IMG/VR virus record: IMGVR_UViG_3300028196_000028
Span: 1 to 41,062 of that record
Strand: one strand, 5' to 3'
From: a virus
DNA: 41,062 bases
Shown here in pieces: positions 1-41,062 of this stretch (its first letter is position 1; each line of letters begins with the position of its first letter). The notes beneath the pieces were generated by a model. The model did not search any database, had not been told where the DNA came from, and saw only the letters and a program-made list of their open reading frames with translations. A program made the position numbers and the translations under genes.

Positions 1-624
1 CTTTTCATCATCTTCTGACAGAGGCTTTGGAGATGAAAACTCAGATTTATCGTAATTACGATAACCTTCAACATCACGAATCTTCAATTTGAAGTCAGCA
101 CCTTCCCAGAAATCAAATGGGTTCATTGGTGTTTCATCAGCAAATTCTGGTTGCATAGCATCCATAATTTTATCAAAGATTTTTTTACCATACTGAAACA
201 TAAAGGTTTTGCCTTCATTAGCAGGGTTACCAGGATCAGATACTACCATAATATTAGATACATGGTGCAATCTACGTTTCTGGCGTCTAGCTGTCTCTTT
301 ATCAGACTCAATGCCAGAATTCCAAAGTTTACTATTAAATTCACCAACAGGATCAGATTGATCGATAGAAGTCAAAGACTTTTCGATATACCATTTACCA
401 GTTGGACCTTTAAAAGCATGATCCCAATATTTTACCCAAGGAAGATCAGAACCCTCATTGGCTGGTAGAAAACGAATGACTGCATACCCATTGTTCTGTT
501 TATCAACAGTGGGTTTCCACATTCTTTCATCAACATATGATTTTGAAGTTGTTGCAGTAGCTTGTGCGGCTGCAGTAAGTTTTTCAATCGTATTACGATT
601 GCGTTTTAGGTTTGCAAAAGACAT
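1..624 (-). CDS. 32: gp32-like single-stranded DNA-binding protein (3' end outside window)
   Basis: Reading from ATG at 624, 208 codons are open to the window edge. The sequence follows T4 gp32: NGYAVIRFLP near residue 40, KWYIE near 75, then NIMVVSDPGNPANEGKTF, YGKKIFDKI and PFDFWEGADFKLKI. It coats ssDNA in replication, recombination and repair. The T4 zinc-binding cysteines are absent: the CPVC stretch of T4 is replaced by SDPVGEFNSKLW, as I recall for cyanophage gp32. The acidic C-terminal tail that contacts partner proteins lies outside the window. A strong SD (AGGAG) and a perfect sigma70 promoter precede it. Confidence 0.95.
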   Translation of the reverse strand, partial: MSFANLKRNRNTIEKLTAAAQATATTSKSYVDERMWKPTVDKQNNGYAVIRFLPANEGSDLPWVKYWDHAFKGPTGKWYIEKSLTSIDQSDPVGEFNSKLWNSGIESDKETARRQKRRLHHVSNIMVVSDPGNPANEGKTFMFQYGKKIFDKIMDAMQPEFADETPMNPFDFWEGADFKLKIRDVEGYRNYDKSEFSSPKPLSEDDEK

Positions 625-679
625 ATTTTTATTCTCCTATATGTGCTGAAATATTGCTGTAGTATTTTTGTATAGCTGT

Positions 680-708
680 ATTATATCATTTTGTGTGGTG
701 TGTGTCAA
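680..708 (-). promoter_or_regulatory. Consensus sigma70 early promoter of gene 32
   Basis: On the minus strand there is TTGACA (703-708), a 17-bp spacer and TATAAT (680-685), a perfect consensus match. It lies about 55 bp upstream of the gp32 ATG. It lacks the AGAAAGAATCACT leader that most other early promoters in this window carry. A GATAAATA sequence just upstream (about 712-719) could be a weak late element. Confidence 0.85.
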
Positions 709-720
709 GTTATTTATCAA

Positions 721-915
721 TTATTTTCTTTGAAAAATAATCGTTTCTTCACCAGTGTCTGGGTTTACTGATGGAATTGCAACGTGACCGTCAGGAACAG
801 GTTGTGTTCCTACATATTCCCAAGTAGTGCCTGCAGCACGATTTGCGGGACCTGCGGCAAAAAACTCCTCATTATCATTTAGAAAGAGCATTGTAATCAT
901 GATTAGTTCAAACAT
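721..915 (-). CDS. Small hypothetical phage protein (64 aa)
   Basis: Not recognised. The 64-residue protein has a hydrophobic N-terminus (MFELIMITMLFL) and a polar, Pro/Gly-rich remainder ending in IIFQRK. The start is supported by AAGGAAAAATAAATG, and the ATG follows the stop of the 40-aa ORF upstream almost directly. It is the last gene before the gp32 promoter, in a run of small genes between gp33-like and gp32. Confidence 0.6.
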   Translation of the reverse strand: MFELIMITMLFLNDNEEFFAAGPANRAAGTTWEYVGTQPVPDGHVAIPSVNPDTGEETIIFQRK

Positions 916-1038
916 TTATTTTTCCTTTATATGCTTGTATAAGTTGTAATAGTAATCGAAAGTTTTTGGGTAGTTGTCTGGGTCTGGTAGTACTCCTTTA
1001 AACATTTTAATAAATTCATCTATCTCTTTATCTGACAT
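916..1038 (-). CDS. Small hypothetical protein (40 aa)
   Basis: A 40-codon ORF starting MSDKEIDEFIKMFKG and containing LPDPDNYPKTFDYYYNLYKH. It overlaps the end of the membrane-protein gene upstream by 11 nt and its TAA abuts the next ATG, which is the packing expected of a translated phage gene. The acidic start and the DPxxYPKxFxYYYxLY pattern look like a conserved small marine-phage protein of unknown function. Confidence 0.6.
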   Translation of the reverse strand: MSDKEIDEFIKMFKGVLPDPDNYPKTFDYYYNLYKHIKEK

Positions 1039-1210
1039 TTTCCATACTCTGTCTCTTATCACAATACATTTCCCAAAACCACCAAAAGGCATATAATGGA
1101 AAGATTGCTTGTAGATTTATAATTGGTGGTAGAATTATAATTACAAACGGAAACAGAAGTACCGTTGTTATTGCAACTACAAAATAATCATACCACCTTA
1201 TCATCTTCAA
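1028..1210 (-). CDS. Small membrane protein (60 aa)
   Basis: About two thirds of the 60 residues are hydrophobic. Two likely membrane helices are visible (about 8-30 and 32-48), flanked by a basic N-terminus (MKMIRWYDY) and a charged C-tail (CDKRQSMENVR). It overlaps the gp33-like gene by 23 nt, so translation is probably coupled. Function unknown. Confidence 0.6.
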   Translation of the reverse strand: MKMIRWYDYFVVAITTVLLFPFVIIILPPIINLQAIFPLYAFWWFWEMYCDKRQSMENVR

Positions 1211-1433
1211 ATACCAATTCGTTTTGTTTGGGTAAATAGTTTAGCTTCATTGCTTCGGCTTCAATCTTTTCTTTTATTACTGGTGATATAAATTTCTTTA
1301 CATCTTCTGGTTCCATGTTTGTCATTTCACAAACTTCAACAACCGCATCTATCCAAGTTAGCTTTTTTTCTCTAACTTCTACCTCTATCATTTTACTGAA
1401 TTTAGCTCTATTCATAAAATCTTTTTCTATCAT
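1188..1433 (-). CDS. 33: gp33-like late promoter coactivator
   Basis: 81 aa. The segment AVVEVCEMTNMEPEDVKKFISP followed by IKEKIEAEAMKLNYLP aligns by eye with T4 gp33 (FLEENSIPETQFAKFIPSGIIEKIQSEA). T4 gp33 binds RNA polymerase and links it to the gp45 clamp for late transcription. The clamp-binding C-terminus of T4 gp33 is not obvious here; the tail reads NELVFEDDKVV. Position beside gene 32 matches the T4-like 33/59/32 neighbourhood. The ATG overlaps the upstream stop. TATAAATA late promoters in this window are the expected targets. Confidence 0.7.
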   Translation of the reverse strand: MIEKDFMNRAKFSKMIEVEVREKKLTWIDAVVEVCEMTNMEPEDVKKFISPVIKEKIEAEAMKLNYLPKQNELVFEDDKVV

Positions 1434-2539
1434 TTATTCATTGCCCTTAAAATTATAGTGTCTTTATTGATACGACCATTCGCACCATTTGTTTTAGTAG
1501 TAAGCTTTGCCCACTCTTTATTAAGTTGCTTAGGAGTACTCTTGAGTACTATTGGTAAGAACACCTCCGCTTTCCTAAGCTTTGTGGAGCGTGATTGATC
1601 AACATCAATGCCTTGTAATGTAGTACCTTTAACAGTAAAGCCACCACGCTGTTGGCATACTAATTCTGTAAGGGATTTGTATTTTACATTGAATAAAAAG
1701 ACTCGCATTGCTCCGATAATATTAGATGGATCAATAGATGCAATTTTAAATTCATTTGAATCTTTTAAGAATTGCACTTTCTCGACCTGCTTATCTGCAG
1801 TCTTAACTTTTGGTGTACGAGATTTCCGAGTAGCTTTTTTAGCAGTCATATATTTTTCAGCATCAGAAACTATTTGTATTAAAAATTGCATATAATGCTT
1901 TCTTGATCTGACTGGCATATGTGCGTATGCCTCTAACAAATCTTCAGGCTTATCTTCAATTAATTCTCGCATTTCTTCAACTTTAGGTTTGTAATACTCG
2001 GACACTGATTTAGCTGTATTATATGGTGCATCAATCTTTTTCAATTCATCAAATACAGAATATGATTTATCGTCAATCATACTATCCCAAGAATCAATAA
2101 CACTTTCGATTTCACCAATAAAATCACTAGTACGTTCTTTAACGATTTCTTGAATACTTTTACGAACTACTACACCTTCAGTAGGTTCGGCAGCTTTCTC
2201 AGCTTGTCTTGTTTTGCCTCTTTGTAGCAATTCAGCAATGTGTTTTTCAAAAACTTTATCTGCATTCCAGTAAGAAGGAAATTCTCTACCAGCTTCTTTC
2301 CAAGCAATAGTTGATGCCAAAAGAGGAACATTAACAAATGCCCAATCTGGAACATCTGATGCTATTCTATAATCTTCTTTTGACAATTCAACTTTTAGAT
2401 AACCCTTGATCTTGGATATAAGTTCTTTTTTATCTAGATCAACTCTAACGTAATCATTGAAATTACGAAACGAGTCTGTAGGTGCAGCCGCAAACCCTGT
2501 TTTAGCTTTGCGGGCAAAAGTTTTCTTCTTACGTGCCAT
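1430..2539 (-). CDS. Conserved phage protein of unknown function (369 aa)
   Basis: The protein has a very basic N-terminus (MARKKKTFARKAKTG), a charged helical middle, and a C-terminal region with FKIASIDPSNIIGAMRVF. The basic start suggests nucleic-acid binding or nucleoid association, but no catalytic motif was recognised. A GTG nine bases upstream extends the frame (MIR), but ATG at 2539 has GAAAG at good spacing and fits the promoter leader. It overlaps gp33-like by 4 nt, so both are probably co-transcribed from the promoter at 2568-2596. Confidence 0.75.
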   Translation of the reverse strand: MARKKKTFARKAKTGFAAAPTDSFRNFNDYVRVDLDKKELISKIKGYLKVELSKEDYRIASDVPDWAFVNVPLLASTIAWKEAGREFPSYWNADKVFEKHIAELLQRGKTRQAEKAAEPTEGVVVRKSIQEIVKERTSDFIGEIESVIDSWDSMIDDKSYSVFDELKKIDAPYNTAKSVSEYYKPKVEEMRELIEDKPEDLLEAYAHMPVRSRKHYMQFLIQIVSDAEKYMTAKKATRKSRTPKVKTADKQVEKVQFLKDSNEFKIASIDPSNIIGAMRVFLFNVKYKSLTELVCQQRGGFTVKGTTLQGIDVDQSRSTKLRKAEVFLPIVLKSTPKQLNKEWAKLTTKTNGANGRINKDTIILRAMNK

Positions 2540-2567
2540 GCGAATCACTTTCTGTTGTGTATACTAT

Positions 2568-2596
2568 ACCTTAACATAGTTCGAAACAATTGTCAA
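2568..2596 (-). promoter_or_regulatory. Sigma70-type promoter for the 369-aa gene/gp33 operon
   Basis: TTGACA (2591-2596), 17 bp, TAAGGT (2568-2573) on the minus strand. The TGA inside the -35 box is also the stop codon of the upstream 81-aa gene. Confidence 0.65.
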
Positions 2597-2838
2597 CCTT
2601 TATATTCTTCAATTTTGATTAATTCTATTTCACCATCATCATCTTCAGTAAAATATACATATCCTTCATTACATAGTTTATCTACGGTTTTTTCAATTGC
2701 TTCTGCAACAGTTTCTTCATGCATTGATTTGAATTCTTCTTTCATGCCCAATCGAATGGTGCGCCTACCGTAATAATACGATAGGCACATACCCAATGTT
2801 ATAAGAAAACTAACAAGATACATATTAATTAAAATCAT
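2593..2838 (-). CDS. Membrane-anchored small protein (81 aa)
   Basis: One N-terminal hydrophobic helix (about residues 3-22, MYLVSFLITLGMCLSYYYG) is followed by RR and an acidic, mostly helical soluble part ending ELIKIEEYKG. Function unknown. It overlaps the upstream SH3-like gene by 4 nt (ATGA), and its stop codon lies inside the next promoter's -35 box. Confidence 0.65.
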   Translation of the reverse strand: MILINMYLVSFLITLGMCLSYYYGRRTIRLGMKEEFKSMHEETVAEAIEKTVDKLCNEGYVYFTEDDDGEIELIKIEEYKG

Positions 2839-3080
2839 GATAGTCTTTCAAATGAAGTTACGGTTGACGGTTTGAATGCTCTCCAACCATTAGCATCTGT
2901 GCACCAGACAGAAATACGATCCAAATCATCTGCTACAGTTTTTGCAGTTGAATCTTGAGGTGGCATATACTCTTGCATTAGTGTGCAAGGCATTACGCGA
3001 TTATCGCCATTTACTTTTGTAAATGTAACATTGTAGATACCTTCGTGAAGTTGATCTACCATTTCTTTTTTAGTCAGCAT
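2835..3080 (-). CDS. WYL_2/DUF2693-like small SH3-fold protein
   Basis: 81 aa. The pattern GIYNVTFTKVNGDNRVMPCTL, then ISVWCTDANGWRAFKPSTV, resembles the phage Sm-like SH3 barrel family known as DUF2693/WYL_2, whose members have V-F-x-K-x-(D/N)G-x-R-x-M-x-C-T-L. The biochemical role of that family is unknown. A good SD (AAGGAG) and a promoter precede it. Family assignment is by eye. Confidence 0.65.
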   Translation of the reverse strand: MLTKKEMVDQLHEGIYNVTFTKVNGDNRVMPCTLMQEYMPPQDSTAKTVADDLDRISVWCTDANGWRAFKPSTVTSFERLS

Positions 3081-3106
3081 AATATATCTCCTTTAATATG
3101 TCATTG

Positions 3107-3135
3107 ATTATACTATACTTTTGTCTCAAGGTCAA
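3107..3135 (-). promoter_or_regulatory. Sigma70-type promoter upstream of the DUF2693-like gene
   Basis: TTGACC (3130-3135), 17 bp, TATAAT (3107-3112) on the minus strand. The -35 and spacer sit inside the last codons of the upstream 85-aa gene. Confidence 0.65.
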
Positions 3136-3370
3136 TGATTCTTTTTTCTAATTCGCTAATTTTTTTAGCTATTTTTGGATTGACTTTTTTCCAAGCATCA
3201 GGTTCTTGATCGAACCAAGTCAAACCGTACTTGTCTCTTAACCAGTCACACAACTGGTCGAACTTGGAATAGCCCCATAGTCCTATTCTAGTATCTCTCA
3301 CATAAGCTAAACATGCTGCTCCAAGCAGCGCACCAGCGATGCTAGTATATATCCACAAGTAGTCTATCAT
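3113..3370 (-). CDS. Membrane protein with C-terminal coiled coil (85 aa)
   Basis: An N-terminal membrane helix (about 5-25, IYTSIAGALLGAACLAYV) is followed by a Trp-rich middle (WLRDKYGLTWFDQEPDAW) and a short coiled coil (KKISELEKRIIDLETKV). It overlaps the lipase gene by 4 nt and is the last gene of the late operon that starts at the promoter at 5314. That context allows a role in lysis or envelope targeting, but nothing in the sequence proves it. Confidence 0.65.
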   Translation of the reverse strand: MIDYLWIYTSIAGALLGAACLAYVRDTRIGLWGYSKFDQLCDWLRDKYGLTWFDQEPDAWKKVNPKIAKKISELEKRIIDLETKV

Positions 3371-4134
3371 TTTAATTTCTTTAACTTATCTGAGTATTCG
3401 CCTATGCTATGATCATATATTCCATCGAACAATTGAAACTTTTTCAGTGCTGCCCTATGACCTCTAAACCAATCCTTGACTTTTTGCCATAAAGTTAAAT
3501 TGCGAATATTTCCATAGTGATTAATATATCTTAATGTTCCATGATGCCTATAACCTATAAGGGCAAAAGGTACAGAAGGAACAACATCATTATTATTTTG
3601 AAATCTATAATGTTCTACATCCATATTGGCACAAAATTCTTTGCCACCAACTCTAGGTGATCCATATGTAAATAGTATGGGATTTTTTTCTTCCAATCTA
3701 GATGCACATAACGTTGCCATAGCACCGCCAAGTGAATGTCCAGTGATCCATAATTTCTTACCTTTGCTCTTTTGGAGCAGTGCTTCAATGTCAGACCATA
3801 ACTTTCTTAATTCTAGTTTGAAGCCCATATGTACTTTGCCTTCAGTCTTTGATTTTCTTTTAAATGCTAGTAGATCAGCTTTTACATCTGAAAATTCTGT
3901 AGGCTCAGTGCCTCTAAATGCAACTACAATATTATCTTTATCTGAAAAAATATGGCATTGCGCTCCGTCATTTTCTAAGAATTTATATGATTTGAATCCA
4001 AGTTTATTCAATTCTCGTTTGGCTCTGGTACCATCATGATATGCAAGTGCGGATACTTCGGCAAAAAAATAACTTAAACCGAAAGGATTATCCCAATATA
4101 GAGTTTCACAGTTTTCAAAAAACTTTCTGGTCAT
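3367..4134 (-). CDS. Class 3 lipase family alpha/beta hydrolase
   Basis: 255 aa, about one full class 3 lipase domain. Visible motifs in order: VVAFRGTE (70-77), HMGFK (102-106), the nucleophile elbow TGHSLGGAMATL with Ser134, FTYGSPRVG (155-163), NNDVVP with Asp183, and DHSIGEY with His242. Ser134-Asp183-His242 is the expected triad of this family, which hydrolyses acyl glycerols or phospholipids. No signal peptide is seen. Overlaps of 4 nt on both sides place it between a putative nuclease and a membrane protein, under a T4-type late promoter, so a role in lysis, membrane attack or the virion is possible. Substrate unknown. Confidence 0.9.
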   Translation of the reverse strand: MTRKFFENCETLYWDNPFGLSYFFAEVSALAYHDGTRAKRELNKLGFKSYKFLENDGAQCHIFSDKDNIVVAFRGTEPTEFSDVKADLLAFKRKSKTEGKVHMGFKLELRKLWSDIEALLQKSKGKKLWITGHSLGGAMATLCASRLEEKNPILFTYGSPRVGGKEFCANMDVEHYRFQNNNDVVPSVPFALIGYRHHGTLRYINHYGNIRNLTLWQKVKDWFRGHRAALKKFQLFDGIYDHSIGEYSDKLKKLK

Positions 4135-5291
4135 ATGAAAAGTCCTGGTCCACTCTCAATATAGTTTCTAGGATATACCTTATATCGGGTGCCATCTTTT
4201 GCTTTACTACTGGTTGCCTCAACTTTTAGTCTTATTTGAATTAGTTTCTGACCACTTACAGTATCTTTAATTTGCATTACAGGGTCTTTTGTTACTGGTC
4301 CTATTTCTGCAACCAATTTCATATCTTTTATTGCTTCCACATATGCGGCTGTAAATCTAATTTTTTTAAATTTACCAGCTTCTAATTTAACAAGTTCTAT
4401 AAAATCGGATTCATCTCCTGCAACTCCAGTTTTTATAAAATCAATTAAATTTTCAATAAATGCAGCATCGTTACTTTTTAATTTTTTATTGATTAATCTA
4501 GCTGCTTCAGTGTAAACTAATCTAGCAGCGTCTTTTACTACGCTTTTTTGTTTTTCCAAAATTGCATCGGTTCTAGAATAAAATATCATTTTTGGATCAT
4601 AATCTTTTAACGCAAGATTATATTTATTTTTTAGCGTCGATACTGAAATTCCCATTCCACCAGACCAAAGCTTTTCTTGCTTTGAAAAATCAACACCTGA
4701 TACCTGTGCGAACTGATCACCACCTTTTACCTTCAATGATATTTGATTTTTAGACATTTTACCGTCAAAAAATAATTTAATATCTGCTTTGGTTCCTGTT
4801 TGATCACCGGTTCCATCAGAATTTATAAAAATAGTATTTGCCTTTCCATTTCTAGAAAATGTCTTGGCTTGTAGATTTAATCTTCTATCACTATTGACAT
4901 AAGATATTGCAGACTTAAACAAATCCGTAACAAGAGACCAGTTGGACTTATCTGTAATAAATTGCATTGCTGGTTTAGGTATTGCCATTGCGAATTTAAT
5001 ATTATCTTGTATATTTGCTTGTTTTGTTATATCATCTACTTTTGTGACCAAAGGATTTGTTTTTAAAACTTTAATTAAGACCGCTTCAACTTCTTTTTGG
5101 GTAACTTTATCTGTAGGTCTACTCATGAATAAAGCAGCAACCGCGGCTCCTAAGATTGCTTCTGCAACATCACCTTTATTGTAATTTACTCTTTCATTTA
5201 GTTCCCGCCGAAATCTTGGTTGTGTAAATACCATTTTTTCCTCACTTAGAATTTTTCGGCAATGTTGCCAATGACCGCTGTATTTTGTCAT
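4131..5291 (-). CDS. Conserved protein with possible PD-(D/E)XK-like core (386 aa)
   Basis: Not confidently recognised. Near residue 40 is KGDVAEAILGAAVAALF, then TKADIKLFFDGK and ISLKVKGGDQFAQVSG further on. The order acidic helix, D, then (S/E)LK is compatible with a degenerate restriction-type nuclease fold, which is a weak inference. Two starts each have a strong SD: ATG 5291 (GAGGTAAAAATG) and ATG 5234 (GAGGAAAAAATG, giving MVFTQPRF), so two products are possible. A TATAAATA late promoter lies just upstream, and the stop overlaps the lipase start. Confidence 0.7.
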   Translation of the reverse strand: MTKYSGHWQHCRKILSEEKMVFTQPRFRRELNERVNYNKGDVAEAILGAAVAALFMSRPTDKVTQKEVEAVLIKVLKTNPLVTKVDDITKQANIQDNIKFAMAIPKPAMQFITDKSNWSLVTDLFKSAISYVNSDRRLNLQAKTFSRNGKANTIFINSDGTGDQTGTKADIKLFFDGKMSKNQISLKVKGGDQFAQVSGVDFSKQEKLWSGGMGISVSTLKNKYNLALKDYDPKMIFYSRTDAILEKQKSVVKDAARLVYTEAARLINKKLKSNDAAFIENLIDFIKTGVAGDESDFIELVKLEAGKFKKIRFTAAYVEAIKDMKLVAEIGPVTKDPVMQIKDTVSGQKLIQIRLKVEATSSKAKDGTRYKVYPRNYIESGPGLFI

Positions 5292-5313
5292 TTTTACCTC
5301 ATATATTTCTAAG

Positions 5314-5321
5314 TATTTATA
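5314..5321 (-). promoter_or_regulatory. T4-type late promoter TATAAATA
   Basis: Exact TATAAATA on the minus strand, 22 nt upstream of the ATG at 5291. This is the sequence recognised by T4-like gp55/gp33-modified polymerase. It would drive the 386-aa gene, the lipase and the membrane protein. Confidence 0.75.
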
Positions 5322-5327
5322 AGACTT

Positions 5328-5525
5328 TTATTCTTTATGGAATGGCCATTCTTTCTTACCAGCTAAATGTTCAACTCTTTGTTGTAAGAAATTTATGGTT
5401 GTATAGATATGACCACAGTCATGTTCTTCAATCAAAGTTCTATAATACCTTATTTCTTCTTCTAAAACTTGAATTCGGACATTGTCTACATGATATTGCA
5501 TGTATATCTCATTCTCTAATCCCAT
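5328..5525 (-). CDS. Small coiled-coil protein (65 aa)
   Basis: A mostly helical 65-aa protein with heptad-like stretches (VRIQVLEEEIRYYRTLIEEH and TTINFLQQRVEHL). There is no known domain. The SD AGGAG precedes ATG 5525, and it lies just before the late promoter of the next operon. Function unknown. Confidence 0.6.
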   Translation of the reverse strand: MGLENEIYMQYHVDNVRIQVLEEEIRYYRTLIEEHDCGHIYTTINFLQQRVEHLAGKKEWPFHKE

Positions 5526-5534
5526 AAATTTCTC

Positions 5535-5795
5535 CTAAAAAATTGATTTAGTTTCTACACTTTCTAAAATTAATTCTACCTCAGCTTCACTACAATATCC
5601 TACAACAGTATCATCACCAGTATAAGATGGTAAATAATTTGCAAGTTGGCCGTGAAACAACGTGCCTACTTCATACAGCCCGCGCTCTTTACCAATTCCA
5701 TTATCGATAATGGACAAACCATAGTGACCAAAATTAACGATAGCTTGATTGCCACCGTTACTCATTCGATTAAATTTTAACTCAGAGAATTTCAT
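5535..5795 (-). CDS. Hypothetical protein (86 aa)
   Basis: Not recognised. It reads as an alpha/beta protein: MKFSELKFNRMSNGGNQAIVNFG with a Gly/Asn-rich start, then a C-terminal acidic helix (SEAEVELILESVE). It overlaps the upstream 51-aa ORF by 4 nt (ATGA), within a run of small coupled genes. Confidence 0.6.
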   Translation of the reverse strand: MKFSELKFNRMSNGGNQAIVNFGHYGLSIIDNGIGKERGLYEVGTLFHGQLANYLPSYTGDDTVVGYCSEAEVELILESVETKSIF

Positions 5796-5947
5796 GATTT
5801 AGGGTTCCATATACTTGCAGTGAGTTTTGCATTTGTAGGATAGTCCCACATATCTTTGAATTTATTTATGGCACAAAATTCACTAATTTCACGGATAGTA
5901 GTTACAAACTTACCATCCACAAGAATTTCATATACTTCGGTTTTCAT
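5792..5947 (-). CDS. Small hypothetical protein (51 aa)
   Basis: A 51-codon ORF (MKTEVYEILVDGKFVTTIRE at the start, then FKDMWDYPTNAKLTASIW) fills the gap between two accepted genes and overlaps the downstream start by ATGA. A plausible SD (AGAGGTAAT) precedes ATG 5947. Unknown function. Confidence 0.55.
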   Translation of the reverse strand: MKTEVYEILVDGKFVTTIREISEFCAINKFKDMWDYPTNAKLTASIWNPKS

Positions 5948-5958
5948 GCTATTACCTC

Positions 5959-6258
5959 TTAATCAAAAAGTTTTGTATATTTTCTATGGTTTTTAATATC
6001 CCACTTTTCAACAACATCGTTGCCATCTTCATCATTGGTCAAGATATACGCAACAGTCTTTTTTACCGTTGCGAAACGATATCCGTGATCCATATGCCAA
6101 GGAGTAGTTACCCAAACTTTATGAGGATACTCTTCACCAAAGCCGGTTTCGTTATTAGTTGAAAATTCAAAAAGATTATTGTTCTCTTTCAAAAGAAAAC
6201 TACCTTGGATACTGCTATCGCCGTATGTGAAGCCTACACTATCAGGTGCAAATGTCAT
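5959..6258 (-). CDS. Hypothetical protein (99 aa)
   Basis: Not recognised. It appears beta-rich with many aromatic and Gly residues (GFTYGDSSIQGSFLL, PHKVWVTTPWHMDHGYRF). It overlaps the upstream 49-aa ORF by 4 nt, and both belong to the transcript from the promoter at 6439-6467. Confidence 0.6.
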   Translation of the reverse strand: MTFAPDSVGFTYGDSSIQGSFLLKENNNLFEFSTNNETGFGEEYPHKVWVTTPWHMDHGYRFATVKKTVAYILTNDEDGNDVVEKWDIKNHRKYTKLFD

Positions 6259-6404
6259 ATTAAAAGTCCTTCAATTAAAGCCGCAATATCATCTATCATG
6301 CCCTGTGTGGCAATTACTGCCTGGTCATCAATAATATCTTCGGCAAGAATGTTATCTAGATTACGCTGGGCTGCGGCTTGGTATCCTTGAAGTGTCTCTA
6401 ACAT
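6255..6404 (-). CDS. Small acidic helical protein (49 aa)
   Basis: A 49-codon ORF, first gene after the conserved-leader promoter at 6439-6467, with SD GAAAGGG before ATG 6404. The sequence is acidic and helical (NLDNILAEDIIDDQAV, MIDDIAALIEGLLI). The stop overlaps the next ATG (ATGA). Promoter, SD and coupling argue that it is real; function unknown. Confidence 0.65.
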   Translation of the reverse strand: MLETLQGYQAAAQRNLDNILAEDIIDDQAVIATQGMIDDIAALIEGLLI

Positions 6405-6438
6405 TTTGAACCCTTTCAGTGATTCTTTCTATACTAGT

Positions 6439-6467
6439 AAACTAGCATAATCCAAAGTCAATGTCAA
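6439..6467 (-). promoter_or_regulatory. Early promoter with conserved AGAAAGAATCACT leader
   Basis: TTGACA (6462-6467), 17 bp, TAGTTT (6439-6444), then the leader containing AGAAAGAATCACTG and SD GAAAGGG. The TGA in the -35 box is the GMP reductase stop codon. A 51-bp segment (6419-6469) is identical to 18349-18399. Confidence 0.75.
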
Positions 6468-7480
6468 CCATTAAATACAGTATTATGTGTATTATTTACA
6501 CGAACAAATGTGGCGCATTTTGAAAGGTCTTTAAGTTTAGCTGCACCTACATAAGTACAAGCCGATCTAATGCCAGATAGAATATCAATCAAAGTACCAT
6601 CGACTGATCCTTTATGATCTACTGACACTGTTTTTCCTTCAACACCACGATATTCTCTATGTCCTACTTTATGACGATCCATAGCAGATTTAGATGCCAT
6701 ACCATAAAAATTCATTTTGCCGTTAATTAGTTCACCATCACATTCATCATGCCCAGCAAGCATGCCACCAATCATTACAAAGTCTGCACCTGCAGCAAAG
6801 GCTTTTACAATATCGCCAGAATTATTACAACCACCGTCTGCAATGATATGAGCATCCATACCATGAGCGGCATCGGCACATTCAATAACAGCACTCAGTT
6901 GAGGCATACCAATGCCAGTTTTAGTACGAGTCGTACAAACTGATCCTGGTCCAACACCAACTTTTACAATATCTGCACCAGCCAAAATCAACTCTTGAGT
7001 CATATCTGCAGTGACAACATTACCCGCAATAATTGTAGCGTCTGGTTCTAAGTCCCTCATCTTTTTAACAGCATCAACAAAACTGATGGTGTAGCCGTTA
7101 GCTACATCTAAGCCAATAAAAAATGCTTCATTTGATTTGTAAATCTCTTGAGTGTTGTTTATATCTTGTTCTGATATACCACCCATAACGCATAAATGGT
7201 TTTCGTTGTGATGATTTCTAGTGGGCCAAAAACCATTTGCATTATAATGTTTGGCAATGCAAGTTATCATATGATGTTGAGTCAATGCATCTGCCATGGA
7301 AAACGTTCCTACAGTATCCATATTTGATGCCATAATAGGAATTCCCATCCAATTCTTTTGACTATGTTTAAATTTGTATTTTCGTTCTAGATCCACATCA
7401 AATCTAGAGGTCAATGTGGATCTTTTTGGTCGAATAAGAACGTCTGAATAGTCAAGTTTAGTATCATCATTAATAAGCAT
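6464..7480 (-). CDS. guaC: GMP reductase
   Basis: 338 aa, close to the 347 aa of E. coli GuaC and co-linear with it: [15 protein letters not shown] near the start, [14 protein letters not shown] (50-63), GLDVANGY (123-130), [23 protein letters not shown] with catalytic Cys182, [15 protein letters not shown], and RSACTYVGA near the end. It converts GMP plus NADPH to IMP and ammonia. It lacks the CBS domains of IMP dehydrogenase, and the GPGSVCTTR context fits GMP reductase. In a phage it would redirect guanine nucleotides to the adenine pool of an AT-rich genome (inference). Confidence 0.93.
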
Positions 7481-7488
7481 AGTTGCTC

Positions 7489-7707
7489 CTATTTTGTTAT
7501 GTAAGCGCCCTCAGGTGAATTGTATGCTGCAATTATTTCTTCAAACATTTGAGGTGTAATCAACACAATATTGAAATGATCATCCTCATCATACTGTCTT
7601 ATATAGACATTGTTTTCATCAAATATTAATTCTACATCATCGGCTTCACCATTTGTATCTAAGACATGGATAGAACTATAATCATGGATATGTTCAATCG
7701 TATACAT
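7489..7707 (-). CDS. Hypothetical acidic protein (72 aa)
   Basis: The start was set at ATG 7707 (MYTIEHIHDYSS) because AAGGA lies nine bases upstream; the longer frame from 7731 has no SD. Acidic, with VELIFDENNVYIRQYDEDDH and a C-terminal helix. Unknown. It directly precedes guaC and probably shares its transcript. Confidence 0.6.
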   Translation of the reverse strand: MYTIEHIHDYSSIHVLDTNGEADDVELIFDENNVYIRQYDEDDHFNIVLITPQMFEEIIAAYNSPEGAYITK

Positions 7708-7882
7708 TAATATTTTCCTTATTGGGTGCATAATCGATTCTAAATATAAGAGGATCTAATGCAGCCTGTGTCTGACTCTTTGACCAACGATATTTTAGTT
7801 GAACATCAGCATAAAGCTTTTCCCTATCACTGTAAAGCTTTATCATATTATTCAGATTTTTATCTATTTCAATCCAATTCAT
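7694..7882 (-). CDS. Small hypothetical protein (62 aa)
   Basis: The 62 residues contain a charged helix (KNLNNMIKLYSDREKLYADV) followed by YRWSKSQTQAALDPLIF. Overlaps on both sides (14 nt each) are typical of coupled phage genes. No known family. Confidence 0.55.
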   Translation of the reverse strand: MNWIEIDKNLNNMIKLYSDREKLYADVQLKYRWSKSQTQAALDPLIFRIDYAPNKENINVYD

Positions 7883-8189
7883 CTTTTTTCTTTTTCCGCT
7901 TCTTTTTATCGTGAATACTTCTTAAATTAGCGAGAGCGTCAATTACAATAGTAGGATATTCCCCTAAATATGTGCCCGCGGTCAAAGAATCTTCATCTAA
8001 CAAATGCTTATGGCAATGCTCTATAGTATCCCAATTGTTTAATATATTTTTAGATAGGATATCATAAAAATCGTCTGAGAATATGGGGTCATCTTCTTTA
8101 TAATAAGCATATGAAGCCATTAAATAATACGGAATAGCCATATTTCTGTTGGCGCTTATAAGGGAAGTAACATGATTACCGATATTCAT
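7869..8189 (-). CDS. Conserved phage protein, weakly like NAD-ligase Ia domain (106 aa)
   Basis: The segment YYLMASYAYYKEDDPIFSDD then FYDILSKNIL resembles the Ia helical motif of NAD-dependent DNA ligases (YYxxDxPxxSDxEYDxLxxxL). The ligase nucleotidyl domain is absent, so this is not a ligase. I recall similar proteins from marine T4-like phages, without a function. The C-terminus is very Lys-rich (KKKRKKKKDELD), perhaps for nucleic-acid contact. Confidence 0.6.
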   Translation of the reverse strand: MNIGNHVTSLISANRNMAIPYYLMASYAYYKEDDPIFSDDFYDILSKNILNNWDTIEHCHKHLLDEDSLTAGTYLGEYPTIVIDALANLRSIHDKKKRKKKKDELD

Positions 8190-8197
8190 TTCTTATT

Positions 8198-8539
8198 CTA
8201 CCTTCGCATATTAGCAGCGTCAATTATGCCCTGCTTATTATCTTTACGGACTGGCATTAAATTGCTCTTGTGTGTAGTTACAATTCCTGCAATCTCATTG
8301 CCTGTGTATGTTTGGGTTTCTTTTTTAGATCCGTTAGAACAAATAGTATCAGATGTTTTAGACATTTTTCTCACACTCAAATCTGGCATATCTGAGCGAT
8401 AGTTACTAGGCTTATCGCTCACACCCATCTTTTTTAAAAATGCCTCATGATCATTTACCGCTTTTGCCCAACCAACGGCGCGTTTTTTCTTCTTACCGCT
8501 GCCATGTATTTGGACTCCTTTGATCATATGCATACTCAT
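8198..8539 (-). CDS. Conserved phage protein with YTG...HKSN...MRR motif (113 aa)
   Basis: The C-terminal part carries TYTGNEIAGIVTTHKSNLMPV and ends IIDAANMRR, a pattern I recall from small conserved phage proteins of unknown function. The N-terminal part is basic (GSGKKKKRAVGWAKAV). The start overlaps the upstream stop (ATGA). Confidence 0.65.
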   Translation of the reverse strand: MSMHMIKGVQIHGSGKKKKRAVGWAKAVNDHEAFLKKMGVSDKPSNYRSDMPDLSVRKMSKTSDTICSNGSKKETQTYTGNEIAGIVTTHKSNLMPVRKDNKQGIIDAANMRR

Positions 8540-8820
8540 TTTTTATAATTCCATCCAGTAAATGCGTCATTGTCTAAGTGGTATTTGCGAAGCAGGCTTT
8601 CATAAAACTCAATTTTCTTTTCAAGTTCAATAATATGATCTGCAGCTTTCCATGCGAAATGATCAGTACATCTAGACTTCCATTCTTCGCCTGCTTGATT
8701 TTTAAGTGCCTGAACAATATCTGATTGTTGTGGTGGTGGCTTAATGTCTAAATAAACTTTGCGTTCTACGGCATGTTCATTTTCTTCTTCTTCAATTCCA
8801 TGAGTATTGATTTCCATCAA
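8536..8820 (-). CDS. Hypothetical protein (94 aa)
   Basis: A Glu-rich N-terminus is followed by a helical C-terminus (ADHIIELEKKIEFYESLLRK) that may form a coiled coil. It overlaps both neighbours by 4 nt. Not recognised. Confidence 0.6.
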   Translation of the reverse strand: MMEINTHGIEEEENEHAVERKVYLDIKPPPQQSDIVQALKNQAGEEWKSRCTDHFAWKAADHIIELEKKIEFYESLLRKYHLDNDAFTGWNYKK

Positions 8821-9098
8821 TAGTCACCCCAATCTTCACCAACACCAGGATTATCATGACGGGTTGTTTCGTGCAAGATATCACCATAATACTCTTTCGC
8901 ATATTTACTTGCGTCCGTGTAATGATTAATATTTTCATCTGTATTACGGACAATTGTAATATCAGCAAACTCTCGGGTGGCTTTAGGCTTTGACATTAAG
9001 TTTTTAGATTTCTGTTTAATATTTGATATTTTTTTACGCCGTTCATGAATTTCTTTAATAAGAGCCAATCGGTCGCCTTGAGTTGTTGCAGTTTTCAT
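8817..9098 (-). CDS. Hypothetical protein (93 aa)
   Basis: ATG 9098 (MKTATTQGDRL) was chosen because GGAG lies six bases upstream; a longer frame from 9110 would put that SD inside the gene. A basic helical N-half (KEIHERRKKISNIKQKSKNL) is followed by an acidic C-end. First gene after the promoter at 9127-9155. Function unknown. Confidence 0.6.
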   Translation of the reverse strand: MKTATTQGDRLALIKEIHERRKKISNIKQKSKNLMSKPKATREFADITIVRNTDENINHYTDASKYAKEYYGDILHETTRHDNPGVGEDWGDY

Positions 9099-9126
9099 AG
9101 TATTCTCCATTACGAATCATTACAGT

Positions 9127-9155
9127 ATTATAACTCATTAGTAAGGTTTTGTCTA
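9127..9155 (-). promoter_or_regulatory. Sigma70-type promoter
   Basis: TAGACA (9150-9155), 17 bp, TATAAT (9127-9132) on the minus strand. The -10 box contains the TAA stop of the upstream gene. The downstream leader reads ACTGTAATGATTCG and lacks the conserved element. Confidence 0.6.
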
Positions 9156-9334
9156 GTACTATTTCCATAAAATTTTTGAGTAACTAAAACATCATCACAC
9201 TTTTTTACAAATATAGGAATAGCATAAGCACTTGAGCCTTGAAAAATAAGAATACCGTCACAGTAAACTCTGGCTTTAGCATTACTTGGTAAAGATAAAT
9301 CCAGTATGTAACTATCGTGACGATATATTGCCAT
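9128..9334 (-). CDS. Hypothetical protein (68 aa)
   Basis: Predicted beta-rich (YILDLSLPSNAKARVYCDGI, LIFQGSSAYAIPIFVKKC). No family recognised. ATG 9334 follows the stop of the upstream gene by two bases, and its own stop lies inside the next promoter's -10 box. Confidence 0.6.
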   Translation of the reverse strand: MAIYRHDSYILDLSLPSNAKARVYCDGILIFQGSSAYAIPIFVKKCDDVLVTQKFYGNSTRQNLTNEL

Positions 9335-9336
9335 TT

Positions 9337-9570
9337 TTAATACTCCTTAAAAGCACCTGCTCTTTCGTTTTCATCAAATCCAGCATAATAAGCTTCTATT
9401 TCTTTTTCAGTCATTTCATTTTCAAGAACTTGTTCGCCTTGATAACTTCCACGAGTCCAATAATGTGGATTTGGAGCACGACGATACCAAGAGTCTGCAC
9501 TGCCTCGATCAAATGGACCACCATGTCTTTCATCGTATTTAGTATTTCGGGGTTTCGTATTAAAAGTCAT
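9337..9570 (-). CDS. Conserved small phage protein, GGPFDRGSAD motif (77 aa)
   Basis: The motif DERHGGPFDRGSADSWYRR, then PHYW and a tail YYAGFDENERAGAFKEY, recurs in small proteins of many marine phages (recalled, not searched). Role unknown. It overlaps the 58-aa ORF upstream by 4 nt. Confidence 0.65.
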   Translation of the reverse strand: MTFNTKPRNTKYDERHGGPFDRGSADSWYRRAPNPHYWTRGSYQGEQVLENEMTEKEIEAYYAGFDENERAGAFKEY

Positions 9571-9743
9571 GCTACTGCTTTCCTTTGCATTTCTACAATC
9601 ATATCCAGTTCTATTTCATCTGCTTTGAAATCGAAAACTTCCGACAAAGCCAAGATGTGGCTTGCAGGAACTGGCGTTTCAGGCGATTGAGCATTCTTGA
9701 TCAACTGCCTAAGCATTTGGGCGACTTCCCTATATTCGGTCAT
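9567..9743 (-). CDS. Small hypothetical protein (58 aa)
   Basis: A helical ORF (MTEYREVAQMLRQLIKNAQS, then HILALSEVFDFKADEIELDM) filling the gap between two genes, with 4-nt overlaps at both ends. SD AAAGGT lies upstream of ATG 9743. Function unknown. Confidence 0.6.
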   Translation of the reverse strand: MTEYREVAQMLRQLIKNAQSPETPVPASHILALSEVFDFKADEIELDMIVEMQRKAVA

Positions 9744-9919
9744 TGGGTTACCTTTTCTTTTATTGTGAATTCAACATTAGGAAAAATCTCAGAATAAGCA
9801 GAAACCCATTCAGCGGCATTGCCATAACAGGTTTCAGTATTTACTAACTCATTCTCAAGAGATTTTACTTCTCCGCGAACACTAGCAGTACCGGTACCGT
9901 ATATTGCAAAAGTAGTCAT
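9740..9919 (-). CDS. Small hypothetical protein (59 aa)
   Basis: First gene after the leader-type promoter at 9956-9984, with SD GAAAGGG before ATG 9919. The sequence MTTFAIYGTGTASVRGEVKS then NTETCYGNAAEWVSAY shows no known domain. The stop overlaps the next ATG. Confidence 0.65.
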   Translation of the reverse strand: MTTFAIYGTGTASVRGEVKSLENELVNTETCYGNAAEWVSAYSEIFPNVEFTIKEKVTQ

Positions 9920-9955
9920 TTGTGAACCCTTTCAAGTGATTCTGTTTCTACAACT

Positions 9956-9984
9956 AAACTAGCATAAAAAAGGGGTCTTGTCAA
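9956..9984 (-). promoter_or_regulatory. Early promoter with conserved leader
   Basis: TTGACA (9979-9984), 17 bp, TAGTTT (9956-9961), then GAATCACTTGAAAGGG. The TGA of the -35 box is the stop codon of the upstream 33-aa ORF. Confidence 0.7.
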
Positions 9985-10082
9985 CCCCTTCCTTTCAGTA
10001 ATGCATGAATAAGTTTAGATTCTTTTTTAGAGATACGAGGATCTTTCTTGATTTCTTTATCAATAGAATCTTTATTGTACAT
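9981..10082 (-). CDS. Conserved miniprotein (33 aa)
   Basis: MYNKDSIDKEIKKDPRISKK then ESKLIHALLKGRG. The KDPRISKKEsKLIHALLKG core is familiar from very small marine-phage proteins, so I accept it despite its size. Basic and helical, possibly nucleic-acid or protein binding. The stop TGA lies in the promoter -35 box. Confidence 0.65.
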   Translation of the reverse strand: MYNKDSIDKEIKKDPRISKKESKLIHALLKGRG

Positions 10083-10092
10083 TTTTGTTGCC

Positions 10093-10608
10093 TTACACAT
10101 ATTCTTCTTCCTCTTCCACTTCCCACATTTCATTTAAATCATCTTCGCAATCACCACATATGTGATTGTCAAAACTGCCTAATGTGTCTCCACATTCTTC
10201 ACAGTAATGTTCATCATCATCTGCATAATTAAACATATCATCATCATTCTGTTGAGTCTCTAACTCAGGATTGGCAACAATGTGAGCAACGGTTTGATCA
10301 ATAGCAGATTCGATTGCTACTTGCAGACTATCTCCGTTGTAGTTGCCTTCATAAAGCCGACCCATCGTGAAAGGATGAATTGCATGACTGGTTTTGTAAT
10401 CGATCACATTGTTATGGGAAAGAAAGTTTACAGCACCAGAAGTGTTGTTTCCCATTCCGTTATTATAAAGATCATAAGCAAGCCGTGTTACTGCCCGAAT
10501 CATTTCTCCAGCAGTACTTTCACAATTTCCCATCGCAGGAACTAGTTCTTGGAGTCGGTCATAATCAGATTGAAAAGTTCCGTTTTGATTCCAGTAAGTA
10601 TTTTGCAT
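10093..10608 (-). CDS. Protein with C-terminal zinc ribbon (171 aa)
   Basis: ATG 10608 (MQNTYWNQNG) was chosen: GAAAGGG sits eight bases upstream in a leader hairpin, whereas the longer frame would need a TTG start. The body is mixed alpha/beta (LQELVPAMGNCESTAGEMIR). The C-terminus has two Cys pairs, CEEC and CGDC, typical of a zinc ribbon, and a strongly acidic tail (EMWEVEEEEEYV). Function unknown. Confidence 0.7.
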   Translation of the reverse strand: MQNTYWNQNGTFQSDYDRLQELVPAMGNCESTAGEMIRAVTRLAYDLYNNGMGNNTSGAVNFLSHNNVIDYKTSHAIHPFTMGRLYEGNYNGDSLQVAIESAIDQTVAHIVANPELETQQNDDDMFNYADDDEHYCEECGDTLGSFDNHICGDCEDDLNEMWEVEEEEEYV

Positions 10609-10649
10609 TTTTTGCCCTTTCAATGACAAGTGATTCTTTCTATACTAAC

Positions 10650-10678
10650 TTTATAGCATATCTTGAGGTGTTTGTCAA
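10650..10678 (-). promoter_or_regulatory. Early promoter with conserved leader
   Basis: TTGACA (10673-10678), 17 bp, TATAAA (10650-10655), then AGTATAGAAAGAATCACTTG. The SD GAAAGGG lies in a potential hairpin TTGTC-ATTGAAAG-GGCAA. Confidence 0.8.
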
Positions 10679-10684
10679 CCTCTA

Positions 10685-10870
10685 TTATACAGTTTGTGTA
10701 TCTGAGCGGAGTGAAGTACTAAACACGGAACTTTGACGTCCCCGGTTGTAAATTCCCCAAGGGTGACGCTCAATAGGCCAGCTACGAACATTGTCTGGTC
10801 CTTGAGGGCAAACTGTAACTTCTCCGCCATCGTCATAAAAATTTTGAACTAGTTGATCAAGATTAGTCAT
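10685..10870 (-). CDS. Small hypothetical protein (61 aa)
   Basis: 61 aa, containing YDDGGEVTVCPQGPDNVRSW and PIERHPWGIYNRGRQSS. No family recognised. SD TAGGAG precedes ATG 10870, behind a leader-type promoter. Confidence 0.6.
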   Translation of the reverse strand: MTNLDQLVQNFYDDGGEVTVCPQGPDNVRSWPIERHPWGIYNRGRQSSVFSTSLRSDTQTV

Positions 10871-10906
10871 TGGTATCTCCTAAGAAGTGATTCGTCTTAC
10901 TCTTAT

Positions 10907-10935
10907 AACTTAGCACATTTAAGCGGCGTTGTCAA
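10907..10935 (-). promoter_or_regulatory. Early promoter nested in the 3' end of the metallopeptidase gene
   Basis: TTGACA (10930-10935), 17 bp, TAAGTT (10907-10912), then a leader with GAATCACTT and SD TAGGAG. The -35 box encodes Val-Asp of the upstream protein's C-terminus (VDNAA, stop). Confidence 0.7.
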
Positions 10936-11596
10936 CCCTTTTCTCACGGGCTTTTTCCATACGCAATTTCATTTTCATCCATGCATCAGGGTTCAACACG
11001 TTTTTGCTGATCGACAACTTTAGCTTTTTTTCTTTGAAACATTTTTTCAGGTAAGTAGCTTGCTCTTTACCGATAAACCGTGATACTAACTTGAGTAGAT
11101 CAATACGAAATTGTGTATCGTGGTGCATATTACCAACAGAATGAGCTAACTCATGGAGCAGTACGTACTGGTTCAATCCGATAGGCAGATCGTCTAAGCC
11201 GCGAGTAGTATTCAATTCAACATGAGAACCCCAGGCTCTACCAGCAATTCTTGAGCCGCGCATAGTTCCTAGGGATATAGCTAAATTCTCTGAAATTCTA
11301 CCCTTGCTCATTTTCTTCCAAGTAGCAGAAGCAAGAATTTTATCGCAATACTTTTGAGCCATGGCGATATTGGCAAACTGGAGTCCTCTGCCATATCTAC
11401 TCTCATACTTAAATTCTGCATTATATACCTTAGAACGGTCACTATCACGCGAATAATGACCATGCTTACGACCAGTATTGATAAGTGTTTTCTTCTTATT
11501 AAGATAAGAAAGATATGTTATGATATCATCATTATCCCAGCTATTAGCTTGTAGTGCTTTAACAACAGGTTTTTGATCAGCGGCATAACAAAGCAT
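10919..11596 (-). CDS. Putative zinc metallopeptidase (HExxHxxGxxH)
   Basis: 225 aa. HELAHSVGNMHHD at 148-160 gives HExxHxxGxxH, with His148 and His152 as likely zinc ligands, Glu149 as catalytic base and His158 as third ligand. This is the metzincin-type spacing, although SprT-like and related phage peptidases also use HELAH. The upstream part (GSRIAGRAWGSHVELN) resembles the strand before the zinc helix. No signal peptide, so probably cytoplasmic. It starts behind a leader-type promoter with SD AGGAG. Target unknown. Confidence 0.75.
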   Translation of the reverse strand: MLCYAADQKPVVKALQANSWDNDDIITYLSYLNKKKTLINTGRKHGHYSRDSDRSKVYNAEFKYESRYGRGLQFANIAMAQKYCDKILASATWKKMSKGRISENLAISLGTMRGSRIAGRAWGSHVELNTTRGLDDLPIGLNQYVLLHELAHSVGNMHHDTQFRIDLLKLVSRFIGKEQATYLKKCFKEKKLKLSISKNVLNPDAWMKMKLRMEKAREKRVDNAA

Positions 11597-11628
11597 TAGT
11601 ATCTCCTAGTGATTCTCTTTACTATTAC

Positions 11629-11657
11629 AATTTAGCATAATTCAAAGGTAATGTCAA
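11629..11657 (-). promoter_or_regulatory. Early promoter with conserved leader
   Basis: TTGACA (11652-11657), 17 bp, TAAATT (11629-11634), leader AGAGAATCACT, SD AGGAG. Confidence 0.7.
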
Positions 11658-11660
11658 CCC

Positions 11661-12239
11661 TTAATTATCACCAAATCCATATGAAAGATTTCTAGCATCA
11701 AAATCTTCAATTAAAGGCAAAGATTCGGTCATGTGATCAAACCTATGTGAGCCATTAGTCCAAGTAAAAGTTTTAACATGCTCACTATTTTTAAACATTT
11801 GATTTGTTTCAACAGCGTCACATACATCATCATCCATATCTAATAGCAGTAAGCCAGGAACTTTAGAACGATCTGACATTTTAGAAAAACTTGTAAGAGT
11901 TTCAGCTTTCAAAGTATAATGCCGATCATAATAATCAATCCCAGAACCGATATATTTTTGAAGGCTTATAGCAGGATCAGTTGCGGGGTTAATCATAACA
12001 TAAGGAAGAGACCAAGTTATGCCCATTAGATTAGCCATATAGCCACCCATAGAAGTACCAACAAGTAAATCTATATCATCTGCTATCATTGCGTTGTATA
12101 TCGTTTCTTGAATTTCTGAAATAGGTTGGGTGTAATCTACATTAACACCAGTTACATTCCCTATTTCAGACAATAGAAGTATTTTGTCACTGCTGGGATC
12201 GAAACGACTAGCCCAGCCGTGAATGTAAAGTATATTCAT
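11661..12239 (-). CDS. YqiA/UPF0227-like esterase
   Basis: 192 aa, the usual length of the YqiA family. MNILYIHGWASRFDPSSDK is the oxyanion-hole region, LLVGTSMGGYMANLMG has nucleophile Ser63, LLLLDMDDDV supplies the Asp (about 136-138), and GSHRFDHM has His165. This fits a small alpha/beta hydrolase acting on acyl or acyl-CoA-type esters; the natural substrate is unknown. It is a second esterase besides the class 3 lipase, but on an early transcript. Confidence 0.85.
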   Translation of the reverse strand: MNILYIHGWASRFDPSSDKILLLSEIGNVTGVNVDYTQPISEIQETIYNAMIADDIDLLVGTSMGGYMANLMGITWSLPYVMINPATDPAISLQKYIGSGIDYYDRHYTLKAETLTSFSKMSDRSKVPGLLLLDMDDDVCDAVETNQMFKNSEHVKTFTWTNGSHRFDHMTESLPLIEDFDARNLSYGFGDN

Positions 12240-12267
12240 AATCTCTCTCTGATTCGTTACTCTTAGT

Positions 12268-12296
12268 ATACTATACTAAGTGGACCAGTTTGTCAA
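12268..12296 (-). promoter_or_regulatory. Early promoter with variant leader
   Basis: TTGACA (12291-12296), 17 bp, TAGTAT (12268-12273), leader GTAACGAATCAGAGAGAGAT. It drives the esterase gene. Confidence 0.65.
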
Positions 12297-12299
12297 CCA

Positions 12300-12908
12300 C
12301 TATCTGATATTTTTACCAGTAGTTCCTAAAGAAATTTTAAAAATCATTTCATCACCGATAGCACGGAGATATCCATAAGGTTTTAGCATAGGATACTTAC
12401 TAAGTGTAAACTGCGCGTCTTTAGGTAAATCGCTGGTTTTCATTTTTGCCACTGGCTGAACATCATCTCCAGATGTTTTTTTTACTTGTTCTGGAGTTAG
12501 TAAGAAAGGTTCAAGTATATTCCAATCCATAGATTTCATCATTGCACCAAGAGCCTTTTTACTTTTCTCACCGTACGATCTTTTGACTTCCTGTTGAAAC
12601 ATGTTTTTAACAATTGCTTTAGCTTGATCGCCACCTTCGGCGCCCATGGCAACTGATTTTCTACCGCCCTTGTCTTTATAAAGAATTACCGCAAGTAACT
12701 TGCCATCTTTTACTGCCATCTTCCACATAGGAATCTTAGCTATCATCGACTCTTTGTTTTCAAAACCACCACCTTTAATTCCACCAATTTCTGCGTATGA
12801 TTTTTGAAGTAATTCCCAGACTCGATCAGCCCATTTACGCTTCAATTCCTCATCGTTAGGAAGAGCGTTTATAAATCTCTCTGCTATAAATGTATTAAAA
12901 GTTTTCAT
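12300..12908 (-). CDS. Late phage protein, MKxFxxFIxE N-terminus (202 aa)
   Basis: The N-terminus MKTFNTFIAERF resembles the starts of many T4-like virion proteins. Then come DRVWELLQKSYAEIGGIKGG, IPMWKMAVKDGKLLAVILYKD and GGRKSVAMGAEGG; the K-x-LLAVILYKD strand with the following Gly-rich stretch is reminiscent of a GNAT-like fold but lacks a clear acetyl-CoA motif. A TATAAATA late promoter 25 nt upstream supports late expression and a possible virion role. Function unknown. Confidence 0.7.
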   Translation of the reverse strand: MKTFNTFIAERFINALPNDEELKRKWADRVWELLQKSYAEIGGIKGGGFENKESMIAKIPMWKMAVKDGKLLAVILYKDKGGRKSVAMGAEGGDQAKAIVKNMFQQEVKRSYGEKSKKALGAMMKSMDWNILEPFLLTPEQVKKTSGDDVQPVAKMKTSDLPKDAQFTLSKYPMLKPYGYLRAIGDEMIFKISLGTTGKNIR

Positions 12909-12933
12909 TTGATTTCCAATATAGTTTTTATAT

Positions 12934-12941
12934 TATTTATA
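12934..12941 (-). promoter_or_regulatory. T4-type late promoter TATAAATA
   Basis: Exact TATAAATA on the minus strand, 25 nt upstream of the 202-aa gene. Its upstream half overlaps the inverted repeat at 12939-12985. Confidence 0.75.
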
Positions 12942-12985
12942 TGATCTAGAAATCATAAATGTAGAATATGATTTCTAGATCATAT
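12939..12985. repeat. 19-bp perfect inverted repeat
   Basis: Arms 12939-12957 and 12967-12985 are exactly complementary, with a 9-nt loop. The arms contain TGATCTAGA. No T-tract follows on the minus strand, so it is not a typical intrinsic terminator. One arm touches the stop codon of the 86-aa gene and the other overlaps the TATAAATA promoter. Confidence 0.9.
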
Positions 12986-13245
12986 CAACTTTTATAAATG
13001 TCGGTAAGCATATCTTCAAATTGTTCTACCTTATCAAGTCGATTAGGCCAGTGGATATAATCTTTTTCTGGATTCTTTTTGAGATTATTAAGAAGCGGAA
13101 TTACCGCATTATATAGTCTGTCAATTTTGTTTTGGACAGCATCTAAATTTTCTTCTGTATCAGATGATTTTTGTGCTAGTTGCTGTACTGCATCCAATTC
13201 ATCTTCGGTAACTGCGGTAAATCCAAAATCAAAAATGTCACTCAT
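12985..13245 (-). CDS. Conserved marine T4-like phage protein (86 aa)
   Basis: MSDIFDFGFTAVTEDELDAV, then a coiled-coil middle (ENLDAVQNKIDRLYNAVIPL) and NPEKDYIHWPNRLDKVEQF. I recall this arrangement from small proteins of cyanophage-like T4 relatives. Acidic and helical, function unknown. It belongs to the late operon from 14318 and ends at the inverted repeat. Confidence 0.7.
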   Translation of the reverse strand: MSDIFDFGFTAVTEDELDAVQQLAQKSSDTEENLDAVQNKIDRLYNAVIPLLNNLKKNPEKDYIHWPNRLDKVEQFEDMLTDIYKS

Positions 13246-13450
13246 GTGGTTCCTCTAATTCTTTGTATCTCCTCGCAATGTATGCATGATAGCTTTCTTG
13301 TGATTTTACTGTAGTATCCATCATTTTACCTCTAAATGCAGCGTCTTTGATATTCTGTCTAAATCTTAACATTCTTTCTTCATGATAATAATCAGACATT
13401 TGCCGGTTTAATTCAAGTTGAATTTCTTCTTCAGTCATATCATGTACCAT
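13238..13450 (-). CDS. Small charged helical protein (about 70 aa)
   Basis: Start uncertain: ATG 13450 (MVHDMTEEEIQ) directly follows the upstream stop, ATG 13438 (MTEEE) is an alternative, and a TTG at 13462 would extend it. No good SD is seen. The body is Glu/Arg/Lys-rich helix (LELNRQMSDYYHEERMLRF), and it overlaps the next gene. Unknown. Confidence 0.55.
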   Translation of the reverse strand: MVHDMTEEEIQLELNRQMSDYYHEERMLRFRQNIKDAAFRGKMMDTTVKSQESYHAYIARRYKELEEPHE

Positions 13451-13451
13451 T

Positions 13452-13763
13452 TTATAATGCAATTCCCTGATCTTCTACTTTTGGATAAAGTTCTCTTGGC
13501 ATAGCAACAATTGGAATACGTTTTGCAGGATCATCTGAACCATTTATTTTTTTAGGAACACACCCTATTTCTAATGGCACAAAATTGCCTTCTCCATATT
13601 GTCTAGATAATTCACTATACATTGTTGTGCCAAGACCTCTTATATTTGCTTTTGCATATACAACACATTCTTGGGAAGTTTTGAAATTCTGACCCTGAAT
13701 AACATATGCTTGTCCATCGTTTAAACTAAACAAAGAGTACAATATCCAGGCAGCATAATTCAT
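13452..13763 (-). CDS. Hypothetical protein with hydrophobic N-terminus (103 aa)
   Basis: MNYAAWILYSLFSLNDGQAY may be a short signal or anchor. The rest has two cysteines (SQECVVYAK, IGCVPKK) that could form a disulfide in the periplasm. It overlaps the signal-peptide gene upstream by 4 nt. Late operon member; function unknown. Confidence 0.6.
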   Translation of the reverse strand: MNYAAWILYSLFSLNDGQAYVIQGQNFKTSQECVVYAKANIRGLGTTMYSELSRQYGEGNFVPLEIGCVPKKINGSDDPAKRIPIVAMPRELYPKVEDQGIAL

Positions 13764-14146
13764 TGATCCATGCCACCTGGAGTAAATTTATTTCCATTTA
13801 AAATTAGACATGAAAACCCCTCGCCTTTAAATATAATAGAAAAACTTCCAGTATCTGGATTAACAAACATTGAAGCAATTCCTGTTAATTGCCTCGCATA
13901 CTCTGGTGGATAATTTGGTGGTATTACAAAAGTTATTCCAAAAGCATCAAATAATTTCTTTTCTTCATATTGATCAATTATTGCTTTTATTTTTTTTGGT
14001 TCATCGCATATACTTCTCATAGCAATAGGTGTAGCAGTACTAGGGTCCATTTGAGGAGATTCTTTAGGAACTTTATCTTTATTCTGAGCAAATACACTTG
14101 ATACGAAAACAAAAGATAGAATTAGGGCATAGAATATTTTACTCAT
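13760..14146 (-). CDS. Predicted secreted protein (128 aa)
   Basis: A clear signal peptide (MSKIFYALILSFVFVSSVFA, cut after Ala20) precedes a mature part of about 108 aa. That part has two Cys (RSICDEP, GFSCLIL) and a conserved-looking strand pair (GSFSIIFKGEGFSCLILNGN). It probably acts in the periplasm. It is in a late operon with another N-terminally hydrophobic protein, suggesting an envelope role late in infection, but no lysis family was recognised. Confidence 0.7.
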   Translation of the reverse strand: MSKIFYALILSFVFVSSVFAQNKDKVPKESPQMDPSTATPIAMRSICDEPKKIKAIIDQYEEKKLFDAFGITFVIPPNYPPEYARQLTGIASMFVNPDTGSFSIIFKGEGFSCLILNGNKFTPGGMDQ

Positions 14147-14291
14147 TTAACAATTCCTTTATACGTTTAATATAACCGTACTTTTCTTCCGTTTCTTGTT
14201 TTAATTGTTTTTTTAAAAGTTCGATCTGTGATGCTTGTTCTAGGAGTATTTTTCTATATCGTTCTGCTTCTGTATTGTCAGTTAATTGCAT
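14139..14291 (-). CDS. Small coiled-coil protein (50 aa)
   Basis: A helical, charged 50-aa ORF (RYRKILLEQASQIELLKKQL then KQETEEKYGYIKRI). It starts behind a TATAAATA promoter with SD AGGAG, and its end overlaps the secreted-protein start by 8 nt. The resemblance of such a helix to a small lysis or spanin partner is speculation. Confidence 0.65.
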   Translation of the reverse strand: MQLTDNTEAERYRKILLEQASQIELLKKQLKQETEEKYGYIKRIKELLNE

Positions 14292-14317
14292 AATTAAATG
14301 CTCCTAGGTATTAATAT

Positions 14318-14325
14318 TATTTATA
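14318..14325 (-). promoter_or_regulatory. T4-type late promoter TATAAATA
   Basis: Exact TATAAATA on the minus strand, 26 nt upstream of ATG 14291. It should drive the 50-aa, secreted, 103-aa, 70-aa and 86-aa genes. It abuts the stop of the VOC gene. Confidence 0.75.
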
Positions 14326-14751
14326 CTAAACCTTTAGCATACTTTTAATTTCAATGACATTTCTGTTAGGATCTTCTACAAAAAATGTTTCTTGTTCATA
14401 ATCAGTGTCTTTGAATCTAGTGTAAGGAGTATCAAGAAATCCTACAGTATTTTTTACACTAGCACGAACCTTTTGATATTCATCATATGGTAAGTGAATT
14501 CCTAGATGTGGTACGCATACTTCACCCATATCGACAGTATGTCTATGTCTATCAGGTCCCTTTGCGGGAGCAATGCCCTCACCAGTTCTAGGTTTGGATT
14601 CATGGAGTGTCAACTCATTACCCCAAAAATCAATATCTTGCCAGCGACCTTCTTCAGCCATATCTAATTTGCAGCCTAGAATATCTGTATAAAATGGCAG
14701 TGTTGTTTCTAGTTTGCCGCCTTCAATCGCTAGATGAAAAATATTACTCAT
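14326..14751 (-). CDS. VOC (glyoxalase/dioxygenase) superfamily protein
   Basis: 141 aa, one VOC unit made of two beta-alpha-beta-beta-beta modules. Module 1 is FHLAIEGGKLETTLPFYTDI with LGCKL, then WGNELTLHE; module 2 is PHLGIHLPYDEYQKV, then QETFFVEDPNRNVIEIKS. Probable metal ligands are His6, His50 or a residue nearby, His82 or His86, and Glu134. It may be a glyoxalase, dioxygenase or resistance-type enzyme; the substrate cannot be read from sequence. Confidence 0.85.
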   Translation of the reverse strand: MSNIFHLAIEGGKLETTLPFYTDILGCKLDMAEEGRWQDIDFWGNELTLHESKPRTGEGIAPAKGPDRHRHTVDMGEVCVPHLGIHLPYDEYQKVRASVKNTVGFLDTPYTRFKDTDYEQETFFVEDPNRNVIEIKSMLKV

Positions 14752-14754
14752 AAT

Positions 14755-14895
14755 TTATTCTCTTCCCGCTTTACGAAATCTTTTATTATAACCGCGCTTT
14801 ATCTTTTTAAGTTGTCCCTTACTCCAGTTGTAATATTTACGAGCCTTAGTAAGAGCATCGTATTCATCACCACCTTTCATAGGGATTTTACTCAT
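14755..14895 (-). CDS. Conserved basic small protein (46 aa)
   Basis: ATG 14895 ([20 protein letters not shown]) has SD AAGGA and overlaps the upstream stop. A longer frame to 14946 has no SD. The GGDEYDALT start followed by a basic tail ([17 protein letters not shown]) is a pattern I recall from marine phages; the tail suggests nucleic-acid binding. Function unknown. Confidence 0.7.
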
Positions 14896-15109
14896 AAGTT
14901 TTCCTTGACTCAATGCAGTCCTCATACTTATCAAATAGTTGTTCAAACTTCCAATGGTATAGCTGGTGCATACCCAGGAGTGTGTTAGTTAATTCATCTG
15001 TTGTTGGTTCTCGCTGTCCATCACAAACCTGTTTGAATACTACCTCAAGATCATCCACGACATGCCAGCAATCCATAATCATCTTCTCCATCTCATGTAA
15101 TTCACTCAT
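14888..15109 (-). CDS. Conserved small phage protein (73 aa)
   Basis: ATG 15109 was chosen (SD AGGAG, overlap with the HAD stop). [20 protein letters not shown] then [20 protein letters not shown] is a helical acidic protein of a type common in cyanophage-like T4 relatives. No function known. Confidence 0.7.
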
Positions 15110-15434
15110 AAGTTTCTCCTGTTGATCGAAAGAAGTTCTCAGACCAAAATGCTTTGTCATCAATCCAAATATCATAATGTTCTTTCTCGCCCACGGACAA
15201 TTCGTGAAACTTAGCGCCCCAACGAATGAGTTGATTGTTGGTGAGACTGTAATAGTCTATCTTGGATACTGCACCTCTAGCCGTCATATATTTAATCGTG
15301 TGACCAGCATCATATAATGCATTAACTTTTTCGATACGGTCCATCATAGGTTCATGAAGTGCATAGTCTTTTGTGCCATCTGGCTTTAATACTTCATTAC
15401 AAATTGTTCCGTCAATATCAATCACGTATTTCAT
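15102..15434 (-). CDS. Small HAD-family phosphatase
   Basis: 110 aa. VIDIDGTIC gives HAD motif I with Asp6 and Asp8; YMTARG (motif II, Thr/Ser) is near 50; a Lys is near KEHYD; and WIDDKAFW is motif III/IV (Asp pair). This is a minimal cap-less HAD as found in many phages; substrates could be sugar phosphates or nucleic-acid 3' phosphates. It overlaps the next gene by 8 nt. Confidence 0.85.
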
Positions 15435-15436
15435 TA

Positions 15437-15640
15437 TTAATCCTCTAAATATTTTTTTACCATTGATAGCAAATCGTCATACTTTGCAACCTCATCCAAT
15501 TCAGATTCTATTGCTTCAATAATATCTGGATGTTCACCAACACCAGCTGCATTGTGAAGATACACTTCCACGTTAGCTAAATGTTTATCAATATGACCTT
15601 GTGCATGACTCTTAAAAGCTTTTATTAAAATATCTCTCAT
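15437..15640 (-). CDS. Conserved small phage protein (67 aa)
   Basis: Helical and acidic: HIDKHLANVEVYLHNAAGVG then HPDIIEAIESELDEVAKYDD. The VEVYLxNxxGVGEHPDIxEAIExELD pattern is common in marine T4-like phages (recalled). SD AGGAG. Function unknown. Confidence 0.65.
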   Translation of the reverse strand: MRDILIKAFKSHAQGHIDKHLANVEVYLHNAAGVGEHPDIIEAIESELDEVAKYDDLLSMVKKYLED

Positions 15641-15677
15641 TTTTCAACTCTCCTGCATTATATATGTGGGTGGTTAT

Positions 15678-15944
15678 CTATGCTTCTATATCTATAGATT
15701 TGCTCATTGGACCCTCAACTGGCTCTGGTCCTCGCTTTATTTTTCCAGCAGCGTCATATGTACCAGCATGACCTTCATAAGACATTCTTAAAGCTTTGCT
15801 TGGTTCAGATACGGTCTGTTCGACCCAACGCTTTTGTTTATCAGCTTGTTCCATATGAAAATCTTTAGCTATTTGAGTTTTGTGAATCAATTCAAGTGGC
15901 TGTTGAGCCATTAAATATTGATATGCACCTGATCCTACATCCAT
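15678..15944 (-). CDS. Hypothetical protein (88 aa)
   Basis: MDVGSGAYQYLMAQQPLEL, then a polar helical part with RMSYEGHAGTYDAAGKIKRG. Not recognised. It lies four bases after the SAP/HeH-domain gene and probably shares its late transcript. Confidence 0.55.
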   Translation of the reverse strand: MDVGSGAYQYLMAQQPLELIHKTQIAKDFHMEQADKQKRWVEQTVSEPSKALRMSYEGHAGTYDAAGKIKRGPEPVEGPMSKSIDIEA

Positions 15945-15948
15945 AATT

Positions 15949-16356
15949 TTATCCTAAAAGTTTTTTAACTTGTGACATAAGGCTTCTTTTGCTTTGCCTA
16001 CGATCCAGTTCTACACCATGATCCCTAGCCAATTCTTCCAATTCACGTTTAGTCATATCATCTAAAGAAGGATCGACGGATGGCTGAACGGATGGCTGCC
16101 AGATTTGATCAGTGTTAACGGCAGGCATTGTTTCGACTAGCAATTCAGGCTGTGGCACTGGAGTAGGCTCAACAGGCATTGTTTCTGTCAATACTTGTGG
16201 TGTTGGTTCCCGATGGTCTTCAGACGGATTTGCTGCATACCATTCATTAATTTCTTGTTCTGTGAATTTTCTAGCTAACAATTTTTCTCTACCTTTGTAC
16301 CAACCTCTTGGTGTTGGTCGTGCTCCTCTGCACCATCCTGGGCGTGTAATTGGCAT
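15949..16356 (-). CDS. Protein with C-terminal HeH/SAP-like helix-extended motif (135 aa)
   Basis: Three parts are visible. The basic N-terminus MPITRPGWCRGARPTPRGWY is followed by a Pro/Thr/Glu-rich linker with two similar repeats (TETMPVEP and VETMPAVN). The C-terminal domain DDMTKRELEELARDHGVELD RRQSKRSLMSQVKKLL matches HeH/LEM/SAP-type helix-loop-helix domains that often bind nucleic acid. A TATAAATA promoter 28 nt upstream marks it as late. Confidence 0.7.
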   Translation of the reverse strand: MPITRPGWCRGARPTPRGWYKGREKLLARKFTEQEINEWYAANPSEDHREPTPQVLTETMPVEPTPVPQPELLVETMPAVNTDQIWQPSVQPSVDPSLDDMTKRELEELARDHGVELDRRQSKRSLMSQVKKLLG

Positions 16357-16383
16357 TTTGAATTCCTTTCGGTTTATAAATAA

Positions 16384-16391
16384 CTATTTAT
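16384..16391 (-). promoter_or_regulatory. T4-type late promoter TATAAATA
   Basis: Exact TATAAATA on the minus strand, beginning two bases after the CCA end of tRNA-Pro. It drives the 135-aa gene. Confidence 0.75.
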
Positions 16392-16392
16392 A

Positions 16393-16470
16393 CTGGTCGG
16401 AGATAGAGGATTTGAACCTCTGACCCTTTGCTCCCAAAGCAAATGCGCTACCAGACTGCGCTAATCTCCG
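16393..16470 (-). tRNA. tRNA-Pro(UGG)
   Basis: A full cloverleaf reads on the minus strand: acceptor CGGAGAT/ATCTCCG, anticodon stem TTTGC/GCAAA with loop TTTGGGA (anticodon TGG), T-arm AGAGG-TTCAAAT-CCTCT. CCA is encoded after A73. Confidence 0.93.
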
Positions 16471-16474
16471 TATA

Positions 16475-16549
16475 TGGTGCGAGAGGAGAGAATCGAACTC
16501 CCACTCTGGGCGTTATGAGCGCCTTGCTTTACCATTAAGCTACCCTCGC
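16475..16549 (-). tRNA. tRNA with CAU anticodon (elongator Met or Ile2)
   Basis: Acceptor GCGAGGG/CTCTCGC, anticodon loop CTCATAA (CAT), T-arm GGGAG-TTCGATT-CTCTC, encoded CCA. The paired 1-72 (G-C) excludes the initiator type. Without modification data a lysidine-type tRNA-Ile(CAU) is possible. The top pair of the anticodon stem is A-C. Confidence 0.88.
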
Positions 16550-16554
16550 GTTTT

Positions 16555-16761
16555 CTATTTAATACAAAGCTTAAAAACTTCTTCAATTGTTTCAGCTTGC
16601 ATTTTTTTCGGAATAACAAAGCTTCCATATCGGGTACCGTTGCCACCATAAACCTTTAATGAATCTTGAAACTTATGAAAGTAAAATGATCCTTGTGCTG
16701 GAAACATTCTGGCATCATCACCTAAAAATAATGAACCTGCGATTACAATACATTTCAACAT
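16555..16761 (-). CDS. Small hypothetical protein (68 aa)
   Basis: MLKCIVIAGSLFLGDDARMF gives a short hydrophobic start, possibly a signal or anchor, then AQGSFYFHKFQDSLKVYGGN with aromatic and Gly residues. SD AGGAG stands seven A residues before the ATG. It lies between tRNA-Met and the 3' hairpin of the structured RNA, so it is probably co-transcribed with the tRNAs. Function unknown. Confidence 0.6.
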   Translation of the reverse strand: MLKCIVIAGSLFLGDDARMFPAQGSFYFHKFQDSLKVYGGNGTRYGSFVIPKKMQAETIEEVFKLCIK

Positions 16762-16983
16762 TTTTTTCTCCTGTCTTAGTTAGTATTCAGAGGTGGAGAC
16801 TATGCACAATCTCCACCCCCTATTTGTCTTTCTCGTGGACAACCCCGCTCTGCTTTCTGTCGGTACAGAGTATTCACCGACCTAGTACGACCTTGCAAGG
16901 CTTTTCATTCGACTAGGATTTCACTGAGTAATTTTTTAAACTCCAACGCTTCGCGCTCCAATTTAACTTCATACCCAGTTTCT

Positions 16984-17060
16984 TGGCGGACCCTACAGGA
17001 CTCGAACCTGTAACCTACAGCTTAGAAGGCTGTTGCTCTATCCAGTTGAGCCAAGGGACC
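16984..17060 (-). tRNA. tRNA-Arg(UCU), inside the structured RNA
   Basis: Acceptor GGTCCCT/AGGGTCC with a U-U mismatch at 3-70, D-arm GCTC/GAGC, anticodon stem ACAGC/GCTGT with loop CTTCTAA (TCT), T-arm ACAGG-TTCGAGT-CCTGT, G73 and encoded CCA. Confidence 0.9.
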
Positions 17061-17107
17061 TATTCTTTATAGACTGCTTTTTGATACGCCCTTACGAATA
17101 TGGGGTT

Positions 17108-17372
17108 TAGTTGGCCTTCCCTCTCCCACAGACGCACCAAAAAACGGTCTAAACTTCTTACTACTACGCCCTCTGCATACCTCAACAATTCTATATAACT
17201 CTGACCCTTTGCTGATCAGTATCTAATTGTTTCATCGATAGTGGAGTGTAGTTGGCCTTCCCTCATCCACAGACGCAGTAGTAAGAAGTCTAAGAGTACT
17301 TATTAACAGGGTTATGTCCTACTATCGGAACACATTCTTTATCGTTAGGCCTAGGTTACGTAACACAGACGC
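17108..17372 (-). repeat. Three-copy RNA module
   Basis: Copies at 17108-17135, 17249-17276 and 17344-17372. On the minus strand each reads GCGTCTGTG, 10 to 12 nt, then GGCCAAC or GGCCTAAC. The first two copies differ at only three bases over 28. Confidence 0.8.
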
Positions 17373-17447
17373 TCCCAAATCAAAACAGCAAATAAAATTT
17401 GCACCCTGTTAAAAAGCACTCTTTAAACTGATTCTTTCTATACTAGT

Positions 17448-17476
17448 AACATAACATATTTTAAACTCTTTGTCAA
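17448..17476 (-). promoter_or_regulatory. Early promoter of the structured RNA
   Basis: TTGACA (17471-17476), 17 bp, TATGTT (17448-17453), leader AGTATAGAAAGAATCAG. It is the only leader-type promoter followed by noncoding sequence instead of an SD and ORF. Confidence 0.75.
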
Positions 17477-17486
17477 CCTTTTTATT

Positions 17487-17535
17487 TGGTGCGGATGGAG
17501 AGAATCGAACTCTCACGCCGTGAAGCACCTGCTCT
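17487..17535 (-). pseudogene. tRNA 3' remnant
   Basis: The minus strand has a T-arm GAGAG-TTCGATT-CTCTC, the acceptor 3' strand CATCCGC, A73 and CCA. The matching 5' acceptor strand (GCGGATG) is absent, and the anticodon arm (GGTGCTTCACGG) does not fold normally. It lies between the stop of the DnaJ-type zinc miniprotein and the structured-RNA promoter. Confidence 0.7.
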
Positions 17536-17544
17536 ATTAATTTA

Positions 17545-17718
17545 TCACATTAAAACATCACTGTCAATCAATAAATCTCTTTCTTCATAACCAGTTCCAA
17601 AACAAAATTCACATTCCATTTCCGAAATCTCGACAACACCAGAACCATCACAATTCTCACAAACTTCGCCCTTATACCACTCGTTGATGTTATCATCACC
17701 CCATATAGATATAGTCAT
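17545..17718 (-). CDS. DnaJ-type zinc-finger miniprotein (57 aa)
   Basis: Two CxxCxGxG units, CENCDGSG (20-27) and CEFCFGTG (36-43), form one complete zinc-binding module like half of the DnaJ cysteine-rich domain. The N-terminus is MTISIWGDDNINEWYKGE and the C-tail is acidic. Such modules bind unfolded protein in DnaJ, or act alone as small regulators such as anti-TRAP. SD GAAAGGA sits in a hairpin TTGTC-ACCGAAAG-GACAA behind promoter 17761-17789. Confidence 0.75.
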   Translation of the reverse strand: MTISIWGDDNINEWYKGEVCENCDGSGVVEISEMECEFCFGTGYEERDLLIDSDVLM

Positions 17719-17760
17719 TTTTTTGTCCTTTCGGTGACAAGCGATTCTTTCTATAATGTT

Positions 17761-17789
17761 GTTCTAACATATTCTGGCGAGTTTTTCAA
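17761..17789 (-). promoter_or_regulatory. Early promoter with conserved leader
   Basis: TTGAAA (17784-17789), 17 bp, TAGAAC (17761-17766), leader AGAAAGAATCGCT. The weakest boxes of the family but a full leader. Confidence 0.6.
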
Positions 17790-17798
17790 CCTCTAATT

Positions 17799-18041
17799 TT
17801 AAACTAATTCAAAAGCTTTTTTCATTAAAAAGGAAGCATCTTGATCATTTTCAAAACCATATTCGCTGGCAAAGTCCATAGAAGATGATTGAAAGATTTC
17901 AGCAGCAATTCCCTTAGTATTTAGAACATATGCAATTGCTTCTGGTGTTTTACCGTAACCAACTAACCCTTCAGCAGAAAACATTTGAATTCCACCATTG
18001 TGGGCTGAAACGAAATCTACTTGGTTTGATTGATTATTCAT
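17799..18041 (-). CDS. Hypothetical protein (80 aa)
   Basis: MNNQSNQVDFVSAHNGGIQM, then FSAEGLVGYGKTPEAIAYVL and a C-terminal FLMKKAFELV helix. An alpha/beta miniprotein without a recognised family. SD GAAAGGA lies in a hairpin TAGTC-ACTGAAAG-GACTA. Confidence 0.6.
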   Translation of the reverse strand: MNNQSNQVDFVSAHNGGIQMFSAEGLVGYGKTPEAIAYVLNTKGIAAEIFQSSSMDFASEYGFENDQDASFLMKKAFELV

Positions 18042-18082
18042 TTTTAGTCCTTTCAGTGACTAGTGATTCTTTCTATACTAAC

Positions 18083-18111
18083 TTTGTAGCATATTCTGTG
18101 GTACTTGTCAA
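18083..18111 (-). promoter_or_regulatory. Early promoter with conserved leader
   Basis: TTGACA (18106-18111), 17 bp, TACAAA (18083-18088), leader AGTATAGAAAGAATCACT. Confidence 0.75.
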
Positions 18112-18119
18112 CCTTTTAT

Positions 18120-18332
18120 TTAGATAGTAGCAAAAGAAGTTTCAGTAACAATTATGCGGCGACCAAGATTTTTCATCACACAGTTTTCGGTATAGACTTT
18201 TACCGCCCCATCGTTATACATGACAGTGATCAGAGTTTCGCCATCAGCATCATCGTGGATTGATGAAATCTCACCAATGCCAATACGCCCAGAAGCGTAA
18301 GGCCGTACAACACCCATTCCAACTTCAAACAT
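18120..18332 (-). CDS. Hypothetical SH3-like beta protein (70 aa)
   Basis: The alternating strand pattern GRIGIGEISSIHDDADGETL, then ITVMYNDGAVKVYTENCVMK, suggests a small beta barrel. No family assigned. It starts after a leader whose hairpin TTGAA-AGGG-TTCAA contains the SD. Confidence 0.6.
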   Translation of the reverse strand: MFEVGMGVVRPYASGRIGIGEISSIHDDADGETLITVMYNDGAVKVYTENCVMKNLGRRIIVTETSFATI

Positions 18333-18368
18333 TTTTGAACCCTTTCAAGTGATTCTTTCTATACTAGT

Positions 18369-18397
18369 AAACTAGCATAATCCAAAGTCAATGTCAA
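18369..18397 (-). promoter_or_regulatory. Early promoter nested in the upstream gene's 3' end
   Basis: TTGACA (18392-18397), 17 bp, TAGTTT (18369-18374). A 51-bp segment (18349-18399) is identical to 6419-6469. The upstream 77-aa gene reads through the -35 box and stops in the -10. Confidence 0.75.
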
Positions 18398-18605
18398 CCC
18401 CCAATTTTGCCTTTTTTTCTTGGAAGGTATCTTCTTTCCAATACTTGCGAGGATTTCCACACATATGACAAGAGCAAATTTTTGGAGAAGTTGCATGTAT
18501 GCCAATCAATTTAGGACTATCTAACTGACAAATTGTATGCTGGTAGTTTTTAACCTTGTGTTTTTTTAGCTTTAACTTTTGGCGTCTGTAAGCTAGTCCT
18601 CTCAT
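18372..18605 (-). CDS. Conserved basic protein with CSCxMCGNPR motif (77 aa)
   Basis: A basic N-terminus (MRGLAYRRQKLKLKKHKVKN) is followed by a Cys cluster CSCHMCGNPRKYW, a motif seen in many small phage and bacterial proteins of unknown function, probably a zinc site. The last eight codons (VDIDFGLC) coincide with the promoter sequence, so the C-terminus may be imposed by the promoter. Confidence 0.65.
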   Translation of the reverse strand: MRGLAYRRQKLKLKKHKVKNYQHTICQLDSPKLIGIHATSPKICSCHMCGNPRKYWKEDTFQEKKAKLGVDIDFGLC

Positions 18606-18623
18606 AATTTTATTCCTTTAAAT

Positions 18624-18932
18624 TTAAACTGCAAAACTTTCTCCGCAGCCGCATTGTGCTTTTGCATTTGGATTTTGTACTGTCAAATAATTACCACCAA
18701 GTTCTGTTATATAATCAACAGTACATCCAAACACAAACATTTCTGCCATTGCATCAAGAACTAGAATATTATCAATCAGATTCCCCTTTGAAGCATCTTC
18801 AACATATGACCATTCATATTTAAATCCACTACAACCACCACCCTTTACTTCAAGGAGTACATAATTTTTTTCAGCCAAAACTAACTGATTGGTCATGTAT
18901 TCCTTTGCTTTATCACTAACGTTTAAGATCAT
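18624..18932 (-). CDS. A-type Fe-S cluster carrier (IscA/ErpA/HesB-like)
   Basis: 102 aa, the usual size. The three conserved cysteines are present: Cys34 in VKGGGCSGFKYEW, and Cys94 and Cys96 in AQCGCGESF near the C-terminus. NPNAKAQCGCG is the typical ending. These proteins accept and hand on [2Fe-2S] or [4Fe-4S] clusters. In a phage it could supply host or phage Fe-S enzymes during infection. It overlaps the next gene by 4 nt. Confidence 0.92.
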   Translation of the reverse strand: MILNVSDKAKEYMTNQLVLAEKNYVLLEVKGGGCSGFKYEWSYVEDASKGNLIDNILVLDAMAEMFVFGCTVDYITELGGNYLTVQNPNAKAQCGCGESFAV

Positions 18933-19147
18933 ACTTTTAGATCACCACTTTTAATGATAGCGTCAGCAATTGCTTCAAAATCGACTTCACGCCTATTAGA
19001 CAAATGATTTGAACTATCTTTATTTGACATGGTCATTTGTTGTAACTCCATTACAGTGAGAAAATCCGTTTTCTCTGTTTTACGAATAGCACGGTTTTGC
19101 ATTGTTGACATTACTGAGGCAGTACGCCCGTATGAATTAATTCGCAT
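18929..19147 (-). CDS. Hypothetical protein (72 aa)
   Basis: A basic, polar N-half (RAIRKTEKTDFLTVMELQQM) is followed by a helix FEAIADAIIKSGDLKV. Unknown. It overlaps the IscA-like gene downstream by 4 nt and the 83-aa gene upstream by 11 nt. Confidence 0.55.
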   Translation of the reverse strand: MRINSYGRTASVMSTMQNRAIRKTEKTDFLTVMELQQMTMSNKDSSNHLSNRREVDFEAIADAIIKSGDLKV

Positions 19148-19388
19148 TTACAAACTCCATAAGTTTTTCATTACTACTCTCTAGAACGACAAAATCACCA
19201 AAATGTTTATCAAAAATTTTCACTAAATGAAAATAATCTCCTGCACACATTTCGCTGGTTATAGGTGATGCTCTAGTGCCTTTATAGTGAGCGTATTCTT
19301 TTGCTTTTGCAAGAAGAAAAAATGCATTACCATCAGGACCATCTAGATCGATTACAATTTCAGATGCAGGTGTTTTATTACGAATCAT
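19137..19388 (-). CDS. Conserved phage protein (83 aa)
   Basis: SEIVIDLDGPDGNAFFLLAK, AKEYA, EMCAGDYFHLVKIFDKHFGD form a pattern I recall from small proteins of many T4-like phages. Function unknown. SD GAGG is close to the start, and the start overlaps the stop of the 43-aa ORF. Confidence 0.7.
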   Translation of the reverse strand: MIRNKTPASEIVIDLDGPDGNAFFLLAKAKEYAHYKGTRASPITSEMCAGDYFHLVKIFDKHFGDFVVLESSNEKLMEFVNAN

Positions 19389-19519
19389 TAGAACCTCGTA
19401 TACATAGAGTTGTGTATTTTATTTGCATCTTTCCAAGCATGTCTTAGTCCGAAAACATATCCAGCGGCAAAAGAACAAATCATAATTCCTAGTACCGCAA
19501 GAATTTCAATATCAGTCAT
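19388..19519 (-). CDS. Small membrane protein (43 aa)
   Basis: One membrane helix (about 4-25, IEILAVLGIMICSFAAGYVF), then a basic tail LRHAWKDANK. The stop shares a base with the next start, and the ATG follows the upstream stop closely. Function unknown. Confidence 0.6.
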   Translation of the reverse strand: MTDIEILAVLGIMICSFAAGYVFGLRHAWKDANKIHNSMYTRF

Positions 19520-19520
19520 A

Positions 19521-19763
19521 TTAAACGCCTTCTTTAGTGTGAACTAAGTTTTGTGGACCATGAGCAATTGCAAAACCATTATATTCGGTTTCGTATATGC
19601 CATTCTGTGGTTCGTATAGAGGATCAACCACTTTAGCTTGAACCATCGATACAGACTGTTCTCCTTGAATTGAATTTGCGTAAATTCGACTCACTTCATT
19701 AAATCGAGCATCCCACCATTGAGAGTCGTCGGTATTGGGTTGAGGTGTGTTCATATCAATCAT
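19521..19763 (-). CDS. Hypothetical protein (80 aa)
   Basis: ATG 19763 (MIDMNTPQPNTDDSQW) was chosen, since AAGGGA lies seven to twelve bases upstream; the longer frame needs TTG. WWDARFNEVSRIYANSIQGE is followed by a Pro/Gly-rich C-half. First gene of the promoter at 19799. Unknown. Confidence 0.6.
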   Translation of the reverse strand: MIDMNTPQPNTDDSQWWDARFNEVSRIYANSIQGEQSVSMVQAKVVDPLYEPQNGIYETEYNGFAIAHGPQNLVHTKEGV

Positions 19764-19798
19764 CTTAGATCCCTTCAAGTGATTCTTTCTATACTAGT

Positions 19799-19827
19799 AA
19801 CTTATCATAATTTTTATGGTTTGTCAA
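19799..19827 (-). promoter_or_regulatory. Early promoter with conserved leader
   Basis: TTGACA (19822-19827), 17 bp, TAAGTT (19799-19804), leader AGTATAGAAAGAATCACTTG. The upstream gene's last codons cross the -35 box. Confidence 0.75.
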
Positions 19828-20050
19828 CCAGTTTTGTGTTTGTCATTGCAGAAATTAGCATCATTGCAAATCCAACTTCACGTTCATCCATAGGACCTAG
19901 TTTTCCACTATATGAGTCTGATATAAGTTTATCATGAATTCTCTTATAATCTATTTTAGGTAAGTGATATCCATTTAAAATTGAATGTACCGCAATTTCG
20001 TCAGCACTCATATATTCCGGACCTTCTTCAATATCAATTTCTAGTCTCAT
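19814..20050 (-). CDS. Hypothetical protein (78 aa)
   Basis: Acidic start MRLEIDIEEGPEYMSADEIA, then YKRIHDKLISDSYSGKLGPM and FAMMLISAMTNTK. Mostly helical, no family recognised. It overlaps the upstream gene by 17 nt, and its C-terminal codons coincide with the promoter at 19799-19827. Confidence 0.55.
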   Translation of the reverse strand: MRLEIDIEEGPEYMSADEIAVHSILNGYHLPKIDYKRIHDKLISDSYSGKLGPMDEREVGFAMMLISAMTNTKLVDKP

Positions 20051-20231
20051 AGGGATACTCCTTAATTACTTTAGTCATTTCTAATCTAGCAAAAGATTTG
20101 GAATCTCTTAATTGTTTAAGATACCTTTCTGCTTGAGAATATGAAAATCCAGATACCCATTCAGAAAGTAGATACTTTCCGTCTGTGAAATCGTAGGCTT
20201 TCACCGTAAATTTTTCGCGGTCTACACTCAT
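20034..20231 (-). CDS. Hypothetical protein (65 aa)
   Basis: A beta-hairpin-like start (REKFTVKAYDFTDGKYLLSE) is followed by a helix SQAERYLKQLRDSKSFARLE. SD AAGGAG, first gene of the promoter at 20273. Unknown. Confidence 0.6.
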   Translation of the reverse strand: MSVDREKFTVKAYDFTDGKYLLSEWVSGFSYSQAERYLKQLRDSKSFARLEMTKVIKEYPYETRN

Positions 20232-20272
20232 AGCAACTCCTTTGCTAATATTTAGTGATTCTTTTCATAATT

Positions 20273-20301
20273 ATGATATCAGATTTTTAGCGTATTGTCA
20301 A
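20273..20301 (-). promoter_or_regulatory. Early promoter with conserved leader
   Basis: TTGACA (20296-20301), 17 bp, TATCAT (20273-20278), leader AAAAGAATCACT. Confidence 0.7.
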
Positions 20302-20305
20302 GTTT

Positions 20306-20377
20306 TTATAGCTTGTCAATGTCTTTGCTCCAATCATCATGAGGATCATCCGCAGGAACAGGTTTGTTGTGATGCAT
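20306..20377 (-). CDS. Possible miniprotein (23 aa)
   Basis: MHHNKPVPADDPHDDWSKDI then DKL. It fills the gap before a promoter and looks protein-like, but the SD is weak. Doubtful. Confidence 0.3.
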   Translation of the reverse strand: MHHNKPVPADDPHDDWSKDIDKL

Positions 20378-20429
20378 ATATTACCGCATTTGTAGTTGTC
20401 TCATACTATATTTAGTAGTTAAACATATT

Positions 20430-20837
20430 TCAGACACTACTTTTCCAAGTGTTAAAGAGGGCTTCTTCTTTTTCAAAAGCATCTATTTCCCAAGGAAGAT
20501 CGTTATAATCTAAATCACCAAAATATTCTCCATGCCAAGTTTTTGCAACATCGTCAAACATTTCATGTAAAACTTGTTGAACATGGACTAATTCGTGGAA
20601 TATAGTTTTGATTATTTCATCAACAGACTTTTTGCTGTTAATCTCTATAGATGCAACGCCTTCTTCCTCGTCACCAATGCCGTCAAAGTATCCGCAATTG
20701 TCGCCATTTGCTCCTTTGAATACTAATTGAAGTTCATCTAAATCATCTAGCATAAGCATATCAGATGCATGAGCAACTACAGAGTCAAGCAACTCTGTAG
20801 TCAATTTTTTTGGCTGATTGTATGTATCTAAGATCAT
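20430..20837 (-). CDS. Putative HExxH zinc peptidase (135 aa)
   Basis: ATG 20837 overlaps the upstream stop (ATGA), favouring it over the longer frame. HELVHVQQ at 81-88 gives HExxH. A following WEIDAFEKEE (117-126) supplies a possible third ligand Glu, as in gluzincin-like or SprT-type small peptidases. The upstream GVASIEINSKK strand fits the edge strand of the zinc fold. Second HExxH protein in this early region. Target unknown. Confidence 0.7.
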   Translation of the reverse strand: MILDTYNQPKKLTTELLDSVVAHASDMLMLDDLDELQLVFKGANGDNCGYFDGIGDEEEGVASIEINSKKSVDEIIKTIFHELVHVQQVLHEMFDDVAKTWHGEYFGDLDYNDLPWEIDAFEKEEALFNTWKSSV

Positions 20838-21136
20838 GAGACTGGTATGAATAATCGTTCGGAAGAAGGCGTCTGCTTTCGTAAATCGTCGTAAGAGCAA
20901 CTTTTTGAACGCGGAACTTCATCTAAACGTATTTCTCTTATTGGTGTAGGTGTCAGATTACGCATTTCTCTATGGGCTTTTTCTAGCTGTTCATAGCTTT
21001 TTGAGAAAAAGAAAAAGCGTGGTCTTTGAGTTGGATTGCTTACTGCACGGCGTTCGATATTATGATTGTAAGCAAAATCATCAATGTATTTGTATGGCAA
21101 CAGATGCTGGCGGGTATCTATGAAGTAAGTGTACAT
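20834..21136 (-). CDS. Hypothetical basic protein (100 aa)
   Basis: MYTYFIDTRQHLLPYKYIDD, then RPRFFFFSKSYEQLEKAHRE and an Arg-rich C-half. Both ends suggest translation coupling. It could be a small alpha/beta nucleic-acid binder, but no family was recognised. Confidence 0.6.
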   Translation of the reverse strand: MYTYFIDTRQHLLPYKYIDDFAYNHNIERRAVSNPTQRPRFFFFSKSYEQLEKAHREMRNLTPTPIREIRLDEVPRSKSCSYDDLRKQTPSSERLFIPVS

Positions 21137-21159
21137 GGAAGTTTCTCTTTCTATCTGAA

Positions 21160-21348
21160 TTAATCGTTAGTGGATATAACTAATTCTTCAAGTTGTTCAT
21201 GGGCTTCTTCAACAGTATCAAGAACTAGTGAATAGAAAGTTATTGTATTGTCACTATTCATTTGAGCGAATAGTTCATGGCTTTCACAAAACTCTTCGAG
21301 GACTGAATAATTGAATGTCTCGTTGGGTTGAATTGTGAAGTTTAGCAT
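21160..21348 (-). CDS. Hypothetical acidic protein (62 aa)
   Basis: TFNYSVLEEFCESHELFAQM then LVLDTVEEAHEQLEELVIST. The second half resembles the SYEQLEKAHREM segment of the neighbouring 100-aa protein, so the two may be distant duplicates. SD TAGGAG, promoter 21382-21410. Confidence 0.6.
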   Translation of the reverse strand: MLNFTIQPNETFNYSVLEEFCESHELFAQMNSDNTITFYSLVLDTVEEAHEQLEELVISTND

Positions 21349-21381
21349 CTCTATCTCCTAAGTGATTCTCTTTACTCTTAT

Positions 21382-21410
21382 AAAGTAACATAATAGAACC
21401 ACTTTGTCAA
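21382..21410 (-). promoter_or_regulatory. Early promoter with conserved leader
   Basis: TTGACA (21405-21410), 17 bp, TACTTT (21382-21387), leader AAGAGAATCACTTAGGAG. It marks the end of the small early gene block. Confidence 0.7.
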
Positions 21411-21413
21411 CCA

Positions 21414-22040
21414 CTATCTTGCAGAAACTTCTTTTATTGCAGTCTTTTTTGGATGAAATACTTCCACATTTTGTGGTAGTTTTATTAGAGAATTACCCTT
21501 GTCTTGATGTATCACAAATTTAACCTTTGGAAATTCTCTAAACATATGATGCCAGATTGGTCTCCAATTTTCTGTTAATCTTTGAGTATTTAAAGTATCT
21601 CTTGGTGATGGCAAATACAAATCAGAATAACTTGTGATATCAAATCCAAAAATACTATCAAAACCATACATATGAATTTCATCACGCTCTAACTTATTTA
21701 TGGTATAGTGTACTGCCATGTGGCCACAATTAAAATCTGTATAGTTGGGAGCATATTTTGGTAATACTGTATAAAATTCTTTTATTTGCTTTGAGTATTT
21801 TATATAAAAATCATTACGCATTTCCATCCACTTCTTAGGTCTCGCGCCTAATACCCAGTCGCCAGGAACTACTACATGACCCTCATGAATTGCTTTCATC
21901 ATTTTAAAATCTACCATTACAGTAGTGTATATATTATTGACTTCCATAGGAGGTAAGTTGCATACAATTTTTAAACCTTTTGCTGGTTGATATAATCCGG
22001 CACTCTTACCGTTACCTATAATATGAGCAATACTAGCCAT
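21414..22040 (-). CDS. GNGKS-motif protein (DUF115/sialyltransferase-like), copy 1
   Basis: 208 aa. IIGNGKSAGLYQP near the start and CGHMAVHYTINKLERDEIHM then YGFDSIFG near residue 105-130 match the copy at 31733 (LGNGKS, NAGHAAYHW, YLWGFD). GNGxS plus a GFD strand recalls DUF115/MptE-like and GT42-like proteins that act in glycan assembly. Substrate unknown. It ends the glycan cluster on the left and is probably co-transcribed with the two glycosyltransferases upstream. Confidence 0.65.
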   Translation of the reverse strand: MASIAHIIGNGKSAGLYQPAKGLKIVCNLPPMEVNNIYTTVMVDFKMMKAIHEGHVVVPGDWVLGARPKKWMEMRNDFYIKYSKQIKEFYTVLPKYAPNYTDFNCGHMAVHYTINKLERDEIHMYGFDSIFGFDITSYSDLYLPSPRDTLNTQRLTENWRPIWHHMFREFPKVKFVIHQDKGNSLIKLPQNVEVFHPKKTAIKEVSAR

Positions 22041-22701
22041 TCTTTATTATACTCCTAATTCTATCTTTACCTTTTTCACCTGTCCAATGAATAGCTTTCT
22101 TAGCTTTACTATCTTGATTATCATGTTCTAACTGCAATCTTAACCAATTATATTCATTAGGCAAATCTGTAATATGTATGCGTTTGCTAAGTGCATCAGG
22201 AAGCATGAAATGCAGAGTTTCTTGGTCCCCCCTAGTAGGATTAGTTTCAACTTCTTTTGACCAGCGCGATAGAATATCTGGGCAACCTTCAAAAGCAACA
22301 ACACCGCTGTTGTACCAAGCACCTTGATTTCCCATTCGTTTTGTCCAAGGCTTATCTTCTACCATCGCAATTCTATTAGGCTCAACATAAACAAATGCAC
22401 CTTTCATACTCTTTAATATTTCAATATCAGTATCAATCCAACAAACCGCATCTGCAATTTTAGACGCTTCAATCATGGATTTGGGTTTTTTAAACCAACC
22501 CTTATCTTCAGTGTGAGTCATATCAATAATGTGGTCAAATCCCATTTCAAGTAATTCATTTTTACATTCTACTGTGACTCCAAAATCTGCGAACACCAAA
22601 GGTATATCATTATGTGCAGTATATCCAGATAGAAACCAAGGTAGAATCCATTGATGGCTAGCGTCACAACCTGTTAAAAATATTTTATCAAATAATGCCA
22701 T
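22033..22701 (-). CDS. GT8-like glycosyltransferase (DxD)
   Basis: 222 aa from ATG 22701 (MALFDKIFLTGCD); ATG 22719 is an in-frame alternative. VCWIDTDIEI has the DxD (Asp90, Asp92) that binds Mn and the sugar nucleotide in GT-A enzymes. GNQGAWYNSGVVAFEGCPDI and GDQETLHFM follow the GT8-type order. Donor and acceptor unknown. It overlaps the GT25 gene by 14 nt. Confidence 0.75.
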   Translation of the reverse strand: MALFDKIFLTGCDASHQWILPWFLSGYTAHNDIPLVFADFGVTVECKNELLEMGFDHIIDMTHTEDKGWFKKPKSMIEASKIADAVCWIDTDIEILKSMKGAFVYVEPNRIAMVEDKPWTKRMGNQGAWYNSGVVAFEGCPDILSRWSKEVETNPTRGDQETLHFMLPDALSKRIHITDLPNEYNWLRLQLEHDNQDSKAKKAIHWTGEKGKDRIRSIIKNG

Positions 22702-23350
22702 ATTTCGTACCATCACCATAACTATGTTTAGCTAAACAACCTTCTTTTCTTTGAATGGTTGTAAACGTATCTTTTGCAATAACAGGATAAGGATACCATT
22801 CATATAAAAAATTAAATCTAGCATTGTTTAAAAATACGTCTGTTGGTCCAGCATCTGTTTTTGCAGACTCTATTAGTTTTTTAGCTGCTTCAGGATTAAG
22901 CATATATGCATGGGCACCAGGAAGATACTGCTTAGACATTAAATTATTTAATCCTAAGCTTTGAGGAGTATTAAATTTACCATACGATGGCGCACCAAAA
23001 CTGATTAATTTAGGCTCAATCTCAAAATCTAAAATTGTTTGCGGAATAATAGTTTCAATAATGGCATCATGTTCAAATATTAAATATGGTTCATTATCCT
23101 CAACACATTTTTCCCAGAGTGTATGGTGAGATAGAAATGCAGAAATGCATCGGTCTGTTCTAGAATAAACTTCATTAAAGTTTGTATCACCAATTCCCTT
23201 GTCTTTCAACATCTTTACAGGATTATGATTAGGAGTTATTGCTTCAAATATTTCAACTTCAATATCATAATCAGATGCAGACATAATACATTTATTTGCC
23301 GATCTTATGGAGTGAGACATTTCTTGAATTGTTATTACATATGATTTCAT
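22688..23350 (-). CDS. GT25 family (LPS-type) glycosyltransferase, copy 1
   Basis: 220 aa. GT25 hallmarks: MKSYVITIQEMSHSIRSANK start, RCISAFLSHHTLWEKC near 67-82, PYLIFEHDAII near 88-98 (EHD metal/donor site), and LPGAHAYMLNPEAAKKLIES near 140-160. This family includes LPS core glycosyltransferases. Its ATG directly follows the SbmA/BacA stop, with the SD inside that gene's last codons. Confidence 0.85.
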   Translation of the reverse strand: MKSYVITIQEMSHSIRSANKCIMSASDYDIEVEIFEAITPNHNPVKMLKDKGIGDTNFNEVYSRTDRCISAFLSHHTLWEKCVEDNEPYLIFEHDAIIETIIPQTILDFEIEPKLISFGAPSYGKFNTPQSLGLNNLMSKQYLPGAHAYMLNPEAAKKLIESAKTDAGPTDVFLNNARFNFLYEWYPYPVIAKDTFTTIQRKEGCLAKHSYGDGTKYGII

Positions 23351-24349
23351 TTATCCTCTCCAACGTGGATCTGAAGATTCACCAATCTTAATTTGAACTT
23401 CAAATTCTCTCAATCTTTTCCAAACACTTATCAATTCAACCACAACAGCCCAAGATTTAACAACATACTGCAAACTACTTTCTACTCTACCAAACGCTCT
23501 TATAGTTTGTTGTAGAGCACCTAATGTGATTGTTCCCGCAAGAATTGTAGGACCCAATGCAAGATACGGAACAAGAACCATACCTTGAAAATATGAATAT
23601 CTTGCCATGTTGAAATAAGCATAATGAAAATATGATTTAAAATGAATATCTCTTACCCAATCAAATAATTCTGCAAGAGTTTTGGGTTGACCTGCTCTAG
23701 GATCATCTTCTGCATGTACTAAAATTTTACGGTAACCAGCTTCACGTTTTTGAATGTCGTACTCAATTCCAGGTAGTCTGATTCCTACTGCAGCAAGCAA
23801 CAGCGTACCTCCTAATGCTGTTGCAAGTGCTACCCACATAAGAGAATTAGAAACTTCGCCTAGTATTGGCAAATGTGTAACTGCCGCAGATAGACCAATA
23901 AGAATAGGAATGAAAGCAATTAAAGTCATAATTGACTCCATAAGACCAACACCTAAGTCTTCCATAATTCTAGCAAACTTAATAGTATCCTCTTGAATAC
24001 GTTGTGACGCACCTTCTAGACTTCTAGCATACTTGAACTTATCATGGTAATACTCAACCATACTAGTGCGCCATCTGAATATCCAATGAGATACAAAGTA
24101 TTTAGTGACTACTGCAATAGCAATAAACTTTGCTGCCAGCCAACCGAAGGATGCTAATGATCCATAAAATTCTGCGGCAGTAATACTACCAGGTGTAGCT
24201 AATGCTTCTTGGAGATTATTATAAAAATCGCCAAACCATTCATTTATCGCAACATCAATCTGTACCTGATACCAAGTAGAAAATAAAATCAAGAGTGTTC
24301 CAAAGATTGACCAATGCATCCAGTGTTTTGAAGTAAAAAATTTAAACAT
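23351..24349 (-). CDS. sbmA/bacA-like: SbmA/BacA-family peptide transporter
   Basis: 332 aa, aligning by eye to E. coli SbmA (406 aa) over nearly its whole length but lacking about 75 N-terminal residues. Shared stretches: HWSIFGTLLILFSTWY, FVSHWIFRWRT, EGASQRIQEDTIKFA, LIAFIPILIGLS, GIRLPGIEYD, YFHYAYFNMAR and GTITLGALQQTIRAFGRVES. SbmA/BacA are inner-membrane importers of peptides such as microcins, and BacA affects lipid A in rhizobia. As phage cargo it may import a peptide or alter the envelope (inference). It lies between UDP-glucose dehydrogenase and GT25. Confidence 0.9.
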   Translation of the reverse strand: MFKFFTSKHWMHWSIFGTLLILFSTWYQVQIDVAINEWFGDFYNNLQEALATPGSITAAEFYGSLASFGWLAAKFIAIAVVTKYFVSHWIFRWRTSMVEYYHDKFKYARSLEGASQRIQEDTIKFARIMEDLGVGLMESIMTLIAFIPILIGLSAAVTHLPILGEVSNSLMWVALATALGGTLLLAAVGIRLPGIEYDIQKREAGYRKILVHAEDDPRAGQPKTLAELFDWVRDIHFKSYFHYAYFNMARYSYFQGMVLVPYLALGPTILAGTITLGALQQTIRAFGRVESSLQYVVKSWAVVVELISVWKRLREFEVQIKIGESSDPRWRG

Positions 24350-25118
24350 TGTCTTTTATTACCTTCTCATTTGAGGTGATAGCAGCGTGAAGAATGTCTA
24401 GAGACTGATCTTTGAGTTTTGCAGAATTGTATAGTGCTTTTGTGTCTTTAGGAAAACATGCACCACCAAAACCTCTACCATCTGGACCAGGAACTTTCAT
24501 ATGTGAATATCCTATTCTTTCATCCATACCCACTAAGTAACTTACCTCATCGTACTGTAAATTCATTTTAGAACAAAGATCATAAATTTCATTAAAGAAT
24601 GCTACCTTTGTTGCCAAGAAAGAATTTCTAATATACTTCATTAAGATAAGTTCAGGTATTGAAGAAAAGATTGCTGTAAATTTTTTACATGGATTAAAAA
24701 TATCTACCCAAAAATATTCATCACCTCCACCAAAAAACATTTCTGTCTGTTTTTTGAAATCTTCATTTGCATTTGCTGCAGTTAAAAATTCTGGAGAAAA
24801 ACATATGTTTAAATAATTATGCGTTTGTTCAATTTCTCTCCAGCCTTCCATTGACATAGTTGACTTTATAAGAATGTTTGATGGACTTATAGTTGCAACT
24901 GGAATTCTATTGAGCATTTCAAATATAATGCTCATATCACATTCACCATTTTTACCTTCTGGTGTTGGCAAGCAAATGATATAACCATCTGAATCACCTT
25001 GATATTCTATCTTATTATCGTTGTATTCTGGATCAACAATTGTGATATCATGATGATCTTTTAAAACGTTGTAAACAGCTTTGCCTACAAATCCATATCC
25101 TAATAATGTCAATTTCAT
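24342..25118 (-). CDS. UDP-glucose/GDP-mannose dehydrogenase, short form
   Basis: ATG 25118 (MKLTLLGYGFVGKAV) has SD AAGG; the longer frame adds 12 unlikely residues. The Rossmann motif GYGFVG, ICLPTPEG (48-55), SPEFLTAANA and catalytic GRGFGGACFPKD with Cys221 are all present. At 258 aa it holds the NAD-binding and central domains, but the C-terminal nucleotide-sugar domain (about 130 aa in full-length enzymes) is missing. Expected reaction: UDP-glucose to UDP-glucuronate. Activity of the short form is uncertain. It pairs with the epimerase at 29438. Confidence 0.85.
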   Translation of the reverse strand: MKLTLLGYGFVGKAVYNVLKDHHDITIVDPEYNDNKIEYQGDSDGYIICLPTPEGKNGECDMSIIFEMLNRIPVATISPSNILIKSTMSMEGWREIEQTHNYLNICFSPEFLTAANANEDFKKQTEMFFGGGDEYFWVDIFNPCKKFTAIFSSIPELILMKYIRNSFLATKVAFFNEIYDLCSKMNLQYDEVSYLVGMDERIGYSHMKVPGPDGRGFGGACFPKDTKALYNSAKLKDQSLDILHAAITSNEKVIKDNV

Positions 25119-25129
25119 AATGTATAACC

Positions 25130-25993
25130 TTAATAACTTTGTGCTAGTCTCCACATCAAATATTCTTTACTCTCAATAGGCGGATACTTAGATACTTCGT
25201 GAAAACGTAAATTATCTACTATAGTACCCGGAGTAGGATCAACAAAATGTGGCATACTAAATCTAGTTTTATGTATATGTGAATTAACTACTCTATGTTT
25301 TGTGCTTTTAAAGTAATCATTTGTCCATCTCTGAAGTAGATCACCAATATTCACAACCACACCATCGACATTATATGGCACTGGATGCCATTCGCCTTTT
25401 AAATCTTGTACCTGCAATCCTGGAACATCGTTTATTTGCCAAAGTAGTGTAATAGTTCCGTAGTCGCTATGTTCACCAATTCTCATTTGTCGATCTGTTA
25501 TTTCTCCTTCATATGCGGGATAATGAATAACCCTTGTAGTATTGAATGGCTGCATATGAGCATCTACAAGCGTAGATCCGCATTTTAAAATTTCATCAAA
25601 TCTACTCAGTATTCTAAGTGTAAGTTTATCTGCAACATCAATACTTTGCAATGCTGTTGCTTTAAATCCTGGCAATTCTCTTGGCCAAAGATGCTCACCC
25701 ATTCTTGTGTTATTGTAATTAAAACTTTCTTTAATATCTTTCGGTGCAGTAGGATCGACATTTTCATCTCCTACCATACTATAGCCTAGATTAGTGTCTC
25801 CTTCATATGGATACTTTTTCTTTATTTCATCAGGTAAATTAAAAAACGCTTTCATTTCACTGAACCAACTAATCATATCAGATTTTTCAGATTTTGTCAA
25901 GCAATTAGTAAATACCGCAAAACCTACAGATGTATAAGCATCTTCAATATGTTGATTTGCGTATGGAGAATTAAAATCAATTACAGGTATCAT
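25130..25993 (-). CDS. 2OG-Fe(II) oxygenase, isopenicillin N synthase-like
   Basis: 287 aa from ATG 25993 (MIPVIDFNSPY), with SD AAAGGA. Motifs: the N-terminal DIOX region (SVGFAVFTNC), GEHSDYGTITLL with Fe ligands His175 and Asp177, KSTKHRV with His233, and HKTRFSMPHF with Arg244 binding 2-oxoglutarate. Arg244-x-Ser246 is the usual RxS. It hydroxylates or oxidises an unknown substrate. The SD begins one base after the CCA of the unusual tRNA, so mRNA and tRNA share one transcript. Confidence 0.88.
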   Translation of the reverse strand: MIPVIDFNSPYANQHIEDAYTSVGFAVFTNCLTKSEKSDMISWFSEMKAFFNLPDEIKKKYPYEGDTNLGYSMVGDENVDPTAPKDIKESFNYNNTRMGEHLWPRELPGFKATALQSIDVADKLTLRILSRFDEILKCGSTLVDAHMQPFNTTRVIHYPAYEGEITDRQMRIGEHSDYGTITLLWQINDVPGLQVQDLKGEWHPVPYNVDGVVVNIGDLLQRWTNDYFKSTKHRVVNSHIHKTRFSMPHFVDPTPGTIVDNLRFHEVSKYPPIESKEYLMWRLAQSY

Positions 25994-26005
25994 TATTATT
26001 TCCTT

Positions 26006-26112
26006 TGGCTCTGAGGGCAGGAGTCGAACCTGCACGAATAAATATACATTTACGCTAGTATATATTCACGGTATAAACAGTACCGCGTGTCTACCAATTC
26101 CACCACCTCAGA
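26006..26112 (-). tRNA. Unusual class II tRNA with GUU (Asn) anticodon
   Basis: 107 nt. Acceptor TCTGAGG/CCTCAGA, Leu-like D-arm (GTGGAATTGGTAGACAC), anticodon stem CGGTA/TACCG with loop CTGTTTA (GTT), a 35-nt variable region forming a stem GAATA.TATAC/GTATA..TATTC, T-arm GCAGG-TTCGACT-CCTGC, G73 and encoded CCA. Normal tRNA-Asn has a short variable loop; long arms belong to Leu, Ser and Tyr. G73 fits Asn. It begins five bases after the stop of the AsnRS-like gene. Confidence 0.85.
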
Positions 26113-26117
26113 TTAGT

Positions 26118-26936
26118 TTACAGCTTGTCTAGGGCTGCAATCATTCGCGTCATCCCGATGCCACCGCCAACTCTTGGAAAGAAATCAAATTCAAGAAACT
26201 TTTCAAGTTCTGCCTCAACTCTATCATCTCCGAATAAACTCTTAATAAGTCCTGCGTACTCTCCATCAGAAATTGTATGAAATGTATCTCTCATCTGTTC
26301 TTTATCAATACTGCGTTCGGCACTACCAATTGTTTCCATACCACCAAGAATAACATCAATCTTTCGGCTAGTACCATCTTCGTTACGACTCATATTCCAA
26401 AACGGACTAGTCATTTCTGGAAAGTCTGTAATCATACAAGGACCGAATGATGCTTGCATTGCTAATTCGTGTTGTGCATCTAGTTCTGTTTTAGCACTTA
26501 CGCCATAATGTTGCTGCCATTCATTATACGTTTTTTCTGTGATAGTACCAAAACCTAAAAAATCACAAAGTTCATATTCCATACGTTTCAAATCATTAAT
26601 GTCACCAGGCATTTCAAATTCAAACATTGGAAAGATTGTATCGTGACGACCGGGAATTGCGTTAGGCTCTTGTCGATATGACGTTGAGACACAAAAAAAC
26701 CCCTTTGAATCGGGGCTGGTAAGTAATTCATGTTCTAGCCACATCTGGCCAGTTTGAGGTAATGGCCAGACTTGGCCTTCATAATTGTAACTTGCTACGT
26801 TTTCAGGATCTTCACAAGCTGCTAAGATGCTCAATCTATTTTGCGTATGTACTTCCTCAAAGCCTTTAGTCAAAAAAAAGTCCCTCAATAGGGACACTGC
26901 GTTAGTAAATTTTCGTGGGTTTATTAGTTGCGTCAT
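26118..26936 (-). CDS. AsnRS/AsnA-like class II synthetase catalytic core
   Basis: 272 aa. Class II motifs: motif 2 STSYRQEPNAIPGRHDTIF with Arg88, Glu90 and RH at 97-98, then FEFE; MITDFPEMTSPFW (168-180); DVILGGMETIGSAERS, close to the E-I-G-G-S-x-R strand of AsnRS/AspRS; and motif 3 RVGGGIGMTRM with Arg264. No OB-fold anticodon domain, so it is half the size of AsnRS. AsnA and archaeal asparagine synthetases have the same core. Possible roles: charging the adjacent GUU tRNA, asparagine synthesis, or ligating Asp/Asn to another molecule. SD GAGGAG; terminator upstream. Confidence 0.85.
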   Translation of the reverse strand: MTQLINPRKFTNAVSLLRDFFLTKGFEEVHTQNRLSILAACEDPENVASYNYEGQVWPLPQTGQMWLEHELLTSPDSKGFFCVSTSYRQEPNAIPGRHDTIFPMFEFEMPGDINDLKRMEYELCDFLGFGTITEKTYNEWQQHYGVSAKTELDAQHELAMQASFGPCMITDFPEMTSPFWNMSRNEDGTSRKIDVILGGMETIGSAERSIDKEQMRDTFHTISDGEYAGLIKSLFGDDRVEAELEKFLEFDFFPRVGGGIGMTRMIAALDKL

Positions 26937-26953
26937 TTTCTTTCTCTCTCCTC

Positions 26954-26978
26954 AAAATAAGGGAGCCCTAAGGCTCCC
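26954..26978 (-). terminator. Intrinsic terminator after clpP
   Basis: On the minus strand GGGAGCC-TTAG-GGCTCCC (7 bp, 4-nt loop) is followed by TTATTTT. It lies between the ClpP stop and the AsnRS-like start, so it may terminate or attenuate transcription into the synthetase-tRNA unit. A CTAAATAC sequence just upstream is a weak late-promoter match. Confidence 0.75.
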
Positions 26979-27006
26979 CAACTCATTAGATGTATTTAGC
27001 ATTTTT

Positions 27007-27597
27007 TTATTGTATATCTTCTATTTTATCACAAAGTTTTAAATTTTTTGCTTCTGTTGCACTTAACCAAACATCTTCTGGAGGAAGTAAAAAATCTCTT
27101 ATCTTTTTTTCATTTAATCCAGTACATTTTCTATAATGATTAATCATTCTCTCAGTTGTAAGTTCCATTTCTTTTACTCTTGCGAATAACTCATGTTCTT
27201 TACCTACACTACCCCACGAATATTGGTGAGATAAAATTGCAGTATTTGGCGTGAGAATTCTTTTACCTTTTTTACCGGATATGAATAATAGCAATCCACA
27301 AGATGCAATCATACCCAAACCAACAGTTTTAACAGGAATTGTTGATGCTCTCATAACATCAACTAAGGCAAAACAAGCATTTAAATCTCCACCCCTTGAA
27401 CAAATTCCTAATGTTAATTCTTTTGGTTTATCACTTCTTTTCATATTTTCTGATAATATCCAATCAACGATTGGACTCATTGTATCCATTGATACATCGC
27501 CCATAAAAACGTATGTACCATGAGAAAGTAATTGCATTTTTGGTGGGATTGCTGATGCCGCTGGCGCATTATTTAATGTTACATTATTCATATTCAA
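27007..27597 (-). CDS. clpP: ClpP-like serine protease
   Basis: 196 aa, normal ClpP length. GICSRGGDLNACFAL (64-78) is the SPGG-type oxyanion loop; VGLGMIASCGLLLF has Ser99; ILSHQYSWG has His124; VWLSATEAKNLKLCDKI has Asp190 of the triad. Residue 100 is Cys where bacterial ClpP has Met. Phage ClpP is known in marine T4-like phages and may work with host Clp ATPases or in capsid maturation. It ends before a good terminator. Confidence 0.9.
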   Translation of the reverse strand: MNMNNVTLNNAPAASAIPPKMQLLSHGTYVFMGDVSMDTMSPIVDWILSENMKRSDKPKELTLGICSRGGDLNACFALVDVMRASTIPVKTVGLGMIASCGLLLFISGKKGKRILTPNTAILSHQYSWGSVGKEHELFARVKEMELTTERMINHYRKCTGLNEKKIRDFLLPPEDVWLSATEAKNLKLCDKIEDIQ

Positions 27598-27611
27598 TCA
27601 TTCCTAAAGTT

Positions 27612-27632
27612 GGAGACTCCAATGGAGTCTCC
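27612..27632. repeat. 9-bp hairpin between the BMP gene and clpP
   Basis: Arms 27612-27620 and 27624-27632 are perfectly complementary (GGAGACTCC), with a 3-nt loop. No T-tract follows on the minus strand. It may be an RNA-stabilising or processing hairpin. Confidence 0.7.
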
Positions 27633-27644
27633 GTTATTAATTAT

Positions 27645-28703
27645 TTAAGGTACTTTCGCATCAATTCCTTCAACATAATAATTCATTGAATTAAGTTGCA
27701 TATCAGTTGCAACCTCACCATCTGCCAATTGCAGATTTCCTTCATTATCATAAATTGGTCCAGTGAAAGCAAAAAATTCGCCATTGTTAATAGCGTCTTT
27801 CACAGCTTGCGCTTTTGCTCTAACATTAAATGGCATATTTGTGAATGGTGCCATTTGAACAACACCTTCATTCATATGACCGAAATAGTTTTCACTTTCC
27901 CAATTACCATCAATTACTGCTTGCACTTTACGAATATAGTAAGGTGACCAGTTATCGATAGTTGCTGTAAGTTGTGCATCTGGAGCAAATTTTCTTTGAT
28001 CAGACGCTTGTCCAAAACCATGTTTACCCTGTTGTTCTGCGGCCTGAAGTGGCGCGGGAGAATCTGTGTGTTGTGCAACCATATCACAGCCTTGCGACAT
28101 AAGAACTTTTGCAGCATCAGATTCTTTTCCAGGATTATACCAAGTATTTACCCATACGATATCAATATCAACATCAGGATTTACACTTTTTGCGCCTAGA
28201 TAATAAGTATTAATTTCACGGATTACTTCTGGAATTGGATATGCTGCAACATAACAAATTTTATTTGTTTTTGTCATTAATCCAGCAATCACACCTTGAA
28301 CATGACGTGCCTGATATAGTCTTAGACCATAACTGGACATATTAGGTGCTTGCTTATAACCAGTAGCATGTTCAAACTTAACATCAGGGTAACGTTTAGC
28401 TATTTTCAATGTGGCATCCATATACCCAAATGATGTTGTAAAAATAATATCAGCGCCTTGCAAAACCATTGAGTTTATAACTCTTTCTGCATCTGGTCCT
28501 TCGCTAACACTTTCTACATACATAGTTTCAACTTTATCGCCAAAATGCGCCTCTACATCTTGTCGACCGATATCATGGCGGTATGTCCATCCATGATCAC
28601 CCACTGGTCCTACGTATACGAACCCTACTTTTACTGTATCCCCAGCGAATGCGCTTGTTGCTAACATCATTCCCGCTGCTACGATTGCTAAAAGTTTTTT
28701 CAT
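27645..28703 (-). CDS. BMP-family substrate-binding protein (nucleoside-type)
   Basis: 352 aa with a signal peptide MKKLLAIVAAGMMLATSAFA. The mature part begins VKVGFVYVGPVGDHGWTYRH, has SEGPDAERVINSMVLQGADI, FTTSFGYMDATLKIAKRYPD, FEHATGY, and HTDSPAPLQAAEQQG near 220. This is the Bmp/PnrA/Med family of periplasmic binding proteins for ABC uptake, mostly purine nucleosides. No lipobox is seen, so it should be soluble in the periplasm. It would serve host permeases, as phage PstS does for phosphate (inference). Confidence 0.92.
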   Translation of the reverse strand: MKKLLAIVAAGMMLATSAFAGDTVKVGFVYVGPVGDHGWTYRHDIGRQDVEAHFGDKVETMYVESVSEGPDAERVINSMVLQGADIIFTTSFGYMDATLKIAKRYPDVKFEHATGYKQAPNMSSYGLRLYQARHVQGVIAGLMTKTNKICYVAAYPIPEVIREINTYYLGAKSVNPDVDIDIVWVNTWYNPGKESDAAKVLMSQGCDMVAQHTDSPAPLQAAEQQGKHGFGQASDQRKFAPDAQLTATIDNWSPYYIRKVQAVIDGNWESENYFGHMNEGVVQMAPFTNMPFNVRAKAQAVKDAINNGEFFAFTGPIYDNEGNLQLADGEVATDMQLNSMNYYVEGIDAKVP

Positions 28704-28721
28704 TTTTCTTTATCTCACTTT

Positions 28722-29417
28722 CTATTGAGTTGTAGTTGATTGAAGTCCTTGGACTTTAGTATAGAAGGTTTTAGTCACACCCATATCGTCAACTAGTTGC
28801 CTACACATAAGAGCATCGTTAGGCCAAAGACCATAACTAAATGCGTTTGATATGAGTTTTTCCGCGCCTTCCGGTTTAATAATATATGCAGAATTTCCCG
28901 CTAGACCTTGCGGAATATTCCATTCGTCAATAGTTGGTATTTCTTGAATGATATTACGATTTCTTTGAATAATATCGTAATACTGTCTTGCGCGTCTAGT
29001 AGCGCCAATTGGATTATTAATACCTATTACTTGATATTTTGAATCCAAAATGTATTGATAATCTAACTTTTTTATAAATTCTGCATCATGTTCTAATACA
29101 AGAATTGGCTCTTTTATTTCAAAGCATTTTGTCCATAGTCTAAAATGACTTATAGCACACGCAATTCGTTTTTCTTTGACTGCTGTAGGATATGCAGATT
29201 TTACTAGACCTGTAGCAATGTCAGTGACTTTACCTTCCCATGGATAGTTCCACATTAAATCCCATTGCATTAATTCTTTCATTGCATCTTTAGAACTTGT
29301 GGCATCAAATCGTTGTACATAGAAATTACAATTTAATTCCCTGGCACTTTGCCACACTTTATTAAAACCAGTTTCACTAGTGCTATCGTCTTTCAATGTA
29401 ATACAATATGCTTTCAT
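28722..29417 (-). CDS. GT25-like glycosyltransferase, copy 2
   Basis: 231 aa. MKAYCITLKDDSTSETGFNK start, ACAISHFRLWTKCFEIKEPI then VLEHDAEF, and GLAGNSAYIIKPEGAEKLI show the GT25 order (SH..LW, EHDA, AYxxxPxGAxKLI). Sequence divergence from the copy at 22688 suggests a different linkage. It overlaps no gene; SD AAAGAAC is weak. Confidence 0.82.
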   Translation of the reverse strand: MKAYCITLKDDSTSETGFNKVWQSARELNCNFYVQRFDATSSKDAMKELMQWDLMWNYPWEGKVTDIATGLVKSAYPTAVKEKRIACAISHFRLWTKCFEIKEPILVLEHDAEFIKKLDYQYILDSKYQVIGINNPIGATRRARQYYDIIQRNRNIIQEIPTIDEWNIPQGLAGNSAYIIKPEGAEKLISNAFSYGLWPNDALMCRQLVDDMGVTKTFYTKVQGLQSTTTQ

Positions 29418-29437
29418 TTATGTTCTTTCGCAATAAT

Positions 29438-30376
29438 CTAATTTATCTTATAATAATTTTTATACCAATGCACAAATTTAGATACACCTTCCTCAATTGA
29501 TACTTTAGGATTATAACCTAAAGCCTTCAATTTAGTAGTATCACTCCAAGTTTCTTTTGCGTCTGCGGGATGCATGGGTGCCATTTTTATTTTTGCTTTT
29601 TGATCTAAGTTCTTTTCGATTTCGTCTATAAAATCCATGAGTTGAACTTTTTCCCCTCTTCCAATATTATATATATGTTTTCCTGATTGCGCTAACAAAA
29701 TTGTTACTCCATCTATAATATCATCAACATAGGTAAAGTCGCGTACCATATCACCATTATTAAATACAGCAATCTCATTGCCAGCAAGAATGTTCTTTGT
29801 AAAATCGAAAAGTGCCATATCTGGTCTACCCCAAGGTCCGTAAACAGTAAAGAATCTCATGCCAATAGTGTTTTCAATACTGCTCATTTGAAATTGAGAT
29901 TCGTTTACAACTTTAGAATATCCATAAGGATGTTTCTGATTATGTAGCTTTGTATTTTCATCCCATGGAACGGGATTACCGTTCATCACAGATGATGTTG
30001 ATGCATATAGAACTTTATTAACTTCCCAATGTTCACATGCTTCAATAAGATTTTGTGTTCCAATTATGTTATTGTTAATGTATAGCTTAGGAAACTCTAA
30101 TGAATATCTAACTCCTGCATATGCTGCTAAATGTATAACAGCATCAATACCCTCAAGCTTATCATACCAATCAGATTTAAATGTAGTTGAAGTTAAATCT
30201 CCATAAGAAACTTCAATTCCTAAATCTTCTAGTTTTGCAGCGCGTGATCTTTTAAGAGAAACATCATAATAATTATTATAGCTATCAATACCCAATACAT
30301 GGTGACCCTGAGAAAAAAGTTTTCTCGCAAGGTGATAGCCTATGAATCCTGCTATGCCTGTGATGAATATTTTCAT
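29438..30376 (-). CDS. NAD-dependent epimerase, UDP-glucuronate 4-epimerase-like
   Basis: 312 aa. GIAGFIGYHLA (GxxGxxG, residues 7-17), LAAYAGVRYS, STSSV with the catalytic Ser/Thr region (127-129), Tyr151 and Lys155 in HPYGYSK, and FFTVYGPWGRPDMALFDF with RDFTYVDDI. The AGVRYS and YGPWGRPDMAL signatures are typical of UDP-GlcA 4-epimerases (giving UDP-GalA). It fits the UDP-glucose dehydrogenase at 24342. It overlaps the GT gene upstream by 4 nt. Confidence 0.9.
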   Translation of the reverse strand: MKIFITGIAGFIGYHLARKLFSQGHHVLGIDSYNNYYDVSLKRSRAAKLEDLGIEVSYGDLTSTTFKSDWYDKLEGIDAVIHLAAYAGVRYSLEFPKLYINNNIIGTQNLIEACEHWEVNKVLYASTSSVMNGNPVPWDENTKLHNQKHPYGYSKVVNESQFQMSSIENTIGMRFFTVYGPWGRPDMALFDFTKNILAGNEIAVFNNGDMVRDFTYVDDIIDGVTILLAQSGKHIYNIGRGEKVQLMDFIDEIEKNLDQKAKIKMAPMHPADAKETWSDTTKLKALGYNPKVSIEEGVSKFVHWYKNYYKIN

Positions 30377-31098
30377 TGTATAGTTCCGTTATTGATATCT
30401 CTTTCAATCATTTCTCTGCCCATGCCTGCATAGTGTAAAAAGTTTTTTCCACTAGTATTTTCTATTCTATTGCTTATATGTGATCCTATAAAATAATTCC
30501 ACTCTTCTCCTAAAACGGTAGATAATTCATGATTTTGTGAACGCCAATGATTCATGTAGCTTTGATCTGATTTGTATCCTAATGGTGGCGGTATTTTATT
30601 ATCACAAATATTTGCAAAATGCTTATATATTTTTCTGCCTGTCCATACATCTACCATTTGTACTCCAGCATTTACAAATGTATCTTCTGGCAATTTGAAT
30701 GATTTTCGTATTGTTTCCCACGATTTTCCAGGATCTTTACATGCACAATGCCCTTTAATATCAGGCAATCTTGGCGCAGTGTCAGTAATAAAAATATCAT
30801 TATCTAATGATACAATTCTATCGTATCCAGACTGATTCATATGTAAGTATCTTACTAGTGTACTTGCTTTATTTTTTCCGCCTTGAGTATAATCATAATT
30901 TCTAGGTTTATTGCTATTATTAAAAAACCAAGGATCGTGATCTGTTGGCCACTCAGTAATCATTTTGTAATCATAAGTATATTTTTCACAATATCTTTTT
31001 ACCGAAGGAATAAAATACTTTTCAAATTCATTTTCATAACCTTTAGTATATTTGTAGCCACTTGCACCTATAGAAACTTGAAATATCAAAGTTTTCAT
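30373..31098 (-). CDS. DxD glycosyltransferase (GT8-like)
   Basis: 241 aa. The donor/metal motif is IVSLDNDIFI (Asp99, Asp101). MKTLIFQVSIGASGYKYTKG at the start, NAGVQMVDVWTG near 145 and YKSDQSYMNHW near 175 follow the GT8-type order. The first residues resemble the enzyme at 38002 (LIYQVYVGKRSK), so these may be paralogues. Specificity unknown. Confidence 0.75.
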   Translation of the reverse strand: MKTLIFQVSIGASGYKYTKGYENEFEKYFIPSVKRYCEKYTYDYKMITEWPTDHDPWFFNNSNKPRNYDYTQGGKNKASTLVRYLHMNQSGYDRIVSLDNDIFITDTAPRLPDIKGHCACKDPGKSWETIRKSFKLPEDTFVNAGVQMVDVWTGRKIYKHFANICDNKIPPPLGYKSDQSYMNHWRSQNHELSTVLGEEWNYFIGSHISNRIENTSGKNFLHYAGMGREMIERDINNGTIQ

Positions 31099-31722
31099 TT
31101 ACTTTGTTACCTTATAAATGTAGCTATCAGGTTCTCCAGATAAATCTAAATGATTGATTTCTTCCATTTTATATTGCATCAAACTACCTTTAAGTGCTGC
31201 CATAGGCACTAGACCCACAGTTCCTCTTTTAATTTTCTTTTTTGTCCAGTAATCATTTACCCATTTTTCTGACATTTTATCAAGAGCAAAAACATCTTCA
31301 ATCCAATATATTCCACCATCTTTTACAAATTCAATCAAACTATCAAATGTCTGCTTATTTGCGGTATGCGTATGTTTGCCATCATCAATAACAAAATCAA
31401 ATTCTACATTACCTATCCAATCTTTCATCTCCTGATTAAAAGTATCTGTAGTGCTATCCGCTTTTAACCACTTTACTCTATCTCGATTTAAAACTTCTAT
31501 TTTAGATGCATTGACCCTTTCAAATGTATCTACACACCAGAATGTAGCATTTGGCATATAATCATGAAAAGCTGCAGTACTTGCCCCATGCCAAACTCCT
31601 ATTTCTAGAAAATTCACAGGTTCATCTCTAACTTTTTCAAGTTCTTTTTCATATTCTAAATGATAGTGGTGCTTGTAACCTTTATCACATTCATATTTGT
31701 CTAAGCAAGCTTTTAAATTCAT
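31099..31722 (-). CDS. SAM-dependent methyltransferase (MT24/macrocin-type)
   Basis: 207 aa. Motif I FLEIGVWHGASTA (38-50), VDTFE near 65, FDFVIDDGKHTHT near 110, and GGIYWIEDVF near 135 match class I methyltransferases of the macrocin O-methyltransferase or CmcI type that act on sugars. It probably methylates a glycan made by this cluster. Confidence 0.78.
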   Translation of the reverse strand: MNLKACLDKYECDKGYKHHYHLEYEKELEKVRDEPVNFLEIGVWHGASTAAFHDYMPNATFWCVDTFERVNASKIEVLNRDRVKWLKADSTTDTFNQEMKDWIGNVEFDFVIDDGKHTHTANKQTFDSLIEFVKDGGIYWIEDVFALDKMSEKWVNDYWTKKKIKRGTVGLVPMAALKGSLMQYKMEEINHLDLSGEPDSYIYKVTK

Positions 31723-31732
31723 GAATATCTCC

Positions 31733-32302
31733 TTAACATTCTAAACCTATAATATTTTTATTGTTTGTAACTAATTTTTCATTTTTAGGTATTTTCACAT
31801 AAGTCGGCATATCTATTATTTTTTCCCATACGTCAATATAATATTCGGCTTTTCTTGCAAATTTAGCACTTTTTTTATAATTTTCAGTATGACCGAAAAT
31901 TGTATCGCTCAGACTAACTAAAGATTTATTGTATAAAACATCAAACCCCCATAAATAAATTTCATCGTATTTTTGACTTCTTGCCCAGTGATAAGCTGCG
32001 TGCCCAGCATTTAAATTTACAAATTTTCTGCCGTATTTTTTTATATCGACTTCTAAATGGTCTAGTCTGGAATTCACTCTACCTATTACATTTGAATTGT
32101 CTGTCTCATAGCTATCATTTATAATGGTATTTGTATTAAAAAAATTATTTTTTTCTAGATATCTAATTGACAGTTTATCAATAGCTAAAAGAATATCAGG
32201 ATTTTCAACTGAATAGTAGTTCAATGCTATTTTAAAACTACCGTCATCTTTGAATAAATTCCTAGATTTACCATTACCTAATATATTACACCTATTAATC
32301 AA
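31733..32302 (-). CDS. GNGKS-motif protein (DUF115-like), copy 2
   Basis: 189 aa. CNILGNGKSRNLFKDDG, then NAGHAAYHWARSQKYDEIYL and WGFDVLY mirror the protein at 21414. The two share the motif order but little else, so they are diverged paralogues flanking the glycan cluster. Probable sugar- or nucleotide-binding transferase; activity not known. The start overlap with the cupin stop is 4 nt on the 3' side of the cupin. Confidence 0.65.
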   Translation of the reverse strand: MINRCNILGNGKSRNLFKDDGSFKIALNYYSVENPDILLAIDKLSIRYLEKNNFFNTNTIINDSYETDNSNVIGRVNSRLDHLEVDIKKYGRKFVNLNAGHAAYHWARSQKYDEIYLWGFDVLYNKSLVSLSDTIFGHTENYKKSAKFARKAEYYIDVWEKIIDMPTYVKIPKNEKLVTNNKNIIGLEC

Positions 32303-32658
32303 CTTTGACTATCACCTTTATAAACTCTATAGTTATCTTCAACAGAATCTGGTGTAGAAACTTCAATAATAGTTCCTGGTTTTATACATCTTAATCTGTG
32401 AGGAAATAGTGGTATATTTCTCCAAGTATCTCCTTCTTTTAAAGCTTGAGTATGTTCTGATGCATCTTTAGTGTCTATCCAATCAACGTTAAAAATACCA
32501 GAATGTATATACCAAGTTTCATCTTTTTCTGAATGAAAATGCATGGAGAACTGAGAATTGGCTTTCTCAAATACTAAAAGTTTTCCGCAATACAAATCAT
32601 TTGTAGCAAAGATTGTTTCGTGTCCCCAACCCTTTTCAACTTTACCTTTAAGTCTCAT
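32299..32658 (-). CDS. Cupin-fold protein (mannose-6-P isomerase II-like)
   Basis: 119 aa, single cupin. KGWGHETIFATN resembles the start of type II mannose-6-phosphate isomerase cupin domains. The metal site is MHFHSEKDETWY (His40, His42, Glu47), with a later His in FPHRLRCIKPGT. EVSTPDSVEDNYR closes the fold. Likely a sugar-phosphate isomerase or nucleotide-sugar-modifying cupin. Confidence 0.75.
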   Translation of the reverse strand: MRLKGKVEKGWGHETIFATNDLYCGKLLVFEKANSQFSMHFHSEKDETWYIHSGIFNVDWIDTKDASEHTQALKEGDTWRNIPLFPHRLRCIKPGTIIEVSTPDSVEDNYRVYKGDSQS

Positions 32659-32847
32659 TTATCCCAACCATTCTAAAGTTTCTGATATCGCAGGTCTGCG
32701 AGAACCTGTATCTAGCGTCCAATTATTATATTTTTTGCCGCCTACCTTCTCGCCATTTATGTAGTAAAAAGATTCAGCATCATTACCGTTTGCGTGAACA
32801 ATCGCTTTTTTTTCACCTATAACTCCTTCAAATACTTGCTGATCCAT
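32659..32847 (-). CDS. Small hypothetical protein (62 aa)
   Basis: MDQQVFEGVIGEKKAIVHAN, then ESFYYINGEKVGGKKYNNWT, a short beta-rich protein. It overlaps the kinase stop by 20 nt and directly precedes the cupin ATG. Function unknown. Confidence 0.5.
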   Translation of the reverse strand: MDQQVFEGVIGEKKAIVHANGNDAESFYYINGEKVGGKKYNNWTLDTGSRRPAISETLEWLG

Positions 32848-33616
32848 CTTCTATTTCCTTTAATGTAGGAGCATAGACTCCAAAATGTTTTACTGATTCC
32901 GCTGCAGCTTTCATTGCAAATTCTATAGAATCTGGAATACATTGATATATAGTGTACCCATAACATAGAGCGGCTAAGAAAGTATCTCCTGCACCACAAA
33001 CATCATGCACATTTACTTTTGGAGGATAATATATTTCATCATTCCAAACCACTTTTTTACCACCATAAGTAACTATCATATCTGAACATTCGCTAATAAG
33101 CTTTGAATATTCATTGTCATTAATTTTTAGAATACAACCCTCAAGTCTTGAAAGATTATTTTTCTTTGTGTCTACAAAAATAGGACACTCGCACCTGTCG
33201 CGTATAGATTCAATCATTTCATATGATATAAAACCTTTATTGTAATCTGAGATAACGACCATATCATAATTTTCAAAATCTATAGTTCCAATAGCGACAT
33301 TAGGAATATCAATGTCTTGTCCAACACGAATATCAACTCTCATAACTTGCTGCATAGATTTCTCATCAATATACCTATGCTTTTCATCGCATAGTTTAGT
33401 CATAGAATTTGGATTGAGGCCAAGATTTTGCATATTCTTTAGTACATTATGCGTCATACCTTGTTTTGTTTCTGTACGCAATTCGTCAAATATTGGAACT
33501 GGTGCTTCTGGACTTATTCTATTAATTTGACCGTAATGATAAATATCATCACATGCGTCTCCTATTAACATAATTTTCCAAAGTTTTGGTGGTTGAATTT
33601 TCGTCTTTTCTTTCAT
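32828..33616 (-). CDS. hldE-N-like: HldE-N-like sugar kinase (PfkB family)
   Basis: 262 aa. IMLIGDACDDIYHYGQINRI then SPEAPVPI follows the HldE (RfaE) N-terminal domain; VISDYNKGF near 115 and CGAGDTFLAAL near 210 form the PfkB ATP/anion-hole and catalytic Asp site. HldE-N phosphorylates D-glycero-beta-D-manno-heptose 7-phosphate. It is shorter than the E. coli domain (about 320 aa). Start uncertain (33616 or ATG 33571). It overlaps the nucleotidyltransferase gene. Confidence 0.82.
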   Translation of the reverse strand: MKEKTKIQPPKLWKIMLIGDACDDIYHYGQINRISPEAPVPIFDELRTETKQGMTHNVLKNMQNLGLNPNSMTKLCDEKHRYIDEKSMQQVMRVDIRVGQDIDIPNVAIGTIDFENYDMVVISDYNKGFISYEMIESIRDRCECPIFVDTKKNNLSRLEGCILKINDNEYSKLISECSDMIVTYGGKKVVWNDEIYYPPKVNVHDVCGAGDTFLAALCYGYTIYQCIPDSIEFAMKAAAESVKHFGVYAPTLKEIEDGSASI

Positions 33617-33956
33617 AAAAAATTATTTCTCCACTGTATTCACTTCCCACAATAATCTTACCTTGCCAATCTGATCCTATTACTCTCATATCGGGCTTAA
33701 ATACTTTAAATAAATTAATTAATTCTTCATCACTTCCAAAACACTGAACCTCATCTACAGCTTTTAAATTTCTAATTATAGTCATTCTAGTCTTTAAGTT
33801 ATTTACAGGTCTATCTTTACCTTTATTATACGATATTCTTTCGTCTGTGTCAAGTGCAACCAGTAAATAATTACCAAGAGATTTTGCATAATTAATTAGA
33901 TTAATATGTCCTATATGCAGTATATCATATCCACCATTTATAATAATTTTAGACAT
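33549..33956 (-). CDS. hldE-C-like: HldE-C-like cytidylyltransferase-fold enzyme
   Basis: 135 aa. NGGYDILHIGHINLI has the HxGH nucleotide site (His14, His17); GKDRPVNNLKTRM and the later KVFKPDMRVIGSDW follow. STTKTLE is in the place of the ISSTxI motif. HldE-C adenylates heptose 1-phosphate to ADP-heptose. With the overlapping kinase it reconstitutes HldE as two ORFs, in the order C-domain gene first. Confidence 0.85.
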   Translation of the reverse strand: MSKIIINGGYDILHIGHINLINYAKSLGNYLLVALDTDERISYNKGKDRPVNNLKTRMTIIRNLKAVDEVQCFGSDEELINLFKVFKPDMRVIGSDWQGKIIVGSEYSGEIIFYERKDENSTTKTLENYVNRRRM

Positions 33957-34741
33957 GCTTCTTCTACCATATCAACTGTAATATATTCGTTTGCTTCTTT
34001 ACAGTGTGAGCAATCTTTTGTCATACCGCAAGGAGTCATAGGATGATCATATTCTAAAGATATATTCTGTTCGTAACTCATAATCTTTTTAGACACTAAA
34101 CCTCCAAATATAACAACACACGGAATATTCATTCCACTTAATGCGTGAATAAAAAACCCATCATAGCCTATACCTAAAACCGATTTTCTCATGATTGCAA
34201 ATGAAACCCTAACATCATTACTGATTACATTTATTGCATTATCTAGTAAAGGAGCGTTATAGTGGCCACCAGAACTATTGCCAGGAAATACTCTTAATAC
34301 ACTAATATGTTTCGACATACGATTTGTCAACTCTTGATATTTTTCAAATCCCCAGTTTTTATTATTACTATAGAAAGAACTTTTAAAATCTGGATTTATT
34401 ACCATAAATCTTGACAAATTTTGTTCTTCTATAATACGATCTGCTTTTTTTAATTCTTCTTTAGTAAATCTTAGATAAAACTTTTTTAGTTTATATGGTC
34501 TAAAAATCATTCTTCCTGATTTTTTTTTATCTTCATAATAATTTACATGATAATCGCTAGGAGATTTAGTATCTCTTGTATTTAAAGTAACACTATCTTC
34601 AGTTTTATTTTTTGTTAAAAATTCAACATTATCGAAAAGAGGAGACCAGCCTCTACCATAAAGAGGTTGTATCTTTTTATTCGTTATTTTATGAAGTGCC
34701 TCAGCTTCTCCTAAGAAAAGTAGATCATCGCCAATACCCAC
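33938..34741 (-). CDS. GT9-like heptosyltransferase
   Basis: 267 aa from a GTG start at 34741; MGIGDDLLFLGEAEAL is the GT9 N-terminal GIGDxL loop, normally preceded by about 10 residues, so the protein starts unusually close to it. MVINPDFKSSF near 115, and IGYDGFFIHALSGMNIPCVV then IFGG near 195-215, are the GT9 donor region (ADP-heptose in WaaC/WaaF). The location right beside the HldE genes supports heptose transfer. Confidence 0.75.
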   Translation of the reverse strand: MGIGDDLLFLGEAEALHKITNKKIQPLYGRGWSPLFDNVEFLTKNKTEDSVTLNTRDTKSPSDYHVNYYEDKKKSGRMIFRPYKLKKFYLRFTKEELKKADRIIEEQNLSRFMVINPDFKSSFYSNNKNWGFEKYQELTNRMSKHISVLRVFPGNSSGGHYNAPLLDNAINVISNDVRVSFAIMRKSVLGIGYDGFFIHALSGMNIPCVVIFGGLVSKKIMSYEQNISLEYDHPMTPCGMTKDCSHCKEANEYITVDMVEEACLKLL

Positions 34742-35233
34742 TTACTTACTCACTAAACATGAAAATGCATTGTATAAATCTGGTCCCGGCGTTACAAATA
34801 TTTTACTAAAATTTCTAGCTTTAAAATAGTCATTTAAATGTTCGGGTTGTAGTATATTTACATGCTTTCTATTTGACCAAGGTCTCCAATAAGTTTGTGA
34901 ATAATGTGGAAGATATAATAACATTATACCATCAGATTTAAGTCTTGTTGTCCAATAGTCTAGAACACCTACCCAATCATTTAGATGTTCTAAACAATGT
35001 GATGAAAAAATATAATCATACTTTTCATCTGGTAAATTCATAGCTTCCCATTGGTCGTCAAATGTAAGATCGATAGGAATTGACCCTGGAAAAGACCACT
35101 CTGCTTTCATACAACCAATATCTAGTCCTTTACCAAACAAAACTTCTTTTGCAAATGGCATTATAAATCTTGCAGCATTACCGTTTGTTTGAAACTCAGG
35201 ATAGATTTTATTTTCATATTCAATAGTATTCAT
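34742..35233 (-). CDS. SAM-dependent methyltransferase (MT11-like)
   Basis: 163 aa. LDIGCMKAEWSFPGS (motif I), YDYIFSSHCLEHLNDWV (motif post-II with the Phe/Ser-x-x-x-LEH element of Methyltransf_11), MLLYLPHYSQ. A small class I enzyme, probably acting on a sugar of this cluster. Its stop TAA overlaps the region of the GTG start of the GT9 gene. Confidence 0.75.
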   Translation of the reverse strand: MNTIEYENKIYPEFQTNGNAARFIMPFAKEVLFGKGLDIGCMKAEWSFPGSIPIDLTFDDQWEAMNLPDEKYDYIFSSHCLEHLNDWVGVLDYWTTRLKSDGIMLLYLPHYSQTYWRPWSNRKHVNILQPEHLNDYFKARNFSKIFVTPGPDLYNAFSCLVSK

Positions 35234-35234
35234 T

Positions 35235-35939
35235 TTATAAATTCTCTTTTGGTACTAGTACTAAATTTGCTCTGTTCTGTTCAGGAAAATATTCGGAACC
35301 TTTCCATTTAGCAACAATCATTTCATAATCTAAATTCTTTTCACGCAATATTTTCCATATATCATCTTTAGTTTTCAATTCGCCTTTCAAATACTTTGAT
35401 TCCCACTCTATTTGACCGTTATCAAACTCAATGTAAACTGTGGGTCTATATTTTGTAATAGTTTCGATAGATCCATTAAGAATAAGCCTATCAGGACCGT
35501 CACAGTCAATTTTAATAAGATCAATATCTTTTAAATATAGATCGTCAATTGAATGCATTTGTTGGTTACCGAGTCCTATGTTTATTGTGGTTTTACCTGA
35601 TCTGGTTGCTTTAATAGTTCTATCAAATGCACCAAAGTTATACACGGTTGCCTTTGATAAATCTAAATTCATAGACATAGGTTTCATAAACTTAGGTAGC
35701 ATTTCAATAGCATATACATGTTTATATCCAGCTTTTTGAAACTGCATTGCAAACGCACCATATCTTGCACCAACATCTATAGCGTTTCTTCTTTCTTTTC
35801 TGCAATATGGTAAAATACCATCTACATGAAGATTTGTTCCTTCATGACCATTGTAACCAATACCGCAACGTAAAACTTCATTGTTATCTTGTCTTTCTTG
35901 CGACCAGTTATTACTTTCAAATTTAAATGCTTTGATCAT
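35235..35939 (-). CDS. FkbM-family methyltransferase
   Basis: 234 aa from ATG 35939 (MIKAFKFESNN); a TTG at 35954 would add five residues. AIDVGARYGAFAMQF (motif I), VYAIEML (motif II), IDLIKIDCDGPDRLI and YIEFDNGQIE match FkbM enzymes, which O-methylate sugars or polyketides and are common in surface-polysaccharide clusters. Confidence 0.85.
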   Translation of the reverse strand: MIKAFKFESNNWSQERQDNNEVLRCGIGYNGHEGTNLHVDGILPYCRKERRNAIDVGARYGAFAMQFQKAGYKHVYAIEMLPKFMKPMSMNLDLSKATVYNFGAFDRTIKATRSGKTTINIGLGNQQMHSIDDLYLKDIDLIKIDCDGPDRLILNGSIETITKYRPTVYIEFDNGQIEWESKYLKGELKTKDDIWKILREKNLDYEMIVAKWKGSEYFPEQNRANLVLVPKENL

Positions 35940-35940
35940 T

Positions 35941-36531
35941 TTATTTTTTCTCAATTACCATAAATCCACATTTTCCTCGTGTTTCTTCTTCTTTTATTTT
36001 CCAACTGGAATTACTTTTTAACCATTTTTTGATATTATTACCCATAGCGTTATTATTTTGAAGTATATCATGAAACATGATATATTTACTAACACTACCA
36101 TTGTGCATTTCCAGTTCTCTTAATAGATTTTTAACTGTTGCTGCAGCATTTCCTTTTACTGTAGCATGACTATCTATATGGAGCGTATCACATTGACCCA
36201 TTGATGCTAAATCTAAACTAGAACATTGCTTTATTTGTAAATTTATATTATGTCTAAAGGCAAAATCTTCAAATTTTGTAGACATTGTTTTATGATATGA
36301 TGAAAGATTTATATCAAGTCCTATTACATTTTTTGGTTTTGCTGAAGCCATAATTGCTAAAGCACTTCCTTGAAAAATTCCAAACTCTTTTACCGTGTTA
36401 GATTGTGCAGCACACTCTTTTAATGCCTCATTTCTTCTAGCGGTCCAAGGATCTAAGGGCTGAAGTTCAGGATATATATTTTCAACACATTCCTCTAATG
36501 TTTTAAATGATGAATAATCTGATGCCCTCAT
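35941..36531 (-). CDS. Methyltransferase-like (CmcI/TylF-type) protein
   Basis: 196 aa. VKEFGIFQGSALAIMAS (motif I with E and G), NVIGLDI, CDTLHIDSHATVKG and KYIMFHDILQ form a Rossmann-type SAM fold like cephalosporin-hydroxylase-like and TylF proteins. Start ATG 36531 overlaps the GT stop by 4 nt. Probably another glycan-modifying methyltransferase. Confidence 0.7.
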   Translation of the reverse strand: MRASDYSSFKTLEECVENIYPELQPLDPWTARRNEALKECAAQSNTVKEFGIFQGSALAIMASAKPKNVIGLDINLSSYHKTMSTKFEDFAFRHNINLQIKQCSSLDLASMGQCDTLHIDSHATVKGNAAATVKNLLRELEMHNGSVSKYIMFHDILQNNNAMGNNIKKWLKSNSSWKIKEEETRGKCGFMVIEKK

Positions 36532-37313
36532 TTAATTTTCCTTTTCTGATTAAAAATTTGCTCTATCAATTCATCTGTTCCCTGGTCCCACCTGCCATCA
36601 GCATCGGGCTTGCTTCCATCTTCAAAAGGATTTACAGGTATTCCCCATTTACCCAATCGTATTATTTGTTCTGCCGCAGTATATCCATTAGGAAAACGGG
36701 CATCGTTTGGTCTTTTATATAGTCTGATGTAAATATGTATTTTTTCAAGAGGCATTACAAACTTAGCTAAATTCATAATACCGGAAGCTGATCCAACGTG
36801 AAGTTCTGCTTTTGATAAAGCATATAACATATGTTTTATATTAGAAGATTTTCCTGTGAGTTTAGAATTCGTTGCTTCACCACCAATTGCTAATGAATTA
36901 TAGTTAGAATAAAACTTTTTTATAGTTTTTAGTCTTTTAGGTTTCATCACACGATAGTTTTGTTGTGCATCCCATTGAACCGTAATATAATTTTCAGGCA
37001 ATTCTAAATCTGTTTCTTGAACATTTTTTCTAGTTAAATTAAATATTTTGTTAAGATTTTTTTCACTTATTATTTCGTTTTTTGCAGAAGTTGCCTCTTC
37101 CCAACTAATGTTAATCGATTTTATTTCCATATGATCTACTAATTCCACTCTTGCAGAATTTGCATTTATGAAATTATTGAATAAAGCTTTTTCTGGAATA
37201 TCACACCTAAGCTTGACAGTAGTATTTTCATGTACTGCTAAAGCATGAGCATATAAAATACTATCAATCTTATCACCTAAATTTTTTGGAGTATTATATA
37301 AATTCAAAAACAT
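36528..37313 (-). CDS. GT-B (GT9-like) glycosyltransferase
   Basis: 261 aa. The N-terminus YNTPKNLGDKIDSILYAHAL is a GT9-type loop; KHMLYALSKAELHVGSASGI then MNLAKFV near 165 is the typical C-domain donor-binding helix; IHIYIRLYK ends the fold. Sequence identity to the protein at 33938 is low. Donor unknown. Confidence 0.65.
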   Translation of the reverse strand: MFLNLYNTPKNLGDKIDSILYAHALAVHENTTVKLRCDIPEKALFNNFINANSARVELVDHMEIKSINISWEEATSAKNEIISEKNLNKIFNLTRKNVQETDLELPENYITVQWDAQQNYRVMKPKRLKTIKKFYSNYNSLAIGGEATNSKLTGKSSNIKHMLYALSKAELHVGSASGIMNLAKFVMPLEKIHIYIRLYKRPNDARFPNGYTAAEQIIRLGKWGIPVNPFEDGSKPDADGRWDQGTDELIEQIFNQKRKIK

Positions 37314-37315
37314 TG

Positions 37316-38005
37316 TTAAATTCCATAAGATGTACTTAAATTAACGTTGTTAAACTTTACTGGTGATGGAGATAGATATTGTATATTTACATTATATGTA
37401 TTTAATAGAAAATCAGATTGATCTAAAGACTTCTCTGCTACTTTTAGCATGTTTTTTGCACCTTTTGGTGTGATTGCATATGAACCAGTACCTGGTGCCA
37501 TAAAACTATCTTTCCAATAATTATCTCTGTAATACTTTAATGGATAATCTTCAGGTAAATTTTGAACTTCTTTTTCTTTTGAAAATTTTACATGTGCAAA
37601 TTGCTTTAGTCCTAATTTGTTTGGTGGTCTAAATGCATGATGAATATTTAATATCAAGTATTCATCAAAATCTGGATTTTTCCAATCGCCTGTACAAACT
37701 GCATCATGTTCTAGAAATGCCATAGTTTCATCTGCATCAACAACTCTTCTCCAAAATTTGATATGGTTTATAACACAGCTTAATTTAGTAAGAAATCTAT
37801 TTTCATTCTCTTGCTTGAAATTATGTAGTCTGCTATTTTCAATAATTTTCCAATTAAATTCATCACAACTTTTTACATTTTCAGGTGTAACTCCTACGTA
37901 TTTGTTTACATCCCAGCCGTCATATATTTCAAATGAGGACATACCTTGAGTTGATTGTTTCATCGACTCAATATGACCTTCAATATAGATCATATCACAA
38001 TTCAT
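37316..38005 (-). CDS. GT25-like glycosyltransferase, copy 3
   Basis: 229 aa. VINHIKFWRRVVDADETMAF then LEHDAV, and PGTGSYAITPKGAKNMLKVA give the GT25 order. More diverged than the other two. The 4-nt overlap with the DxD enzyme upstream suggests coupling. Confidence 0.78.
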   Translation of the reverse strand: MNCDMIYIEGHIESMKQSTQGMSSFEIYDGWDVNKYVGVTPENVKSCDEFNWKIIENSRLHNFKQENENRFLTKLSCVINHIKFWRRVVDADETMAFLEHDAVCTGDWKNPDFDEYLILNIHHAFRPPNKLGLKQFAHVKFSKEKEVQNLPEDYPLKYYRDNYWKDSFMAPGTGSYAITPKGAKNMLKVAEKSLDQSDFLLNTYNVNIQYLSPSPVKFNNVNLSTSYGI

Positions 38006-38781
38006 TCGACCATTTCCCGTAGCTGATCGACATTTTCACCACGATTTGGCAATTTGTCTTTTAAGAAAAAATGAACAAAGTGGCATTCTTTTATTTTTGT
38101 ATTAGCGGCAAATAAACCATTCCAATGCCAGTCCATATTCTTAACTTTCATCTTTTCTTCTTTGATCCAAGTATTGAGAAGTGTCTGATCAGTAGACCAC
38201 TTCCAAGCGCCTAGACCATCAACGAATGGTTTAAATTCTGGTCGTCTAATAAATTGTGTTGGAGTCTCGCCTCTGAGATACTTTTCAATTGATTTATTCA
38301 TAACCATGATGCCCATATTCATAAATTCAGCACCACGATTATTCCATTTCCAATTAACGCTTTTAATATTGCTGTACTGCATACGGGAATAATTTACAAT
38401 TTTTGCAACATATTGATCTGTTAAAGGCATATCGCGTTCAACAACTCCACCAAAATCATATTCGTCAGTAAGATCCTCAAAGATATTTGGAGCATCAGGA
38501 CGAATCCAAACATCAGCATCAATTATTGCAACTTGATCATAAGTTTTTAAATATGCAAATGCATTTTCTTTTTCATATATTGGAAGATAGCCACCATATT
38601 TCTCATAAGATTCTTTACTACGATTTGTAGCAAATACATCTGGCTTTATCATAAGAATAGGTGTTCTTTGAACCTCATGATGAATATTATGTTTTTTACA
38701 ATATTCTTTTACAGATTCAACACAATGGTCATAAAGTTTTGAACGTTTTCCAACGTAAACTTGATAAATCAATCTTTTCAT
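38002..38781 (-). CDS. DxD glycosyltransferase
   Basis: 259 aa from ATG 38781 (MKRLIYQVYVGKRS); the longer frame crosses the Cys-rich ORF out of frame and is rejected. VAIIDADVWI carries the DxD (Asp88, Asp90); GAEFMNMGIMVMNKSI and WSTDQTLLNTWIKEE follow GT8-type order. It is the first glycan gene downstream of the early promoter at 38882. Confidence 0.78.
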   Translation of the reverse strand: MKRLIYQVYVGKRSKLYDHCVESVKEYCKKHNIHHEVQRTPILMIKPDVFATNRSKESYEKYGGYLPIYEKENAFAYLKTYDQVAIIDADVWIRPDAPNIFEDLTDEYDFGGVVERDMPLTDQYVAKIVNYSRMQYSNIKSVNWKWNNRGAEFMNMGIMVMNKSIEKYLRGETPTQFIRRPEFKPFVDGLGAWKWSTDQTLLNTWIKEEKMKVKNMDWHWNGLFAANTKIKECHFVHFFLKDKLPNRGENVDQLREMVE

Positions 38782-38794
38782 AATACAATTCCAA

Positions 38795-38914
38795 TTATTT
38801 ACATTTGTCACACTTACATCTGTAACAAACATCATTTCTACAAGATTCACATTCTTTACCACAATGAGATTTACATTTGCAATTATAGCATATCTCTATG
38901 TGATCGTCAATCAT
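38795..38914 (-). CDS. Cys-rich metallothionein-like peptide (39 aa)
   Basis: 10 Cys in 39 residues: positions 9, 12, 14, 18, 22, 25, 30, 33, 35 and 38, arranged CxxCxC, then CxxxCxxC, then CxxCxCxxC. The density and CxxC/CxC spacing resemble metallothioneins or small zinc-cluster proteins. It overlaps the EF-hand gene stop (ATGA). The promoter at 38882-38910 lies within its first 11 codons, so the early transcript omits this start. Known homologues not checked. Confidence 0.65.
   Translation of the reverse strand: MIDDHIEICYNCKCKSHCGKECESCRNDVCYRCKCDKCK
38882..38910 (-). promoter_or_regulatory. Sigma70-type promoter inside the Cys-rich ORF
   Basis: TTGACG (38905-38910), 17 bp, TATAAT (38882-38887), preceded by TATGC as in the leader-type promoters (extended -10). 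It is the probable source of the glycan-cluster transcript. Confidence 0.7.
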
Positions 38915-39264
38915 TTTTTATGCATAACTTCTTTTGCATAAAATGCTGCAACAATAGCAGCAACAGAAACAAAGTATGTTGGTGCCATATCACCAAGAAT
39001 ATTGGGTGCTTTTTCTAGACCTATCCAAGACGCAATAACAACAGCAAATGGATACAACAGCATACCTGCAAGAGCAAACCAAGCCATTGCTCTTTGTGCA
39101 TCTTGTTTCTTATCTTCATTCTCCATATCAGAACGCATATCTTCTAGTTCAATCATTCGCTTTTCATTAGCCATTTCTTCATCAGAGATAATACCATCTC
39201 CGTCCCTATCTAAATATTCATACTTTGATTCTGTCTGTAACTGCTTTGGTTTTTTAGGTGCCAT
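38911..39264 (-). CDS. EF-hand membrane protein, holin-like
   Basis: 117 aa from ATG 39264 (MAPKKPKQLQTESKYEY), with SD AAGGA; the longer frame lacks an SD. Residues near 18-29 (DRDGDGIISDEE) are a perfect EF-hand Ca-binding loop (D1, D3, D5, G6, I8, E12). A charged helix follows, then two membrane helices (about 56-78 and 92-110). Marine phages carry EF-hand/two-TM proteins of this type; a holin or Ca-sensing membrane role is possible but unproven. Confidence 0.8.
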   Translation of the reverse strand: MAPKKPKQLQTESKYEYLDRDGDGIISDEEMANEKRMIELEDMRSDMENEDKKQDAQRAMAWFALAGMLLYPFAVVIASWIGLEKAPNILGDMAPTYFVSVAAIVAAFYAKEVMHKK

Positions 39265-39278
39265 GAAACTTTCCTTAT

Positions 39279-39286
39279 AATTTATA
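39279..39286 (-). promoter_or_regulatory. Possible late promoter TATAAATT
   Basis: TATAAATT on the minus strand, 14 nt upstream of the ATG at 39264, one mismatch from TATAAATA. The leader would be very short. Confidence 0.35.
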
Positions 39287-39299
39287 ACAAAAAATTCAC

Positions 39300-39327
39300 T
39301 TGACAAATCCTACGAATCTGTTATAAT
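39300..39327 (+). promoter_or_regulatory. Plus-strand sigma70-type promoter-like sequence
   Basis: TTGACA (39300-39305), 16 bp, TATAAT (39322-39327) on the plus strand. It points antisense into the 75-aa and tail-protein genes. A 6-bp hairpin GAATCT/AGATTC encloses the -10. Confidence 0.4.
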
Positions 39328-39356
39328 AAGATTCTTCTTAGTGAGTGGGGTAGTAA

Positions 39357-39584
39357 TTATTCTTTAACTACTTCGGCATCAACAGATTCTACATCATTAT
39401 CTTTTGCTGCATTTTGTTGAGCAATTAAACTCTCAACAATACCGTTTACTTTATCATATACTGTGCCTACTGTTGTTAAATCTGCAGCTTTAAAAGCGCC
39501 TGATTGTGTTGCAATATCCATTACCTGACGAATTACTACCAGATCATTTGGTGTAATTTCAATATTAGGCTGTTCATTATCCAT
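39357..39584 (-). CDS. Conserved small phage protein (75 aa)
   Basis: MDNEQPNIEITPNDLVVIRQ, then VMDIATQSGAFKAADLTTVG and VYDKVNGIVESL. The DIATQxGAFxxxxLxxVGxVYD pattern is common in small marine-phage proteins located near structural genes. Acidic tail. Function unknown. Confidence 0.7.
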   Translation of the reverse strand: MDNEQPNIEITPNDLVVIRQVMDIATQSGAFKAADLTTVGTVYDKVNGIVESLIAQQNAAKDNDVESVDAEVVKE

Positions 39585-39632
39585 AGTTTTCTCCGTTTGT
39601 TTTAAAAGTTATATTGTATATATAATAGTTTT

Positions 39633-39640
39633 TATTTATT
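39633..39640 (-). promoter_or_regulatory. Possible late promoter AATAAATA
   Basis: AATAAATA on the minus strand, 48 nt upstream of ATG 39584, in an AT-rich 97-nt spacer that otherwise holds nothing recognisable. Confidence 0.35.
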
Positions 39641-39681
39641 TAGTATATAGCATTATATAGCAATTGTAAAACTTTATATTA

Positions 39682-40851
39682 TTACCCGTCCCAAGTGGCC
39701 ATTGCACTTGATGGAAATGTGTCATAAACGTCTTTAATTTCAGAATCAGTCAACATTACATCCCACATTAAAATTGCTCTAAGTTGATGTGGATGATTGT
39801 ATCCGAAATAATTTGCATATTTCGCCGTCGAATCTGTAAATTTTGCACCGCGTAACGCAAAAAGATTCAAATAGCCTTGTTGCATTCCATTATATAAAAC
39901 TGCGGGACCTGTTACAGAATTTCCATTCATTGTCGTAACTATGGTTTCACCAGTATGTGCTGTTATACCTGCATAACTACCGTCACCGCCTGGGACATTA
40001 TTGCCTGTATCGTTAGCATCTGTAAATCCTGCATAGTTACCTGTACTATTTCCATTAAGTATCATTAGTCTAGTATTTGGAGTTGTTGATGTAAATCCCC
40101 AAATGACTATAAAAGTTTTTACAGAACTAATATCTGTAGGAAAATCAATTCTTGCCGAATTTTGAGTTGTCCAATCCCAAACTGCCGTGCTGCCATTTAT
40201 TCCTGACGAATTATACGCACCATTTTGTATTGTAAGATTTCTTCCATTTCCAGATAGATCATTCCAAGTTGTACCAGTGCCGCTGTAACTCGTAGAATTG
40301 CCAATATCCCAGCGTCCAAATAGTGCCGATCCTTGAGTATAAAAACTTAAACTAAACTGACTGACCACACTAACTGTTGAATTTGCACCGTCTGTCACGT
40401 TAAATGTAATACTAAATGATGTTGCATTACTTGCATGTGGAGTAATGGTAAATACGTTATCAACTTGTGAAACTGTTGTTCCATTTAATGAACCAGAAGA
40501 AACAGTACTAGACCAGGTAAGTGGAAACCCTTCTGGATCTGTAGCCACTGCAGTAATAGTTGTAGCTGTACCATCTGTCGCAAGTGTGTATGATGCATTT
40601 ACGCCCGTTATACTAGAAGGGCTTTGATTAACCACAGCTATCTTATACCAATTTGAACCATTATATAAGTATAACATCTTTGTGTCTCTTACAAACGATT
40701 GTGCACCTGGAGAAACCGAACTTGGTAAATCTGATGTAGATTGAACAATAGAAAATCCTGCATTAGCAATATTTGTTGGTAAAGAACTTGAACCGAGTGT
40801 AGTTTTTCCAGGAGTTAAAACTGATCCTAATCTAAAAGCATTTGAAACCAT
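39682..40851 (-). CDS. Virion/tail-fibre protein with Ig-like and LamG-like domains
   Basis: 389 aa. The N-terminus MVSNAFRLGSVLTPGKTTLG and SDLPSSVSPGAQSFVRDTKM then LYLYNGSNWYKI is a short tail-fibre-type repeat. Residues about 85-165 (PEGFPLTWSSTV, FNVTDGANSTVSVVSQFSLS) form a cadherin/Ig-like domain. The C-terminal half (WDIGNSTSYSGTGTTWNDLS, FPTDISSVKTFIVIW) looks like a concanavalin/LamG lectin fold that may bind glycans. SD GGAGGAG lies inside the Gly codons of the upstream gene. Confidence 0.75.
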   Translation of the reverse strand: MVSNAFRLGSVLTPGKTTLGSSSLPTNIANAGFSIVQSTSDLPSSVSPGAQSFVRDTKMLYLYNGSNWYKIAVVNQSPSSITGVNASYTLATDGTATTITAVATDPEGFPLTWSSTVSSGSLNGTTVSQVDNVFTITPHASNATSFSITFNVTDGANSTVSVVSQFSLSFYTQGSALFGRWDIGNSTSYSGTGTTWNDLSGNGRNLTIQNGAYNSSGINGSTAVWDWTTQNSARIDFPTDISSVKTFIVIWGFTSTTPNTRLMILNGNSTGNYAGFTDANDTGNNVPGGDGSYAGITAHTGETIVTTMNGNSVTGPAVLYNGMQQGYLNLFALRGAKFTDSTAKYANYFGYNHPHQLRAILMWDVMLTDSEIKDVYDTFPSSAMATWDG

Positions 40852-40855
40852 ATTA

Positions 40856-41062
40856 TTATTCTCCTCCGCCTCCGTTAGAACTAGAGAATGCTGAATCTAC
40901 ATTCTTAGTAGGAAAAGATCGATCACCATGCCCGCCGCCCCAAACAATTCTTACTGCACCACTACCTGAGTTACCACCACCAGCGCCAGATCCACCGCCA
41001 CCGCCACCGCCACCATAGTCAGCCGCATCTGCGTGACCATAAGTACTAAGTGCATTTCCACC
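40856..41062 (-). CDS. Gly-rich tail-fibre protein, C-terminal fragment
   Basis: 68 codons in frame from the window edge. YGGGGGGGGSGAGGGNSGSG is followed by AVRIVWG, DRSFPTKNVDS and a GGGGE end. The Gly-rich stretch with AVRIxWG and RSFPxxN is the usual C-terminus of T4-like marine phage structural or fibre proteins. The 5' part lies outside the window. Confidence 0.8.
   Translation of the reverse strand, partial: GGNALSTYGHADAADYGGGGGGGGSGAGGGNSGSGAVRIVWGGGHGDRSFPTKNVDSAFSSSNGGGGE

Follow-up and report, generated by a model that had tools for sequence, protein, structure and literature searches.

Separable structured RNA domains around a tRNA-Arg in a group of T4-related, probably marine phages

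A gene-free stretch of ~ 650 letters, located 3' of a repeated early-type promoter in the viral record IMGVR_UViG_3300028196_000028, raises the question of what kind of RNA it encodes. The whole DNA analyzed, hereafter the window, comprises 41,062 nucleotides. The original prediction, made from these letters, was a large modular structured RNA containing a tRNA-Arg, possibly GOLLD-like or else a new class. Here we show that the product is indeed structured, non-coding and tRNA-linked, but that it is not one fixed large RNA, as its blocks occur apart and reordered in related phages.

The locus and its coding status

The structured-RNA unit occupies positions 17478-16787 of the minus strand, on which all of the composite RNA is encoded and to which the window coordinates below refer. 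In the 5' to 3' direction it contains the promoter, the blocks M1, M2 and M3, tRNA-Arg(UCU) and a domain D, and reads towards a small gene at 16761. This next gene (16555..16761, 68 aa) lies outside the RNA and served as synteny anchor. At the unit start, the promoter search recovered the predicted early promoter, TTGACA-17 nt-TATGTT, at 17448..17476. It sits in a 61-nt element with a conserved TATAGAAAGAATC downstream, and four copies of this element lie within 2.1 kb (17418-17478, 17731-17791, 18053-18113 and 18339-18399), with further copies at about 19774, 6420 and 10628, ahead of small genes. Next to the unit, a tRNA-Leu 3' remnant is found at 17483-17540, into which a promoter now runs; its intact counterpart is L170:887-971.

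The tRNA-Arg (16984-17060, anticodon UCU, encoded CCA) was called by ARAGORN and by Rfam RF00005 at 67 bits. It is intact and lies directly between M3 and D, and tRNA-Met and tRNA-Pro adjoin. Apart from this tRNA the stretch is as gene-sparse as predicted, with no sense-strand ORF of more than 42 aa between the promoter and 16787. Conserved ORFs, which would have spoken against an RNA, are absent from the region among the relatives. In D, stops interrupt nearly every frame across relatives, and the lengths of the domain differ by non-multiples of three. Two frames of M3 are open in some relatives, and the M3 of L167 has a 2-nt insertion; the changes in M3 among relatives preserve pairs, as expected of an RNA. 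The fold energy of the whole stretch has a z-score of -6.1, with none of 20 shuffles equally stable. That the stretch represents a real, conserved, non-coding structured RNA is hardly in doubt.

Covariation in D and in the M modules

Domain D (16787..16983), supported by covariation and represented by model R1, is composed of helix 1, helix 2, hairpin 3 with a pseudoknot, hairpin 4 and a terminal hairpin, and its 3' end is a conserved GA, mostly YUGA. Helix 1 (16923..16979; 16979-16972 with 16930-16923) forms a spacer hairpin whose length varies, being short in L178 and in L186; 100% of its cells are paired, and double changes occur at three pairs. A conserved unpaired GUGAAA leads from there to helix 2 (16881..16917; 16917-16912 with 16886-16881), where two pairs show double changes. 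Hairpin 3 (16880-16876/16864-16860) is combined, within 16848..16880, with an H-type pseudoknot in which CUCUG 16870-16866 pairs with CAGAG 16852-16848. Two pseudoknot pairs display double changes: the window group has CUCUG/CAGAG, the L144 group GCUGA/UCAGC, and L186 ACUGG/CCAGU. This covariation constitutes the evidence for the pseudoknot; the greedy best pairing differed for the window and L144. Two pairings that cross helices had been proposed, of which this one is strongly supported and the second unconfirmed. Hairpin 4 (16824..16842; 16842-16838 with 16828-16824) has double changes at three of its five pairs and 100% of cells paired. The terminal hairpin (16790..16819) carries a 10-nt loop, UUGUGCAUAG, and the loops of relatives, ACUGCAGAAR and ACCUAGGAAG, contain palindromic hexamers.

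Over ten sequences, 18 of the 34 pairs in D have compensatory double changes and 99.1% of cells are paired, compared with at most 43% for slid partners, and none of 500 shuffles reaches the covariation score. The core of D over 15 sequences gives the same covariation picture. Model R1, built without L049, finds the divergent D of that record with 45.7 bits (E = 3.4e-10), while 0.8 Mb of other viral DNA contains no match to it. Weak antisense matches of R1 correspond to the terminal hairpin read backwards. The 3' part of the L127 RNA, considered as a further D, was rejected, having no match to D.

The M modules also covary, less richly than D, so that the covariation among relatives originally named as a test is present in all four domains. 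M1 (17292..17423; also present in L118, L182, L178, L049 and L165) has a 21-nt closing helix, inner hairpins, GCGUCUGUG and CCUAGGCCUAAC. Its long-range helix (17403-17423/17292-17312) is 90% complementary over 21 nt, and that of M2 (17274-17292/17150-17168) is 89% complementary over 19 nt. The long-range helices predicted at 13 and 9 bp are hence both real and longer than stated. In the strongly diverged L165, 20 of 21 positions of the M1 closing helix are paired in a hand-written pairing, with several double changes.

M2 (17152..17290; relatives L127, L140, L170 and L178) is built of a 20-bp closing helix, an apical hairpin with the loop GAAGGCCAA and a second arm with a covarying hairpin. 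Its 47 pairs are 98.4% paired, and double changes occur at six pairs in four helices among only four distinct sequences. M3 (17072..17149), recognized through relatives and covariance model R2, has a 20-bp closing helix, and its apical hairpin and the M2 one are homologous; its 27 pairs are 98.9% paired, with double changes at three pairs in addition to one-sided changes. Model R2 matches the relatives' records but nothing in the 0.8 Mb of other viral DNA.

A module occurring three times was part of the original prediction. GCGTCTGTG is present three times, and M2 and M3 have a homologous core, consisting of a closing stem that ends CGUCU/GGGCG, an inner stem and the GAGRGAAGGCCAAY loop. M1, in contrast, has only the 9-mer GCGUCUGUG in common with them and folds differently, indicating that M2 and M3 are genuine copies and that M1 is a look-alike or a very distant one. 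The accompanying motif GGCCWAAC is really GGCC(T)AAC, the copies in M2 and M3 reading GGCCAAC.

Order of the blocks among relatives

Relatives were collected from IMG/VR with a DNA pattern for the module core (L023, L073, L127, L130), by blastn over all fetched loci (adding L118 and L049) and with a further pattern (L140). The downstream 68-aa gene (alignment A1) led to 23 syntenic loci, and patterns for D and M3 to L178, L182, L185, L186, L188, L189 and L192. The relatives' records are fragments of 4-91 kb. A loose first pattern, GCGTCTGTG..GGCCNAAC, had returned 119 stretches, mostly by chance, 90 of which were used as negative controls. Ten of 14 matches to a stricter pattern were rejected; they are one recurring, likely coding sequence with a 6-nt spacer and no blastn match to the RNA. 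The pattern search in prokaryotes gave six matches, about the chance expectation, with a single match each. By blastn, a set of 50,697 phage records contains nothing related to the M part or to the D of the window or of L186. Likewise, R1 and R2 found nothing above noise in eight T4-related isolates (Pelagibacter HTVC008M, S-PM2, phiM12, ORM_20, D479, C48C1, OspM_OC and ACG-2014d).

In ~ 25 related records, M3, M2, M1, D and the tRNA are found alone, duplicated, deleted or reordered. The complete order M1-M2-M3-tRNA-Arg-D is present in the window, L023, L073 and L178. L118 and L182 contain M1-tRNA-Arg-D, with the junction TAGACT/ATAAAG at the M2-M3 site, and tRNA-Arg-D only is seen in L144, L145, L147, L155, L171, L173, L185 and L188. 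L127/L130 display a hairpin H0, M2, M3, a second, tandem M3 (M3') and a tRNA-Arg-like domain. In L140/L169, M2-M3 lies 3' of a promoter, with a tRNA-Arg 700 nt off and without D; in L170, M2 follows tRNA-Gln and tRNA-Leu. In L165, a small gene has H0-M3-M1 as its leader; in L167, as in L192, the 5' leader of such a gene consists entirely of M3, and L049 has the order D, an M1-like block (M1'), M1 and tRNA-Trp. The strongest surprise of this analysis is that the "large RNA" is put together from separable, separately evolving RNA domains. The blocks have presumably been gained, lost, duplicated and reordered by recombination.

The phages themselves are T4-related, probably marine, myoviruses. 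Both of the larger relatives sampled for proteins have tail genes, and one of the two has T4-type baseplate genes with ~ 26-31% identity to their counterparts in known phages; the best match of the gp8 homologue is in Kyanoviridae. A search for gp23 gave no match in the relatives and none in the controls either. The sister phage L140 carries an alphaproteobacterial circularly permuted tmRNA at 5013-5405 (minus strand; 108.6 bits, gathering 50), which hints at an alphaproteobacterial host. Other genes of the window include a lipase (3367-4134), a 2OG-Fe(II) oxygenase (25130-26035) and a phage-borne PnrA/Bmp-type ABC transporter substrate-binding protein (27645-28703, minus strand).

Two further loci deserve mention. 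The tRNA-Arg-like domain of L127 (4720-4850, plus strand) has the anticodon loop CUUCUAA, lacks a normal D arm and is clamped by an outer helix AACGCUAGA/UCUAGCGUU; ARAGORN makes no call there, and the domain looks like a tRNA converted to a structural domain of the RNA. In a high-GC, otherwise dissimilar phage, the apical hairpin recurs as CCGAUGGG-GGAGGGAAGGCCAACCAAA-CCCAUCGG (L196:6240-6290, minus strand); there it lies in an apparently gene-free leader of ~ 400 nt before a gene that by eye looks thioredoxin-like; this leader has no match in Rfam.

Possible roles and relation to known RNAs

Taken as a whole, the observations are best explained, if tentatively, by a trans-acting, self-associating mechanism. 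A single early transcript would run through the whole unit. RNase P would then process the tRNA at its 5' end, and an endonuclease would cut between the CCA and D helix 1. Such a cut appears needed for maturation, because helix 1 starts 4-5 nt after the CCA, and 3' exonucleases are hardly able to mature a tRNA of this kind without it. Processing of the tRNA would free a 5' RNA made up of the M blocks and a 3' RNA, D, which may both act in trans as stable structural RNAs. D would probably self-associate via the palindromic loop of its terminal hairpin, comparable to the inter-chain loop contacts of GOLLD and ROOL, and may act in the take-over of tRNAs or translation early in infection.

At the center of the terminal loop of D, some lineages have CUGCAG and others CCUAGG. 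Both hexamers are palindromes, and the shuffle fraction for this pattern is 0.00015 with related loops counted as independent. In the window group the loop reads GUGCAU, palindromic over only 4 nt, or 6 nt counting G-U. Some palindrome excess is also seen in hairpin 4 and in the M2/M3 loop, with exceptions that include hairpin 4 of the window and the M3 loop of L178, where the palindrome is lost (GGCU). Palindromic loops thus suggest RNA self-association, a reading kept provisional by the clear exceptions in these two elements. An earlier idea of a palindromic GGCC kissing loop in all modules was dropped, since it is broken in L178 M3 and the M1 letters vary among relatives (GACC, AGCC, AACC), a variation better explained by pairing with U residues (U-R pairs).

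The position of the blocks could instead reflect cis-acting maturation or stability cassettes, with the M hairpins capping the 5' ends of early transcripts and D serving as a folded 3' trailer, by which the tRNA-Arg precursor is protected against 3' exonucleases or its cleavage site is set. M blocks do occur just 3' of early-type promoters or tRNAs, in 18 of 20 records (manual count) D comes after tRNA-Arg, beginning 4-5 nt from the CCA, and the solitary M3 leaders of L167 and L192 would also fit a cis role. However, D precedes tRNA-Arg in L186 and has no tRNA immediately before it in L049, many tRNA-Arg genes of sister phages (L158, L165, L167, L170) have no D, and the conserved pseudoknot and unpaired GUGAAA exceed the needs of a simple cap. 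We therefore consider cis-acting cassettes possible but on the unlikely side.

Somewhat more speculative, and in our view rather unlikely, is the idea that the phage group maintains a kit of exchangeable RNA domains (M1, M2, M3, D and a tRNA or tRNA-like domain), recombined into multi-domain RNAs that would self-associate by palindromic kissing loops into particles displaying or holding tRNAs. The kit would then represent a third, modular lineage of the GOLLD/ROOL type.

It is doubtful that the M hairpins are repeated sites titrating one host or phage protein, a sponge as CsrB is for CsrA, with D a separate small RNA sharing the transcript. Speaking for it, the same core recurs in M2 and M3, in one to three copies including the tandem duplicate of L127, and the apical GAGRGAAGGCCAAY is conserved beyond pairing. 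The protein partner is putative, and in L178 the M2 apical loop is swapped for another sequence. This natural loop swap (L178:1510-1680, minus strand) places a longer sequence on a retained inner stem, which by inspection has changed from GUGGA/UCCAC to GUGAA/UUCAC.

Riboswitches or leaders governing the next gene are an improbable reading. M3 as the whole 5' leader in L167 and L192, M3-M1 before a similar gene in L165 and the location of D ahead of a gene in most records agree with it. The genes 3' of D and of the M blocks differ by record, however, with tRNAs there in several. On its 3' side, D is followed by gene A, gene B, tRNA-Met, tRNA-Arg or M1'; such variety speaks against D as a simple cis-regulator of a single gene, and D is linked more closely to the tRNA than to any gene. 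Moreover, the window has no terminator-like platform, and no typical U-tract terminator is found at the terminal hairpin of D.

At Rfam 15 gathering scores, only tRNA was found in the window, and a permissive scan (E ≤ 10) added only weak matches far below the family thresholds. D and the M modules are therefore uncatalogued structured RNA families and, as far as these libraries show, D and M2/M3 represent at least two conserved folds absent from Rfam. The GOLLD-like identity is not borne out: RF02032 (gathering threshold 150 bits) has no match in the window at E ≤ 10 and none in 13 of 14 relatives' records, the remaining one showing a 5-bit chance match away from the RNA. ROOL (RF03087) matched neither the window nor the relatives' records in a search run without a positive control. 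A diverged GOLLD or ROOL RNA, suggested by the same setting and layout and a similar total length (PMC12286853), is very improbable given these results and the occurrence of single blocks at 80-150 nt; the alternative of a new class fits better. A resemblance by eye to self-cleaving ribozymes and to the SAM-I riboswitch has no Rfam support and was dropped, as was RNase P.

The function of GOLLD and ROOL is elusive, and both look like single monolithic molecules, whereas here an unrelated RNA occupies the same genomic niche. Since its parts occur alone, paired and in full, each can be made and tested apart, and the natural block variants offer a ready-made deletion series. For the new folds, D and M2/M3, covariance models are ready. 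Should D prove to dimerize or to alter tRNA-Arg maturation, this would help to explain why phages retain large structured RNAs next to their tRNAs.

Among known systems, the structured RNA manA has been described in marine phages, T4-like cyanophages among them (Weinberg et al., PMC2864571). It adjoins tRNAs in sister records, much as D follows tRNA-Arg: in L140 it lies directly 3' of tRNA-Gly (9176-9385, minus strand; 53.3 bits against a threshold of 55.2), and in L158, by sequence, directly ahead of tRNA-Met (about 4260-4490, plus strand). In these phages manA, too, may thus be an RNA of tRNA islands. The identification of D as manA (RF01745) was rejected, as D does not match the model and has a different helix order. 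OLE RNA is comparable as a structured RNA forming a homodimer (PMC12286853), but it comes from Gram-positive extremophiles, and the Rfam scan gave no match to it.

GOLLD and ROOL are the closest in kind. According to PMC12286853, both are phage or prophage RNAs near tRNA islands that form cages. In GOLLD, the 3' region is conserved and the 5' region variable, and tRNAs sometimes lie in the linker. The present RNA similarly spans several hundred nucleotides in a tRNA island with a tRNA between its parts, and D is conserved while the M blocks vary in number and order. ROOL, a large RNA, has pseudoknots and kissing loops of the sort seen or suspected here (same source); its architecture differs and its model does not match. 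Inter-chain self-association is shown for GOLLD and suspected here from palindromic loops, and blocks that also occur alone or reordered are not described for GOLLD in the available text of PMC12286853. The window RNA most likely works like the GOLLD/ROOL kind, yet belongs to neither family.
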